64,000 bases of DNA from Microbacterium album (GTDB lineage: Bacteria; Actinomycetota; Actinomycetes; Actinomycetales; Microbacteriaceae). The number at the start of each line of letters is the position of its first letter. The stretch's first letter is position 1. The stretch spans positions 434,001 to 498,000 of the forward strand of contig NZ_BMJY01000001.1 in the NCBI RefSeq assembly GCF_014643695.1, given 5' to 3'. The position numbers and the translations under genes are program-made. Under the pieces are notes generated by a model, which worked only from the letters and a program-made list of their open reading frames with translations, did no database searches and was not told the origin of the DNA. Below are positions 1 to 64,000 of this stretch, in pieces.

Positions 1-170
1 GAGCCACGTGGGGCTCAACGACGACGTCGTGGAGGGACTGCGGGCCCTCGACATCCCCGCCTTCTCGGTGCAGTACCACCCCGAGGCCGCGGGCGGACCG
101 AACGACGCCAACTACCTGTTCGACCGTTTCCGGGACATGGTCCTCGAACACCTCAGCAAGAAGGGCGCGA

Positions 171-178
<8 letters not shown>
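1..178 (+). CDS. carA: Carbamoyl-phosphate synthase small subunit, C-terminal end (partial)
   Basis: This is the last 58 codons of a frame already open at the window edge (first complete codon at position 2). It ends in a class I glutamine amidotransferase tail with the YHPEA motif, whose His and Glu complete the Cys-His-Glu triad that releases ammonia from glutamine. The TAA stop overlaps the ATG of carB by 8 bases, so the two subunits are translationally coupled. The adjoining large subunit makes carA the only sensible assignment. The catalytic Cys and the N-terminal half lie outside the window. Confidence 0.95.
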
Positions 179-3484
<3,306 letters not shown>

Positions 3485-3488
<4 letters not shown>

Positions 3489-4348
3489 CCGGTTTCGGCG
3501 AGCGGGTCCGCGCCGCCCTCGGGCGGTACGGACACCTGTGCGTCGGCATCGACCCCCACGCGTCCCTGCTCGCGTCGTGGGAGCTCACCGCGGACGCCCG
3601 GGGCGTGCGGGAGTTCGGCCTGCGCACCGTCGAGGCCGCGGCCGGGCGTGTGGGCTTCGTCAAGCCGCAGGTGTCCTTCTTCGAGCAGCACGGCGCCGCC
3701 GGCTTCGCGGCCCTCGAGGAGGTCCTCGCGGCGGCCCGTGCGGCGGGGCTCATCGTGATCGCGGATGCCAAGCGCGGGGACATCGGCTCCACCATGGACG
3801 CCTACGCGCGCGCGTGGCTGGCGCCGGGAGCGCCGCTGGAGGCGGACGCCCTGACCGCGAGCCCGTATCTCGGCGTCGGCGCCCTCTCGGGGGCGTTCGA
3901 CCTCGCCCACGCGCACGGCAAGGGGGTGTTCGTGCTCGCCGCGACGAGCAATCGCGAGGCCCTGGGCCTGCAGCGCGCGGCCGCCGTGGGCGGCACGGTC
4001 TCCGCGGCGGTCGTCGCGGAGGTGTCCGAGCGCAACGCGAACACGGCCGCCGACGGCGCATGGGGGCACCTGGGGTTCGTGATCGGGGCGACCGTCGACT
4101 GGCACGAAGCGGGGCTCGCGCCGTTCTCTCCCGTCGCCCCCGTCCTCGCGCCGGGTTTCGGTCATCAGGGGGCGCGGCCGGATCGGCTCCGTGAGATCTA
4201 CGGCCCGCTCTCGCACGCGGTGATCGCGAGCGAGAGCCGCAGCATCCTGAGCGCGGGGGCCGACGGCATCGGCGAGGCGATCGCGGCGGCGGCCGCCGCG
4301 TATCCGGCGACAGCAGAGGGGAGCTCGGATGTCCGACGCGAGCGATGA
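3485..4348 (+). CDS. pyrF: Orotidine 5'-phosphate decarboxylase
   Basis: The gene encodes 287 residues that decarboxylate OMP to UMP, the last step of pyrimidine synthesis. The catalytic signature [10 protein letters not shown] at about residues 93-102 carries the Asp-Lys-Asp residues of the active site. The length and the N-terminal CVGIDPH motif fit the longer, type 2 OMPDC family common in actinobacteria. The start is GTG in a GTGA overlap with carB. Its last 20 bases overlap the start of gmk, so pyrimidine and guanine nucleotide genes share a transcript. Confidence 0.96.
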
Positions 4349-5273
4349 CGTGCGCCAGACGCGAGCACCCGGGGGGCCGCCGCCGCCCGACGTCGATCGC
4401 GCCGCGGCGTCCCGCCGGGCGGTCGCGGCGCGACGCGCGCGCTCCAGCCTGAAGCGCGATCTCGCCACCCGCGTGATCTCCCCCCAGGAGGCGTTGCGCC
4501 GCGCCTTCGCCGATCCGGCGTCGGCCGCCGGGACGCTGCGGGTGCCGGAGTTCCTCACGGCGCTGCCGGCCATCGGAGAGGGCAAGCGCGACCGGATCCT
4601 CGCGCAGCTCGGGATCTCGCCCGTCAAGCGGCTCGGCGGCCTCGGCGCCCGCCAGCGCCGCGAGCTCCAAGCCTGGCTCGACCGGCGCATGCCGGAGCCC
4701 CGGCCTCGGCCCGGACGCAGCAGGCTGCTCGTGCTGGCGGGGCCGACCGCCGTCGGCAAGGGCACGGTCTCGGCGCGCATCCGCGCCGACCACCCCGAGA
4801 TCCTCGTGTCGGTGTCGGCGACGACCCGGCCGCCGCGTCCCGGTGAGATCGACGGCGTGCACTACTACTTCGTCGACGACGCCGAGTTCGATCGCATGAT
4901 CGCCCAGGACGCGCTCCTGGAGCACGCCACGGTGCACAACCGCTACCGCTACGGCACGCCGCGCGCGCCGATCGAAGAGGCGCTGGCGGACGGCCGCACC
5001 GTCCTGCTAGAGATCGACCTGCAGGGCGCGCGTCAGGTCCGCGCGGCCGAGCCGAGCGCGACGCTGGTCTTCCTGCTGCCGCCGAGTTGGGACGAACTCG
5101 TGCACCGGCTGGTCGGTCGCGGCACTGAGGACGAGGAGGAGCGGGCGCGCCGCCTGCGCACCGCGAAGGTGGAGCTGGCCGCGCAGGGCGAGTTCGACTT
5201 CCACATCGTCAACGACGACGTCGCCTCCGCCGCGCAGCAGGTCGTAGACTTGATCAGGGTGCCCGAGCGCTGA
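4329..5273 (+). CDS. gmk: Guanylate kinase with N-terminal integration host factor (mIHF) domain
   Basis: This 314-residue protein is about 100 residues longer than ordinary guanylate kinase (GMP + ATP to GDP + ADP). The extra N-terminus is recognisable as actinobacterial IHF: a basic helix of Arg and Ala at ~25-45, then [10 protein letters not shown], the helix-two-turn-helix-like segment [18 protein letters not shown] (~79-96) and [13 protein letters not shown]. The kinase half begins near 131 with P-loop GPTAVGKGT (138-146). In Streptomyces and Mycobacterium mIHF is a separate gene just upstream of gmk; here the two are one frame with no internal stop. The start has a strong ribosome site (GAGGGGAG) inside pyrF. 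The protein may bind DNA as well as phosphorylate GMP; that is inference. Confidence 0.92.
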
Positions 5274-5352
5274 TCGTCGCCGGCCCCGTGCGCCGCGACG
5301 TCCGGCGCCGCCGTCTTCCCGCGACAGCAGTCGCCCACCCAGGAGGTTTCGC

Positions 5353-5607
5353 ATGACCACGGACAACAAGGGCATCATCGACCCGCCCATCGACGAGCTG
5401 CTCGAGAAGGTCGACTCGAAGTACCAGCTGGTCATCTACGGCGCGAAGCGCGCCCGGCAGATCAACGACTACTACACCGACCTGCACGAGGGGAACCTGT
5501 TCGACAACGTCGGGCCGCTCGTCGACTCGTCGGTCGAGGACAAGCCCCTCACGATCGCGCTCCACGAGATCCACCAGGACAAGCTGCGCCTTCGCCACAC
5601 GGACTGA
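5353..5607 (+). CDS. rpoZ: DNA-directed RNA polymerase omega subunit
   Basis: This 84-residue protein helps assemble and stabilise core RNA polymerase by clamping the beta-prime C-terminus. The conserved segment [10 protein letters not shown] (about residues 36-45) is the usual omega signature. A GGAGG ribosome site stands eight bases before the ATG. It follows gmk after 79 bases. metK begins only nine bases after its stop, although most actinobacteria place coaBC between the two. Confidence 0.95.
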
Positions 5608-5616
5608 CGCAGCACG

Positions 5617-6804
5617 ATGACCCTGCGGCTGTTCACGTCCGAGTCCGTCACCGAGGGACACCCCGACAAGATCTGTGACCAGATCTCCGACAGCATCCTC
5701 GACGGGCTGCTGGAGCGCGATCGCGAGAGCCGGGTCGCGGTCGAGACGCTCGTCACCACGGGCCTCGTGCACGTCGCCGGCGAGATCCGCACGGAAGGGT
5801 ACGTCGAGATCCCCGCGATCGTCCGACGCGTGATCAACCGCATCGGCTACACCTCGAGCGACATGGGCTTCGACGGCGACTCGTGCGGTGTGAGCGTCTC
5901 GGTGGGAGAGCAGTCCAGCGACATCGCCGCGGGCGTGGACAAGGCGCTCGAGACCCGCGAGGGCTCCGCAGACGCGTACGACCTGCTCGGCGCCGGCGAC
6001 CAGGGCATCATGTTCGGCTTCGCGGCCAACGAGACGCCGCAGCTCATGCCCATGGCGGCGTGGGCCGCGCACCGGCTCGCCGAGCGTCTCACCGAGGTGC
6101 GCCGCAGCGGCGATCTGCCGTTCCTGCGCCCCGACGGCAAGACGCAGGTGACGCTCGGCTACGAGGGCTTCACGCCCAAGACCGTCGACTCGGTCGTGCT
6201 GTCGGCCCAGCACCACCCCAAGATGACGCAGGAGGAGCTGCGGGACGAGATCGAGGCGAAGGTCATCCGTCCCGTGCTCGAGCAGACCGGCCTCGACCAC
6301 GGGGACGTCAAGCTCTACATCAACCCCGCCGGACCGTTCGTCACGGGCGGGCCCAAGGGCGACGCGGGGCTGACGGGCCGGAAGATCATCATCGACACCT
6401 ATGGCGGGGCCGCGCGCCACGGCGGCGGGGCGTTCAGCGGCAAGGACCCGTCGAAGGTTGACCGCTCGGCGGCCTACGCCATGCGCTGGGTCGCGAAGAA
6501 CGCGGTGGCCGCGGGACTCGCCGACCGGCTCGAGGTCCAGATCGCCTACGCGATCGGCAAGGCCAACCCGGTCGGCCTGTACGTCGAGACGTTCGGCACC
6601 GGCACCGTCTCCGACGACACGATCGTCGCCGCCATCCGCGAGGTGTTCGACCTGCGCCCCGCCGCCATCATCGAGCAGCTCGATCTCGCGCGTCCCATCT
6701 ACGCGCAGACCGCGGCGTACGGCCACTTCGGGCGCGAGCTGCCCGACTTCACGTGGGAGCACACCACGCGCGTCGACGAGCTGCGCCGCGCCGCCGGCCT
6801 CTGA
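5617..6804 (+). CDS. metK: S-adenosylmethionine synthetase
   Basis: This 395-residue enzyme makes AdoMet from methionine and ATP in the cytosol. Family motifs are present and in order: the N-terminal [26 protein letters not shown] near residue 128, and the phosphate-binding [16 protein letters not shown] near residue 269. Length matches the family. There is no clear ribosome site of its own, and the nine-base gap after rpoZ suggests translation carried over within the gmk-rpoZ-metK-priA-fmt-rsmB transcript. Confidence 0.98.
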
Positions 6805-6807
6805 GCC

Positions 6808-8814
6808 ATGCGCGGTGGGGGTGGGCGCGTCGCGCGCGTGCTGCTCGACTCGCCCCTGCCTCAGCTCGACCGGCTGTTCGACTACGCGATCCCGGCCGAG
6901 CTCCGGGACGCCGCCGTCCCGGGCGTCCGTGTGAAAGCGCCCCTGCGGACCGCGGGGCGCGTGGTGGACGGGTTCATCGTCGAGGTCGGGGAGGCGGAGG
7001 ACAGCGGACGTCCCCTCTCCGAGCTCGACGGCGTCGTGTCGGCCGCCGAGGTGCTGCCGGCGCGACTGTACGCGCTCGCGCGCCGCGTCGCCGACCGCGC
7101 GGCGGGCTCGGCCGTCGACATCCTGCGGCTCGCGATCCCGAAGCGGCAGGTGCGCGTGGAGAAGCAGTGGCTGTCCGCCGAACGCGCGACGCCGCCGCGC
7201 GTGGCCGAGGATCTCCTCGCGGCCGCCGTGGAGTTCCTCGACGCCTACCCCGGTCTGCGGGAGCGGCTCGCCGAGGGAGCGCGCGTCGCCCTCGAGGCCC
7301 CGCCGTGCCTGCAGGCCGGGAGGCCCGCCTGGACGGCGCTGATGGCCTCCGCCGCGACGTCGGTGCTCGCCTCGGGCAGGTCCGCGGTGATCGCGGTTCC
7401 CGACCACCGCGACCTGGATCTGCTCCACAGCGCCCTCCGCGCGCTCGCTCCCGAGGACGCCGTGGTGCGGCACGACGCATCGCAGACGGGTCCGGACCGC
7501 TATCGCGGGTTCCTGAGGACGCTCGAGGACGCCCCGTGCATCGTGATCGGCAACCGCTCGGCCGTGTACGCGCCGGTTTCCCGGTTGGGCCTGATCGGGA
7601 TGTGGGACGACGGGGATCCGCTGTTCGAGGAGCCGCTCGCCCCGTACGTCCACGCCCGCGACGCCGCGCTCGTGCGACAGGGGATCGACGGGGCCGACAC
7701 GAGCGAGCCGCCCGCGCTGCTCCTGTCTGGGCACACCCGCACGACCGACGTCGAGCGCCTCGTCGCGGTCGGCTGGGTCGAGGAGGTGCGGGCGAGCCGC
7801 CGCTACGCTCCGAACGTGATCCTGAGCGCCGTCACCGAATCGGAGCGACCGGGCGCCCGCATCCCGTCGTCCGCGTTCCGCGCGGCGCGCGACGCGCTGG
7901 CCGAGGGTCCCGTGCTGGTGCAGGTGTCCCGGCCGGGATACGCGCCCACGCTGGTGTGCGCGGACTGTCGCGCCCCCGCCCGGTGCCGCCACTGCGCCGG
8001 CCCCCTGCACGCGCCGGCGCGCGGTGCCGTGCCCGTGTGCCGCTGGTGCGGGCGGTCCGCGACCGCGTGGGCCTGCGCCGCGTGCGCGTCGCCCCGCGTG
8101 CGCCTGGCGTCCTCGGGCAGCGAGCGCACGGCCGACGAGCTGGGGCGCGCGTTCCCGGGCGTGCGCGTCATCGTCGCCGACGGGTCGCATCCCGTGCAGC
8201 GCGTGGAGGACGCCCCGGCGCTCGTCGTCGCCACCCGCGGCGCCGAGCCGCTCGCGGCGGGCGATGGCTACCGCGCCGTGCTGCTGCTCGACGGCGACCG
8301 GATGCTGCAGGCGCCGGATCTTCGCATCGGCGAGGCGTGCCTGCGGTGGTGGTCGAACGCCGCGGCGCTGGCGGCCCCGGGCGCGCCCGTCCACCTCGTG
8401 GGCGTCGACGGCGCCGTCGCGCGCGCCCTCGCGAGCTGGACGCAGCCGGCGTACGCGCGTTCGGAGCTGCAGGAGCGCGCGCCGCTGCACATGCCGCCGG
8501 TGGCGCGCGTGGCGCGGCTCGAGGGCGACGTCGCGGCGGTGGACCGCGCGCTCGCGACTCTGCGCGAGGACGTGCCCGGCCTGCCGGAGCACGCGGTGCT
8601 CGGACCCGTCCCGATCGACCGCCAGGGATGGCCGGGCGCGCGCGCCCTCGTCCGGTTCGACTACGCGCGAGGCGCGGCGGTCACCGCGAGCCTGCGCGCG
8701 TCGGTGGTCGCGGAGGCCGTGGGCGCGCGGTCGGCACGCCGGGGCTCGGCGAAGGGCCGGGCGCCGCGGAATATACTCGCCGTCAGGGTCGACGTCGTCG
8801 ACCCTGAACTGTGA
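6808..8814 (+). CDS. priA: Primosomal protein N' (PriA), helicase-deficient actinobacterial type
   Basis: This 668-residue protein belongs to the PriA family, which recognises abandoned replication forks and reloads the replisome. The N-terminal DNA-binding segment (VLLDSPLPQLDRLFDYAIP) and a zinc-binding region with paired Cys motifs (CADC, CRHC, CRWC, CAAC, about residues 384-430) are present. No Walker A GxGKT/S motif is visible where the ATPase should be, a known property of actinobacterial PriA, so helicase activity is doubtful while a structural role is likely. The gene starts three bases after metK and ends overlapping the possible GTG of fmt. Confidence 0.88.
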   Translation: MRGGGGRVARVLLDSPLPQLDRLFDYAIPAELRDAAVPGVRVKAPLRTAGRVVDGFIVEVGEAEDSGRPLSELDGVVSAAEVLPARLYALARRVADRAAGSAVDILRLAIPKRQVRVEKQWLSAERATPPRVAEDLLAAAVEFLDAYPGLRERLAEGARVALEAPPCLQAGRPAWTALMASAATSVLASGRSAVIAVPDHRDLDLLHSALRALAPEDAVVRHDASQTGPDRYRGFLRTLEDAPCIVIGNRSAVYAPVSRLGLIGMWDDGDPLFEEPLAPYVHARDAALVRQGIDGADTSEPPALLLSGHTRTTDVERLVAVGWVEEVRASRRYAPNVILSAVTESERPGARIPSSAFRAARDALAEGPVLVQVSRPGYAPTLVCADCRAPARCRHCAGPLHAPARGAVPVCRWCGRSATAWACAACASPRVRLASSGSERTADELGRAFPGVRVIVADGSHPVQRVEDAPALVVATRGAEPLAAGDGYRAVLLLDGDRMLQAPDLRIGEACLRWWSNAAALAAPGAPVHLVGVDGAVARALASWTQPAYARSELQERAPLHMPPVARVARLEGDVAAVDRALATLREDVPGLPEHAVLGPVPIDRQGWPGARALVRFDYARGAAVTASLRASVVAEAVGARSARRGSAKGRAPRNILAVRVDVVDPEL

Positions 8815-8837
8815 GCGGACCGACCAGAGGGGTGGGC

Positions 8838-9782
8838 ATGGCCGGGGAGCGCCTGAGGATCGTGTTCGGGGGAACGCCGGACGTCGCCGTGCCGTCTCTC
8901 CGCGCCCTCCACGCCGCGGGGCACGACATCGCGTGCGTCGTCACACGCCCCGACGCCCCGCAGGGACGCAAGCGCGTGCTGACTCCGTCGCCGGTCGCCG
9001 TCAGCGCCGCGGAGCTCGCGCTGCCCGTCGTCAAGGCGGCGCGCCTCGACGACGACGCCACCGCTCGCATCGCGCAGGCACGTCCGGATCTCGGCGTGGT
9101 CGTCGCGTACGGCGGTCTCGTGCGCGAGCCGCTGCTGTCGCTTCCGCCGCACGGCTGGATCAACCTTCACTTCTCGCTGCTGCCGCGCTGGCGTGGAGCC
9201 GCGCCGGTGCAGCGCGCCCTCATGGCGGGCGATCGGGTCACGGGCGCCGCGGTCTTCCGACTCGTCCCCGAGCTCGATGCGGGCGACGTGCTCGGCGAGC
9301 TGCGCTACGACATCCCGGAGACGCAGACGGCGGGGGACGTCCTCGCCGCCCTGGGGGAGCGGGGAGCCCACCTGCTCGCGGACGTCGCCCGCGACATCGC
9401 GGCGGGCACCGCGGTCGCGCGGCCCCAGCGGGGGGAGCCCACGCACGCGGCGAAGCTGACGATCGACGACGGCCTGATCGACTGGGACCAGCCGGCCGAG
9501 CGGGTGCTCGATCGCTTCCGCGGCGTGACGCCGGAGCCGGGGGCCCACACGCTGCTCGACGGTACGCGCTTCAAGGTGCTCGCGGCACGGCTCCCCGACG
9601 CGGATGAAGCGCTCTCCGGTCCGACGGCGCCCGGCGAGGTCAGGCCGAGCAAGGACGGAATCCAGGTCGGCACCGCGACCCGTCCGATCGTCGTCGAGCG
9701 CGTCCAGCCCGCCGGCAAGCCGGCGATGTCGGCGGCCGACTGGCTGCGCGGAGCGCGCGGCGCGACGCGGCTGGGGGCGTGA
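8838..9782 (+). CDS. fmt: Methionyl-tRNA formyltransferase
   Basis: The enzyme formylates Met-tRNA(fMet) for translation initiation, using 10-formyltetrahydrofolate. The N-terminal Rossmann start is RIVFGGTPDVAVPS, and the catalytic loop motif NLHFSLLPRWRGAAPVQ lies at about residues 109-125. The ATG at 8838 was chosen because AGAGGG lies six bases before it; a GTG at 8811 in the priA stop is an in-frame alternative that would add nine residues. Length from the chosen start is 314 residues, normal for Fmt. Its TGA overlaps the next start in TGATG. Confidence 0.95.
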   Translation: MAGERLRIVFGGTPDVAVPSLRALHAAGHDIACVVTRPDAPQGRKRVLTPSPVAVSAAELALPVVKAARLDDDATARIAQARPDLGVVVAYGGLVREPLLSLPPHGWINLHFSLLPRWRGAAPVQRALMAGDRVTGAAVFRLVPELDAGDVLGELRYDIPETQTAGDVLAALGERGAHLLADVARDIAAGTAVARPQRGEPTHAAKLTIDDGLIDWDQPAERVLDRFRGVTPEPGAHTLLDGTRFKVLAARLPDADEALSGPTAPGEVRPSKDGIQVGTATRPIVVERVQPAGKPAMSAADWLRGARGATRLGA

Positions 9783-11212
9783 TGGCGCACGAGCACGCGT
9801 CGGCGGCGGGCGGACGCGGACCGCGCCGAGGCCCGAACGCGCGGGCCCCGCGCCGGGTGCAGCCCGCGCGCCGCGTGGCGTTCGCGGTGCTCACGGCCGT
9901 TCGCGAGTCGGACGCGTATGCCAACCTGCTCCTCCCGCGCGAGATCGAGCGCGCAGGGCTCAGCGGTGCCGACGCCGCCCTGGCGACCGAGCTCGCCTAC
10001 GGCACGCTGCGACGACTCGGGACGTATGACGCGGTCATCGGGATCGCGGCCGAGCGCGAGCCGTCGGCCATCGATCCGGCGGTGCGGGACGCGCTGCGCC
10101 TGGGCGTGCACCAGCTGATGGCCACGCGCGTCGCCTCGCACGCGGCCGTGAACGAGTCCGTCGAGCTCGCGAGGGAGAGCGCGGGTGCGGGAGCGGCCGG
10201 GTTCGCCAACGCGGTGCTCCGGCGGGTCGCGGCGGACGGTGCCGACGAGTGGCTCGCCCGGGTGTCGGCGTCGGCGCGATCGGACGACGAGCGCATCGGC
10301 CTGCAGACATCGCATCCCGTCTGGGTCGTGCGCGCCCTCCGTCGCGCCCTGGCGGCCGAGGACCGCGCGGACGAGCTGGGGGCGCTGCTCGACGCGGACA
10401 ACGCGTCGCCCCGCGTGACCATGGCCGCGCTGCCCGGGCTTGCCGAGCCGCCCGCCGACCGCACGCTCTATTCGCCGGTCGGTTTCCCGCTGGCCGGGGG
10501 TGATCCCGAACCGGTCGTACGCGGGTCCGGCGGCACGGTGCGGGTGCAGGACGAGGGCTCCCAGCTCGTGGCGCTCGCGCTGGCTCGCTGCGGCCGGGTC
10601 GGGCCCGGAGAACGTTGGCTGGACCTGTGCGCCGGCCCCGGGGGCAAGACCGCCCTGCTCGCCGCCGAGGCGAGGTCGCGGGGCGCACGCCTCGAGGCGA
10701 ACGAGCCCGTGCCCGCGCGCGCAGGCCTCGTGCGGCGCGCGATCGCGGCCGTGCCGCTCGATGTCCCCGTGCACGAGCGGGACGGGCGCGCGCTGGCCGC
10801 CGAGCATCCCGCCGCCTTCGACCGCATCCTCGTCGATGCGCCGTGCACGGGGCTGGGGGCGCTCCGCCGGCGCCCCGAGGCGCGGTGGCGGAAACGGCCC
10901 GAGGACGTCGCCGAACTCGCTCAGGTCCAGCGGGAGCTGCTGCGGGCCGCGATCGGGGCGCTCAAACCGGGGGGCGTCGTCGCGTACGTGACGTGCTCCC
11001 CGCACCTCGCCGAGACGGCCGCCGTCGTCGCGGAGGTCCGGGAGGAGCTGGGCGGGGACGTCGAGGAGCTCGATGCCCGTGCGGCGCTGCAGAGCGTGGC
11101 GCGGACGCCCCTCGACCTGCCCGCACGCGCGGGCGGGGCCCGTCACGCACAGCTGTGGCCGCACCGCCACGGCACCGACGCCATGTTCCTCGCGCTGCTG
11201 CGGCGCGCCTGA
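9782..11212 (+). CDS. rsmB: 16S rRNA (cytosine-C5)-methyltransferase RsmB/Sun family
   Basis: This 476-residue protein has an N-terminal NusB-like RNA-binding half and a C-terminal AdoMet methyltransferase. The AdoMet site is DLCAGPGGKT (about residue 281), the m5C methylase motif IV is DAPCTGLG (about 352) and motif VI is YVTCSPH (about 401), supplying the two conserved Cys residues. An adjacent GTG at 9779 is an alternative start. It closes the long forward block that begins at carA and faces a convergent gene 25 bases away. The exact target base is inferred from family membership. Confidence 0.9.
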   Translation: MAHEHASAAGGRGPRRGPNARAPRRVQPARRVAFAVLTAVRESDAYANLLLPREIERAGLSGADAALATELAYGTLRRLGTYDAVIGIAAEREPSAIDPAVRDALRLGVHQLMATRVASHAAVNESVELARESAGAGAAGFANAVLRRVAADGADEWLARVSASARSDDERIGLQTSHPVWVVRALRRALAAEDRADELGALLDADNASPRVTMAALPGLAEPPADRTLYSPVGFPLAGGDPEPVVRGSGGTVRVQDEGSQLVALALARCGRVGPGERWLDLCAGPGGKTALLAAEARSRGARLEANEPVPARAGLVRRAIAAVPLDVPVHERDGRALAAEHPAAFDRILVDAPCTGLGALRRRPEARWRKRPEDVAELAQVQRELLRAAIGALKPGGVVAYVTCSPHLAETAAVVAEVREELGGDVEELDARAALQSVARTPLDLPARAGGARHAQLWPHRHGTDAMFLALLRRA

Positions 11213-11237
11213 GCGAGAGCCCCGCCGCGCACGGCCG

Positions 11238-12407
11238 TCACTGCGGCAGCATGGCGCGCGCGAGCGACTCGAGGTCCGCGCGGGCCGCCTCGGCCTCCGC
11301 GCGGAGGCGAGCCGTCTCGGCCTGCCGCTCCGCCAGAGCGGACTGGCGCGCCTCGATGTCCGAGCGCATCCCCTCCAGTTCGTTGTGCCGCACCGTCAAC
11401 GATTCGTCCCAGGGCAACTGCTCCGTGCGGCCGTCCGGGTACGTGAGCGTGACGGTGTAACGGGACCGCTCCTCGGGCGGCGTGCGGTTGAATTCGTCGG
11501 CGTCCGCGTTGTACCTGGCGAGGACCTCGTCGTACGCGGTCCTGTCGGCCTCGAGCTGGGCCGCGTCGTGCGCCTCGGCGTGCTCGCGCCCCAGGACGTC
11601 CTGCCACATCGCCTCGACGGCCGCCTGCACCTCCGGCACCACGGCCTGCGCCCGGACGTAGGTGTCCACGAGGGCGTCGCGGTCGGCGATGTAGCGCGCG
11701 TAGATCTCCTCGAGCTCCGGATCGAACCCGTCGGGCAGCCGGACCTGTGTGCCGAGGTAGGCGAAGCGCTCGGTCACCAGCGCCTCCTCGCGTCCGCCCA
11801 CCGACGCGTCGATCTGGCCGTGCACCGGGTCGTCCGCGGGCACGCGAGCGACCTCCGCGGCCAGGAGCTGTTCGAGCCGCGCGCGCTCCCCGGGCTCCAG
11901 CACCTCGTACGCGGCGTGCAGCAGCTCGTGGACCGCGATCGTGACCATGCTGTCGCGCAGCCGGTCGTCCCCGGGCCGGAAGATCACGATCCCGATGCTC
12001 GCGCCGTAGCAGCCGACCGTGTGGTAAGTCTCCTCGTCGGTCGCCGCGTGCCCGTGTCCGGCGCACAGCTCCCGGATGCGCGGGCCGTCGACGATCTGAG
12101 GCGAGTTGACGAGGAACAGCCGACGTCCCTCCTCCGAGAGGTGGAGGCGCTCGAGCAGCTCCTGCACCTCCGGCTCGGGCTCGGGCAGGGGCGCATCCGG
12201 CTCGGGCTCCGGCGCCTCCATGCGGGGCGGCTCCGAGGGCGCCGCGTCGGCGGGCGGCTGCAGCCAGTCCGAGAGCACGCCCGTGCCGACCAGCGTGCCG
12301 CCCGCGAGCACGGCGACCAGCAGCACGGCGAAGGGCCACACGCGCCGGCCGCGGGAGCGTCGCTCGCGCCGCGGCGGGCCCTCCGGCGGCGCATCGAAGA
12401 GGGTCAT
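11238..12407 (-). CDS. Membrane-anchored protein with HExxH (zinc-protease-like) motif, unknown function
   Basis: I do not recognise this 389-residue protein. It has a basic cytoplasmic N-terminus, one transmembrane helix (about 24-45), a Pro/Glu-rich linker (~52-80), an extracytoplasmic domain with Cys115 and Cys133, and HELLH at 160-164, the metal-binding pattern of zincin peptidases. A Glu in VTERFAY (~213) could be the third ligand. The last ~50 residues look like a coiled coil rich in Glu, Arg and Ala. GGAGA stands about ten bases before the chosen ATG; an in-frame ATG at 12416 is too close to it. The gene lies alone and convergent between two forward blocks. A surface metallopeptidase is a reasonable guess, not established. 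Confidence 0.75.
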   Translation of the reverse strand: MTLFDAPPEGPPRRERRSRGRRVWPFAVLLVAVLAGGTLVGTGVLSDWLQPPADAAPSEPPRMEAPEPEPDAPLPEPEPEVQELLERLHLSEEGRRLFLVNSPQIVDGPRIRELCAGHGHAATDEETYHTVGCYGASIGIVIFRPGDDRLRDSMVTIAVHELLHAAYEVLEPGERARLEQLLAAEVARVPADDPVHGQIDASVGGREEALVTERFAYLGTQVRLPDGFDPELEEIYARYIADRDALVDTYVRAQAVVPEVQAAVEAMWQDVLGREHAEAHDAAQLEADRTAYDEVLARYNADADEFNRTPPEERSRYTVTLTYPDGRTEQLPWDESLTVRHNELEGMRSDIEARQSALAERQAETARLRAEAEAARADLESLARAMLPQ

Positions 12408-12465
12408 CGGACCCATTCTCCACGGATGCGATGCGCGTGACGCAAGACGATGCGGACCATCCCGG

Positions 12466-12471
12466 GATAAT
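12466..12471 (+). promoter_or_regulatory. -10 hexamer of leaderless rpe promoter
   Basis: GATAAT lies six bases before the ATG of rpe, so transcription would begin at or next to the start codon. There is no ribosome site in between. The same geometry recurs at many single-gene starts in this window. Confidence 0.65.
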
Positions 12472-12477
12472 GGCCGC

Positions 12478-13167
12478 ATGGCCCCGTCCCTCGGATCACT
12501 TCCCGCTTCCCCCCGCATCAACCCGAGCATCCTCTCGGCCGACTTCGCCAACATGCAGGCGGAGCTCGCGCGCATCTCGGGGGCCGACTTCGTGCACGTG
12601 GACGTCATGGACAACCACTTCGTGCCGAACCTCACGTTCGGTCCCCAGATGGTCGAGCGGATCCAGGCCACGAGCCCCATCCCGCTCGATGTGCACCTGA
12701 TGATCGATGATCCCGACCGCTGGGCCCCCGGCTACGCGGAGCTGGGCGCCGCGTCCGTCACGTTCCATCTCGAGGCCGCCGACGACCCGATCGCCCTCGC
12801 GCGCCGGCTGCGGGCGATCGGCGCCCGGGCGGGTGTGGCCGTGAAGCCGGACACCGCGGCAGATCCGCTCTTCGAGCACCTGGCGGAGTTCGACCAGATC
12901 CTCGTCATGACGGTGGAGCCGGGCTTCGGGGGCCAGGCCTTTCGGCCCGAGACGATGCCCAAGCTGCGCGGCCTCGCGGACGAGGCGCGCCGGCGCGGCG
13001 CGGACGTCTGGCTGCAGGTCGACGGCGGCATCTCGCTCGAGACGATCGGGGTGGCCGCCGAGGCGGGCGCCGACACTTTCGTCGCGGGATCGGCCGTGTT
13101 CGGATCCGCGGACGTCGACGCCGCGATCGCGGGCCTGCGGGACGCCGCGGCCGCGCACGCGCACTGA
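12478..13167 (+). CDS. rpe: Ribulose-phosphate 3-epimerase
   Basis: This 229-residue TIM-barrel enzyme interconverts ribulose 5-phosphate and xylulose 5-phosphate in the pentose phosphate pathway. Signature segments are INPSILSADFANM at the N-terminus, HVDVMDNHFVPNLTFGP (metal-binding His and Asp), DVHLMI, and the phosphate-binding end VDGGI...GADTFVAGSAVFG. The ATG at 12478 directly follows a -10 hexamer and lacks a ribosome site, so a leaderless message is likely. It stands just before the histidine genes, consistent with supply of pentose phosphates, though it has a separate promoter from hisE. Confidence 0.97.
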   Translation: MAPSLGSLPASPRINPSILSADFANMQAELARISGADFVHVDVMDNHFVPNLTFGPQMVERIQATSPIPLDVHLMIDDPDRWAPGYAELGAASVTFHLEAADDPIALARRLRAIGARAGVAVKPDTAADPLFEHLAEFDQILVMTVEPGFGGQAFRPETMPKLRGLADEARRRGADVWLQVDGGISLETIGVAAEAGADTFVAGSAVFGSADVDAAIAGLRDAAAAHAH

Positions 13168-13197
13168 GAGCCGATCCGGAGCCGCCCGGGCGGGCGG

Positions 13198-13203
13198 TAG
13201 CCT
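13198..13203 (+). promoter_or_regulatory. -10 hexamer of leaderless hisE promoter
   Basis: TAGCCT stands six bases before the GTG of hisE with no ribosome site between, so the hisE-hisG transcript probably begins at the start codon. Confidence 0.6.
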
Positions 13204-13209
13204 TGACGG

Positions 13210-13473
13210 GTGAAGACTTTCGACGAGCTGTTCGCCGAGCTGAGCGAGAAGGCGCAGACGCGACCCGAGGGATCGGGCACGGTCGCGCAGCTCGACGCCG
13301 GCGTGCACGCGATCGGCAAGAAGATCGTCGAGGAGGCCGCCGAGGTCTGGATGGCGGCGGAGTACCAGTCGGACGACGAAGCGGCCGAGGAGATCTCGCA
13401 GCTGCTCTACCACGTGCAGGTGATGATGCTCGCGAAGGGCCTGACGCCCGCCGATGTCTACCGACATCTGTAG
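13210..13473 (+). CDS. hisE: Phosphoribosyl-ATP pyrophosphatase
   Basis: This 87-residue protein is a stand-alone HisE that hydrolyses phosphoribosyl-ATP to phosphoribosyl-AMP, the second step of histidine synthesis. The all-helical MazG-like fold is marked by [15 protein letters not shown] (about residues 37-51) and the following [14 protein letters not shown], whose Glu and Asp residues bind magnesium. It starts with GTG behind a leaderless-type promoter and is followed at once by hisG. The cyclohydrolase partner hisI is also separate, two genes downstream. Confidence 0.95.
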
Positions 13474-13513
13474 GCCGCCGACCCCCGACGTTCCCCTCCA
13501 CCCGAAAGCCACC

Positions 13514-14353
13514 ATGCTGCGCATCGCCGTCCCGAACAAGGGATCCCTCTCCGAGACCGCCGCCGAGATGCTCGCCGAGGCCGGCTACGCCGGTCGCCGC
13601 GACTCGAAGCAGCTCCACCTGATCGACGCCGCGAACGACGTCGAGTTCTTCTTCCTGCGGCCGCGCGACATCGCGACCTACGTCGCGCTCGGCGCGCTCG
13701 ACGTGGGCATCACCGGCCGCGACCTGCTGCTCGACGTGCGCATGCCGGCGCGCGAGATCGAGGCGCTCGGCTTCGCGGACTCGACGTTCCGGTTCGCGGG
13801 TCCTCCCGGCCGCTTCGCCTCGCTCGAGCAGCTCGAGGGCGTGCGGGTCGCCACCGCGTACCCGGGCCTGGTGGACGCGTTCCTCGACGAGCGCGGCGTC
13901 GCGGTCGACATCGTGCCCCTGGACGGCGCGGTCGAATCGGCCGTCCAGCTCGGCGTGGCCGATGCGGTCGCGGACGTCGTCTCGACCGGCACGACCCTGC
14001 GTCAGGCGGGCCTGGAGATCTTCGGCCCCGTGCTGCTGGAGTCGGAGGCCGTCCTCATCGCCGGTCCCAAGGACGCCGACGGCACCGACACGCTGCTGCG
14101 CCGACTGCGCGGCGTCATGGTGGCGCGCCAGTACGTGATGGTCGACTACGACCTCCCGGCCGCCCTGGTCGACCGCGCGGTCGAGATCGCCTCGGGCATC
14201 GAGTCGCCGACGATCTCGCCGCTGCGGGATCCGGAGTGGGTGGCGGTGCGCGTCATGGTGCCCCGCAAGGGCGTCAACCGCGTCATGGACGAGCTGTACG
14301 AGCTCGGCGCGCGTGCGATCCTCGTCACCGCGATCGACAACGCGAGGCTCTGA
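13514..14353 (+). CDS. hisG: ATP phosphoribosyltransferase
   Basis: This is the first enzyme of histidine synthesis, condensing ATP with PRPP. The 279-residue length is the long form of HisG, whose C-terminal regulatory domain normally carries histidine feedback inhibition. The N-terminus [14 protein letters not shown], the [21 protein letters not shown] segment split around residue 55 and the PRPP loop [15 protein letters not shown] (about 154-168) are characteristic. The ATG at 13514 is preferred to an in-frame ATG 60 bases upstream because the family begins with this motif. It follows hisE by 40 bases. Confidence 0.96.
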
Positions 14354-14355
14354 AC

Positions 14356-15117
14356 GTGGCGGTGATCACCCGCGTCATCCCGTGCCTGGATGTGGCCGCC
14401 GGCCGCGTCGTGAAGGGCGTGAACTTCGAGAACCTGCGCGAGATGGGCGATCCGGTCGAGCTGGCCCGCGCCTACTACGCGCAGGGCGCCGACGAGCTGA
14501 CGTTCCTCGACGTCACGGCGACCGTCGACGAGCGCGCGACGATGTACGACGTCGTGCGCCGGACCGCCGAGGCCGTCTTCATCCCGTTGACCGTGGGCGG
14601 CGGCGTGCGGACCGTGACGGACGTCGCGCGGCTCCAGGAGGTCGGGGCGGACAAGGTCGGTGTCAACTCGGCCGCGATCGCGCGGCCGGAGCTGCTGGGC
14701 GAGATCGCCGATCGCTTCGGCGCCCAGGCGCTCGTGCTGTCCCTCGACGTGAAACGCTCGCCCCGCACGCGATCCGGGTTCGTGGTCACGACCCACGGCG
14801 GCCGCCGCGAGACGGACCTGGATGCGCTCGACTGGGCGCGCGAGGCGATCGAGCGCGGAGCGGGGGAGCTGCTGGTCAACTCGATCGACGCCGACGGCAC
14901 GAAGCAGGGATTCGATCTCGAGCTCATCCGGCTCATGCGCGACGTCTCGAGCGTGCCGGTCATCGCATCGGGCGGCGCCGGCGACGCGACGCACTTCGCG
15001 CCCGCCGTGGCCGCCGGTGCCGACGCGGTGCTCGCGGCCAGCGTCTTCCACTCGGGGCAGCTCACGATCGGCGACGTCAAGGCAGCGCTCCGCTCGGCGG
15101 GCATCGAGGCGAGGTGA
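14356..15117 (+). CDS. hisF: Imidazole glycerol phosphate synthase, cyclase subunit
   Basis: This 253-residue (beta-alpha)8 barrel closes the imidazole ring, using ammonia delivered by HisH and releasing AICAR to purine synthesis. [17 protein letters not shown] carries the first catalytic Asp, and [16 protein letters not shown] carries the second, with the phosphate-binding IASGGAGD near the C-terminus. The start is a GTG three bases after the hisG stop. hisH and hisA are not in this window, so the pathway is split between at least two loci. Confidence 0.97.
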
Positions 15118-15136
15118 GCGGAGGATGGGAGACGTC

Positions 15137-15532
15137 ATGAGCGACCCGGAGGAGACGGTCGAGGAGAGGATCGCCCGCGTCGCGTTCAACGCCGACGGCC
15201 TGGTCCCCGCGATCGTCCAGCAGTTCGACACCCGCGAGGTGCTCATGCTCGCGTGGATGGACGCGGAGGCCCTGCGGCGGACGCTGACGACGGGACGCGT
15301 GACCTACTGGTCGCGCTCCCGCGGGGAGTACTGGCGCAAGGGCGACACGTCGGGCAATGTCCAGCGGGTCGTCGGCGCGCGCCTCGACTGCGACGGGGAC
15401 GTCGTGCTGCTGCAGGTCGACCAGACCGGCCCCGCCTGCCACACGGGCACGCGCACGTGCTTCGACGCCGACGACCTGCGCCCCGCGGTGGCCGACGTCG
15501 CATCCGGCGGCGGAGCGAGCGGGGCGGCGTGA
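15137..15532 (+). CDS. hisI: Phosphoribosyl-AMP cyclohydrolase
   Basis: This 131-residue metalloenzyme opens the adenine ring of phosphoribosyl-AMP in step three of histidine synthesis. [35 protein letters not shown] and the zinc/magnesium segments [15 protein letters not shown] and [10 protein letters not shown] are standard. The ATG at 15137 has GGGAG five bases upstream; an in-frame ATG at 15125 would add four residues. Its TGA overlaps the GTG of the next membrane-protein gene. In many actinobacteria trpE sits at exactly this junction, and it is missing here. Confidence 0.95.
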
Positions 15533-16116
15533 GCCTGCGCTCGCGAGCCCGTTCGCTGTCTGTCGTCGCGATTCTCGCGGCGGGGGGCACCGGGCTCATC
15601 GGGTCCACCCAGACGTGGCTCGTCGCGCACGTGGCGCAGGAGGAGCTCGCCGTGCCCGGCGCCTCCGCCGTGCCCGTGCTGCAGCCGCTCATGCTCACGG
15701 CTCTCGCCCTCGGGCTCGTGCTGAGCCTCGTCGGGCCCGTGCTCCGGCACGTGCTCGGCGCGCTGGCCGTGCTGCTGGGCGCCGTCGTCGCGTGGCTCGT
15801 CGCGCCGGTCGCCGTCGCGCCCGGGGTCACGGCCGTCGCGTCGGCCGTGACGGAGCGGACGGGGATCGCGGGGGAGGGCATCGCCGACCTGGTCGGGCGC
15901 ATCGACGCCACGCCCTGGCCGTGGGTCACGCTCGCCGCGTCCGTCATCCTGGTCGGCGCGGGCGGCTTCGTGCTGGCCACGGCCCGAGCGTGGCCGCGCT
16001 CCGGGCGCCGGTACGACACGGACCGGGCGTCCGCGGCACCGGCTGCCGCGAGCGGCCCGCTCGACGCGGTCGACTCCTGGGACGAGCTGTCCCGCGGCGA
16101 CGACCCGACCAGATGA
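15529..16116 (+). CDS. Trp-region conserved membrane protein (Trp_oprn_chp family)
   Basis: This 195-residue protein has four hydrophobic segments (about residues 10-28, 50-72, 75-95 and 128-150) with an extracytoplasmic loop after the first, and a hydrophilic C-terminal tail. It matches the family of unknown function found beside trp genes in actinobacteria (trp region conserved hypothetical membrane protein). It begins with GTG in a GTGA overlap with hisI and precedes the HGxxPAAW protein and trpC. A role in tryptophan metabolism or transport is suggested only by position. Confidence 0.85.
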
Positions 16117-16230
16117 CACGGGTCGAAGACACGGCTCCGACGACAGGGGCCGCGGCGCCGCTATCGGCGGCCTCCCCGCGGCTCCCGATAGACTTTCCGA
16201 CGTCCCACCCACCGAAGGAGAACACACGAG

Positions 16231-16461
16231 ATGAGCAACGCAACCGGCGACCCCGGCCACGGACACTCGCCCGCAGCCTGGACGGCGGTGATCATCATGC
16301 TGGTCGCGATCTCGATCGGCACCGCCGCTCTGTTCTTCGAACAGATCTGGCTCGTGTGGGCCTCCGCCGGCCTGGTCCTCGTCGGCGCGATCGTCGGGTG
16401 GATCATGACGAAGGCCGGCTACGGCGCCGGAGGCCCGAAGTCCAATCCGAAGGCGCACTGA
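16231..16461 (+). CDS. HGxxPAAW motif small membrane protein
   Basis: This 76-residue protein carries the name-giving motif HGHSPAAW near the N-terminus (about residues 9-16) followed by two transmembrane helices (about 19-37 and 42-60) and a short Gly/Lys-rich tail. The family is restricted to actinobacteria and lies next to trpC; its function is unknown. AAGGAG stands nine bases before the ATG, and a TAGACT hexamer at 16189-16194 could be its own -10. Its stop shares one base with the trpC start (TGATG), indicating coupling. Confidence 0.9.
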   Translation: MSNATGDPGHGHSPAAWTAVIIMLVAISIGTAALFFEQIWLVWASAGLVLVGAIVGWIMTKAGYGAGGPKSNPKAH

Positions 16462-17240
16462 TGCTGCTCGCCGACCTGACGGCGGGCGCGGTCGAGGACG
16501 CGGAGAGCCGCCGCCTCAGCCGCTCTCTCGCGCAGGTCGAGCGGGACGCGCTGGCGCAGTCTCCCGCGCGCGACGCCCTGGCGGCGCTCGCTCCCGCAGA
16601 CCGGGTGCGGATCATCGCCGAGGTCAAGCGCGCGAGCCCCTCGCGCGGTGATCTCGCCGCGATCCCGGATCCGGCCCGTCAGGCCCGCCTCTATGAGGAG
16701 GGCGGCGCGAGCGCGATCAGCGTCCTGACCGAGCAGCGCCGCTTCAAGGGCAGCCTCGACGACCTCGCGGCCGTGCGCGGCGCGGTGTCGCTGCCCGTCC
16801 TGCGCAAGGACTTCATCGCGACGCCCTACCAGGTGCTCGAGGCGCGGGCCGCGGGGGCCGACCTCGTGCTGCTGATCGTCGCGGCGCTCGACCAGCCGCT
16901 GCTCGCGGAACTGTACGCGCTCGTGCGCGAGCTCGGCATGACGCCGCTCGTCGAGACGCACTCGGCCGAGGAGGTCGACCGGGCCGCGGAGCTGGGCGCC
17001 GAGCTCATCGGCGTGAACGCGCGCGACCTGTCCACCTTCGAGCTCGACCGCGACCTCTTCGGCCGCCTCGTGGACCGCATCCCCGCGGGAGCGGTCAAGG
17101 TCGCCGAGTCCGCCGTGCTGCAGCCGGAGGACGTGGCCCACTATCGCGCAGCGGGCGCGGACGTGGTGCTCATCGGCGAGGCCCTCGTGACGGGAGGCCC
17201 CGTGGCGACCCTGCACACGTTCCTGGAGGCCGGATCATGA
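16461..17240 (+). CDS. trpC: Indole-3-glycerol phosphate synthase
   Basis: This 259-residue TIM barrel converts CdRP to indole-3-glycerol phosphate in tryptophan synthesis. [15 protein letters not shown] holds the catalytic Lys, [17 protein letters not shown] and [20 protein letters not shown] hold further active-site residues, and [13 protein letters not shown] and VAESAV complete the signature. It is a monofunctional TrpC without a fused PRAI domain. The ATG overlaps the preceding stop, and its own TGA overlaps trpB by four bases, so trpC-trpB-trpA form a tightly coupled unit. Confidence 0.97.
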
Positions 17241-18475
17241 GCGAGCCAGTCAGCCGTCCCGAGACGAGCCTGCGCGATCAGCCCGGCCCGTTCTTCGGGG
17301 ACTTCGGCGGGCGCTTCATGCCCGAGTCGCTCGTGGCCGCGATCGACGAGCTGGCGCAGGCCCACGCCGATGCGATGGCCGATACCGGCTTCCGCGCCGA
17401 GCTGGCGGGCCTGCTCGGCGACTACGCCGGCCGCCCCTCGGCGCTCACCGAGGTGCCGCGCTTCGCCGAGCACGCGGGCGGCGCGCGCATCTTCCTCAAG
17501 CGCGAGGACCTCAACCACACCGGCTCGCACAAGATCAACAACGTGCTCGGGCAGGCGCTGCTGACGAAGCGGCTCGGCAAGACGCGCGTGATCGCGGAGA
17601 CCGGCGCGGGTCAGCACGGCGTGGCGACCGCGACCGCGGCCGCGCTGTTCGGCATGGACTGCACGATCTACATGGGCGAGGTCGACACCGAGCGCCAGGC
17701 GCTCAACGTCGCACGCATGCGTCTCCTGGGCGCGGAGGTGGTGCCCGTGACGACCGGGTCCCGCACGCTCAAGGACGCGATCAACGAGGCCTACCGCGAC
17801 TGGGTCGCGAGCGTCGAGACGACCAACTACATCTTCGGCACGGCCGCGGGGCCGCACCCCTTCCCGGCCATGGTCCGTGACTTCCAGAAGATCATCTCGG
17901 AGGAGGCCCGCGGGCAGCTGCTCGATCGCGTCGGCCGTCTCCCGGACGCCGTGCTGGCCTGCGTCGGCGGCGGTTCGAACGCGATCGGCATGTTCGACGC
18001 GTTCCTGGACGACGAGGGCGTGCGCCTGTTCGGGGTGGAGGCCGCCGGCGACGGCGTCGACACCCCACGGCACGCCGCGTCCATCGGCCGCGGCCGTTCG
18101 GGCGTACTGCACGGCGCGCGCACGTTCGTCCTCCAGGACGAGGACGGGCAGACGCTCGAGTCCCACTCGATCTCGGCGGGGCTCGACTATCCGGGCGTCG
18201 GCCCCGAGCACGCGTGGCTGGCCTCGATCGGCCGCGCGGAGTACATCCCCGCGACCGATGACGAGGCGATGCAGGCGCTGCGGCTGCTGAGTCGCACCGA
18301 GGGCATCATCCCGGCGATCGAGTCGGCGCACGCGCTGGCGGGCGCCATCCGGATCGGACGCGAGCTCGGGCCGGACGCGATCCTGGCCGTGTGCCTGTCC
18401 GGCCGGGGCGACAAGGACATGGACACCGCGGCACGGTACTTCGACCTCTACGACCGCGAGGGAGCGGAGTCATGA
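17237..18475 (+). CDS. trpB: Tryptophan synthase beta chain
   Basis: This 412-residue PLP enzyme joins indole to serine to give tryptophan. The PLP lysine lies in [14 protein letters not shown] (about residues 91-104), the indole-site Glu in [14 protein letters not shown], and the PLP phosphate loop is [12 protein letters not shown] (about 239-250). It is the conventional TrpB1 type that works as a complex with TrpA. It starts in an ATGA overlap with trpC and ends overlapping the trpA start. Confidence 0.98.
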
Positions 18476-19284
18476 CCGCGGAGCGCACCCGGACGAGCAG
18501 CGTCGAACGGGCGATCGCCGCGGCGCACGCGCAGGGACGCGGCGCGTTCGTCGGGTACCTGCCCGTCGGCTACCCCGATCTCGCCACGAGCATCGAGGCG
18601 GCCGTCACGCTGGCCGAGAACGGCGTCGACGTCATCGAGCTCGGTCCGCCCTACAGCGACCCCGTGATGGACGGGCCCGTCATCCAGGAGGCGACGCAGG
18701 CCGCGCTGGCGGCGGGCTTCCGGACACGGGACCTGTTCACGGCGCTGCGGGAGATCACGTCGCGCGTCGACGTGCCCGTGCTCGTCATGACGTACTGGAA
18801 CCCCGTCGTGCAGTACGGCGTCGACCGCTACGCCGACGACCTGGCGGCGGCGGGAGGGGCGGGGCTCATCACTCCCGACATCACTCCCGAGTCGGCTCCC
18901 GAGTGGATCGCCGCCAGCGAGCGCACGGGCCTGGACCGTGTGTTCCTCGCGGCGCCGACGTCGAGCGACGAGCGGCTCGGCCTCGTGGTGCGGAACACGA
19001 CCGGCTTCGTCTACACCGTCTCCACGATGGGCATCACGGGAGAGCGCGCGCAGCTCGACGCCGCGGCGCGCACGCTGGTCGAGCGCCTGCGCGCGCACGG
19101 GGCGCCGCGCGCCTGCGTCGGCATCGGCATCTCCACGGCCGAGCAGGTCTCGGGCGTGCTCGAGTACGCCGACGGCGCGATCGTGGGGACGGCCCTCGTG
19201 CGGGCTCTGCGCGACGGCGGCCTCGAGCAGCTCGCGCGCACGACCCGTGAGCTCGCGTCCGGCACCGTGCTCCCGGCGAACTAG
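18472..19284 (+). CDS. trpA: Tryptophan synthase alpha chain
   Basis: This 270-residue TIM barrel cleaves indole-3-glycerol phosphate to indole and glyceraldehyde 3-phosphate, passing indole through the tunnel to TrpB. The catalytic Glu and Asp are in [19 protein letters not shown] (about residues 53-71), and the phosphate-binding end is [11 protein letters not shown] followed by GAIVGTALV. The start has GGAG six bases upstream and overlaps trpB in ATGA. lgt follows eleven bases later but has its own -10 hexamer near the trpA stop. Confidence 0.97.
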
Positions 19285-19287
19285 ACT
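19282..19287 (+). promoter_or_regulatory. -10 hexamer of lgt promoter (leaderless type)
   Basis: TAGACT overlaps the trpA stop codon and lies seven bases before the ATG of lgt. It gives lgt a leaderless transcript in addition to any read-through from trp. Confidence 0.5.
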
Positions 19288-19294
19288 CGGCATC

Positions 19295-20320
19295 ATGCTG
19301 TCTTCCGCCCTGCCATCGGGTGTCTTCGCCGCTGACGTCGTGACCCGTGTCGTCACGAGCATCCCCAGCCCTTCCGTGAGCTACATCGAGGTGGGTCCCC
19401 TGCGGATCCACTTCTATGCGCTGTGCATCATGGTCGGCATCGTCGTGGCCACCATCATGACGAACCGCCGCCTGGTGAAGCGCGGCGCCGAGCCCTGGGT
19501 CGTCATCGACATCGCCCTCCTCGCGGTGCCGCTGGCGATCGTCGGCGCGCGCGCGTACCACGTCCTCACGCACGCGAACTTCTACTTCGGGCAGGGCCGT
19601 GACTGGTGGAACCCCTTCGTGCCGGACGCCATCTGGAACATCTGGGACGGTGGAATCGCGATCTTCGGCGCCCTCATCGGCGGCGCGGTCGGCGCGTGGC
19701 TGGGCTGCCGCTGGACCGGTATCCGATTCTGGACGTTCGCGGACGCGCTGGCCCCCGGCCTCCTGCTGGCGCAGGCGATCGGGCGCGTGGGCAACTGGTT
19801 CAACCAGGAGCTGTTCGGCTGGCCCACGGACCTGCCGTGGGGCCTCGAGATCGACGCGGGCAATGCCGCCATCCCGGCCGGTCTGGAGCCCGGCACGCTG
19901 TTCCACCCGACGTTCCTCTACGAGGTGGTCTGGAACACCCTGGGCGTTCTCGTGCTCCTCTGGCTCGGTCGCCGGCTGCGTATGCAGTGGGGGCGCCTGT
20001 TCGCGACGTACCTCATCTGGTACGGCGCGGGACGGGTCGTCTGGGAGACCATCCGGATCGACCCGAGCGAGATCTACCTCGGCCTGCGCACCAACGTGTG
20101 GGCCGCGCTCTTCGGCATCGTCGTGGGCATCGTCATCCTGCTCGTGCAGCGTCGTCACCTGGGTCTCGAGCCCTCGCCGTACGTGCCGGGACGTCGGGGC
20201 GGCGGCGCCGACGCGCTACAATCGGAAGACCCCAGCGACTTCGTCGACGTCAGCGCACCGCCTGCGTCGGAGGTCGATCCCCACCCGGCCGCAGCCACGA
20301 GCACCGCAGCCGCGAAGTAA
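19295..20320 (+). CDS. lgt: Prolipoprotein diacylglyceryl transferase
   Basis: This 341-residue integral membrane enzyme moves diacylglycerol from phosphatidylglycerol to the lipobox Cys of prolipoproteins. Seven hydrophobic helices are visible, and the Lgt signature GRVGNWFNQELFGWPT (about residues 165-180) contains the essential Arg-Gly-Asn residues. IHFYALCIMVGI near the N-terminus is also typical. The C-terminal ~45 residues are a hydrophilic Pro/Ala-rich tail beyond the catalytic core, as in many actinobacterial Lgt proteins. The gene sits between trp and glt genes, the conserved order in this phylum. Confidence 0.95.
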   Translation: MLSSALPSGVFAADVVTRVVTSIPSPSVSYIEVGPLRIHFYALCIMVGIVVATIMTNRRLVKRGAEPWVVIDIALLAVPLAIVGARAYHVLTHANFYFGQGRDWWNPFVPDAIWNIWDGGIAIFGALIGGAVGAWLGCRWTGIRFWTFADALAPGLLLAQAIGRVGNWFNQELFGWPTDLPWGLEIDAGNAAIPAGLEPGTLFHPTFLYEVVWNTLGVLVLLWLGRRLRMQWGRLFATYLIWYGAGRVVWETIRIDPSEIYLGLRTNVWAALFGIVVGIVILLVQRRHLGLEPSPYVPGRRGGGADALQSEDPSDFVDVSAPPASEVDPHPAAATSTAAAK

Positions 20321-20438
20321 CGCCGACGCCGGCATGAGCGCGCGGCAGACTTTGCCGGCGGCTCGCGGCCATGCACCTCCTGCAGCAGTACAGGGCCGAC
20401 GTCGTCCCGGCTGAGCACCAAACCGAAGGACGGTAGTC

Positions 20439-25017
<4,579 letters not shown>

Positions 25018-25025
<8 letters not shown>

Positions 25026-26484
25026 CCCCAAAGGCTTTCTGAAGGTGACCGAGCGGGAGCTTCCCGACCGTCGCCCCGTGCCCGTGCGCATCCTCGACTG
25101 GAAGGAGGTGTACGAGCCGGGCGACTCGGCCGTGCTCCGCCGGCAGGCGGGCCGCTGCATGGACTGCGGCATCCCGTTCTGTCACCAGGGCTGCCCGCTC
25201 GGCAACCTCATCCCCGAGTGGAACGACCTGATGTGGCGTGGCGAGGGACGCACCGCGATCGAGCGTCTGCACGCGACCAACAACTTCCCGGAGTTCACGG
25301 GGCGCCTGTGTCCCGCGCCGTGCGAGAGCGCGTGCGTGCTGGGCATCAACCAGCCCCCGGTCACGATCAAGCAGATCGAGGTCTCGACGATCGACGAGGC
25401 GTTCGCCAACGGCTGGGTCGACCCCAAGCCCCCGGGGCGTCTCACGGGCAAGACCGTCGCGGTGGTCGGCTCGGGGCCCGCGGGGCTCGCGGCTGCTCAG
25501 CAGCTCACTCGCGCGGGGCACACCGTCGCGGTGTACGAGCGCGACGACCGCATCGGCGGCCTGCTGCGCTACGGGATCCCCGACTTCAAGATGGAGAAGC
25601 GCCACATCGACGCGCGCCTGCGTCAGATGCAGGACGAGGGCACCCGCTTCCGGGCGGGCGTCGAGATCGGCAAGGACATCAGCTGGAGCGACCTGCGCGC
25701 CCGTTACGACGCGGTCGTCATCGCCACCGGCGCCACGGTGCCCCGCGATCTTCCGCTGCCCGGCCGGGAGCTGGACGGAGTCCACTTCGCGATGGAGTAC
25801 CTCGTCGAGGCCAACAAGGCCGTCGCGGGCGACCAGGTGCCGAACCAGATCTCGGCGGAGGGCAAGCACGTCGTCGTGATCGGCGGCGGCGACACCGGCG
25901 CCGACTGCATCGGCACCGCTCACCGTCAGGGTGCGCTGAGCGTGACGAACCTCGCGATCGGCAAGCGGCCCGCCGACGAGCGGCCCGAGGACCAGCCCTG
26001 GCCCATGACCCCGACCGTGTTCGAGGTGCAGTCGGCCCACGAGGAGGGCGGCGAGCGTCAGTTCCTCGCGTCCACGGTCGAGTTCGTCGGGAACGCCGCG
26101 GGCGAGGTGCGCGCGCTGCGGGTCGCCGAGACCGAGTTCGTCGACGGCCGCCGTGTCCCCAAGGCCGGCACCGAGCGGGAGATCCCGGCCGACCTCGTGC
26201 TGATCGCGATGGGCTTCACCGGCCCGGAGCGCACCTCGCTCGAGGAGCAGCTGCAGACGCAGTTCACCTCGCGCGGCAACGTGGATCGGGACGCCGCCTT
26301 CCAGTCGACCGCACCCGGCGTGTTCGTCGCCGGTGACGCGGGCCGCGGCCAGTCGCTGATCGTGTGGGCCATCGCAGAGGGCCGCTCGGTCGCGGCCGAG
26401 GTCGACAGCTACCTGATGGGCGAGACGGCGCTGCCCGCGCCGGTGCGCCCGACGGATGTCGCGATCGGTCTGCAGCCCGCGTAG
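25018..26484 (+). CDS. gltD: Glutamate synthase (NADPH), small subunit
   Basis: This 488-residue flavoprotein passes electrons from NADPH through FAD and iron-sulfur clusters to GltB. The N-terminal Cys cluster [16 protein letters not shown] (about residues 47-62) binds 4Fe-4S clusters, the FAD motif is [13 protein letters not shown] (~151-163) and the NADPH motif is [13 protein letters not shown] (~288-300), with [16 protein letters not shown] near the C-terminus. The GTG start lies inside gltB, ensuring stoichiometric synthesis of the two subunits. Confidence 0.97.
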
Positions 26485-26501
26485 GCTGACGAGCGAACCC
26501 G

Positions 26502-26543
26502 GGGGCGACGTCGCGAGGATCGGAAGTTCCGCGGCGTCGCCCC
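26502..26543 (+). terminator. Long GC hairpin after gltD
   Basis: GGGGCGACGTCGCG at 26502-26515 pairs with CGCGGCGTCGCCCC at 26530-26543 (14 bp with one G-U), with a 14-base loop. There is no U tract, so it is either a tract-less terminator for gltBD or a structure in the pyk leader, ending 21 bases before the pyk ATG. Confidence 0.5.
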
Positions 26544-26564
26544 GACTCATCCTGTGCGGAAGGT

Positions 26565-28016
<1,452 letters not shown>

Positions 28017-28035
28017 TCGGGGCGTCTCCGACGCG

Positions 28036-28083
28036 ACTACCGCCTCGGCTGCGCTCCGCGCGCGCCGAGGCGGTAGTGTCTTT
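28036..28083 (+). terminator. Rho-independent terminator after pyk
   Basis: A perfect 14-bp stem (ACTACCGCCTCGGC at 28036-28049 with GCCGAGGCGGTAGT at 28064-28077) with a 14-base loop is followed by GTCTTT. It ends pyk transcription five bases before the tRNA gene begins. Confidence 0.85.
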
Positions 28084-28087
28084 CGGG

Positions 28088-28170
28088 GCCGGTGTGGCGG
28101 AATGGCAGACGCGGCGCACTCAAAATGCGCTGTCCGCAAGGGCGTGTGGGTTCGAGTCCCACCACCGGCA
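28088..28170 (+). tRNA. tRNA-Leu (anticodon CAA)
   Basis: This 83-base class II tRNA has a seven-base acceptor stem (GCCGGTG with CACCGGC), discriminator A at 28170, an anticodon loop CTCAAAA giving anticodon CAA, a long variable arm around GTCC-GCAA-GGGC, and a T arm with GGTTCGAGTCC. The terminal CCA is not encoded. It reads UUG, a rare leucine codon in such GC-rich genomes. It lies immediately behind the pyk terminator. Confidence 0.95.
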
Positions 28171-28227
28171 CGAACGTCCGTGGACAGGGCGCGGCGTGTG
28201 GCACGCTGTCTCCCAGACCGCACGAAC

Positions 28228-28233
28228 TAGGAT
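28228..28233 (+). promoter_or_regulatory. -10 hexamer of leaderless pdtaR-like gene
   Basis: TAGGAT lies six bases before the GTG of the response regulator with no ribosome site between, so a leaderless transcript is likely. Confidence 0.65.
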
Positions 28234-28239
28234 GGGCGA

Positions 28240-28860
28240 GTGACCGAGCAAGAGCAGACCGAGCAGGCGACCGCCGCCGTGCCGCGCCGCGTCGTCGTGG
28301 CCGAGGACGAGTCCCTCATCCGACTCGACATCGTCGAGATCCTGCGAGACAACGGCTTCGATGTCGTCGGCGAAGCCGGCGACGGCGAGACGGCCGTCCA
28401 GCTCGCGACGGAGCTGCGGCCCGATCTCGTCATCATGGACGTCAAGATGCCGCAGCTGGACGGCATCAGCGCGGCCGAGCGCCTGAGCAAGAACCACATC
28501 GCGCCCGTCGTGCTGCTGACCGCGTTCAGCCAGAAGGAGCTCGTGGAGCGGGCCACCGAGGCCGGCGCGCTCGCGTACGTCGTCAAGCCGTTCACGCCGA
28601 ACGACCTGCTCCCGGCGATCGAGATCGCTCTCGCCCGCTACGAGCAGATCATCACGCTCGAGGCCGAGGTCGCCGACATGGTGGAGCGCTTCGAGACGCG
28701 CAAGCTGGTCGACCGCGCGAAGGGCCTGCTGAACGAGAAGATGGGCCTGTCGGAGCCGGAGGCATTCCGGTGGATCCAGAAGGCGTCGATGGACCGTCGC
28801 CTCACGATGCAGGACGTCGCGAAGGCGATCATCGAGCAGCTCGCGCCCAAGAAGGGCTGA
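28240..28860 (+). CDS. pdtaR: ANTAR-domain response regulator (PdtaR-like antiterminator)
   Basis: This 206-residue protein has a phosphoreceiver domain (about residues 15-135) with acceptor Asp67 in LVIMDVKMP, conserved Thr in LLTAF and Lys in VVKPF. The C-terminal ANTAR RNA-binding domain (about 145-203) includes the helical LVDRAKGLLNEKMGLSEPEAF. The family binds paired hexaloop hairpins in nascent RNA to prevent termination, and is phosphorylated by PdtaS-type kinases. It starts with GTG on a leaderless-type promoter. No kinase gene is nearby, as is usual for the orthologue in Mycobacterium. Confidence 0.9.
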   Translation: MTEQEQTEQATAAVPRRVVVAEDESLIRLDIVEILRDNGFDVVGEAGDGETAVQLATELRPDLVIMDVKMPQLDGISAAERLSKNHIAPVVLLTAFSQKELVERATEAGALAYVVKPFTPNDLLPAIEIALARYEQIITLEAEVADMVERFETRKLVDRAKGLLNEKMGLSEPEAFRWIQKASMDRRLTMQDVAKAIIEQLAPKKG

Positions 28861-28892
28861 GCAGGGCACCTGCTCACGCACGACGGAGCGCG

Positions 28893-29423
28893 GTGACGCA
28901 CCTCCAGGACGGCGTGATCCTGCGTCCGGTCGCCGAGGGCGACGGGGCGGCCCTGGCGGACGCATACGCACGCAATCGCGACCACCTCGCGGCATGGGAA
29001 CCGGCCCGCGGGGATTCGTTCGCGACCGCTCAGGTGCAGGAGCAGCTCGTGACGCGGCTGGGAGCGGCAGAGGCGGCAGGCCGCGGCCTCGGCCTGGTGC
29101 TCGAGCACGACGGCGCCATCGTGGGGCGGGTCACGCTGAGCGAGGTGGTGCGCGGCGAGTTCTGCAGCGCTCGGCTCAGCTACTGGCTGGATCGCGCATA
29201 CACCGGGCGCGGCCACATGACCGGCGCGATCGCGTTCGCTCTCGGCCTCGCGCGAGACGAGCTGCGGCTCCACCGCGTCGAGGCCGCGACCCTCACGCAC
29301 AACCGCGCGTCGCAGGGCGTGCTCGAGCGCACCGGGTTCGAGCGCATCGGCATCGCCCGCCGATACCTGCGCATCGCGGGGGAGTGGCAGGACCACGTGC
29401 TGTTCCAGCGACTGCTCGACTGA
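28893..29423 (+). CDS. GNAT-family N-acetyltransferase, RimJ/RimL type
   Basis: This 176-residue cytosolic protein fits the ribosomal-protein alanine acetyltransferase-like branch of GNAT. It begins with the typical ILRPVAEGDGAALADAYARNRDHLAAWEP, holds the acetyl-CoA-binding core around GYxGxG-like YTGRGHMTGAIAFALGLA, and ends with LHRVEAATLTHNRASQGVLERTGFERIG. The GTG at 28893 has a CGGAG-like site upstream; the frame stays open further upstream through the previous gene but without protein-like sequence. The substrate cannot be read from sequence. Confidence 0.85.
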   Translation: MTHLQDGVILRPVAEGDGAALADAYARNRDHLAAWEPARGDSFATAQVQEQLVTRLGAAEAAGRGLGLVLEHDGAIVGRVTLSEVVRGEFCSARLSYWLDRAYTGRGHMTGAIAFALGLARDELRLHRVEAATLTHNRASQGVLERTGFERIGIARRYLRIAGEWQDHVLFQRLLD

Positions 29424-29429
29424 GCGGGA

Positions 29430-30779
29430 TCAGAACGGCGGGGGATGCCGGTCCGGTGCGGTCGCCCTGCTCTCGGCGACGAATCGAACCGTGGGCGGAG
29501 GCCGGTCCTCGACTCGGCGGCCCGTCGGCGTCGTCCATTCGAGCACGCCGCCCGGGCGGTGGACCACCTTCCACGGCGAGTTGTGCTTGAGAACGTGATG
29601 TGCCTCGCAGAGGTGAGCGAGGTTACCGATCTCCGTGCGTCCGCCCCGGGCGAAGGCGACCGTGTGGTCCAGGTCGCAGCGCCGCACGGGCCGGCGACAG
29701 CCCGGGAAGCGGCAGTGCTCGTCGCGGGCGGCGAGGAAGCGCCGTTGCTCCGCCGTGGGCACATAGGCGTCGACCGTGCGCAGGCACCCGGTGCGGGGAT
29801 CGACGAAGAGGCGGGCCCACATCGGCGCTCGGGCGCCGAGGCGGCGTGCCAGGTCGGGGGAGACCGGGCCGTGCCCCGCGAGGAACGCCGGGGCGTCCTC
29901 CGCGCCGGTGAGTGTGACCGCCGGCACGGTGATCTGCACGTTCGCCCTGATGGCGGCGAGCGCGTTCCCGCCGCTTGCGTCGGCCACGTGCGCCGTCGGG
30001 TGTCCGGTGAGCACCAGGTCCGCGAACACGTCCGCGCGGATCTGGTCGAGCGAGCGCTCGTCGGGCGCGTCTTCGACGTGCGCGTCGGATGCGAGCGCCG
30101 TGCCGCCCCGGGTCCGGACCGCACGGGCGACGCTCTCGGCCATCTGCGTGAGCCGATCCTGAATGCCTCGCACGATCACCGCATCACCGACCATGTGGAA
30201 CTCGGCGAGGCCCTGGCCGAGGTCGTCGACCCAGGTGCGGCGTTGTGCACGCGCGGCCTCGTGCCGCTCGGCGATCGATGTGGGCTCGACGCGCTCGGCC
30301 ACGGCGCGGGCGATCGGGCGCAGACGCTGCGGGGTCGTCCGCACGGCCTCGTCGAGCACCGTCCGCTCGTATCGCGCTCTGACCTCCTCGTCGGTGAGAC
30401 GAGCGCCCTCATCCGCGATCACCGCGGCATGACGCATCGAGATGCGCGCCTCCGCGAGAGCGGTCAACGTTCGGGGGAACGCCTCCGAGAGGCGGGCGGC
30501 CTGCTCCATGCGCCCGCGGACCGACGCCCCCGACGCCCCGGTCGCGGCCGCGATGTCCTCCGCGATCGCCCGCTCCGGCAGACGGTACGACGAGGGGGCG
30601 CCCGTGCGCGCCATGATCTCCTCCGCCATCCCGTAGGCGGTGGCCAGCAGACGCGCCTTCACGGCCTCCGCGTGGGCGATGATCCGCTCCGCGCCCGCGA
30701 TGCCTTCGATTAGGGCGGCCACGCCCGCGCGCTCGTCGTCGGTGAGCTCCCACCGCTCCGCGAAGCTGTCCCTGGCCAT
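29430..30779 (-). CDS. DUF222 / HNH endonuclease domain protein (13E12-repeat-like)
   Basis: This 449-residue protein has the long helical DUF222 region (about residues 10-320) and a C-terminal HNH module (about 345-400) with Cys residues in CRFPGCRRPV, LDHTVAFARGG, NLAHLCEAHHVLKH. Such proteins are abundant, often multi-copy, in actinobacteria and resemble the 13E12 repeat family; whether they are homing-type nucleases or serve DNA repair is unknown. Unlike many relatives this copy is intact. The ATG lies six bases after a GAGTAT hexamer. It is convergent with the acetyltransferase gene and stands alone. Confidence 0.85.
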   Translation of the reverse strand: MARDSFAERWELTDDERAGVAALIEGIAGAERIIAHAEAVKARLLATAYGMAEEIMARTGAPSSYRLPERAIAEDIAAATGASGASVRGRMEQAARLSEAFPRTLTALAEARISMRHAAVIADEGARLTDEEVRARYERTVLDEAVRTTPQRLRPIARAVAERVEPTSIAERHEAARAQRRTWVDDLGQGLAEFHMVGDAVIVRGIQDRLTQMAESVARAVRTRGGTALASDAHVEDAPDERSLDQIRADVFADLVLTGHPTAHVADASGGNALAAIRANVQITVPAVTLTGAEDAPAFLAGHGPVSPDLARRLGARAPMWARLFVDPRTGCLRTVDAYVPTAEQRRFLAARDEHCRFPGCRRPVRRCDLDHTVAFARGGRTEIGNLAHLCEAHHVLKHNSPWKVVHRPGGVLEWTTPTGRRVEDRPPPTVRFVAESRATAPDRHPPPF

Positions 30780-30785
30780 GACCCG

Positions 30786-30791
30786 ATACTC
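30786..30791 (-). promoter_or_regulatory. -10 hexamer before the DUF222/HNH gene
   Basis: On the minus strand GAGTAT lies six bases before the ATG at 30779, repeating the leaderless geometry seen elsewhere in the window. Confidence 0.45.
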
Positions 30792-30822
30792 CCACGGGCC
30801 TCGGACATTTGTTCGAACCGGG

Positions 30823-31242
30823 TCAGCCTGACGCGACGTCCTTGATGAGGTTGGTGATCCGCACCGTCGAGCAGCGCCGCCCCTGGTCGTTCAGCACCAC
30901 GATCTCGTGCACCGCGGTGCTGCGTCCGAGGTGGATGGCGGTGCACGTCGCCGTCACCAGGCCGGAACGCGCGGAGGCGGTGTGAGTGGCGTTGATGTCG
31001 AGGCCGACTGCGAGGCGCCCCGGGCCCGCGTGGTAGTTGGCGGACATCGATCCCATCGTCTCGCCCAGCACCACGTAGGCGCCGCCGTGCAGCAGTCCGA
31101 CGGGCTGCGTGTTGCCCTCGACCGGCATGGTGGCCACGGAACGTTCGGCGGAGAACTCGGTGAACGTGACGCCCATGCGCTCGGCGAGGACGCCGATCCC
31201 GCGTCGGTGCAGCCACTCGAGTCCGGGGGAGAGGTCGGACAT
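30823..31242 (-). CDS. PaaI-type hotdog-fold thioesterase
   Basis: This 139-residue protein is a single hotdog domain of the PaaI/YdiI kind, which hydrolyses acyl- or aryl-CoA thioesters. LLHGGAYVVLGETMGSMSA (about residues 49-67) carries the conserved HGG turn and catalytic Glu on the central helix, followed by GLDINATHTASARSG and the strand VHEIVVLNDQGRRCSTVRIT. GAGGAGC lies six bases before the ATG. It is divergent from polA with 63 bases between starts. The physiological thioester is unknown. Confidence 0.88.
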   Translation of the reverse strand: MSDLSPGLEWLHRRGIGVLAERMGVTFTEFSAERSVATMPVEGNTQPVGLLHGGAYVVLGETMGSMSANYHAGPGRLAVGLDINATHTASARSGLVTATCTAIHLGRSTAVHEIVVLNDQGRRCSTVRITNLIKDVASG

Positions 31243-31293
31243 CTCGGCTCCTCGGTGCTGTCCCTGACCGCCGGCGGCGTCGGTGGCGCTCGT

Positions 31294-31299
31294 TAGGCT
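31294..31299 (+). promoter_or_regulatory. -10 hexamer of leaderless polA promoter
   Basis: TAGGCT is six bases before the GTG of polA with no ribosome site between. The same hexamer at the same spacing serves the SGNH-hydrolase and DUF418 genes. Confidence 0.65.
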
Positions 31300-31305
31300 G
31301 GCAGG

Positions 31306-33933
31306 GTGACGGACTCCGCAAAGCCTACCCTCCTGGTCGTCGACGGCCATTCGCTCGCCTATCGCGCGTTCTACGCGCTGCCGGTCGACAACTTCACGAC
31401 CAAGGACGGCCAGCACACGAACGGCATCTACGGATTCCTCTCGATGTTCGTGAACCTCCTCAAGGCAGAGAAGCCGACGCACCTCGCGGTCGCCTTCGAC
31501 ACCTCGCGCGAGTCGTTCCGCACACGCGAGTACACGGAGTACAAGGCGAACCGCGCCGAGACGCCGGCCGAGTTCAGGGGCCAGATCCCGCTGCTCCAGG
31601 AGTGCCTCGAGGCGATGGGCGTGACCGTGCTGTCCAAGCCCGACTACGAGGCCGACGACATCCTCGCGACGCTGGCCACGCGCGGCGCGGCGGAGGGATT
31701 CCGCGTGCTGCTGTGCTCGGGCGACCGTGACACGATCCAGCTCGTCACGGACGAGATCACGCTGCTGTACCCGTCGGTGCAGGGCGTGTCGCAGCTCAAG
31801 CGCTACGACCCCGCCGCGGTCGTCGAGAAGTACGGCCTGCCGGCCGAGATGTACCCGGACATCGCGGCGCTCGTCGGCGAGACGAGCGACAACCTTCCGG
31901 GCGTCCCGAAGGTGGGCGAGAAGACCGCCGTGAAATGGCTCACCCAGTTCGGCTCGCTGGACGCGCTGCTCGAGGGCGCGGACACGATCAAGGGCGTCGT
32001 GGGCGGCAACCTGCGCGAGCACCTCGACGACGTCCGCCGCAACCGCAAGCTCAACCGCCTGCTGCGGGACGTGGACCTGCCCGTCGGGCCCGCGGACCTC
32101 GCGCGGAAGCCGCTCGACGCCCAGGCCGTGCGGGAGGTCTTCGCGCGGCTGGAGTTCCGGACGCTGCTGCCGCGCGTGTTCGAGGCCGCGGGCGCGGTCG
32201 CGGACGACGAGCCGGTGGCCGCGGGCGAGCAGGCCCCGGCCCCACGAGAGCTGGCTCCCGCCGAGCTCGCGGCGTGGGCCGCCGCCGCCGAGGGCGAGGT
32301 CGGCGTGACGGTGACGCTGCTGGGCGGGGCTCCCGATCGGATCGGTCTGTCGGCGGGGGGAGAGGCCGTGGAGGCGGCGTGGAGCGACGAGCTCGGCGCC
32401 CAGCTGGGGGCGTGGCTCGCATCGAGCGCTCCCAAGGTCATGTCGGACGCGAAGCCTCAGCTGAAGGCGCTGAGCCGTGCGGGGGCGCCCGTGGCGGGCA
32501 TCGCTTTCGACGTGCTCCTGGCCGGCTGGCTCCTGCGCCCCAGTTTCCCCGACCGGACGCTGGCCCACCTCGTCGAGCGGTACCTCGGCGAGAAGCTGCC
32601 CGAGGCTGATCCGTCTCAGCTGGTCCCCGAGCAGGAGGGAGCGACGCCCGCGCAGCTGTCCTGGTACACGCTGCGCGTCGCCGACGGGCTCCGCGACGAG
32701 CTCCCGGAGGCCGTGTCGAGCGTGCTCACCGACATCGAGCTGCCGACGCTCGTGGCGCTGGTCGACATGGAGCTGGCGGGCGTCGCGGTCTCCCACGAGA
32801 AGCTGTCGGGTTTCTCCGCGGAGCTCGGCACGCGAGCCGAGGCGCTCGCACAGGAGGCGTACGCGGTCATCGGACGCGAGGTCAACCTCGGCTCGCCGAA
32901 ACAGCTGCAGGAGGTGCTGTTCGAGGAGCTCGCGCTGCCGCGCACCCGGAAGACCAAGACGGGCTACACCACGGACGCGGGCGCTCTGGCCGATCTCCAG
33001 GAGAAGGCGCCGCACCCCTTCGTGGGCCTGCTGCTCCAGCACCGCGAGGCCACGAAGCTCAAGCAGATCATCGACGGGCTCGATGCCGCGATCGGGGCCG
33101 ACGGCCGTGTCCACACCACGTACGTGCAGACCGGCAGCCAGACGGGACGCCTGTCGAGCACGGATCCGAACCTGCAGAACATCCCGGTCCGCACGGAGGA
33201 GTCACGCCGCATCCGCGCCGCCTTCGAGGTCGGCGCCGGCTACGAGGCGCTGCTGACGGCCGACTACTCCCAGATCGAGATGCGCATCATGGCCCACCTC
33301 TCGGGCGATCCCGGTCTCGTCGAGGCGTTCAACTCGGGGGAGGATCTCCATCGCTTCGTCGGCGCGCGGGTCTTCGGCGTCGCGCCCGAGGACGTCACGC
33401 CGGCGATGCGCACGAAGGTGAAGGCCATGTCGTACGGCCTCGTCTACGGGCTGTCGGCGTTCGGTCTGTCCAAACAGCTGCGCATCGAGCAGTCGGAGGC
33501 GAAGGCCCTCATGACCGAGTACTTCGCGCGCTTCGGCGCCGTGCGCGACTACCTGCGCTCCTCGGTGGAGCAGGCGCGCATCGACGGGTACACCGAGACG
33601 ATCTTCGGACGCCGCCGGCCCTTCCCCGACCTCACCAGCCCCAATCGCGTGCTGCGCGAGAACGCCGAGCGTGCCGCGCTCAACGCGCCGATCCAGGGGA
33701 GCGCCGCGGACATCATGAAGATCGCGCTGTTCCGTATCCACGACGACCTGCGCGGCTACGCGTCGCGCGTCCTCCTGCAGATCCACGACGAGCTCGTGGT
33801 CGAGGTCGCACCCGGCGAGTGGGACGAGGTGGAGCGGATCGTGCGCGAGCGGATGGGCGGGGCGGCGGAGCTGACCGTGCCGCTCGATGTGCAGGTCGGG
33901 CGCGGGCTCGACTGGAACGAGGCGGCGCATTGA
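31306..33933 (+). CDS. polA: DNA polymerase I
   Basis: This 875-residue enzyme has an N-terminal 5' nuclease domain (about 1-290, with VVDGHSLAYRAFYAL and YEADDILATLA), a middle region in the place of the 3'-5' exonuclease, and a family A polymerase domain (about 500-875). Polymerase motif A is DYSQIEMRIMAHLSGD, motif B includes RTKVKAMSYGLVYGLS, and motif C is QIHDELVVE. The acidic DEDD residues of the proofreading exonuclease are not evident in the middle region (around IAFDVLLAGWLLRP), so proofreading is probably absent, as in many bacteria. The enzyme fills gaps in repair and removes RNA primers. Confidence 0.97.
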   Translation: MTDSAKPTLLVVDGHSLAYRAFYALPVDNFTTKDGQHTNGIYGFLSMFVNLLKAEKPTHLAVAFDTSRESFRTREYTEYKANRAETPAEFRGQIPLLQECLEAMGVTVLSKPDYEADDILATLATRGAAEGFRVLLCSGDRDTIQLVTDEITLLYPSVQGVSQLKRYDPAAVVEKYGLPAEMYPDIAALVGETSDNLPGVPKVGEKTAVKWLTQFGSLDALLEGADTIKGVVGGNLREHLDDVRRNRKLNRLLRDVDLPVGPADLARKPLDAQAVREVFARLEFRTLLPRVFEAAGAVADDEPVAAGEQAPAPRELAPAELAAWAAAAEGEVGVTVTLLGGAPDRIGLSAGGEAVEAAWSDELGAQLGAWLASSAPKVMSDAKPQLKALSRAGAPVAGIAFDVLLAGWLLRPSFPDRTLAHLVERYLGEKLPEADPSQLVPEQEGATPAQLSWYTLRVADGLRDELPEAVSSVLTDIELPTLVALVDMELAGVAVSHEKLSGFSAELGTRAEALAQEAYAVIGREVNLGSPKQLQEVLFEELALPRTRKTKTGYTTDAGALADLQEKAPHPFVGLLLQHREATKLKQIIDGLDAAIGADGRVHTTYVQTGSQTGRLSSTDPNLQNIPVRTEESRRIRAAFEVGAGYEALLTADYSQIEMRIMAHLSGDPGLVEAFNSGEDLHRFVGARVFGVAPEDVTPAMRTKVKAMSYGLVYGLSAFGLSKQLRIEQSEAKALMTEYFARFGAVRDYLRSSVEQARIDGYTETIFGRRRPFPDLTSPNRVLRENAERAALNAPIQGSAADIMKIALFRIHDDLRGYASRVLLQIHDELVVEVAPGEWDEVERIVRERMGGAAELTVPLDVQVGRGLDWNEAAH

Positions 33934-34009
33934 CGGTCGGCACGCGCCACCGGGAATAGCGCGCTGCGTCGGCGGGTTCCATGCGGGTGAATAGGAAAGG
34001 ATGGTCCGC

Positions 34010-35056
34010 ATGGACATCGAGCTGGGCCTGGACACCTTCGGAGACGTGACGCGCGGTCCCGATGGCACGCCTCTGAGCGACGCGGCGACGATTCGGAACG
34101 TGGTGGAGCAGGCGACGCTCGCCGACGAGGTCGGACTGTCGTTCTTCGGGATCGGGGAGCATCACCGCCGGGAGTTCGCCGTGTCGAGCCCGGAGATCGT
34201 GCTCGCGGCGATCGCGTCGGTGACCGAGCGGATCAGGCTCGGAACAGCGGTGACGGTCCTTTCGAGCGATGACCCGGTGCGGGTCTACGAACGCTTCGCC
34301 ACCCTCGACGCCGTCTCCCGGGGGCGCGCCGAGGCGATCCTCGGGCGCGGCTCGTTCATCGAATCGTTCCCGCTGTTCGGTTACGACCTGCGCGACTACG
34401 AGGCGCTGTTCGAGGAGAAGCTGGATCTGTTCGTCCGGCTCATGACGGAGAGCCCCGTCACCTGGACCGGCACGATGCGTGCCCCGCTCGACGACGCCGA
34501 CGTCTTCCCGAAGACCGAACGCGGCCTCACGGCGTGGGTCGGAGTCGGGGGCTCGCCGGAGTCGGTCGTCCGAACGGCGCGTCACGGGCTCGGGCTCATG
34601 CTCGCGATCATCGGCGGATCGCCCGTGCGCTTCCGCCCGCTCGTGGACCTCTACCACCGGTCGCTGACGTCCTTCGGCCACGGGTCGGCGCCCGTGGGTG
34701 TGCACTCGCCCGGCCACATCGCCGAGACCGACGAGGAGGCGTGGGACGCGCTGTTCCCGGAGATGCAGGCGATGCACGAGAAGATCGGTCGCGAGCGCGG
34801 GTGGGCCGGTGGGTACAACCGGCTGACCTTCCAGAACGAGGTAGGGCCGCAGGGCTCCGTCTACGCCGGATCGCCGGAGCGCGTCGCCAGGAAGATCGCC
34901 GACACCGTCCGCACGCTCGGCCTGACGCGCTTCGATCTGAAGTTCGCCAACGGAGGCCTGGAGCACGACCGGCTCATGAGGAGCATCGAGCTGTACGGGA
35001 CGAGGGTGGCGCCGCGTGTGCGCGAGCTGCTCGCGGAGGACGCGGGCGCGGCCTAA
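34010..35056 (+). CDS. Luciferase-like (LLM class) flavin-dependent oxidoreductase
   Basis: This 348-residue TIM-barrel protein belongs to the bacterial luciferase-like monooxygenases that use reduced FMN or F420. It begins MDIELGLDTFGDV, followed by GLSFFGIGEHHRREFAVSSPEIVLAAIA, the IRLGTAVTVLSSDDPVRVYERFATLDAVSRGRAE core and GSFIESFPLFGYDL. The ATG at 34010 is favoured because AGGAAAGG lies about nine bases upstream; an ATG at 34001 is an alternative. It stands between polA and an MFS gene on the same strand. The substrate is not predictable. Confidence 0.85.
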   Translation: MDIELGLDTFGDVTRGPDGTPLSDAATIRNVVEQATLADEVGLSFFGIGEHHRREFAVSSPEIVLAAIASVTERIRLGTAVTVLSSDDPVRVYERFATLDAVSRGRAEAILGRGSFIESFPLFGYDLRDYEALFEEKLDLFVRLMTESPVTWTGTMRAPLDDADVFPKTERGLTAWVGVGGSPESVVRTARHGLGLMLAIIGGSPVRFRPLVDLYHRSLTSFGHGSAPVGVHSPGHIAETDEEAWDALFPEMQAMHEKIGRERGWAGGYNRLTFQNEVGPQGSVYAGSPERVARKIADTVRTLGLTRFDLKFANGGLEHDRLMRSIELYGTRVAPRVRELLAEDAGAA

Positions 35057-35072
35057 TTGTCTGGGTGACCAT

Positions 35073-35078
35073 TAGTAT
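35073..35078 (+). promoter_or_regulatory. -10 hexamer of leaderless MFS-gene promoter
   Basis: TAGTAT stands six bases before the ATG of the MFS transporter gene and no ribosome site lies between, so a leaderless message is likely. Confidence 0.6.
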
Positions 35079-35084
35079 GACCGG

Positions 35085-36470
35085 ATGACCTCACCCTCTC
35101 GCCGGATGGACGACCTGCCGTTCACGCGCAAGCACCTGCGTCTCCTGACCGGATCCGGCGTGGGCTGGGCGCTCGACGCGATGGACGTCGGATTGATCTC
35201 GTTCATCATCGCCGCCCTGGCGGTCGAATGGGACCTGACCCGCACCGAGACGTCCTGGATCGCCTCTGTCGGCTTCATCGGGATGGCCATCGGCGCGAGC
35301 CTGGGCGGGTTGCTCGCCGACCGCCTGGGTCGCCGGCAGGTGTTCGCGTTGACGCTGCTCGTCTACGGGATCGCCACCGGCGCGAGCGCGCTGGTCGGCG
35401 GCGTGGCGGCGTTGCTCGTCCTGCGCTTCCTGGTGGGACTCGGGCTGGGATCGGAGCTGCCGGTGGCCTCCACGTACGTCAGCGAGTTCGCCCCGAGCCG
35501 CATCCGCGGACGGCTCGTGGTGATCCTCGAGGCGTTCTGGGCCGTGGGCTGGACCGCCGCCGCCGTGATCGGCTACTTCGTCGTGCCGCTCGACGAGGGG
35601 TGGCGCTGGGCGTTCGCGATCGGTGCCGTGCCCGCGGTCTATGCCATCGTGGTGCGCTGGGCGCTGCCCGAATCCCCGCGCTTCCTGGAGAACAAGGGGC
35701 GCATCGCGGAGGCGGAGGCGATCGTCCGCGATTTCGAGCGCGCGGCCGGCCGCACGCACGACCCCCGCGCCGAGCCGCGCACGCGCGGAGAGGCCGCGGA
35801 GCGCGGCGTCGAACGCGCCGACACCCAGCCCGCCGCCCCGAAGAAGGGGCGCGGCCTCGCGGCCGTCGCACAGCTGTGGGTTCCGGGGATGCGCCGCCGC
35901 ACCGCCGCACTCTGGGTCGTCTGGTTCTGCGTGAACTTTTCCTACTACGGTGCCTTCATCTGGATCCCCTCGATCCTCGTCGCCCAGGGCTACGAGCTGG
36001 TGGCGTCGTTCGGGTTCACGCTGATCATCACGCTCGCGCAGCTGCCGGGTTACGCCGCGGCCGCCTGGCTGATCGAGGTGTGGGGCCGCCGCGCCACCCT
36101 GTCGGTGTTCCTGATCGGGTCGGCGGTCTCGGCCCTGTGCTTCGGGAACGCCGGCGAGGAGTGGCAGATCATCGCGGCGGGCATGGCCCTGTCCTTTTTC
36201 AACCTCGGCGCGTGGGGCGCCCTGTACGCCGTGAGCCCGGAGCTCTATCCGACCTCCGTGCGTGCGACGGGCGCGGGATGGGCCGCCGGGGTCGGGCGGA
36301 TCGCGTCGATCGTCGCGCCGCTGTTCGTCGCGTGGGCGCTCGACCTGGGCGGCGCGGCGCTGTTGTTCGCAGTGTTTTCGGCGTTCTTCGTGATCGCCGC
36401 TCTCGCGGTCATCCCTCTCGCCGACCGGAAGGGCGTACCGCTGGACGACGAGCGATCCGCGCACGTCTGA
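35085..36470 (+). CDS. MFS transporter, metabolite:H+ symporter (NiaP/SV2-like)
   Basis: This 461-residue protein has twelve predicted membrane helices and a central cytoplasmic loop (about residues 205-260) rich in Arg, Glu and Ala. The MFS motif LLADRLGRRQVF follows helix 2, and GWALDAMDVGLISFII in helix 1 with VLRFLVGLGLGSELPVAST resembles the aromatic-acid/nicotinate (NiaP) and SV2-like symporters. The position between two luciferase-like enzymes is compatible with uptake of an aromatic or heterocyclic substrate, but that is inference. Niacin itself is only one possibility. Confidence 0.82.
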   Translation: MTSPSRRMDDLPFTRKHLRLLTGSGVGWALDAMDVGLISFIIAALAVEWDLTRTETSWIASVGFIGMAIGASLGGLLADRLGRRQVFALTLLVYGIATGASALVGGVAALLVLRFLVGLGLGSELPVASTYVSEFAPSRIRGRLVVILEAFWAVGWTAAAVIGYFVVPLDEGWRWAFAIGAVPAVYAIVVRWALPESPRFLENKGRIAEAEAIVRDFERAAGRTHDPRAEPRTRGEAAERGVERADTQPAAPKKGRGLAAVAQLWVPGMRRRTAALWVVWFCVNFSYYGAFIWIPSILVAQGYELVASFGFTLIITLAQLPGYAAAAWLIEVWGRRATLSVFLIGSAVSALCFGNAGEEWQIIAAGMALSFFNLGAWGALYAVSPELYPTSVRATGAGWAAGVGRIASIVAPLFVAWALDLGGAALLFAVFSAFFVIAALAVIPLADRKGVPLDDERSAHV

Positions 36471-36490
36471 CAGCCCCGCCCCGGCGGGCA

Positions 36491-36496
36491 TAGGCT
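36491..36496 (+). promoter_or_regulatory. -10 hexamer of leaderless SGNH-hydrolase promoter
   Basis: TAGGCT lies six bases before the ATG of the SGNH hydrolase, with only GAGGCG between them. Confidence 0.6.
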
Positions 36497-36502
36497 GAGG
36501 CG

Positions 36503-37303
36503 ATGGCTGAGGTGCGGTTCGTGGCGATCGGCGACTCCTTCACCGAGGGAGTGGGCGACGAGCTGCCCGACGGCACCGTCCGCGGCTGGGCCGACCTCGC
36601 GGCGCAGGGATGGGCGGATGCGCGCGGCGAGGCGATCCAGTATGCGAATTTCGCGATCCGCGGAAAGCTCGCGTGGCCGATCGTCGAGGAGCAGCTCGAG
36701 CCGGCCCTCGCGCTGCGCCCCACCCATCTCTCCTTCAACGGCGGAGGCAACGACATGCTGCGTCCCCGCACACCGCTGTCACGGATCGCGGACGCCTTCT
36801 CTCAGGTGCTGCGGCGCTGCGATGAGGAGGGGGTGCGGCTGATCCTCCTCTCGGGCGCCGATCCCACCGGAGGCCTGCCGCTGGGGCGGGTCGTCCGGCG
36901 CCGCGGCGACGCACTGTCGGAAGCGGTCGTCGCGCGCATCGCAGAGCGGCCGGACGTCATCCGTGCGCTCAACTGGCCGGACAAGGAGCTGGCTCAGCCC
37001 GCCTTCTGGTCGGAGGACCGGCTGCACATGAACGCGCGCGGTCACCACCGTGTCGCCGCCCGCGTGCTCACCGCGCTCGGGCTCGAGCCGGATCCGTCGT
37101 GGTGGTCCCTCCCCGAGCAGGACATGCCGGGGCGCCTCGCCGGAGCCGCGTACTACCGCACGCACGTGGGTCCGTGGCTCCGGCGTCGGCTCACGCGCAC
37201 CTCGTCCGGGGACGGGCGCACGCCGAAGTTCCCGGACTGGCAGACCATCCCGCCTTCATTCAGCGGAATGGAACCGGGGGAGAGTGGGTTGACGTCATCG
37301 TGA
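36503..37303 (+). CDS. SGNH/GDSL-family hydrolase
   Basis: This 266-residue protein lacks a signal peptide, so it is cytosolic. Block I GDSFTEG (about residues 10-16) has the nucleophile Ser, block III FNGGGNDML (~76-84) the Asn, and block V DRLHMNARGHHRVA (~172-185) an Asp and His. Such enzymes hydrolyse esters or lipids. The C-terminal ~55 residues extend beyond the catalytic fold (WWSLPEQDMPG onward). Its TGA overlaps the GTG of the next gene in GTGA, so it is co-translated with a luciferase-like oxidoreductase. Confidence 0.88.
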   Translation: MAEVRFVAIGDSFTEGVGDELPDGTVRGWADLAAQGWADARGEAIQYANFAIRGKLAWPIVEEQLEPALALRPTHLSFNGGGNDMLRPRTPLSRIADAFSQVLRRCDEEGVRLILLSGADPTGGLPLGRVVRRRGDALSEAVVARIAERPDVIRALNWPDKELAQPAFWSEDRLHMNARGHHRVAARVLTALGLEPDPSWWSLPEQDMPGRLAGAAYYRTHVGPWLRRRLTRTSSGDGRTPKFPDWQTIPPSFSGMEPGESGLTSS

Positions 37304-38325
37304 AGAAGATCGGGTTCCTGTCCTTCGGCCACTGGACGCCGCACCCGCAGTCGGGCACGCAGAGCGCGCGCGACATGCTGCTGCAGGCCATCGACCTCGC
37401 TCAGGCGATGGAGGACATCGGCGCCGACGGCGCCTACTTCCGCGTGCACCACTTCGCGCAGCAGATGAGCTCGCCGTTCCCGCTCCTGGCCGCGATCGGC
37501 GCCCGTACCTCGCGCGTCGAGATCGGCACGGGTGTGATCGACATGCGGTACGAGAACCCGATGTACATGGTCGAGGATGCGGGCTCCGCGGACCTGATCT
37601 CCGGGGGCCGCCTCCAGCTCGGCATCTCGCGCGGCTCACCCGAGCAGGTGATCGACGGGTGGCGACACTTCGGGTACCAGGCCGCGGAGGACGACGGCGA
37701 CGGCGCCGAGATGGCGCGGCGCAAGACCGAGCTCTTCCTTCAGCTGCTCGAAGGGCGTGGCTTCGCGCAGCCGAACCCCCGGCCGATGTTCCCGAACCCT
37801 CCAGGTCTGCTGCGGCTCGAACCGCACGCCGACGGACTCCGGCAGCGCATTTGGTGGGGTGCGGGCTCCAATGCCACGGCGCGTTGGGCGGCCCAGCAGG
37901 GCATGAACCTGATGAGCTCGACACTGAAGAACGACGAGACGGGCGAGCCGTTCCACGTACAGCAGGCACAGCAGATCCGGCTGTTCCGCGAGGAATGGTC
38001 GCAGCACGAGTGGGGCTTCGAACCGCGGGTGTCGGTCTCCCGCTCGATCGTGGCGATCACGGATCACCGCGATCGCCGGTACTTCGCCGGCGGCGGCGAC
38101 CGCGAGGACCAGATCGGCTACATCGATCACAGTACCCGGGCGATCTTCGGACGCTCGTACGCGGCCGAGCCCGAGGTGCTGATCGAGGAGCTACGCCGTG
38201 ACGAGGCCATCGCGGAGTCGGACACGTTGCTGATCACGATCCCGAGTCAGCTGGGCGTCGACTACAACACGCACCTCATCGAGTCGATCCTGACCGAGGT
38301 CGCGCCCGCCCTCGGCTGGCGCTGA
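37300..38325 (+). CDS. Luciferase-like (LLM class) flavin-dependent oxidoreductase
   Basis: This is a second, distinct 341-residue luciferase-family enzyme. It starts KKIGFLSFGHW, has the conserved YFRVHHFAQQMSSPFPLLAAI segment, then RVEIGTGVIDMRYENPMYMVEDAG and ISGGRLQLGISRGSPEQVIDG. It begins with GTG in a four-base overlap with the SGNH hydrolase, which strongly suggests the two proteins act on the same compound. It resembles only loosely the enzyme at 34010 and is not a recent duplicate. The reduced flavin donor is not encoded nearby. Confidence 0.85.
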   Translation: MKKIGFLSFGHWTPHPQSGTQSARDMLLQAIDLAQAMEDIGADGAYFRVHHFAQQMSSPFPLLAAIGARTSRVEIGTGVIDMRYENPMYMVEDAGSADLISGGRLQLGISRGSPEQVIDGWRHFGYQAAEDDGDGAEMARRKTELFLQLLEGRGFAQPNPRPMFPNPPGLLRLEPHADGLRQRIWWGAGSNATARWAAQQGMNLMSSTLKNDETGEPFHVQQAQQIRLFREEWSQHEWGFEPRVSVSRSIVAITDHRDRRYFAGGGDREDQIGYIDHSTRAIFGRSYAAEPEVLIEELRRDEAIAESDTLLITIPSQLGVDYNTHLIESILTEVAPALGWR

Positions 38326-38329
38326 CCGC

Positions 38330-38827
38330 TCAGGACGCGGCGGCGCCGCGGTAGCCGACCATCCAGTGCGGCTCGATGCGGTACATCCGGATGTCTTCGC
38401 CCCACGTGGTCGGATCCGAGCCGTAGTGGCGCACCCAGTGCGCGATCGTCTCCGTCCAGGCCTCGTCGTCGGGCGTGAGCCGTACGGCGCGACCATGGCA
38501 GAAGACGCCGAGGCGTTCGCCGTCCACGTGGGCGGCGCTCACGGCCGGGCGGGCGGCGAGATGGACGGCCTTCGCCGAGCGGCCGTCGGTGCCGAACGTC
38601 CAGCGGCCGTGGAGGAAGTGCCCGTCCACCGCGCTCACGCGCGGTTCACCGGAGGCCGTGACCGTGGCCAGGCTCAGCACCTTCATGCCGTCCAGCGCGG
38701 GCACGAGTGCGGCGGCATCCATCCGATGCTCGCCGCTGACGATGTCGCGCAGGTGCGCGGTGCCGCCCCGATGGGAGCGGTCCAGGAGGGACTGGAGCTC
38801 ATCGAGCTCGTCGGGTGTCTCGTACAT
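38330..38827 (-). CDS. Pyridoxamine 5'-phosphate oxidase-family protein
   Basis: This 165-residue protein has the split beta-barrel flavin-binding fold (LSLATVTASGEPRVSAVDGHFLHGRWTFGT, about residues 47-80, and VSAAHVDGERLGVFCHGRAVRL). Members of this family bind FMN or F420, or act as heme or pyridoxal-related enzymes. Here the N-terminal ~35 residues form a helical extension (MYETPDELDELQSLLD). The ATG at 38827 is five bases after a TAGGGT hexamer; an in-frame ATG at 38857 would add ten unlikely residues. It converges with the luciferase-like gene five bases away. Confidence 0.8.
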   Translation of the reverse strand: MYETPDELDELQSLLDRSHRGGTAHLRDIVSGEHRMDAAALVPALDGMKVLSLATVTASGEPRVSAVDGHFLHGRWTFGTDGRSAKAVHLAARPAVSAAHVDGERLGVFCHGRAVRLTPDDEAWTETIAHWVRHYGSDPTTWGEDIRMYRIEPHWMVGYRGAAAS

Positions 38828-38832
38828 GCGCG

Positions 38833-38838
38833 CGACCC
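38833..38838 (-). promoter_or_regulatory. -10 hexamer of leaderless PPOX-gene promoter
   Basis: TAGGGT on the minus strand lies five bases before the ATG at 38827. It sits at the very end of the neighbouring carrier gene. Confidence 0.5.
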
Positions 38839-39821
38839 TACGCGCCGCCGCCGACATCGGTCCGTGTCGGGAGCAGCCGAGGAGCCACCCGGACCAGCAC
38901 GACCATCACCACAAGCTCGATCAGCGTCTGAGTGACGACGACGAGGGGCGCGGGGGAGAGGCGCTCGGGCAGCGCCAGCACGAGCGGCAGCACGACCAGC
39001 GAATTGCGCGTGACGCCGCTGAACAGCACGGCGCGGCCATCGGGCATGCCCAACCCGGCGACGCGCGCCGCGACCACCCCGACGGCGGTCATGACGGCCG
39101 CGAACAGCACGAACACCGGGATCACGGGCGCCAGGCGCGCCAGGTCCCCGCCGACAGCCGCCACCTGAGAGGCGACCACGGCGCCGAGCGTGAGCATCAT
39201 GAGGGGAACCATCGCGGTCGTTGCGGCGCGGCCCGCGTGCCGCGCAGCCGGGTGGCGCGTCGCGAGCGCCTGCGTGACGGCGGCCGCGGCGAGCGGCAGG
39301 ACGATCAGCACCAGGAACGCCTCGAGGAACGGGCCCGGCACGATGGCCGAGACCAGCGCCGGGCCCGCCATCGCCCATAGGTAGAGCGGCAGCAGCACCA
39401 TCTGGCCGAGCATGAGCAGGGGAGTGGCGGCCAGCAGTCGGTCGCGCGACCCGCCGGCCAGGCCGCTGAACGCGATCACGTAGTCGATGCACGGCGTGAG
39501 CAGCACGAACAGGACGCCGACAAGGAGCGCCTCGTCCGCGGCCACGAGGCGCGACACCCCGAACGCCACGACGGGGGCCACGACGAAGTTCACGACGGCG
39601 AGCGTCGCGAGGAAGCGCCGGTCGCGGAGCGCGGCGCTCACCCGCGCCAGCGGGACGCCGAGGAAGGTCGCGTAGAGCAGCAGGGCCAGCAGCGGCGTGA
39701 TCGCGCGCTCGAGCGGCGCCGCGACGAGCGGGGCGGCGAGTCCCACCGCGGCGCCGACAGCCAGGGCAACCAGATAGAGCGCGACCTGATGGCGTTCCAG
39801 TGCCTGCGCGATCCGGTCCAT
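38838..39821 (-). CDS. Arsenic-resistance/bile acid-sodium symporter family carrier
   Basis: This 327-residue protein has ten hydrophobic helices with an internal repeat typical of the BART superfamily. Cys111 in LLTPCIDYVIAFSGLAGG lies in helix 4, the position of the thiol used by Acr3 arsenite permeases, and a second-half counterpart lies in VLFSGVTRNSLVVLPLVLAL. Actinobacterial relatives are annotated as arsenic resistance proteins. No arsR or arsC gene is near, so arsenite efflux is probable but not proved. CAGACT lies six bases before its ATG. Confidence 0.75.
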   Translation of the reverse strand: MDRIAQALERHQVALYLVALAVGAAVGLAAPLVAAPLERAITPLLALLLYATFLGVPLARVSAALRDRRFLATLAVVNFVVAPVVAFGVSRLVAADEALLVGVLFVLLTPCIDYVIAFSGLAGGSRDRLLAATPLLMLGQMVLLPLYLWAMAGPALVSAIVPGPFLEAFLVLIVLPLAAAAVTQALATRHPAARHAGRAATTAMVPLMMLTLGAVVASQVAAVGGDLARLAPVIPVFVLFAAVMTAVGVVAARVAGLGMPDGRAVLFSGVTRNSLVVLPLVLALPERLSPAPLVVVTQTLIELVVMVVLVRVAPRLLPTRTDVGGGA

Positions 39822-39827
39822 CGGATC

Positions 39828-39833
39828 AGTCTG
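39828..39833 (-). promoter_or_regulatory. -10 hexamer before the arsenic/BART carrier gene
   Basis: CAGACT on the minus strand lies six bases before the ATG at 39821, following the leaderless geometry with a weaker first base. Confidence 0.4.
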
Positions 39834-39857
39834 GCAGTGTCGCGGTGCGTACCTGTG

Positions 39858-40346
39858 TCACCCGGCGGTGCCGAAGCCCTCGCGCGCCTCGCGCTCGGCG
39901 AGCGGCTCGAGCTCCTGGAACAGCGTGACCTGCAGGTCGCCCGGGACCTCCAGGCGCGCGTTCAGGGACCGCCACGGCGTCTCCCGCGGGGCGGCCGTGA
40001 GCTCGGCTCCGCCGTCCACCAGCCGGCTCGTCATGGCCTGTGTGTCGTCCACCTCGAACGCGAGCCGGATCCGCGCGCTGCGCCCGCCGTCCGTCTCGAC
40101 GCGGTCGATCATGCGCACCTGTGCGGGGTTCGCAAGCTCGAGCGTCGCGGCCCCGGCGTGCAGGATGGCGACGCGTGCGCCGTCCTCGCCCTGGAACGCC
40201 GCCTGCTCCGGCAGCCCCAGCGCGTCGCGGAACAGGGCGAGCGCGCCGTCGAGGTCTTCCACCTCCACCACCACGCGAAGCTGGCGGACGCGGGCGGGAG
40301 AGGCGGAGCTGCCGGGGAGCGACGAAGGCGCGAGATCATCGGTCAT
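39858..40346 (-). CDS. VOC (glyoxalase/bleomycin resistance fold) family protein
   Basis: This 162-residue protein has two beta-alpha-beta-beta-beta modules. RVVVEVEDLDGALALFRDALGLPEQAAF opens the first, and RLAFEVDDTQAMTSRLVDGGAELTAAP opens the second. A 20-residue Ser/Pro-rich N-terminus precedes the fold. The family covers dioxygenases, glyoxalases and drug-binding proteins; too few metal ligands are evident to choose one. The ATG is six bases downstream of TACCGT, a leaderless pattern. Confidence 0.8.
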   Translation of the reverse strand: MTDDLAPSSLPGSSASPARVRQLRVVVEVEDLDGALALFRDALGLPEQAAFQGEDGARVAILHAGAATLELANPAQVRMIDRVETDGGRSARIRLAFEVDDTQAMTSRLVDGGAELTAAPRETPWRSLNARLEVPGDLQVTLFQELEPLAEREAREGFGTAG

Positions 40347-40352
40347 ACGCCT

Positions 40353-40358
40353 ACGGTA
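40353..40358 (-). promoter_or_regulatory. -10 hexamer of leaderless VOC-gene promoter
   Basis: TACCGT on the minus strand lies six bases before the ATG at 40346, with no ribosome site between. Confidence 0.5.
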
Positions 40359-40412
40359 CGAGCTGACAGAGGCGCGAGGGGCCGTACGAGCGACCGTCGA
40401 CGCCGCTCCCGG

Positions 40413-41087
40413 TCAGTCGGCTTCCGCGAACGCCGCAACCTCGCCGATGACGCGCGGATCGGCCAGCACCCGGAAGTGTCCGCCGGTGTCCAGCACGACG
40501 TTCTTCGCCCCCGCCAGCTCGCTGCCCTCGGGGATGTGGGGGTCGAAGCGGGCGTAGATCGACACGATCCGCGCGTTGATGGCGATCTCCTGCGCGAGCG
40601 CGAGGATCGTGGCGTTGCGGGGCGCGAAGCTGCGCAGCGTCGGAAGCACCATCAGGCGCGCGTACCGCGACCCGCCGAACGGTGCCGCCACGGCGACCAT
40701 GCCACGCACGCGGCTCGCCCCGGGGCCGAACGCCATCACGTGCTTGCCGATCAGGCCGCCCTTGCTGTGCGCGACAAGCACGACGTCACGCAGGTCGTGC
40801 TCGACGAGGTGCGCCGCCACGAGCCTCGCGCCCTCGTCGATCGGGCGACGGTTGTCGCGCAGCGGGTCGACGACGTGGACGGGGTGACCGCGCTCGTGCA
40901 ACGCCACGATGAGCGGCTGCAGGAACTTCCACGTCTCGTAGACGCCGGGGATCACCACGATGGGCGTGCCGTCGCCCGAGCGGAACGTCTCCGGCTCGGT
41001 GCGATCCAGGAGCGCCCGCCCCTGCCACTGCACGGCATAGGCGTAGTCCCGGATCCACCAGCCGAGCCTGCGCGCCGGACCGATCAC
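40413..41087 (-). CDS. Alpha/beta-hydrolase (triacylglycerol lipase-like)
   Basis: This 224-residue protein has the lipase-like core PIVVIPGVYETWKFLQPLI, with the oxyanion region and the nucleophile elbow AHSKGG (Ser108), followed by AAPFGGS and a C-terminal TGGHFRVL carrying the probable catalytic His. No signal peptide is visible. The GTG start at 41087 overlaps the stop of the upstream hydrolase in GTGA, so the two hydrolases are made together. Substrate is unknown; a lipid or ester is likely. Confidence 0.82.
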   Translation of the reverse strand: MIGPARRLGWWIRDYAYAVQWQGRALLDRTEPETFRSGDGTPIVVIPGVYETWKFLQPLIVALHERGHPVHVVDPLRDNRRPIDEGARLVAAHLVEHDLRDVVLVAHSKGGLIGKHVMAFGPGASRVRGMVAVAAPFGGSRYARLMVLPTLRSFAPRNATILALAQEIAINARIVSIYARFDPHIPEGSELAGAKNVVLDTGGHFRVLADPRVIGEVAAFAEAD

Positions 41088-41878
41088 CGGCGGTCCTCTC
41101 CCCGCGCGAACCATCGCACGGCGCCGGCGACGGCTCGCGGCGCGGTGTGCTGAACGAGGTGCGGATGCCCCGGCACTTCGACGAGACGCGCATGGGAGGC
41201 CCGATCGCGGAGCCGGCCGCACCACTCGGGCCCGGCGATGGGGTCCCGGCCCCCGCGCAGCACGAGCAGGGGCTGGCGGAGCGCCGCCACGCGCTCCTCC
41301 ATGGGGTACTCGAGCATGTGCGGCAGCTGCCGGAAGTACCAGACCGGCCCGCAGCGCAGGTACTCGGTCAGCACGCGTGCGTTCGCGGACGGGCTCTCGC
41401 GCAGGCAGTCGTTCCCGAGCGCAACGGACTGGGCGATGACGTTGCGATAGCGCTCGTCTACGACCGGCCCGATCGTGACGACCCGCGGCACCAGGTCGGG
41501 CCGCTGCGTGGCCAACTCCACGCTCCACTGCGTGCCCATCGACACGCCGATCGGGATCACCGGCCCGGTGCCGACCCGGTCCAGAACCCGACCAAGCCAG
41601 GCCGCCATCTCGGGAACGTCAGGCGACGTCGGCGGTTTCGGCATGCCGCCGAAGCCCGGCAGGTCGACGGAGTGCACGGTGTGGTGCTCGCTGAGGACGG
41701 CATGCAGGCGCGAGAACAGGCGGTGGGAGATCCCGATGCCGTGCACCAGGAGGAATGTCAGCTGGCTGCCGTCGGTCGCGCGTCGGCCGGTGTCCGCCTC
41801 GGCCGAGGTGAGGATCCGGAAAACGTGGCCGTCCAGATCGACGAGGCGCGCGGTGGGCATCCCCTCATTCTTCGCCAT
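41084..41878 (-). CDS. Alpha/beta-hydrolase
   Basis: This protein of about 264 residues has the core FLLVHGIGISHRLFSRL, VDLPGFGGMPKP, the nucleophile elbow GVSMG (Ser113), LVLRGGRDPIAGPEW with the acid residue, and PGHPHLVQ with the His. It is a standard soluble alpha/beta-hydrolase. The start is uncertain: ATG at 41878, ATG at 41860 or GTG at 41893 are all in frame, and none has a good ribosome site. The region of the start overlaps the stop of a truncated MFS gene, so the hydrolase was probably once the downstream gene of that transporter. Confidence 0.8.
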   Translation of the reverse strand: MAKNEGMPTARLVDLDGHVFRILTSAEADTGRRATDGSQLTFLLVHGIGISHRLFSRLHAVLSEHHTVHSVDLPGFGGMPKPPTSPDVPEMAAWLGRVLDRVGTGPVIPIGVSMGTQWSVELATQRPDLVPRVVTIGPVVDERYRNVIAQSVALGNDCLRESPSANARVLTEYLRCGPVWYFRQLPHMLEYPMEERVAALRQPLLVLRGGRDPIAGPEWCGRLRDRASHARLVEVPGHPHLVQHTAPRAVAGAVRWFARGEDRR

Positions 41879-42118
41879 CCGCCGCACGAGCACCCGGGGA
41901 TTGACGCCCGGACGCCGGCCCTGGCATGGCGAGGGCCCCGGCGATCAGCGAGACGGCGGTGGCGGGCAGGAAGGCGAGCAGCGGAGGCAGGGTCTCGAGC
42001 AGGACGCCCGTGCCCGCCGCGCCGAGCGCCTGACCGAAGATCAGCGTGACGAACAGCAGCGACGTTCCGGCGGACGCGCGGGCGGGATCGATCTCGCTGG
42101 TCCACGAGATCAGGGCGC

Positions 42119-42120
<2 letters not shown>
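41865..42120 (-). pseudogene. MFS transporter remnant, C-terminal ~80 residues only
   Basis: Reading the minus strand from about 42120, the frame gives VSGALISWTSEIDPARASAG, then SLLFVTLIFGQALGAAGTGV and LLETLPPLLAFLPATAVSLI, then a short hydrophilic tail to TGA at 41867-41865. These are the last helices of a drug-efflux-type MFS protein. There is no start and the first ~300 residues are gone. The break coincides with the missing N-terminus of the tetR gene on the other strand. Confidence 0.7.
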
Positions 42121-43569
<1,449 letters not shown>

Positions 43570-43640
43570 CCGGCACAGAAGGGCGCGGGGCAGGATGCCT
43601 CGCGCCCTTCGTGTTTCCGCGCTCCGTCCAGCGTGGCGAA

Positions 43641-44873
43641 TCAGCCCGAGACCGGCGTGGCGGAGGAGCGGCGGCCTCGGTACACGAGCGCACGCAGCAA
43701 CCACTCGGCGGGCCCCCGGCGTCCGGTCCGCTCGAGCGCGAGCGCAAACCCCAGAGACAGCAGCCACACGGCGACGGCCACGAGCGCGACCTGCCATTCG
43801 CTGAGCAGGCCGCCGAGTCCGAAACCCCACGCGCTCAGGACCGGGGCGAAGAGCAGCGACTGCAGCAGGTAGCACGACAGCGACCGCTTGCCGACGGCCC
43901 GCAGGCCGCGGGTGAGGCCGCCGCGTGCGCCGGCGCGCGCGACCCGCTCCGCGATCAGCGCGAAGACCGCGGCGTACCCGAGCGCGCCGAACAGCCCCGT
44001 GAACGCATGCAGCATCGTGGGCGTCCAGTCGGGCACATCCCACACGCCGAGCTGGACCAGCACGGACGGGATCGCACCGATCCATCCGACCGGGATCCCG
44101 ATGGCCGCCGTGCCGGTGAGCAGCCGGCGATGCTGCTCGGGCGATTCCAGGATCCGGCGGCGCGCGCACACGATCGCGAGGAGGACGGCGACGGGGACGA
44201 CCAGGCCGAGGAGTCCCTGGCCGAGCACGAGCGGCAGCCAGAACTGCAGTCGCGGCAGGATCGACGCGACGTAGGGTTCGACCCCCGCGAGCTGCGGCAG
44301 CGGGAACTCGGTGAGCTCAGCGTACTCCGGGGGGATCATGATGCCGCCGATCACCGCGAAGCCCGCCATGAGAGCCAACAGCGCGGTGAGCACGATCGAC
44401 CACACGATGAGGGTCTTGTCGCGGCGCCGCAGGAACAGCCAGACGACGACGAGCCCGATCAGGCCGTATGCGCCGAGGACATCGCCGTACCAGAGCAGCG
44501 CGGCGTGGACGGCGCCGAACACGATGAGCCACAGGTGCCGCAGCTGCAGCAGGCGGCGCGCACCCCTCTCGTCACCCCCGGTGAGCTGCTGCCGCGTGTA
44601 CAGCTGCCACATGCCGTACCCGAACAGGAACGCGAACAAGGGATAGCTGCGCCCGTCCACCGCGACGATCGCGACCGTCTGCCACACCGCGTCGAGGCCC
44701 GTCGCCCCGGTCCGGTGCGCGTTCACCATCGACGTCTCGGCGCCGTAGAGGAACCACGGCGCGTTCGCGAGAGCGATGAGCAACAGCATGAGGCCGCGCG
44801 CGAGGTCCGGCGCTATCGCGCGCGGGGGAGAAGGGGACGTCGTCGTGGCGGCATCGATTCCGTCGCGCGTCAT
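43641..44873 (-). CDS. DUF418 multi-pass membrane protein
   Basis: This 410-residue protein has about ten membrane helices and carries the DUF418 region in its second half (GTAAIGIPVGWIGAIPSVLV, then AVGKRSLSCYLLQSLLFAP around residues 325-345). The N-terminal half (LARGLMLLLIALANAPWFLYG) resembles DUF1624/acyltransferase-like segments. The family is widespread in actinobacteria and its role is unknown; a polysaccharide- or lipid-modifying acyltransferase is one idea. It starts six bases after TAGGCT and is transcribed away from the PPOX gene. Confidence 0.82.
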   Translation of the reverse strand: MTRDGIDAATTTSPSPPRAIAPDLARGLMLLLIALANAPWFLYGAETSMVNAHRTGATGLDAVWQTVAIVAVDGRSYPLFAFLFGYGMWQLYTRQQLTGGDERGARRLLQLRHLWLIVFGAVHAALLWYGDVLGAYGLIGLVVVWLFLRRRDKTLIVWSIVLTALLALMAGFAVIGGIMIPPEYAELTEFPLPQLAGVEPYVASILPRLQFWLPLVLGQGLLGLVVPVAVLLAIVCARRRILESPEQHRRLLTGTAAIGIPVGWIGAIPSVLVQLGVWDVPDWTPTMLHAFTGLFGALGYAAVFALIAERVARAGARGGLTRGLRAVGKRSLSCYLLQSLLFAPVLSAWGFGLGGLLSEWQVALVAVAVWLLSLGFALALERTGRRGPAEWLLRALVYRGRRSSATPVSG

Positions 44874-44879
44874 GCGGCC

Positions 44880-44885
44880 AGCCTA
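44880..44885 (-). promoter_or_regulatory. -10 hexamer of leaderless DUF418-gene promoter
   Basis: TAGGCT on the minus strand lies six bases before the ATG at 44873 with no ribosome site between. Confidence 0.6.
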
Positions 44886-44925
44886 GGGTGTTTCGAATGT
44901 CCGCGCCCCGTGGCACCATCGCGCC

Positions 44926-45351
44926 ATGAGCCTCTCCGAAACCGAACGACAGTCCTTCCTCGCCGAGCCGCACTACGCCACCATCAGCGTCTCGGCCGGT
45001 TCCGGCCGTGGGCCGCTGGCGGTACCGATCTGGTACGACTACGAGCCCGGCGGCCTGGTGCGGATCATCACGGGCCGCGACTCGCGCAAGGCGCGGCTGA
45101 TCCGCCAGGCCGCCCGTTTCACCCTGCTCGTCCAGCGCGTGCACCCGAACCCCCGATACGTCAGCGTCGAAGGCCCGGTCGTCGAGGAGCGGGATCTCAC
45201 CGAGGCGATCGATTCGGCGATGGCTCACCGCTATCTGCCTCCGGCGGCTGCGGCGGCCTACCTCGAGCGCTCGAAGTCCTTCGGCCCGCAGGTCGTGATG
45301 GACATGCGCCCGGAGCATTGGCTCTCCGCCGACCTCCCGCCGCTCGGCTGA
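44926..45351 (+). CDS. Pyridoxamine 5'-phosphate oxidase-family flavin-binding protein
   Basis: This 141-residue protein has the split-barrel PPOX fold: YATISVSAGSGRGPLAVPIWYDYEPGG, IITGRDSRKARLIRQAARFTLLVQR and RYVSVEGPVVEE. Relatives in actinobacteria bind F420 or FMN and reduce quinones or other electrophiles; the sequence does not decide between cofactors. The ATG follows CACCAT by six bases. It is divergent from DUF418 (52 bases between starts) and convergent with the ECF41 sigma gene. Confidence 0.82.
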   Translation: MSLSETERQSFLAEPHYATISVSAGSGRGPLAVPIWYDYEPGGLVRIITGRDSRKARLIRQAARFTLLVQRVHPNPRYVSVEGPVVEERDLTEAIDSAMAHRYLPPAAAAAYLERSKSFGPQVVMDMRPEHWLSADLPPLG

Positions 45352-45408
45352 GGCACGCGACGCACACGAACGCGTGTCGAGACAGCGGCCCTCGGTCCCG
45401 CCGGACGG

Positions 45409-46299
45409 CTACACGCGCATGAGCTTGATCGGGTTGCTCACCTGACGCAGTCCTCGCACACGCCCGGACGGCGCGACATCGACGTGGACGACATCGCGCC
45501 GCCCGCTGTGGACGATCTCGACGAGCTCCTCGCCGTTCGCGGCGAGCAATCGGAACCGCGGGGCCACCGGGCGAACGGCGTCCTGCGCGAACAGCACGCC
45601 CACGAGGAAGCGCACGATGCGCTCCGCACCGAAGATCGGATTGAGCGCGCTCCGCACGCGGCCGCCGCCATCGGTCCACAGGATGGCGTCGTATTCCAGA
45701 AGGCTCACGACGGTGGTGATGTCGCCGGTCTCGATCGCGGACACCAGCTGCCGGATCACGGCGCCGCTCCCGACGGACGCGCTCGCGGGCTCGGGCGATC
45801 CCAGTCTCCGCTCGCCGCGAGAGATGAGCTGGCGGACGGCGGCAGGCGAACGGCCCAGGATCGGCGCGATCTCGCTCGCCGTCATCGCGAAGGCCCGGTG
45901 CAGGACGATCGCCGCGCGCGCGTCGGGCGCCAGCTGCTCGGCGAGGTGCAGCACCGCGAGCGACAGCAGTTGACGGCTCGCGACGACATCCTCCGGCAAC
46001 CGCTCGGTCGCCACCGGCTCGGGAAGCCACGGCCCGACGTAGTCCTCGCGCTGCCGGTGGCGCTGCCGCAGCCGGTCGATCGAGCGCCGCACACAGGCCG
46101 TCGTGAGCCACGCCGGCCACGACCGCACGGCCTGTTCCGAGGAGCGCTCCGCCGCCACGGCCTCGATGGCGACCTCGGAGACCACATCCTCCGCGTCGCC
46201 GTAGTCTCCGAGCATCCGATAGGCGATGCCGACGAGCCGATCGCGCTCGACCGTCCAGGCCTCAGCGGCGGGGGAGGGGGAGCGGGACACGTCCACCAC
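45409..46299 (-). CDS. ECF41-type extracytoplasmic function sigma factor with SnoaL-like C-terminal domain
   Basis: This 296-residue sigma factor has region 2 (RLVGIAYRMLGDYGDAEDVV, about 21-40) and region 4 (ASEIAPILGRSPAAVRQLISR, ~141-161), then an extra SnoaL-like domain. The three hallmarks of ECF41 are present: WLPEP (91-95) in the linker, DGGGR (210-214) and NPIKL (289-293). In this group the fused domain replaces an anti-sigma factor. GTG starts at 46299, 46296 and 46290 are possible. The upstream gene encodes a carboxymuconolactone decarboxylase, the usual ECF41 target class, in the same direction. Confidence 0.92.
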   Translation of the reverse strand: MVDVSRSPSPAAEAWTVERDRLVGIAYRMLGDYGDAEDVVSEVAIEAVAAERSSEQAVRSWPAWLTTACVRRSIDRLRQRHRQREDYVGPWLPEPVATERLPEDVVASRQLLSLAVLHLAEQLAPDARAAIVLHRAFAMTASEIAPILGRSPAAVRQLISRGERRLGSPEPASASVGSGAVIRQLVSAIETGDITTVVSLLEYDAILWTDGGGRVRSALNPIFGAERIVRFLVGVLFAQDAVRPVAPRFRLLAANGEELVEIVHSGRRDVVHVDVAPSGRVRGLRQVSNPIKLMRV

Positions 46300-46309
46300 G
46301 CTAGCCCCG

Positions 46310-46768
46310 TCAGGCCAGGGGATGCTTCGCGTCCAGCGGCGGCTCCATCTCGGTCGCGATCGCCACGCGGTTCCACACGTTGATGGTGGCGATGGCCAGC
46401 ACGATCGCTCCCAGCTGAGCCTCGTCGAAGTGCTCGGCGGCCGCGCCCCAGATCTCGTCGGTCACCGTGTCGGGCCCCAGGCGCGTGACGGCGTCCGTGA
46501 GCGCGAGCACCGCGCGCTCCCGCGCATCGAGCAGCGCTCCGGCGTGCTGCCAGGCGGCCACGGCGGCGAGCTTCCGTTCCGGGATGCCGCGCTTGCGTCC
46601 ATCGGTCGCGTGGATGTCCACGCAGAAGCCGCATCCGTTCACGATCGACGCGCGGAGCTTGATCAGCTCGTACAGCTCCGCATCGAGGGCACTGCGGACG
46701 TAGCCCTCCAGCCCGATCACCGCCGCATAGCCGAGCTTGTTCGTGCGCCCGATGTTGATGCGCGTCAT
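46310..46768 (-). CDS. Carboxymuconolactone decarboxylase / AhpD-like protein
   Basis: This 152-residue protein has the AhpD core ELIKLRASIVNGCGFCVDIHA with the CxxC pair Cys46/Cys49 and His53, marking an alkylhydroperoxidase-like thiol protein rather than a true decarboxylase. GAGGAG lies before the ATG. It stands directly upstream of the ECF41 sigma gene, ten bases apart, and TGTCACA is present 93 bases before its start. The pair probably forms one stress-responsive, self-regulated operon. Confidence 0.88.
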   Translation of the reverse strand: MTRINIGRTNKLGYAAVIGLEGYVRSALDAELYELIKLRASIVNGCGFCVDIHATDGRKRGIPERKLAAVAAWQHAGALLDARERAVLALTDAVTRLGPDTVTDEIWGAAAEHFDEAQLGAIVLAIATINVWNRVAIATEMEPPLDAKHPLA

Positions 46769-46843
46769 GGTTCTCCTCGTGTCGCCCGCGGGCCCTCGGT
46801 GCCGACGCCGACGCGTCGCGATGCCGCGGCTACTTCATATGTC

Positions 46844-46867
46844 GACGGCACGGCGCGAAGTGTGACA
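46844..46867 (-). promoter_or_regulatory. Putative ECF41-dependent promoter of the CMD-sigma operon
   Basis: On the minus strand an exact TGTCACA (46867-46861) is followed 13 bases later by CGTC (46847-46844). These are the -35 and -10 motifs reported for ECF41 promoters, and they lie upstream of the CMD gene. The spacer is shorter than expected for an ECF promoter, which lowers confidence. Confidence 0.5.
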
Positions 46868-46884
46868 GTCCAGCCCGTGGGTTG

Positions 46885-47019
46885 ATTCCCGTCCTGGCCA
46901 CCGGGACACTCGCCGCATGCGCGGCGATGCTGGCGTTCGTGCTGTACGGCGCGTCGGTCGGCAGCGCCGCCGCCCGCCGGGTCGAGGACGGCGCAGATTC
47001 GCCGCGCCCGCCGACATAG
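46885..47019 (+). pseudogene. Possible C-terminal fragment of a membrane protein
   Basis: An open frame without a good start encodes one hydrophobic helix (TLAACAAMLAFVLYGASVG) then a short basic and acidic tail ending in TAG. It resembles the last helix of a membrane protein. It overlaps no recognised gene and is directly followed by the antitoxin promoter. It may be a relic displaced by the toxin-antitoxin insertion, or chance. Confidence 0.3.
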
Positions 47020-47029
47020 CTGCCACGCC

Positions 47030-47046
47030 GTGCTACGTTGTGCTAC
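47030..47046 (+). promoter_or_regulatory. Tandem GTGCTAC repeat: -10 and operator of the Phd-PIN module
   Basis: GTGCTAC occurs at 47030-47036 and again at 47040-47046, ten bases (one helical turn) apart, ending at the antitoxin ATG. The -10 hexamer TACGTT (47034-47039) is embedded in it, seven bases before the start. Binding of the antitoxin here would block a leaderless promoter, the usual autoregulation in such modules. Confidence 0.5.
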
Positions 47047-47313
47047 ATGGAGACGGTCAGTCACCGCGAGATGCGCAACCGCAGCGGCGAGATCCTGCGG
47101 CGCGTCGAAGCGGGGGAGTCGGTGCGGGTGACGAACAACGGTCGCGTCGCCGCGCTCATCGTCCCTCCGGCAGGGGGAGTGCTCGACGGCATGATCGCCC
47201 GCGGCGAGGCTCGCGGGCCGATCGCTGACAAGGAAGCGCTGCTCGCCATCGATCCGGTCGCCTCGCCGACGCCATCCGACCAGTTGGTCGACGATGCGCG
47301 GGGGAGATGGTGA
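47047..47313 (+). CDS. Phd/YefM-family antitoxin (prevent-host-death)
   Basis: This 88-residue protein has the Phd/YefM N-terminal DNA-binding fold: VSHREMRNRSGEILRRVEAGESVRVTNNGRVAALIVP. The C-terminal half (about 45-88) is the toxin-binding tail. It overlaps the PIN toxin gene by seven bases, so synthesis is coupled. The ATG at 47047 is preferred over 47038 because the tandem GTGCTAC operator and -10 end there. It should neutralise the ribonuclease and repress its own promoter. Confidence 0.88.
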   Translation: METVSHREMRNRSGEILRRVEAGESVRVTNNGRVAALIVPPAGGVLDGMIARGEARGPIADKEALLAIDPVASPTPSDQLVDDARGRW

Positions 47314-47696
47314 CATCCGCGTATCTCGACACGTCCGCAGCGATGAAACTCATCGTTCTCGAGGACGAGACATCGGCGTTGCGGACATGGTGGGGCGGCA
47401 CCGAGGCCACCATCGCGTCCTCCTGGCTGCTCCACACGGAGTTGCACTGCGCCGCCGGCCGTCGGCCCGAACTCGTCACGCCGACGTCCATCGCCGCGAT
47501 CCTCGGCGCCGTCACGCTCATCGACATCACACGCGGCGATCTGCTCGCGGCGGGCACGCACGCGCCGCTCCGGTCGAATGACGCGATCCACCTGGCCACG
47601 GCGCTCCGGATTGGAGCCGACGAGCTGATCACGTACGACAGTGAGCTGGCCGGCGCCGCGAGGGCCGCGGGACTCCGGGTGTCCTCACCGCGCTGA
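47307..47696 (+). CDS. PIN-domain ribonuclease toxin (VapC-like)
   Basis: This 129-residue protein is a PIN domain with Asp8 in AYLDTSAAMKL, Glu residues in TELHC, and the C-terminal NDAIHLATALRIGADELITYD with further acidic metal ligands. Such toxins cleave tRNA or rRNA. It is paired with a Phd-type antitoxin, a combination common in actinobacteria. The toxin start lies inside the antitoxin gene. The target RNA cannot be deduced. Confidence 0.88.
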   Translation: MVTSAYLDTSAAMKLIVLEDETSALRTWWGGTEATIASSWLLHTELHCAAGRRPELVTPTSIAAILGAVTLIDITRGDLLAAGTHAPLRSNDAIHLATALRIGADELITYDSELAGAARAAGLRVSSPR

Positions 47697-47756
47697 TCGC
47701 GTCGCGCTCGACTGCGTGAGGAGGACGGCCGCCGCGGTGCGTGCGAGACTTGCGCA

Positions 47757-48923
47757 GTGATGACGCAGGACCGACCCGCACCGCACCGCACAGGGGGACG
47801 ATCGATCATCGGTCGGATCGGATGGGTGGCGTTCGCCGTGACGGGCGTGCTCGCTGCCGTCGCGGCCGATCTTCTGCATCGCGCGCTGGCCTGGCGCGGT
47901 TCCGTGGAGGTCTGGCGCGCGCTCGAACCCTGGGCACCGACGATCATCCCCGCCCACGCCGGCTACACCGTCGCTCCGTGGCCCCTGATGATCTGGCTGA
48001 CGCTGCTCGTCACCCTCGGATTCGCACTGGCGGCAGTCTCGGTGTTCGTTCTCCGCATCCGGCCGAGTCAGCGCCGGTGGGTACGCGCGCTCGTGCTGTG
48101 GGGCGGCCTCGTGATCGTCGCCGTGGGCGTCGTCGGCGTTGCTCAGTTGGGGCAGTGGCTGCTCTGGACGGAGACGTTCGGGGGAGCGGGAGGATCCTTC
48201 GTGCGCACCTTCACGCTGCCCGCGCTGATGGAAGCGGCGCGCTGGGGGCTGCTCTGGGGGTGGATTCCCGCCGTCGCCACGGCTCTCATCGGGATCCCGA
48301 GCCCGCGCGGGCGCGCACGGGGGCTGCTCGTACGCGGCGGGGGACTGGTCGTGGCCGCCGCCGTCGCCGCGACATGTCTTGCCGTGGTGACGCGTGAGGC
48401 GGCCCGCTCGGCGACCACCGAGGTCGCGCAGCGCGAGCAGACGGAGCCGGCCGCATCGCCGGTGCCCACCGATCCGCCGTCGGAGGTCGCGTCCAGCGCC
48501 GCTCCCGACTTCCCGGGACGCTGCTCGCCCGACGACGTCGTGGTGACGATCGCCGGCTCGGACGCCGCCACGGGGACGCGGTATCTCGCGTTCGAGGCGC
48601 GCAACGTCTCCACCGAGGCATGCGACCTGAACGGTCTGCCCGACCTCGCGTTCGCGTCGGAGGACGGCAATGCGATCCGTCCGCTGATCGAGCCGCGGGA
48701 GCACTCGCCCGCCGGCGAGCCGATCGGGGGAGACGCGGTGACCCTCGAGCCCGGTCGCACCGCACGAGCCGATCTCGTGTGGCGCGCGCCGACGGGACGC
48801 CCGAGCGAGATCACGGTGCTGATGGCACCGTGGCCAGGTGCCGACCGGACGGCTGCGACGAAGACCCTCGACATCGTCGACGACGGTGAGATGACGCTGA
48901 CGCCCTGGTACGTCCGGGAGTGA
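47757..48923 (+). CDS. Membrane protein with C-terminal DUF4232 domain
   Basis: This 388-residue protein has about five hydrophobic segments (residues ~20-42, ~78-103, ~112-132, ~155-180, ~195-215), then a Thr/Pro/Ser linker and an extracytoplasmic DUF4232 domain (~255-388) beginning CSPDDVVVTIAGSDAATG and ending LTPWYV. Two Cys residues in the domain could pair. DUF4232 domains are common in actinobacterial exported lipoproteins, function unknown. GTG 47757 follows GAGACT by six bases. It lies between two toxin-antitoxin modules. Confidence 0.75.
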   Translation: MMTQDRPAPHRTGGRSIIGRIGWVAFAVTGVLAAVAADLLHRALAWRGSVEVWRALEPWAPTIIPAHAGYTVAPWPLMIWLTLLVTLGFALAAVSVFVLRIRPSQRRWVRALVLWGGLVIVAVGVVGVAQLGQWLLWTETFGGAGGSFVRTFTLPALMEAARWGLLWGWIPAVATALIGIPSPRGRARGLLVRGGGLVVAAAVAATCLAVVTREAARSATTEVAQREQTEPAASPVPTDPPSEVASSAAPDFPGRCSPDDVVVTIAGSDAATGTRYLAFEARNVSTEACDLNGLPDLAFASEDGNAIRPLIEPREHSPAGEPIGGDAVTLEPGRTARADLVWRAPTGRPSEITVLMAPWPGADRTAATKTLDIVDDGEMTLTPWYVRE

Positions 48924-48973
48924 GCGGTCGACGGCGTCGTGGGGTTCGCGGTGGGGCGCGGTACATAGCTACG

Positions 48974-48992
48974 TTGACATAATGTGCATTAT
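48974..48992. repeat. AT-rich palindrome with TTGACA near yoeB
   Basis: ATAATG-TG-CATTAT (48979-48992) is a perfect palindrome overlapping TTGACA (48974-48979). It is markedly AT-rich for this genome. It lies between the DUF4232 gene and the end of yoeB and could be a terminator, promoter or junction. Confidence 0.35.
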
Positions 48993-49002
48993 CGGCTGAA
49001 GG

Positions 49003-49263
49003 CTAGCGGCCGTAGTGATAGCGGCAAGCTGCGACACGAACCTCGGTCTCGGTGACCTTGTAAACGAGGCGGTGCTCGTCGGTGATGCGCCGTGAACAGT
49101 AGCCGGACAGGTCGTACTTCAGGGGCTCAGGCTTGCCGATTCCCTCGTTGCCGTTCCGTGTGACGTCGAGGATCAGCTGGTTGATGCGCCTGAGCACCCG
49201 GCGATCCTGCGCCTGCCACCACAGGTAGTCCACCCAGGCGCTCTCGTCCCAGACAAGCAGCAT
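49003..49263 (-). CDS. yoeB: YoeB/Txe-family mRNA interferase toxin
   Basis: This 86-residue RelE-fold toxin fits YoeB: MLLVWDESAWVDYLWWQAQDRRVLRRINQLI, then GIGKPEPLKYDLSGYCSRRITDEHRLVYKV and a C-terminal CRYHYGR holding His and Tyr. It cleaves mRNA in the ribosomal A site during translation. It follows the YefM antitoxin by three bases on the same strand. Length and motifs are complete. Confidence 0.95.
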   Translation of the reverse strand: MLLVWDESAWVDYLWWQAQDRRVLRRINQLILDVTRNGNEGIGKPEPLKYDLSGYCSRRITDEHRLVYKVTETEVRVAACRYHYGR

Positions 49264-49266
49264 CGA

Positions 49267-49524
49267 TCAGTCATCGTCCGCGAGGTTGTGCGCGGCGCCT
49301 CGTCCCGCCTCAAGGCGATCCATGGCATCGAGCAGACGGCGCGCGTTCGCAGGCGACCGCATCAGGTATGCGGTCTCGCGCAGGGACTCGAACTCCTCCA
49401 GAGACACGATCACGACGGGATCGTGCCCGGCGCGGGTGATGACGACCTCTTCCCGATCGTCGACCACGGCACTCAGCACCTCGGCATAGCGAGCACGCGA
49501 CTCGCTGTAGCTCATCGTCTTCAA
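49267..49524 (-). CDS. yefM: YefM-family antitoxin
   Basis: This 85-residue antitoxin begins MKTMSYSESRARYAEVLSAV, the standard YefM N-terminus, and continues with VVITRAGHDPVVIVSLEEFESLRETAYLM. The start is taken as TTG at 49524 because GGGGAGG lies six bases upstream and family proteins begin MKT; the ATG at 49515 would lose three residues. Its promoter carries two TGTACA motifs for autorepression. It binds YoeB and represses the operon as a complex. Confidence 0.93.
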   Translation of the reverse strand: MKTMSYSESRARYAEVLSAVVDDREEVVITRAGHDPVVIVSLEEFESLRETAYLMRSPANARRLLDAMDRLEAGRGAAHNLADDD

Positions 49525-49537
49525 CGCACACCTCCCC

Positions 49538-49555
49538 TGTACAAGATATTGTACA
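49538..49555 (-). promoter_or_regulatory. YefM operator and promoter
   Basis: TGTACAA-GATA-TTGTACA is a perfect inverted repeat whose two TGTACA cores start at 49538 and 49550, 12 bp apart, the arrangement described for E. coli YefM. The minus-strand -10 TACAAT (49553-49548) lies inside it, so the antitoxin would block polymerase directly. Confidence 0.8.
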
Positions 49556-49666
49556 ACGCCGCGTGAGATCCCCTTGCCGAGCACCTTTCCCGGCTGGGTG
49601 TCGACGCTCGGGGTCACCGATGGGACATCTGCCGCTTGCGCTCCTGCCGCCGGAGGCTCTTCTCCC

Positions 49667-49710
49667 CGTCACGCGTTGTTCACCGTGGGGCCTCTTCCGG
49701 TTCACCTGTG
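49667..49710 (+). promoter_or_regulatory. Putative Pho box (PhoP/RegX3-type direct repeats)
   Basis: GTTCACC occurs exactly at 49678-49684 and at 49700-49706, 22 bp or two 11-bp units apart; a weaker unit CGTCACG starts at 49667. Streptomyces PhoP and mycobacterial RegX3 bind GTTCACC repeats in 11-bp steps. The site is about 93-120 bases before a secreted phosphodiester-cleaving enzyme gene, fitting phosphate control. The rest of 49560-49798 shows no gene. Confidence 0.6.
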
Positions 49711-49798
49711 CTCGGGAGGGTCGAGAACGTCGTGCCCAGATTCCGACTCCGGTCGCGCGGGCCGACAGAACACCTATCCCCCCTACAGGAGATCCTCC

Positions 49799-52700
49799 AT
49801 GCATTTGCGCTCACGCACGCGCGCCAGCGGTGTGTTGGCGGCGTTGACCGCCGCCACACTCGCCATCGCCCTCGCGCCGACAGCTGCCTTCGCGGCGCCG
49901 CTGCCCCCCGTCGTCGTCGACGGAATGAACCTCGACTCGCAGGGTGCTGCGGTCGTCAACAACCTCGAGCGCGCGGAGCTCGCTCCCGGCCTCGTGCACG
50001 TGAAGTACGAGCGCCTGGACGCGTCGGGCTGGCAGCAGGTGAACATCCTCAAGGCGCAGCTGAGCCCGGAGACGGTGCGCGTCGGCTACCTCAGCCCCGA
50101 GACGATCGCGGGTGACGGTGCGACGGTCACGGAGATGGTGGACGGCGCCGGCGCCGTCGCGGGGATCAATCTCGACCGCTTCGACATCAACAACTCGAAC
50201 GCGGCCGCGGGATGGGGCGTGCAGAACGGGGAGATCCTGAAGTCCGGCAACCCGGACGCGGCGCCCTCGATCGTGATCGATCAGCACGGTCTGGGCTCGC
50301 TCACGGACCTCCTGCTCGAGGGCAGCGTGGCCTTCGGCGACAGGACGCTCCGCCTCGGCGGCATCAACGTCACCTCGCTCGGAACCGGCGTGGCGCTCTA
50401 CACGCCGCGCTGGGGCTCCTACAGCCGTGCGCGCGTGCTCAACGGCGGCGCGGGCGTCGAGGTCCTTGTGGGCCCGGACGACCGCGTGCAGTCGGTCTCG
50501 GAGACCGTCGGCGAGGGCCAGCTGCCCGAGGGTGTGCGTGCGATCGTCGCACCGGCGTCGCGTGCAGAGGCCGCGGCGCTGCGCACCCTCCAGCCCGGCG
50601 ACCTCGTCTCGATCGACTACCGCATCGACGCGGGAGAGCTCGAGGTCCAGGAGGCCGGCGGCGCCTGGCACCGCATCCTCCGGGACGGCGAGGTCGTGCG
50701 CGCGAGCAACAACGATCTTCACCCCCGCACGATGGTGGGCTTCAGTGAGGACGGCGCCACGGCGTACTTCGTGCAGGTGGACGGTCGCACCGCGATCGCC
50801 CGCGGCATGACGCTGACCGAGCAGGGCCAGTTCATGAAGGACCTCGGCGCGCACAACGCCACCAACGTCGACGGCGGCGGCTCGAGCCAGGTCAACGTCC
50901 GCAAGCCGGGTCACACGCTGAGCACGATCTCGAACACCCCGTCCGACGGCTACGAGCGACGTGACGGCGACGGCCTCGGGCTGTTCCTTGCGCAGCCCGG
51001 GTCCGGCAACCTCACCGGCTTCCGTCTCGAGGCCGCGCAGCAGACGCGCGAGGAAGCGCTCCGCGTCTTCCCCGGGCTCTCGCGCACCGTGCTTGCCCAC
51101 GGTCACGACGAGATGAATGCCGCTGTCGAGGCCGTGGCGCAGTCCTGGTCGACGGCAGACGCCGACGTGGCGTCCGCGGCTGCCGCGGGCGCGCGGGGCA
51201 TCGTCACCGGTGTCGCGACCGGCTCGACCGTCGTCACGGCCGGAGAGCGCGCGCAGGGCACGCTCGACGTGCGCGTGCTCGGACGGCTCGACCACCTCAG
51301 CACGGCGGAGACGAGCATCACGCTCGAGACCATCGGCTCCCGGACGATCATCGGCCTCACCGGCCACGACAAGGCCGGCTTCACGGCGCCCGTCGAGGCC
51401 CGTGACGTGACGGTGACGAACCCCACCCCGGACGTGTTCGAGGTCTCCCCCACCGATGACGGCCGTTTCGAGGTCACGGCCATCGGCGAGGAGGGCACGG
51501 CGCGACTCGTGTTCGAGGCCGACGGCGTCACGCTCGAGGTCATCGTCGCGGTTCCGCTCGAGGTGCGACTGATCGACGACTTCTCCGACATCAGCGGCTG
51601 GACCACGGCGCACGACCGCGCTCCGACCGGATCGGTGGAGCCGGGCGAGGGTCATGAGGGCAGCCCCAGCATCCGCGTGAACTACAACTTCACCGAGTCG
51701 ACCGGCACGCGCGGCCGCTACGCCGTGGCGCCGGGTGCCGTTCCCGGCGGCTCGGGCGGCATCGACATCCCGGGTCGCCCGCAGAAGCTGTCGGTCTGGG
51801 TCAAGGGCGACGGCAAGGGCTCGCTCCTGCGCCTGCAGGTGATGCAGGCCAACGGCGTGCGCAACTGGATCGACGGCCCGGATGGGCAGCAGTCGCTCCA
51901 CACCACGTGGACCGGCTGGGAGCGCCAGGACTTCATCGTCCCCGAGTCGTTCGAGTTTCCCCTGAAGCTCGAGCGCATCCGCGTGCTGGAGACGGTCGCG
52001 GCCAAGCAGTACACGGGCTCGCTCGAGTTCTCGAAGATCTACGCCTACCTCCCGCCGGAGGGCGTGGAGGCACCCGTCGTGAACCGGGTCGAGGACCCGG
52101 TGATCGCTCCCGCCGGCGCGACCGACGGCGACCCGCTGCGCGTGGCTGTGTTCTCCGACGCGCAGTTCGTCGCCCGCAACCCCAACAGCGGCGCGGTGCA
52201 GGGCGCGCGGGAAGCGCTGCGCGAGATCGTGGCGTCCGAGCCCGACCTCATGCTGCTGAACGGCGACTTCGTCGATGAGGCTGCCCCTGAGGACTTCGAG
52301 CTCGCTCGACGCATCCTCGACGAGGAGCTCGAGGGTGCGGACTTCCCGTGGTACTACCTCCCCGGCAACCACGAGATCATGGGCGCCTCGATCAACAACT
52401 TCCGTGCGGCGTTCGGTGACACGTACCGCACGGTTGACGTCGAGGGCACGCGCTTCATCATGATGAACTCCGCGACCGCCCGCATGGCCAGCGAGTTCGC
52501 GCAGGTGCAGATGCTGCGCGCGCAGCTGGACGACGCTGCCACCAACCCCGAGATCACGGGCGTCATGCTCGTGTCGCACATGCCGACGAACGATCCGCTT
52601 CCGACCAAGGGCAGCCAGCTGACGGATCGGAACGAAGCCGCGATGATCGACAACTGGCTGCAGGACTTCCGCGAGTCCAGCGGGAAGTCGGCGGCCTACA

Positions 52701-54271
52701 TCGCCGGTCACGTGGGCGTCTTCCACAGCTCCAGCGTCGACGGAGTGCCGTACGTCATCAGCGGGAACTCGGGCAAGGATCCCGCGTCGACGCCTGCGAA
52801 CGGTGGCTTCACCGGCTGGATGATGCTCGGTGTGGATCCCGCCCAGGGTCTGTGGCGCGACGCCGAGGGCTCGTGGCTCAAGGTCGAGACGAAGGCGCGC
52901 GTCGACGAGTCCGGCCTCACGGTCTCGGCTCCCGAGCGCCTCGTCTTCGGCGAGTCCGGCGAGGTGTCGGCGAGCTTCACGCAGGACGAGGGCCGGGTCG
53001 TTCCGGTCGCCTGGCCGGTGTCGAGCGCGTGGGGCGGAGACGGCGTGCACGTCGGGAATGCCCAGGACGCGCCCGAGGATGCCGTGGTCGCCATCGACCC
53101 GCGTGCCGGGACGATCGAGGCCGTCGGCGTAGGCACCGCTCGCATCGACGTCACGGTCAACGGCGAGACCGCCCAGGCCGACCTCGTGGTCGCGCCGAAG
53201 CAGTTCGAGCTGGGCGACGCGACCCTCGACGTCACGGGCACTGCGGCCGTCGGCGGCACGCTGACCGCCGCTCACGTGTGGTCGGTGCCCGAGGGCGCTG
53301 AGGTCTCGTACCGGTGGCTGCGCGACGGCGAGCCGATCGCCGGCGCCGAGGGCCTGACCTACGACGTCACCGCCGGCGACCTCGGGAGCGAGATCGTCGC
53401 CGAGGCGACGGTCACCGCTCGCGGCCACGCGCCCGCCGTCGTGCCCAGCAATGCGGTGGTCATCGGCGAGGGCGAGCTCGTGCTCGTCGCCGCCCCCACC
53501 GTGTCCGGCGAGCGCGCCGTCGGCGGACTGCTCACCGCGACGCTCGGCGAGTGGGATCTGGCCACGGAGACGCAGCTCGTGTGGCTGCGCGACGGCGAGC
53601 CGATCGCCGGCGCCGAGGGCACCGAGTACCGCCTCACCGCGGCCGACTCCCTCGCCGAGATCAGCGTCGAGGTCACCGCGACCGCAGCGGGCTACGGCAC
53701 GGCCGTCGTCCGGAGCGCCGCTGCGCTGGTCGACCAGCGCCCGCTGATCGTCCAGCCGGCGCCGAACCCCGGCGCCGACGGTCTCGACGGCGGTAACCGC
53801 GGCGGAGTGTCCGCGACGCTGAACGGCTCGGTGGCGACCCTGACGCTGCCGAGCGGGATCGCCGTGGACGGCGAGTGGCTCTCCGTCTACGCGTTCTCCA
53901 CGCCGCAGCCGCTCGGCTGGCAGGCCGTCTCGGCGGACGCCGTTCGGGTGGACGTGTCGGCACTCGCGGCCGGCGAGCACCGTCTCGCGCTGTACCGGGT
54001 CGACGGCACGCTGATCGGCTGGGCGCCGATCACGATCGCGGCCGCGCCGTCCGACGCCGATCAGGACACCGACGGCGCCACCGACGGTGCATCCGACGGC
54101 GCGACGGACCGCGACCCGTCCACGGGCGGCTCCTCGGCCAGCGACCCGCTGGCGACCACCGGGGTCGGCGACCCGACGGCGGTCTGGGTGGTCGCGGCGG
54201 TCGCGCTCCTGCTCGGCGGCGCCGGCCTCTGGCTCGCGCAGCGCGTACGCGCCCGCCGTCAGGAGGACTGA
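49799..54271 (+). CDS. Secreted, cell-wall-anchored phosphodiester glycosidase-metallophosphoesterase
   Basis: This 1490-residue surface protein has a signal peptide (about 1-33, ending AFA), a phosphodiester glycosidase (NAGPA-like) domain (~50-400) with NVDGGGSS near 357, Ig-like and sugar-binding-like segments, and a calcineurin-like metallophosphoesterase (~780-1010) with FSDAQF, NGDFVDE, PGNHE, VSHMP and AGHVGVFH metal ligands. Ig-like repeats follow, two sharing WLRDGEPIAGAEG, then a Thr/Asp linker, sorting motif LATTG (1451-1455, class E sortase type), a membrane helix and a basic tail. AGGAG precedes the ATG. It may release phosphate from wall teichoic acids or other phosphodiesters outside the cell; that is inference. 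Confidence 0.88.
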   Translation: MHLRSRTRASGVLAALTAATLAIALAPTAAFAAPLPPVVVDGMNLDSQGAAVVNNLERAELAPGLVHVKYERLDASGWQQVNILKAQLSPETVRVGYLSPETIAGDGATVTEMVDGAGAVAGINLDRFDINNSNAAAGWGVQNGEILKSGNPDAAPSIVIDQHGLGSLTDLLLEGSVAFGDRTLRLGGINVTSLGTGVALYTPRWGSYSRARVLNGGAGVEVLVGPDDRVQSVSETVGEGQLPEGVRAIVAPASRAEAAALRTLQPGDLVSIDYRIDAGELEVQEAGGAWHRILRDGEVVRASNNDLHPRTMVGFSEDGATAYFVQVDGRTAIARGMTLTEQGQFMKDLGAHNATNVDGGGSSQVNVRKPGHTLSTISNTPSDGYERRDGDGLGLFLAQPGSGNLTGFRLEAAQQTREEALRVFPGLSRTVLAHGHDEMNAAVEAVAQSWSTADADVASAAAAGARGIVTGVATGSTVVTAGERAQGTLDVRVLGRLDHLSTAETSITLETIGSRTIIGLTGHDKAGFTAPVEARDVTVTNPTPDVFEVSPTDDGRFEVTAIGEEGTARLVFEADGVTLEVIVAVPLEVRLIDDFSDISGWTTAHDRAPTGSVEPGEGHEGSPSIRVNYNFTESTGTRGRYAVAPGAVPGGSGGIDIPGRPQKLSVWVKGDGKGSLLRLQVMQANGVRNWIDGPDGQQSLHTTWTGWERQDFIVPESFEFPLKLERIRVLETVAAKQYTGSLEFSKIYAYLPPEGVEAPVVNRVEDPVIAPAGATDGDPLRVAVFSDAQFVARNPNSGAVQGAREALREIVASEPDLMLLNGDFVDEAAPEDFELARRILDEELEGADFPWYYLPGNHEIMGASINNFRAAFGDTYRTVDVEGTRFIMMNSATARMASEFAQVQMLRAQLDDAATNPEITGVMLVSHMPTNDPLPTKGSQLTDRNEAAMIDNWLQDFRESSGKSAAYIAGHVGVFHSSSVDGVPYVISGNSGKDPASTPANGGFTGWMMLGVDPAQGLWRDAEGSWLKVETKARVDESGLTVSAPERLVFGESGEVSASFTQDEGRVVPVAWPVSSAWGGDGVHVGNAQDAPEDAVVAIDPRAGTIEAVGVGTARIDVTVNGETAQADLVVAPKQFELGDATLDVTGTAAVGGTLTAAHVWSVPEGAEVSYRWLRDGEPIAGAEGLTYDVTAGDLGSEIVAEATVTARGHAPAVVPSNAVVIGEGELVLVAAPTVSGERAVGGLLTATLGEWDLATETQLVWLRDGEPIAGAEGTEYRLTAADSLAEISVEVTATAAGYGTAVVRSAAALVDQRPLIVQPAPNPGADGLDGGNRGGVSATLNGSVATLTLPSGIAVDGEWLSVYAFSTPQPLGWQAVSADAVRVDVSALAAGEHRLALYRVDGTLIGWAPITIAAAPSDADQDTDGATDGASDGATDRDPSTGGSSASDPLATTGVGDPTAVWVVAAVALLLGGAGLWLAQRVRARRQED
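53314..53353. repeat. 40-bp direct repeat, copy 1 (Ig-like module)
   Basis: These 40 bases are identical to 53581-53620, 267 bp downstream in the same gene. They encode the shared WLRDGEPIAGAEG strand of two successive Ig-like modules. Identity at DNA level, while the rest of the modules differ, indicates gene conversion or recent recombination. Confidence 0.85.
53581..53620. repeat. 40-bp direct repeat, copy 2 (Ig-like module)
   Basis: This is the second identical 40-bp copy of the element at 53314-53353, in the same reading frame 89 codons later. Recombination between copies would delete or duplicate one Ig-like module cleanly. Confidence 0.85.
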
Positions 54272-54275
54272 GGTC

Positions 54276-54320
54276 AAAAACGCCGCGGGGCGGGTCGTCG
54301 AGAGACGGTCCGCCCCGCGG
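54276..54320 (-). terminator. Convergent terminator between the surface protein and the UvrA-like gene
   Basis: CCGCGGGGCGG (54283-54293) pairs perfectly over 11 bp with CCGCCCCGCGG (54310-54320), with a 16-base loop. On the minus strand the hairpin is followed by CGTTTTT, so it best terminates the UvrA-like gene; it may also stop the forward gene ending at 54271. Confidence 0.8.
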
Positions 54321-54339
54321 TCGTTCCAGGCGCCGGAAC

Positions 54340-56729
<2,390 letters not shown>

Positions 56730-56792
56730 GCGGCTCTCCGGTCGGAACGGGTGGGTGGGACGGACGGGGTCCGCGACGGCGTCAGCGCGCCG

Positions 56793-57200
56793 TCACCGGC
56801 GCTCCTGCACGCGCAGCATGTTGCCCGCGGGATCGCGCACCGCGAAGTCGCGCACGCCATAGTCCTGCTCGATGGGCTCCTGGACGATGTCCGCTCCCCC
56901 GGCCTCGAGCGCCTCGAAGGCGGCGTCCAGGTCTGCGGTCGCGAGAAGGAGGCTGGCGAACGTGCCCTTCGCCATCATCTCGGCGATGGTGCGCTGCTCG
57001 TCCTCGGTGAGCGAGGGATCCGCGGCGGGCGGGTAGAGCACGACGGAGGTGTCCTGACCGGCGGGGCCCACGGTGATCCAGCGCATGGCGCCCTGGCCGA
57101 CGTCGAGGCGGACCTCGAACCCCAGGAGGTCGCGGTAGAAGGCGAGCGACGCCTCCGGGTCGGTGTGCGGAAGGAAGCTGGAGAAGATGGTGATGTTCAT
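56793..57200 (-). CDS. VOC family protein
   Basis: This 135-residue protein has two VOC modules: ITIFSSFLPHTDPEASLAFYRDLLGFEVRLD and SLLLATADLDAAFEALEAGGADIVQEP, ending DFAVRDPAGNMLRVQ. It is a single-domain glyoxalase/dioxygenase-fold protein of unknown substrate. It is the next gene after an AraC-type regulator (four bases between stop and start), a pairing repeatedly seen in actinobacteria, so it is probably co-transcribed with its regulator. Confidence 0.87.
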   Translation of the reverse strand: MNITIFSSFLPHTDPEASLAFYRDLLGFEVRLDVGQGAMRWITVGPAGQDTSVVLYPPAADPSLTEDEQRTIAEMMAKGTFASLLLATADLDAAFEALEAGGADIVQEPIEQDYGVRDFAVRDPAGNMLRVQERR

Positions 57201-57204
57201 GCGG

Positions 57205-57654
57205 TCACGCTAACCGCGGGGTCCGACGCCGCGCTTCTCGATTCCTGATCGGCCTCGTGACGTTCTTGACGACCAGCGACGGCAGACCGGGCATGCCATG
57301 GTCGTCAGCGGATCTCTTGTAGACGCTGGGCGGCATGCCGACGAGCTCGGTGAACCGCGTGCTGAACGTTCCGAGCGACGAGCACCCCACCTCGAAACAC
57401 ACGTCTGTGACGCTGAGGTCGCCGCGGCGCAGCAGGGTCATGGCGCGCTCGATGCGGCGGGTCATGAGGTAGCTGTAGGGCGATTCGCCATACGCGCGCT
57501 TGAACTGACGGCTCAGGTGCCCTGCCGACATTCCCACGCTTCGAGCGAGCGCCTCGACGTCGAGAGGGTGGGCGTACTCGCGATCCATGCGGTCGCGGAC
57601 CCTTCGCAGCAGCGTCAGCTCGCGCAGGCGCGCCTGGCGTCTCGAATCGTCCAC
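57205..57654 (-). CDS. AraC-family transcriptional regulator (DNA-binding domain only)
   Basis: This 149-residue protein holds the AraC/XylS double helix-turn-helix (about residues 20-110) with LDVEALARSVGMSAGHLSRQFKRAYGESPYSYLMTRRIERAM and VTDVCFEVGCSSLGTFSTRFTELVGMPPSVYK, split as usual. There is no ligand domain. GTG 57654 follows CACGAT by six bases inside a palindrome; an ATG at 57696 is an alternative start. It precedes the VOC gene on the same strand and likely controls it. Confidence 0.88.
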   Translation of the reverse strand: MDDSRRQARLRELTLLRRVRDRMDREYAHPLDVEALARSVGMSAGHLSRQFKRAYGESPYSYLMTRRIERAMTLLRRGDLSVTDVCFEVGCSSLGTFSTRFTELVGMPPSVYKRSADDHGMPGLPSLVVKNVTRPIRNREARRRTPRLA

Positions 57655-57705
57655 TGCACGATCGTGCCACGAGGCGCGCGTGGAGCGCAGCAGCACCGCA
57701 CGGTG

Positions 57706-58296
57706 TCAGACCGGCGGGGCCTCCCCGCTCCCCCACTTCGGCGGGGGCGGCGTCCACGTCTCGAGCGAGTGGATCAGCGCGCGTGGCGTGTCGACGACCA
57801 CGAGCGACTCGCGGAACTCCGCCGTGACGAAGCCCTCCTCGACCATGCGATCCACCATCGTGAGCATGGGTCGCCAGAACCCCCGCACGTCGTAGACGGC
57901 CACGGGCTTGCGGTGGATGCCGAGCTGGAGCCAGGTCCACACCTCGAAGAACTCCTCGAGCGTGCCGATGCCGCCGGGCAGGGCCACGAACCCATCGGAG
58001 AGCTCGGCCATCCGCAGCTTGCGCGCGTGCATGTCGGGCACGATCTCGAACGTGGTCAGATCGGGGTGCGCCATCTCCTTGTCCACGAGGGCTTCCGGCA
58101 TGACGCCGTACACCTCCGCGCCGGCCTCCCGCGCCGCGGTGGACACGGCGCCCATCAGGCCGACGTTGCCGCCCCCGTAGACCACACCCACCCCGTGCGC
58201 CGCGAGCGCCTGCCCCACGTCGACGGCGGCGCGGGCGTACCCGGGATCGACGCCGGGGGACGAGCCGGTGAACACGGCGACACGTTGCAGCGTCAT
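57706..58296 (-). CDS. LOG-family nucleotide 5'-monophosphate phosphoribohydrolase
   Basis: This 196-residue Rossmann-fold protein belongs to the LONELY GUY/TIGR00730 family. The nucleotide-binding motif PGGIGTLEE (107-115) and the upstream catalytic HARK with Arg and Lys (~90-93) are intact, as is VYGGGNVGLMG. Such enzymes release the base from AMP or cytokinin-ribose phosphates; bacterial roles include nucleotide salvage and cytokinin production. The ATG at 58296 matches the family N-terminus RVAVFTGSSPG; an upstream in-frame ATG at 58359 adds a non-conserved stretch. Confidence 0.9.
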   Translation of the reverse strand: MTLQRVAVFTGSSPGVDPGYARAAVDVGQALAAHGVGVVYGGGNVGLMGAVSTAAREAGAEVYGVMPEALVDKEMAHPDLTTFEIVPDMHARKLRMAELSDGFVALPGGIGTLEEFFEVWTWLQLGIHRKPVAVYDVRGFWRPMLTMVDRMVEEGFVTAEFRESLVVVDTPRALIHSLETWTPPPPKWGSGEAPPV

Positions 58297-58364
58297 GAAG
58301 AGGTTTCTCCTCGCGGATCGGGTGACATCGGTGCTTCTGCCGCATCCCAGCCTAGGCAACGCCT

Positions 58365-58370
58365 TAGGTT
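58365..58370 (+). promoter_or_regulatory. -10 hexamer of leaderless mini-ORF promoter
   Basis: TAGGTT lies six bases before a GTG that opens an 11-codon frame preceding the AEC transporter gene. Confidence 0.55.
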
Positions 58371-58376
58371 GACAGG

Positions 58377-58412
58377 GTGCCCCTCGCCCCTTCTATGCCG
58401 TATCCGCGATGA
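58377..58412 (+). CDS. 11-codon leaderless upstream ORF coupled to the AEC transporter gene
   Basis: GTG at 58377 follows TAGGTT by six bases and starts a frame encoding VPLAPSMPYPR, whose TGA overlaps the ATG of the AEC transporter gene (ATGA at 58409-58412). No ribosome site for the transporter is evident, so its translation probably depends on ribosomes arriving from this ORF. The Pro-rich peptide (4 of 11 Pro) might slow ribosomes. Detection of the peptide or of start-codon transcription would confirm it. Confidence 0.5.
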   Translation: MPLAPSMPYPR

Positions 58413-59347
58413 ACGGCGTCCTGATCGGCTTCGCCGTCGTGGGGCTCGCGATCCTCACCGGCTATGTGGTCGCGCGCATCGACCTCCTCGGCCCTCATGC
58501 GCGGTACGTGCTGAGCCGGCTGACGTTCTTCGTCCTCAACCCGTTCCTGCTGTTCTCCGTGCTCGCGGAGGCGGACCTCGAGCTTCTCTTCTCCGCGCTG
58601 CTGCCCGTGTCGGCCCTCGCGGCGCTCGCGACGTTCGCCGCGTACGCCCTCATCGCGCGTCTGGCATGGAAACGCCCGCTCGGCGAGGTGGTCGTCGGAG
58701 CGCTCGGTGCCGGCTATGTCAACGGGAACAACATCGGGATCCCGATCGCGACGTACCTGCTCGGGGACGGCGCGTACGCCGCCCCGGTGATCCTGGTCCA
58801 GCTGTTGGTCATCACTCCCGTGGTGTTGACGATCCTCGACGGCGTGTCCTCGCGCACGACGGACGGCCAGCACGCCGGTCACCTCGGCACCGTGATGCGT
58901 CGCACGCTGCGCAACCCGATGATCGTCGGCGCGGCCCTGGGCGTGCTGGTCGCTGTCACCGGGATCGAGTTGCCGCCCATCGTGGCCGAGCCGATCGGCC
59001 TGCTCGCCGGGGCTGCGGTTCCGATCCTGCTGCTGAGCTTCGGCATGTCGCTGCACGGCCAACGCGTGCTCACCACACGAGCGTCGCGGCCCGACGTGCT
59101 GCTCGCGACCGCGCTGAAGCTGCTCTTGATGCCGCTCGCGGCCTGGGGAATCGGCCTGCTGTTCGGGCTCGGCCCGCACGCGATGCTCGTGGTCGTAGTG
59201 CTCGCCAGCCTTCCGAGCGCCCAGAACGTGTTCAACTACGCGCAGCGCTACGACGTGGGCGAGGTGCTCGCGCGGGATGTCGTGTTCCTCACGACGTTCG
59301 GATGTCTGCCGGTGGTCTTCGCCGCGGCCGTGCTGCTGGGCGCGTGA
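58409..59347 (+). CDS. AEC-family (auxin efflux carrier) transporter
   Basis: This 312-residue protein has ten membrane helices in two inverted halves, starting NGVLIGFAVVGLAILTGYVV with the conserved NPFLLFSVL in helix 2-3 and GYVNGNNIGIPIATYLLG in helix 4-5. AEC carriers move small organic anions or metabolites such as malate; substrate is not deducible. Its ATG shares ATGA with the preceding mini-ORF. It is divergent from the LOG-family gene. Confidence 0.88.
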   Translation: MNGVLIGFAVVGLAILTGYVVARIDLLGPHARYVLSRLTFFVLNPFLLFSVLAEADLELLFSALLPVSALAALATFAAYALIARLAWKRPLGEVVVGALGAGYVNGNNIGIPIATYLLGDGAYAAPVILVQLLVITPVVLTILDGVSSRTTDGQHAGHLGTVMRRTLRNPMIVGAALGVLVAVTGIELPPIVAEPIGLLAGAAVPILLLSFGMSLHGQRVLTTRASRPDVLLATALKLLLMPLAAWGIGLLFGLGPHAMLVVVVLASLPSAQNVFNYAQRYDVGEVLARDVVFLTTFGCLPVVFAAAVLLGA

Positions 59348-59351
59348 GAGC

Positions 59352-60560
59352 TCAGGGCGCGAGCGCGCGCAGCAGCCGCTCCGCCTTCCAGCGCGACTCC
59401 GTGTACTCGTCGTCGACCTCGGACTGCACAGTGATCCCTCCGCCCGTCCCGAGGCGGTACTCCCCATCGCCATTGGTCGTCAGCGTGCGGATGATGACGC
59501 CCAGGTCGGCCCGTCCGTCCCCCGAGATCCATCCGAGCGCCCCCGAGTAGGCGCCTCGCGGCATGCCCTCGACGGCGTCGATGATCTGCATGGTGCGCAG
59601 CTTCGGGGCCCCCGTCATCGAGCCCGCGGGGAACAGCGCCCGCAGCGCTCCCAGCACGCCGATCTCCTCTCGCAGCGTGCCGCGGACGGTCGAGACGAGC
59701 TGATGGACGGACGCGTACGACTCGACGGCCATGAGTTTGGGCACCTCGACGCTGCCCACCTCGCACACCTGTGACAGGTCGTGGCGCAGGAGGTCGACGA
59801 TCATGAGGTTCTCGGAGCGGAACCGGGGCTCGGTCGCCAACTGCGCCGCGGCGGCCTCATCCTGCTCGGGCGTCGCGCCGCGCGGCGTCGTGCCCTTGAT
59901 CGGCTTTGCCTCCAGCGTGCCGTCGCGGTCGAGGCGCGCGTATCGCTCCGGGGAAGAACTGAGCACGAACGCCCGCGCGCCGGGCACGTCGTGCTGGACA
60001 TACGCGGCATAGGGTGCGGGGTTGATCGCGCACAGGCGGGCGAACGCCTCGGCGGGCGGGAGACCGCTCGCCACGCTGCCGCGGTATGTCAGGTTCACCT
60101 CGTACGAGTTGCCGGCGTGCAGATGCTCCTGCACCGTCGCGAACGCCTCGGCGTACCACTGCGGCGTGGGCTCGGGCTCGAAGGCGGCGGGGGCGGCCGG
60201 GCGTGGGATGTCGGCGGCGGGCATCGGCAGTCGCTCGATCCGCGAGGGCCGCATCCAGACGGCGTCCGGCAGGAGATCGTCGCCGCGAGCGGGAAGGTCG
60301 GGTCGTGCCGCGTAGCCGAAGTAGCCGTACCAGCGGTCCGCGGGGCTCCCGCTCCGCAGCTCCGCCTCGAGCACGGCGAACACGTCGGTGCCGACGACCT
60401 CGGCGCGCCCGCTCGCGTGCCGCGTGACCTCGCGACGTGCGGCGTCGTACGTGAGCGACACGTCGTCCGGCTCGAGCCACGCGACCTGCGGACCCCCGTC
60501 CCCCGCCTGCAGCCAGACGCAGCGGGGATTCCGGATCGCCTCGTCGAACCGGCCGCTCAC
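59352..60560 (-). CDS. pabB: Aminodeoxychorismate synthase component I
   Basis: This 402-residue chorismate-utilising enzyme makes 4-amino-4-deoxychorismate for folate. PIKGTTPRG identifies PabB rather than TrpE (which has PIAGT), the Lys being the nucleophile. SYEVNLTYRGSV, NLMIVDLLRHDLSQVCEVGSV, TGAPKLRTMQIID and YSGALGWISGDGRADLGVIIRT complete the signature. It starts in an ATGA overlap with the pabA stop, so PabA and PabB are coupled. There is no fused lyase domain and no pabC next to it. Confidence 0.95.
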   Translation of the reverse strand: MSGRFDEAIRNPRCVWLQAGDGGPQVAWLEPDDVSLTYDAARREVTRHASGRAEVVGTDVFAVLEAELRSGSPADRWYGYFGYAARPDLPARGDDLLPDAVWMRPSRIERLPMPAADIPRPAAPAAFEPEPTPQWYAEAFATVQEHLHAGNSYEVNLTYRGSVASGLPPAEAFARLCAINPAPYAAYVQHDVPGARAFVLSSSPERYARLDRDGTLEAKPIKGTTPRGATPEQDEAAAAQLATEPRFRSENLMIVDLLRHDLSQVCEVGSVEVPKLMAVESYASVHQLVSTVRGTLREEIGVLGALRALFPAGSMTGAPKLRTMQIIDAVEGMPRGAYSGALGWISGDGRADLGVIIRTLTTNGDGEYRLGTGGGITVQSEVDDEYTESRWKAERLLRALAP

Positions 60561-61129
60561 GCGGCGTCCAGGAAATTGCGCACGACCGCCTCGCCGTGCT
60601 CGGTGAGCACGGACTCGGGGTGGAACTGCACGCCCGATACCGGCAGCGTGCGGTGGGCAACGCCCATGACGAGGCCCGTGCGCTCGTCGGTCGCGGTCAC
60701 CCGGACGTCATCGGGAAGCTCCAGCGCTGCCAGCGAGTGGTAGCGAATCGCGCGGAAACCGTTCGGCACCCCCGAGAACAGGCCGGTGCCGTCGTGCGTG
60801 ATCGTCGCGTCGACGCCGTGCCCGGGCGCGACGCGCTCCACGACGCCACCGAATGTCGACACGATGCCCTGCATCCCCAGGCACACCCCGAGCACCGGCC
60901 GCTCCCCCGCGCGCAGCACCTCCCGTCCGACGGCGAAGTCGTGCGGGTCGGACGGATGGCCCGGTCCCGGCGAGAGCACGACGAAGTCGTGGCGCAGCAC
61001 CTCCGCGGCCGTGCACTCGTCGTGCTCGACGACGCGCGGCAGCACACCGGTGACCCGGGCGATGAGGTGCACGAGATTGCCGGTGTAGCTGTCGTGATGG
61101 TCGACCACGACGACGTCGTGCGCGGGCAT
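60557..61129 (-). CDS. pabA: Aminodeoxychorismate synthase component II (glutamine amidotransferase)
   Basis: This 190-residue class I glutamine amidotransferase supplies ammonia to PabB. It begins DVVVVDHHDSYTGNLVHLIA and has LSPGPGHPSD, the nucleophile Cys in VLGVCLGMQGI, and HPES with the catalytic His-Glu near residue 170. PabA and TrpG are close relatives, so it may also serve anthranilate synthase. It ends overlapping pabB and starts four bases after the SDR gene on the same strand, with a possible CAGAAT -10 at 61136-61141. Confidence 0.92.
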   Translation of the reverse strand: MPAHDVVVVDHHDSYTGNLVHLIARVTGVLPRVVEHDECTAAEVLRHDFVVLSPGPGHPSDPHDFAVGREVLRAGERPVLGVCLGMQGIVSTFGGVVERVAPGHGVDATITHDGTGLFSGVPNGFRAIRYHSLAALELPDDVRVTATDERTGLVMGVAHRTLPVSGVQFHPESVLTEHGEAVVRNFLDAA

Positions 61130-61133
61130 GCGC

Positions 61134-61910
61134 CTATTCTGCGGCAAAGCCGCTGGTGTCCCCGACGAGACGCGTGTGGTCCGCGGGCACCGGATCGACC
61201 ACGGCCCGTGCCACCTCCGCGGCGAACTCGGCGACGTTGTAGAGCTTCCCGGCCGACTCACGGCGGTGGGCGATCGCGCCCGGGTTCGCGCGCTCCAGCA
61301 GCGTCGCCGTGATGGTGCCCTCGATCATGTCCCCCGAGACGACCGTGAAACCGATCCCCTTGTCCTCGAGCGACGGGATCAGCTCCCTGAGCGCGTCCTC
61401 GCCGGCGCGCTTGGACAACGCGACGGGCTCGTACTCGGGCATCGTCGGCGTCGTGCGGATGAAGTGGGCCTGGTGGCTCGTCACGAACACCACGCGCGAC
61501 CCCTCCCTCAGCAGCGGCAGCGCGGACGTCAGCACACCGACCTGCGCATCCCGATTGAGCTTGAGCGCGTAGTCCTCGGGCATGCCCGACTCCATGCCGC
61601 CCGAGGCGTTGAGCACGAGGACGTCGAGGCGTCCGAGCTCTTCGGGCACCGCGGTGAACATCGCGTCGACCGTGGCCGGCTCCGTCAGATCCGCTCCGAC
61701 GACCAGCGCCCGGACACCGAACTCGCGCACCTCCGCCGCGAGCTTCTCCGCGCGCGGTGCCTTGTTGCGGTAGTTGATGACGACGTCCGCTCCCGCCTGA
61801 GCGAGGTAGCGCACCGTGTCCGCCCCGATGCCGCGGGACGAGCCCGTGACCAGGGCGACCTTCCCCGCGAGGGTTCCGGGGGCGATGGGCAGAGCGGGTG
61901 CGTCGGTCAC
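61134..61910 (-). CDS. SDR-family oxidoreductase with non-canonical active site
   Basis: This 258-residue protein has the NAD(P) motif GSSRGIG near the N-terminus, then NYRNKAPR, VLVLNASGG and RVVFVTSHQAHFIRTT. The usual YxxxK is altered: around LSKRAGEDAL the position four residues before Lys is Val, and Tyr lies three residues further upstream. It may be an SDR with a rearranged or lost catalytic Tyr. The GTG at 61910 has GGAGT upstream; it leads a tight cluster with pabA and pabB. Confidence 0.85.
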   Translation of the reverse strand: MTDAPALPIAPGTLAGKVALVTGSSRGIGADTVRYLAQAGADVVINYRNKAPRAEKLAAEVREFGVRALVVGADLTEPATVDAMFTAVPEELGRLDVLVLNASGGMESGMPEDYALKLNRDAQVGVLTSALPLLREGSRVVFVTSHQAHFIRTTPTMPEYEPVALSKRAGEDALRELIPSLEDKGIGFTVVSGDMIEGTITATLLERANPGAIAHRRESAGKLYNVAEFAAEVARAVVDPVPADHTRLVGDTSGFAAE

Positions 61911-62153
61911 AGAGGACTCCTGAAGGACGAACGGGGCCGGATCGGCCGGAACGGGACTGTTCGACACTACCAACGAGCATCCCCGGAGCCCTGTCGAAAG
62001 GTGCCAACGTCGGCCGACCGGGATTGGAAACGGATCTCCCCAGGCCGCCGCGCCGGGACTGCTCGTCCTGCTACTGTGCGCGAGAGGTCATGGCCGGTCG
62101 ACCCGCCGGCAAGAACCCTGTCGGCACGTCGAGCGGGCCAGGAGAGAACCAGA

Positions 62154-62912
62154 ATGCCCCACCCGTACCTGTCAGGCACGCCACACCCTCGTGTGCTCGC
62201 GCACCGCGGACTGAGTCTCCCCGGAGAGCCGGCGGTCGAGAACTCCTTCGCGTCGATCGCGGCGGCCCACGCCGCCGGCGCCGTCTACGTCGAGTCGGAC
62301 TGCCACGTCACGGCCGACGGTGTCGTGGTCCTGTTCCACGACGACACCCTCGAGCGCGTCACGGGGGATCCGCGTCCGATCGCCGATGTCTCGCTGCGCG
62401 AGCTGGAGCAGCTCATGTCCGACCGCGGCGGTCTGGCGACTCTCGAGCAGGCCCTCGAGGCGTTTCCCGCCACCCGCTTCAACCTCGACGTCAAGGCCGC
62501 GGCCGCCGCAGCGCCTGCGGGTCGCCTCGTCCAGGAGCATGCGGACCGGGTGCTCCTCACGAGCTTCTCCGACGCCCGCCGCCGTGAGGCGCTCGACGCC
62601 GCGGCTCCCGCGCGCCCCGCGACGTCCCCGGGCTCGGAGACCATCGCCCGCCTGGTGGGCACCGTGGCCCTCGGTCTGCGCCCTGTGGCCCGCCGTCTGC
62701 TCCGCGGACTCGACGCCCTCCAGATCCCGGAACGCCGCGGGCCGTTACCCGTGCTGACCTCGCGCTTGATCGCGTGGGCGCACGCGGAAGGCGTCGAGGT
62801 GCACGTCTGGACCGTGAACGATCCGGACCGCATGCGGTCGCTGGTCGCGCGCGGCGTGGACGGCATCGTGACGGACCGAGCAGACGTCGCACTCGACGTC
62901 CTGACCCGCTGA
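62154..62912 (+). CDS. Glycerophosphodiester phosphodiesterase
   Basis: This 252-residue GDPD hydrolyses glycerophosphodiesters to an alcohol and glycerol 3-phosphate. The motifs LAHRG, ENSFASIAAAHAAGAVYVESDCH and LFHDDTLERVT carry the catalytic His residues and metal-binding Glu/Asp, and HVWTVNDPDRMRSLVARGVDGIVTD closes the barrel. No signal peptide is visible, so it is intracellular. AGGAG lies before the ATG. The 243 bases upstream show no gene. Confidence 0.9.
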   Translation: MPHPYLSGTPHPRVLAHRGLSLPGEPAVENSFASIAAAHAAGAVYVESDCHVTADGVVVLFHDDTLERVTGDPRPIADVSLRELEQLMSDRGGLATLEQALEAFPATRFNLDVKAAAAAAPAGRLVQEHADRVLLTSFSDARRREALDAAAPARPATSPGSETIARLVGTVALGLRPVARRLLRGLDALQIPERRGPLPVLTSRLIAWAHAEGVEVHVWTVNDPDRMRSLVARGVDGIVTDRADVALDVLTR

Positions 62913-62972
62913 GGACGAGGACGTCTCGACGCTGGGATTCCGCTGAGAAAGCCGGCGGGCGGCGTGTGCTTC

Positions 62973-62998
62973 GGATGATGCGCTCAGCCGGGAACGTT
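62973..62998 (+). promoter_or_regulatory. Possible SigR/SigH-type promoter of rbpA
   Basis: GGATG and GTT are separated by exactly 18 bases, approaching the thiol-stress consensus GGAAT-N18-GTT. In Streptomyces rbpA is induced by SigR, which makes the match of interest, though two of five -35 bases differ. Confidence 0.3.
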
Positions 62999-63028
62999 AT
63001 ACCTGATCTCCGACGAGAGGACCACAAA

Positions 63029-63409
63029 ATGGCAGATCGTAGCCTTCGGGGAATCCGACTCGGCGCCCAGAGCCTCCAGAGCGAAGAGGGCGTCGTCTTC
63101 ATGGAGCGCACGCAGTACACCTACGAGTGTGCGAAGTGCGGCCGGGACACCGCCCTGACGTTCGCCGCGGACGCCGAGGCGCCCGAGACCTGGGAGTGCC
63201 GCACGTGTGGCGGCGAGGCCCTGCTCAAGCTCGACGGCAGCACCGTCGAGATCGATCGCAGTGGCGACAAGGCGCCCCGTACGCACTGGGACATGCTCCT
63301 GGAGCGTCGCACGATCCCCGAGCTCGAGGAGATCCTGGCGGAGCGCCTCGAGTACATCCGCGCACGTCGCGGCGCCGGTGAGGACCCGACCCGCGCGAAG
63401 TCCGCGTAA
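63029..63409 (+). CDS. rbpA: RNA polymerase-binding protein RbpA
   Basis: This 126-residue actinobacterial protein stabilises the RNA polymerase-sigma A complex and promoter opening. The N-terminal tail and core (VVFMERTQYTYECAKCGRDT, WECRTCGGEA, with four Cys) are followed by the basic linker and sigma-interacting helix (RTHWDMLLERRTIPELEEILAERLEYIRARRG). GAGAGG stands six bases before the ATG at 63029. It is a single-gene unit with its own terminator. Confidence 0.96.
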   Translation: MADRSLRGIRLGAQSLQSEEGVVFMERTQYTYECAKCGRDTALTFAADAEAPETWECRTCGGEALLKLDGSTVEIDRSGDKAPRTHWDMLLERRTIPELEEILAERLEYIRARRGAGEDPTRAKSA

Positions 63410-63424
63410 GCGGTCCACGACCAG

Positions 63425-63456
63425 GACGCCGGCTCATCGAGCCGGCGTCTTTCGTT
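63425..63456 (+). terminator. Rho-independent terminator after rbpA
   Basis: A perfect 11-bp stem GACGCCGGCTC/GAGCCGGCGTC (63425-63435 and 63439-63449) with a three-base ATC loop is followed by TTTCGTT. It closes rbpA, 16 bases after its stop. Confidence 0.9.
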
Positions 63457-63503
63457 GTGCCCGCGCGTGGGCCGCCGCGTCCGGACGCGGTCCGCGGCTC
63501 CCA

Positions 63504-63509
63504 TAGGCT
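63504..63509 (+). promoter_or_regulatory. -10 hexamer of leaderless ppgK promoter
   Basis: TAGGCT lies seven bases before the ATG of ppgK with no ribosome site between. Confidence 0.55.
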
Positions 63510-63516
63510 TGAGTCC

Positions 63517-64000
<484 letters not shown>

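Follow-up and report, generated by a model that had tools for sequence, protein, structure and literature searches.

PMC11488536 places the Bacillus subtilis protein ShfP (YvnB) in a large group of surface calcineurin-like phosphoesterases and gives NAGPA among the fusion partners in this family. The same paper describes how PhoD and GlpQ of B. subtilis recover phosphate from teichoic acid in phosphate starvation. In Streptomyces, a teichulosonic acid cluster is reported to be PhoP-controlled and its polymer to be phosphate-free (PMC13011467 and PMC8003754). The literature comparison also covered PMC7244524 and PMC10668966. Searches of the open-access literature, among the matches listed, found no paper linking NAGPA-phosphoesterase fusions to the Pho regulon and no match for the term "phosphodiester glycosidase"; likewise, no open-access paper was found that treats a NAGPA domain together with wall teichoic acid. 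Animal cells provide a further comparison: the Stealth protein GNPTAB makes GlcNAc-1-phosphate diesters, which NAGPA, the uncovering enzyme, removes.

The gene described here belongs to Microbacterium album and lies in a window of 64 kb, the whole stretch of DNA that was analysed. Its product resembles the ShfP family in having an exported calcineurin-like domain with adhesion-type domains, and NAGPA is named as a fusion partner in that family as well. ShfP, however, has a putative sigma-G site and a sporulation role via glycerol release, whereas the protein here has a Pho-type promoter and a LATTG motif. The likeness to PhoD and GlpQ lies in a predicted Pho-controlled recovery of phosphate from wall polymer, and PhoD also belongs to the calcineurin-like superfamily. 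In contrast to both, the present protein joins NAGPA to a phosphoesterase, its predicted target is a sugar-1-phosphate bond, and its regulator would be SenX3-RegX3-like. The S. coelicolor teichulosonic acid cluster, described as PhoP-controlled and with a phosphate-free polymer, invites comparison by description with a partner nonulosonate cluster that also carries a Pho box here, and not with this enzyme. NAGPA fusions to ShfP-type phosphoesterases are already in print; the new parts are the Pho promoter and a predicted swap of wall polymers.

Gene and protein architecture

The gene occupies positions 49799..54271 of the forward strand, on which all features given below also lie, and begins with ATG. 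A sequence-only reading of this DNA had proposed an exported protein of 1490 residues that combines NAGPA and calcineurin-type domains and ends in LATTG. The ORF call and Pfam confirm the length and the two domains, both of which score above their curated cut-offs. A signal peptide, read by eye from the translation, covers about residues 1-32 (49799..49894). The NAGPA domain at residues 230-396 (50486..50986) is supported by Pfam (PF09992), profile and fold matches, and the homolog alignment. It is followed by a beta-sandwich resembling carbohydrate-binding modules of family 11 at about residues 585-754 (51551..52060, approximate limits), which Foldseek matches to 1v0a (6.9e-7) and for which Pfam CBM_11 stays below cut-off (0.15). 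Pfam (PF00149), fold and motifs place the calcineurin-like phosphoesterase domain at residues 780-973 (52136..52717). Ig-like repeats at about residues 1142-1322 (53222..53764) resemble those of numerous further proteins in the genus and include a phage Hoc-like match; PHROGs matches of the protein are weak (best 4.5e-5). The LATTG sortase-type motif stands at residues 1451-1455 (54149..54163), before a hydrophobic stretch and basic tail (54179..54268) that were read by eye.

Downstream of the stop codon, a terminator-like hairpin is predicted at 54279..54325 (-43.9 kcal/mol, z -5.19). BLASTP of the ORFs around homologs (11 regions, E up to 1e-8, proteins of more than 1050 residues left out) revealed no conserved partner gene, the sole match being between the related MAG loci L108 and L113. 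Given the lack of a conserved neighbour in these regions, that related pair aside, and the stable hairpin, the gene appears to be transcribed as a separate unit.

Predicted chemistry of the enzyme domains

The NAGPA domain matches PF09992 at 1.1e-26 (94.5 bits against a curated cut-off of 25). Profile comparison matches this region to 3ohg, a bacterial DUF2233 structure (2.2e-21), and to vertebrate NAGPA (6.6e-8 to 1.8e-6), and Foldseek recovers the same two. The vertebrate enzyme shares the fold and the DGGGS motif, and a Stealth protein is also encoded in the genome; however, identity in the fold matches is about 16 per cent, and the pairing of Stealth with NAGPA is drawn by analogy. R310, N124 and DGGGS (358-362) are invariant in 49/49 homologs. 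NAGPA-type activity is predicted from these features with somewhat more confidence than doubt.

The phosphoesterase domain matches PF00149 (Metallophos) at 2.4e-9, with 38.3 bits against a cut-off of 21.5. Its fold is closest to GpdQ (Foldseek 1.0e-10) and Rv0805 (1.2e-10), both of them diesterases, and by sequence it is again closest to GpdQ. Both structure models are of moderate confidence, with mean pLDDT values of 73.4 and 67.3. Calcineurin-like enzymes carry the metal motifs D-x-H, GD, GNH, H and GH-x-H, with D-x-H and H-x-H present in GpdQ-type enzymes. Among the 49 homologs, D-x-Q and GNHE are each found in 48, and H927 and H971-V-G are found in 13/13, the number of proteins that reach so far, the other 36 ending at the edge of their locus. 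Two metal-motif positions hence deviate family-wide from the calcineurin-like pattern. D-x-Q and H-V-G take the place of the D-x-H and H-x-H of GpdQ-type enzymes, so that one of the metal sites may be different here. The earlier reading had suggested that one domain could split the diester and the other release phosphate. Such a division of labour, with a monoesterase acting second, is possible, but it is not favoured over two diester-attacking domains.

Promoter motif and geometry

Upstream of the gene, two perfect GTTCACC heptamers form Pho half-sites at 49678..49684 and 49700..49706, as had been claimed, and the pair stands at -121 relative to the gene. The proposed 11-bp register is kept in the sense that the second half-site begins 22 bp downstream of the first (2 x 11, N15), but the middle unit matches only 3/7 consensus bases. 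GTTCACC is the S. coelicolor consensus of Pho direct repeats (PMC4415409), and the pair shows the GTTCACC-type direct repeat of the actinobacterial Pho regulon by that consensus, its poor middle unit recurring at phoU. The pattern GTTCACC-N15-GTTCACC with at most one mismatch occurs a single time in the window, against a mean of 0.02 in 100 shuffles. The heptamer alone is over-represented, with 13 occurrences in the window compared with 4.84 after shuffling, so that a single GTTCACC is uninformative and the pair is informative. Under a relaxed rule (12/14 matches at 11, 22 or 33 bp on both strands, with ORFs called in the same script), six places emerge in the window; only 49678-49706 reaches 14/14, whereas the five others fall within ORFs.

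A putative -10-like element, GAGGGT (NANNNT), starts 9 nt after the last half-site (49716..49721). NANNNT stands exactly 9 nt past the last half-site in five promoters, namely those of the gene, its paralog, pstS, phoU and the nonulosonate cluster. Across the organism's own and other genomes, this offset occurs in 11/35 sites, against 0 to 3 sites for each of the remaining offsets between 0 and 23. The count includes the five sites that first drew attention to it; without them the figure is 6/30. Three Pho-like sites of the genome lack it (the second pst operon, C1:98027 and C3:255627).

Pho-like promoters elsewhere in the genome

In the 3.39-Mb genome, the perfect 22-bp (N15) pair is found twice, once before this gene, and the perfect 11-bp (N4) pair is absent. 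When at most two mismatches are allowed, 31 rows are obtained for the 11-bp pattern and 5 for its reversed control; the corresponding figures for the 22-bp pattern are 25 and 14. Some of these rows are registers of a single site that overlap, such as C3:91294 and C3:91316. A genome scan for GTTCACC pairs, which the earlier reading had suggested as a check, located boxes at phosphate genes. The phoU gene (C6:70373-70936) has as divergent neighbours a histidine kinase and an OmpR-type regulator (Pfam), which by position are like SenX3-RegX3. Between phoU and this pair lies GTTTACC-N15-GTTCACC, with one mismatch and the same 22-bp geometry as before the present gene. The pstS promoter contains GTTCACC-N4-GTTTACC-N15-CTTCACC, and CGTCACC-N4-GTTCACC precedes a second pst-type operon with two permeases and a phosphate-binding-type protein. 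A paralog (C7:56301-59663) shares 50% identity with the gene product and lacks the C-terminal anchor part. Its promoter carries GTTCAAC and GTTCACT 33 bp apart at -122, in nearly the same position as the pair studied here.

Geometry of this kind at phoU/senX3-regX3, pstS, the second pst-type operon and the nonulosonate cluster, together with its retention in part of the homologs, upholds the claim of Pho control at the level of sequence. On this basis, Pho control of the gene is very probable, and for the paralog it appears fairly supported.

Conservation among homologs

The full-length protein was found in 2/59 genus genomes, and its N-terminal 363-residue piece (E up to 1e-30) in 9/398 family and 63/394 class genomes. 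The promoter set comprised 50 sequences: the gene, its paralog, one G050 copy, 10 loci and 37 further loci. L106, among the 10 loci, is apparently the other G050 copy, so that G050_1 and L106 make up two of the 50 rows from apparently one genome. L124, read as 265 aa with a misplaced start, was kept among the promoters but is not one of the 49 proteins compared.

An in-register pair with at least 12/14 matches occurs in 7/50 homolog promoters, against 0.14 expected from shuffles, 0 to 4 of 50 at off-register spacings and 2 on the reverse strand in register. Two of these seven strong pairs lie at other distances (-184 and -52). The strong pair is absent from the remaining 43/50, including both G050 copies, both Cryobacterium sequences and Nocardioides. 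A matrix trained only on pstS promoters reaches a threshold of 14 in 18/50 homolog promoters, compared with 22/350 controls consisting of six wrong spacings and the reverse strand. As a positive control, a pair with at least 12 matches was found in 9/11 pstS promoters (L164, a partial pstS match, being among the 11). The homolog promoter counts are not probabilities, because the sequences are related. Pho control is thus well supported for the present gene, and the matrix counts taken with the seven strong pairs suggest that it extends to the homolog family only in part and is not universal.

Putative wall anchoring and candidate substrate

Class E sortases prefer LAxTG. Five sortase matches exist in the genome, and one of them, C7:79395, is a class E sortase (8e-66, above cut-off). 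The protein thus has the features of an LAxTG-type substrate, that is, LATTG, a hydrophobic stretch and a basic tail, with a fitting class E sortase in the same genome. A C-terminal anchor is present in 4/13 long homologs, where L111, one of the 13, is cut off before its C-terminus. The earlier claim of wall anchoring holds insofar as motif and sortase are both present, but anchoring is no family trait; for this protein, it is plausible from the sequence.

A single Stealth protein, in which all four conserved regions are present, is encoded in the genome, along with three TagF-type matches that lie close together. The strain is therefore probably able to synthesise sugar-1-phosphate polymers as well as polyol-phosphate polymers. 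The 20 kb surrounding the Stealth gene contained no Pho-like pair. The cell's own wall polymer is the tentative main substrate, at a little short of an even chance.

The nonulosonate cluster

The genome's strongest Pho box, the second perfect 22-bp pair with an extra ATTCACC unit, stands before a nonulosonate cluster that encodes a NeuB synthase, a NeuA-like cytidylyltransferase and a DUF6716 glycosyltransferase. The first gene of this cluster is present in 30/119 genus genomes. Of its 30 promoters, 14 have a pair with at least 12 matches, against 0.12 expected from shuffles and 2 to 4 at off-register spacings. The pstS matrix scores at least 14 in 15/30 of them compared with 28/210 controls. 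The cluster likely follows the logic of the Streptomyces teichulosonic acid cluster, that is, a phosphate-free polymer placed under Pho control.

Proposed role in phosphate starvation

With a promoter like those of phosphate genes and two domains predicted to attack phosphodiesters, the protein is probably made for phosphate recovery under starvation. The gene would belong to the phosphate-starvation regulon as a stand-alone unit. Phosphorylated RegX3 may bind the two half-sites and aid RNA polymerase at the -10 element 9 nt downstream, inducing the gene. The class E sortase would probably attach the exported protein to the wall through LATTG. There, the NAGPA domain is predicted to cut the sugar-1-phosphate bond of a glycosyl-phosphate polymer, and the GpdQ/Rv0805-like domain would attack a remaining phosphoester, making phosphate available to the Pst transporters. 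Taken as a whole, this chain, from Pho control of a stand-alone gene to phosphate recovery from a glycosyl-phosphate polymer, is marginally favoured.

Since a phosphate-free nonulosonate polymer seems to be switched on by this regulon too, the enzyme probably has a part in replacing a phosphate-rich wall polymer. A Pho-driven swap would place two activities under one regulator: a NAGPA-phosphoesterase "eraser" of a Stealth-made sugar-1-phosphate polymer and a nonulosonate "writer" of a phosphate-free acidic polymer. This broader scheme is possible, if on the doubtful side.

Alternative explanations

The promoter evidence would equally fit a Pho-controlled scavenger that acts on foreign phosphoglycans, teichoic acids or phospholipid head groups and not on the cell's own wall. 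A carbohydrate-binding-like module, the Ig-like repeats and a paralog without an anchor are consistent with such a role, as is the GpdQ-like phosphoesterase, given that the Pho genes of Streptomyces include secreted glycerophosphodiesterases (PMC7866108). However, the anchor would hold this copy at the cell, and the Stealth protein makes it likely that the cell produces a substrate itself. Neither point is decisive; foreign scavenging is judged fairly unlikely. The protein could also be a surface enzyme of the ShfP kind, serving signalling, glycerol or sugar release or wall remodelling, with phosphate control merely as the trigger. B. subtilis ShfP, itself a surface calcineurin-like phosphoesterase, frees glycerol as signal and food, and its family includes NAGPA among listed fusion partners (PMC11488536). 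Against this stands a promoter context shared with phosphate genes. Moreover, a sporulation signal would be out of place in a non-sporulating actinobacterium, and this role is improbable here.

Under the remaining alternative, the heptamers would have paired by chance and the gene would lie outside Pho control. The abundance of single GTTCACC heptamers in the window would allow for this, as would one-mismatch pairs inside ORFs without an evident phosphate role (C5:7274 and C19:46333) and the absence of a strong pair from most homologs. Yet the expected number in the window is 0.02, and like geometry recurs at phoU and the nonulosonate cluster, along with a common -10 offset and a pair before the paralog. 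In view of the shuffles, the counts across the genome and the promoter geometry in common with other sites, chance pairing was set aside as very improbable. Pho-controlled recovery of phosphate from a glycosyl-phosphate polymer is the reading preferred here.

Implications

The arrangement of half-site, 9 nt and NANNNT could serve as a promoter rule for locating Pho genes in similar genomes. If the proposed role is true, it would supply both a function and a signal for the widespread NAGPA-phosphoesterase fusions, for which no tested role was found. It would also widen the Bacillus idea of the wall polymer as a phosphate store to actinobacterial glycosyl-phosphate polymers. Should the polymer swap also prove true, bacterial Stealth and NAGPA proteins would form a maker-and-remover pair like the GNPTAB/NAGPA pair of lysosomal sorting, here serving phosphate economy.

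Local context of the studied gene

Across the whole window, GTTCACC occurs 13 times versus 4.84 in shuffles; the single heptamer is therefore itself over-represented. Divergent from the gene for the exported NAGPA-phosphoesterase protein (49799-54271, plus strand) lies a Phd/YefM-type antitoxin gene (49267-49515, minus strand). At 47038-47693 on the plus strand, a small ORF is followed by a PIN-domain gene. These neighbors probably represent toxin-antitoxin pairs.

In a second genome, G050, the NAGPA-phosphoesterase gene is present twice within a single stretch (L094 6598-15677), the copies being separated by an exported-protein-like ORF. A strong Pho pair (at least 12 of 14 matches) was found upstream of neither copy.

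Pho-like pairs elsewhere in the genome

The single Stealth match in the M. album genome (G000), a possible maker of sugar-1-phosphate polymer, retains all four conserved regions (L216 9802-11355, contig C2, minus strand); a search of the surrounding 20-kb stretch returned no Pho-like pair. GTTCACC-N15-GTTCACG is present upstream of a membrane-protein gene (L096 7232-8066; G000:C1:98027; minus strand), with TagF-type genes at a distance of about 5 kb. The membrane protein itself has no Pfam match. Two one-mismatch pairs, located 71 bp apart (L029 1501-1589; G000:C10:46582 and 46653), are flanked on one side by a VTT-domain gene and on the other by a glycosyltransferase-4 gene that is divergent from it.

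A second pst-type operon, encoding two permeases and a phosphate-binding-type protein (L103 10798-15192, contig C24, minus strand), displays CGTCACC-N4-GTTCACC approximately 98 bp ahead of the operon's first gene. The genome's other perfect GTTCACC pair, accompanied by a third unit, precedes a nonulosonate cluster with NeuB, cytidylyltransferase, and DUF6716 genes (L095 960-5356; G000:C3:91294-91355; minus strand). This box is retained in 14 of the 30 genus genomes that have the cluster's first gene.
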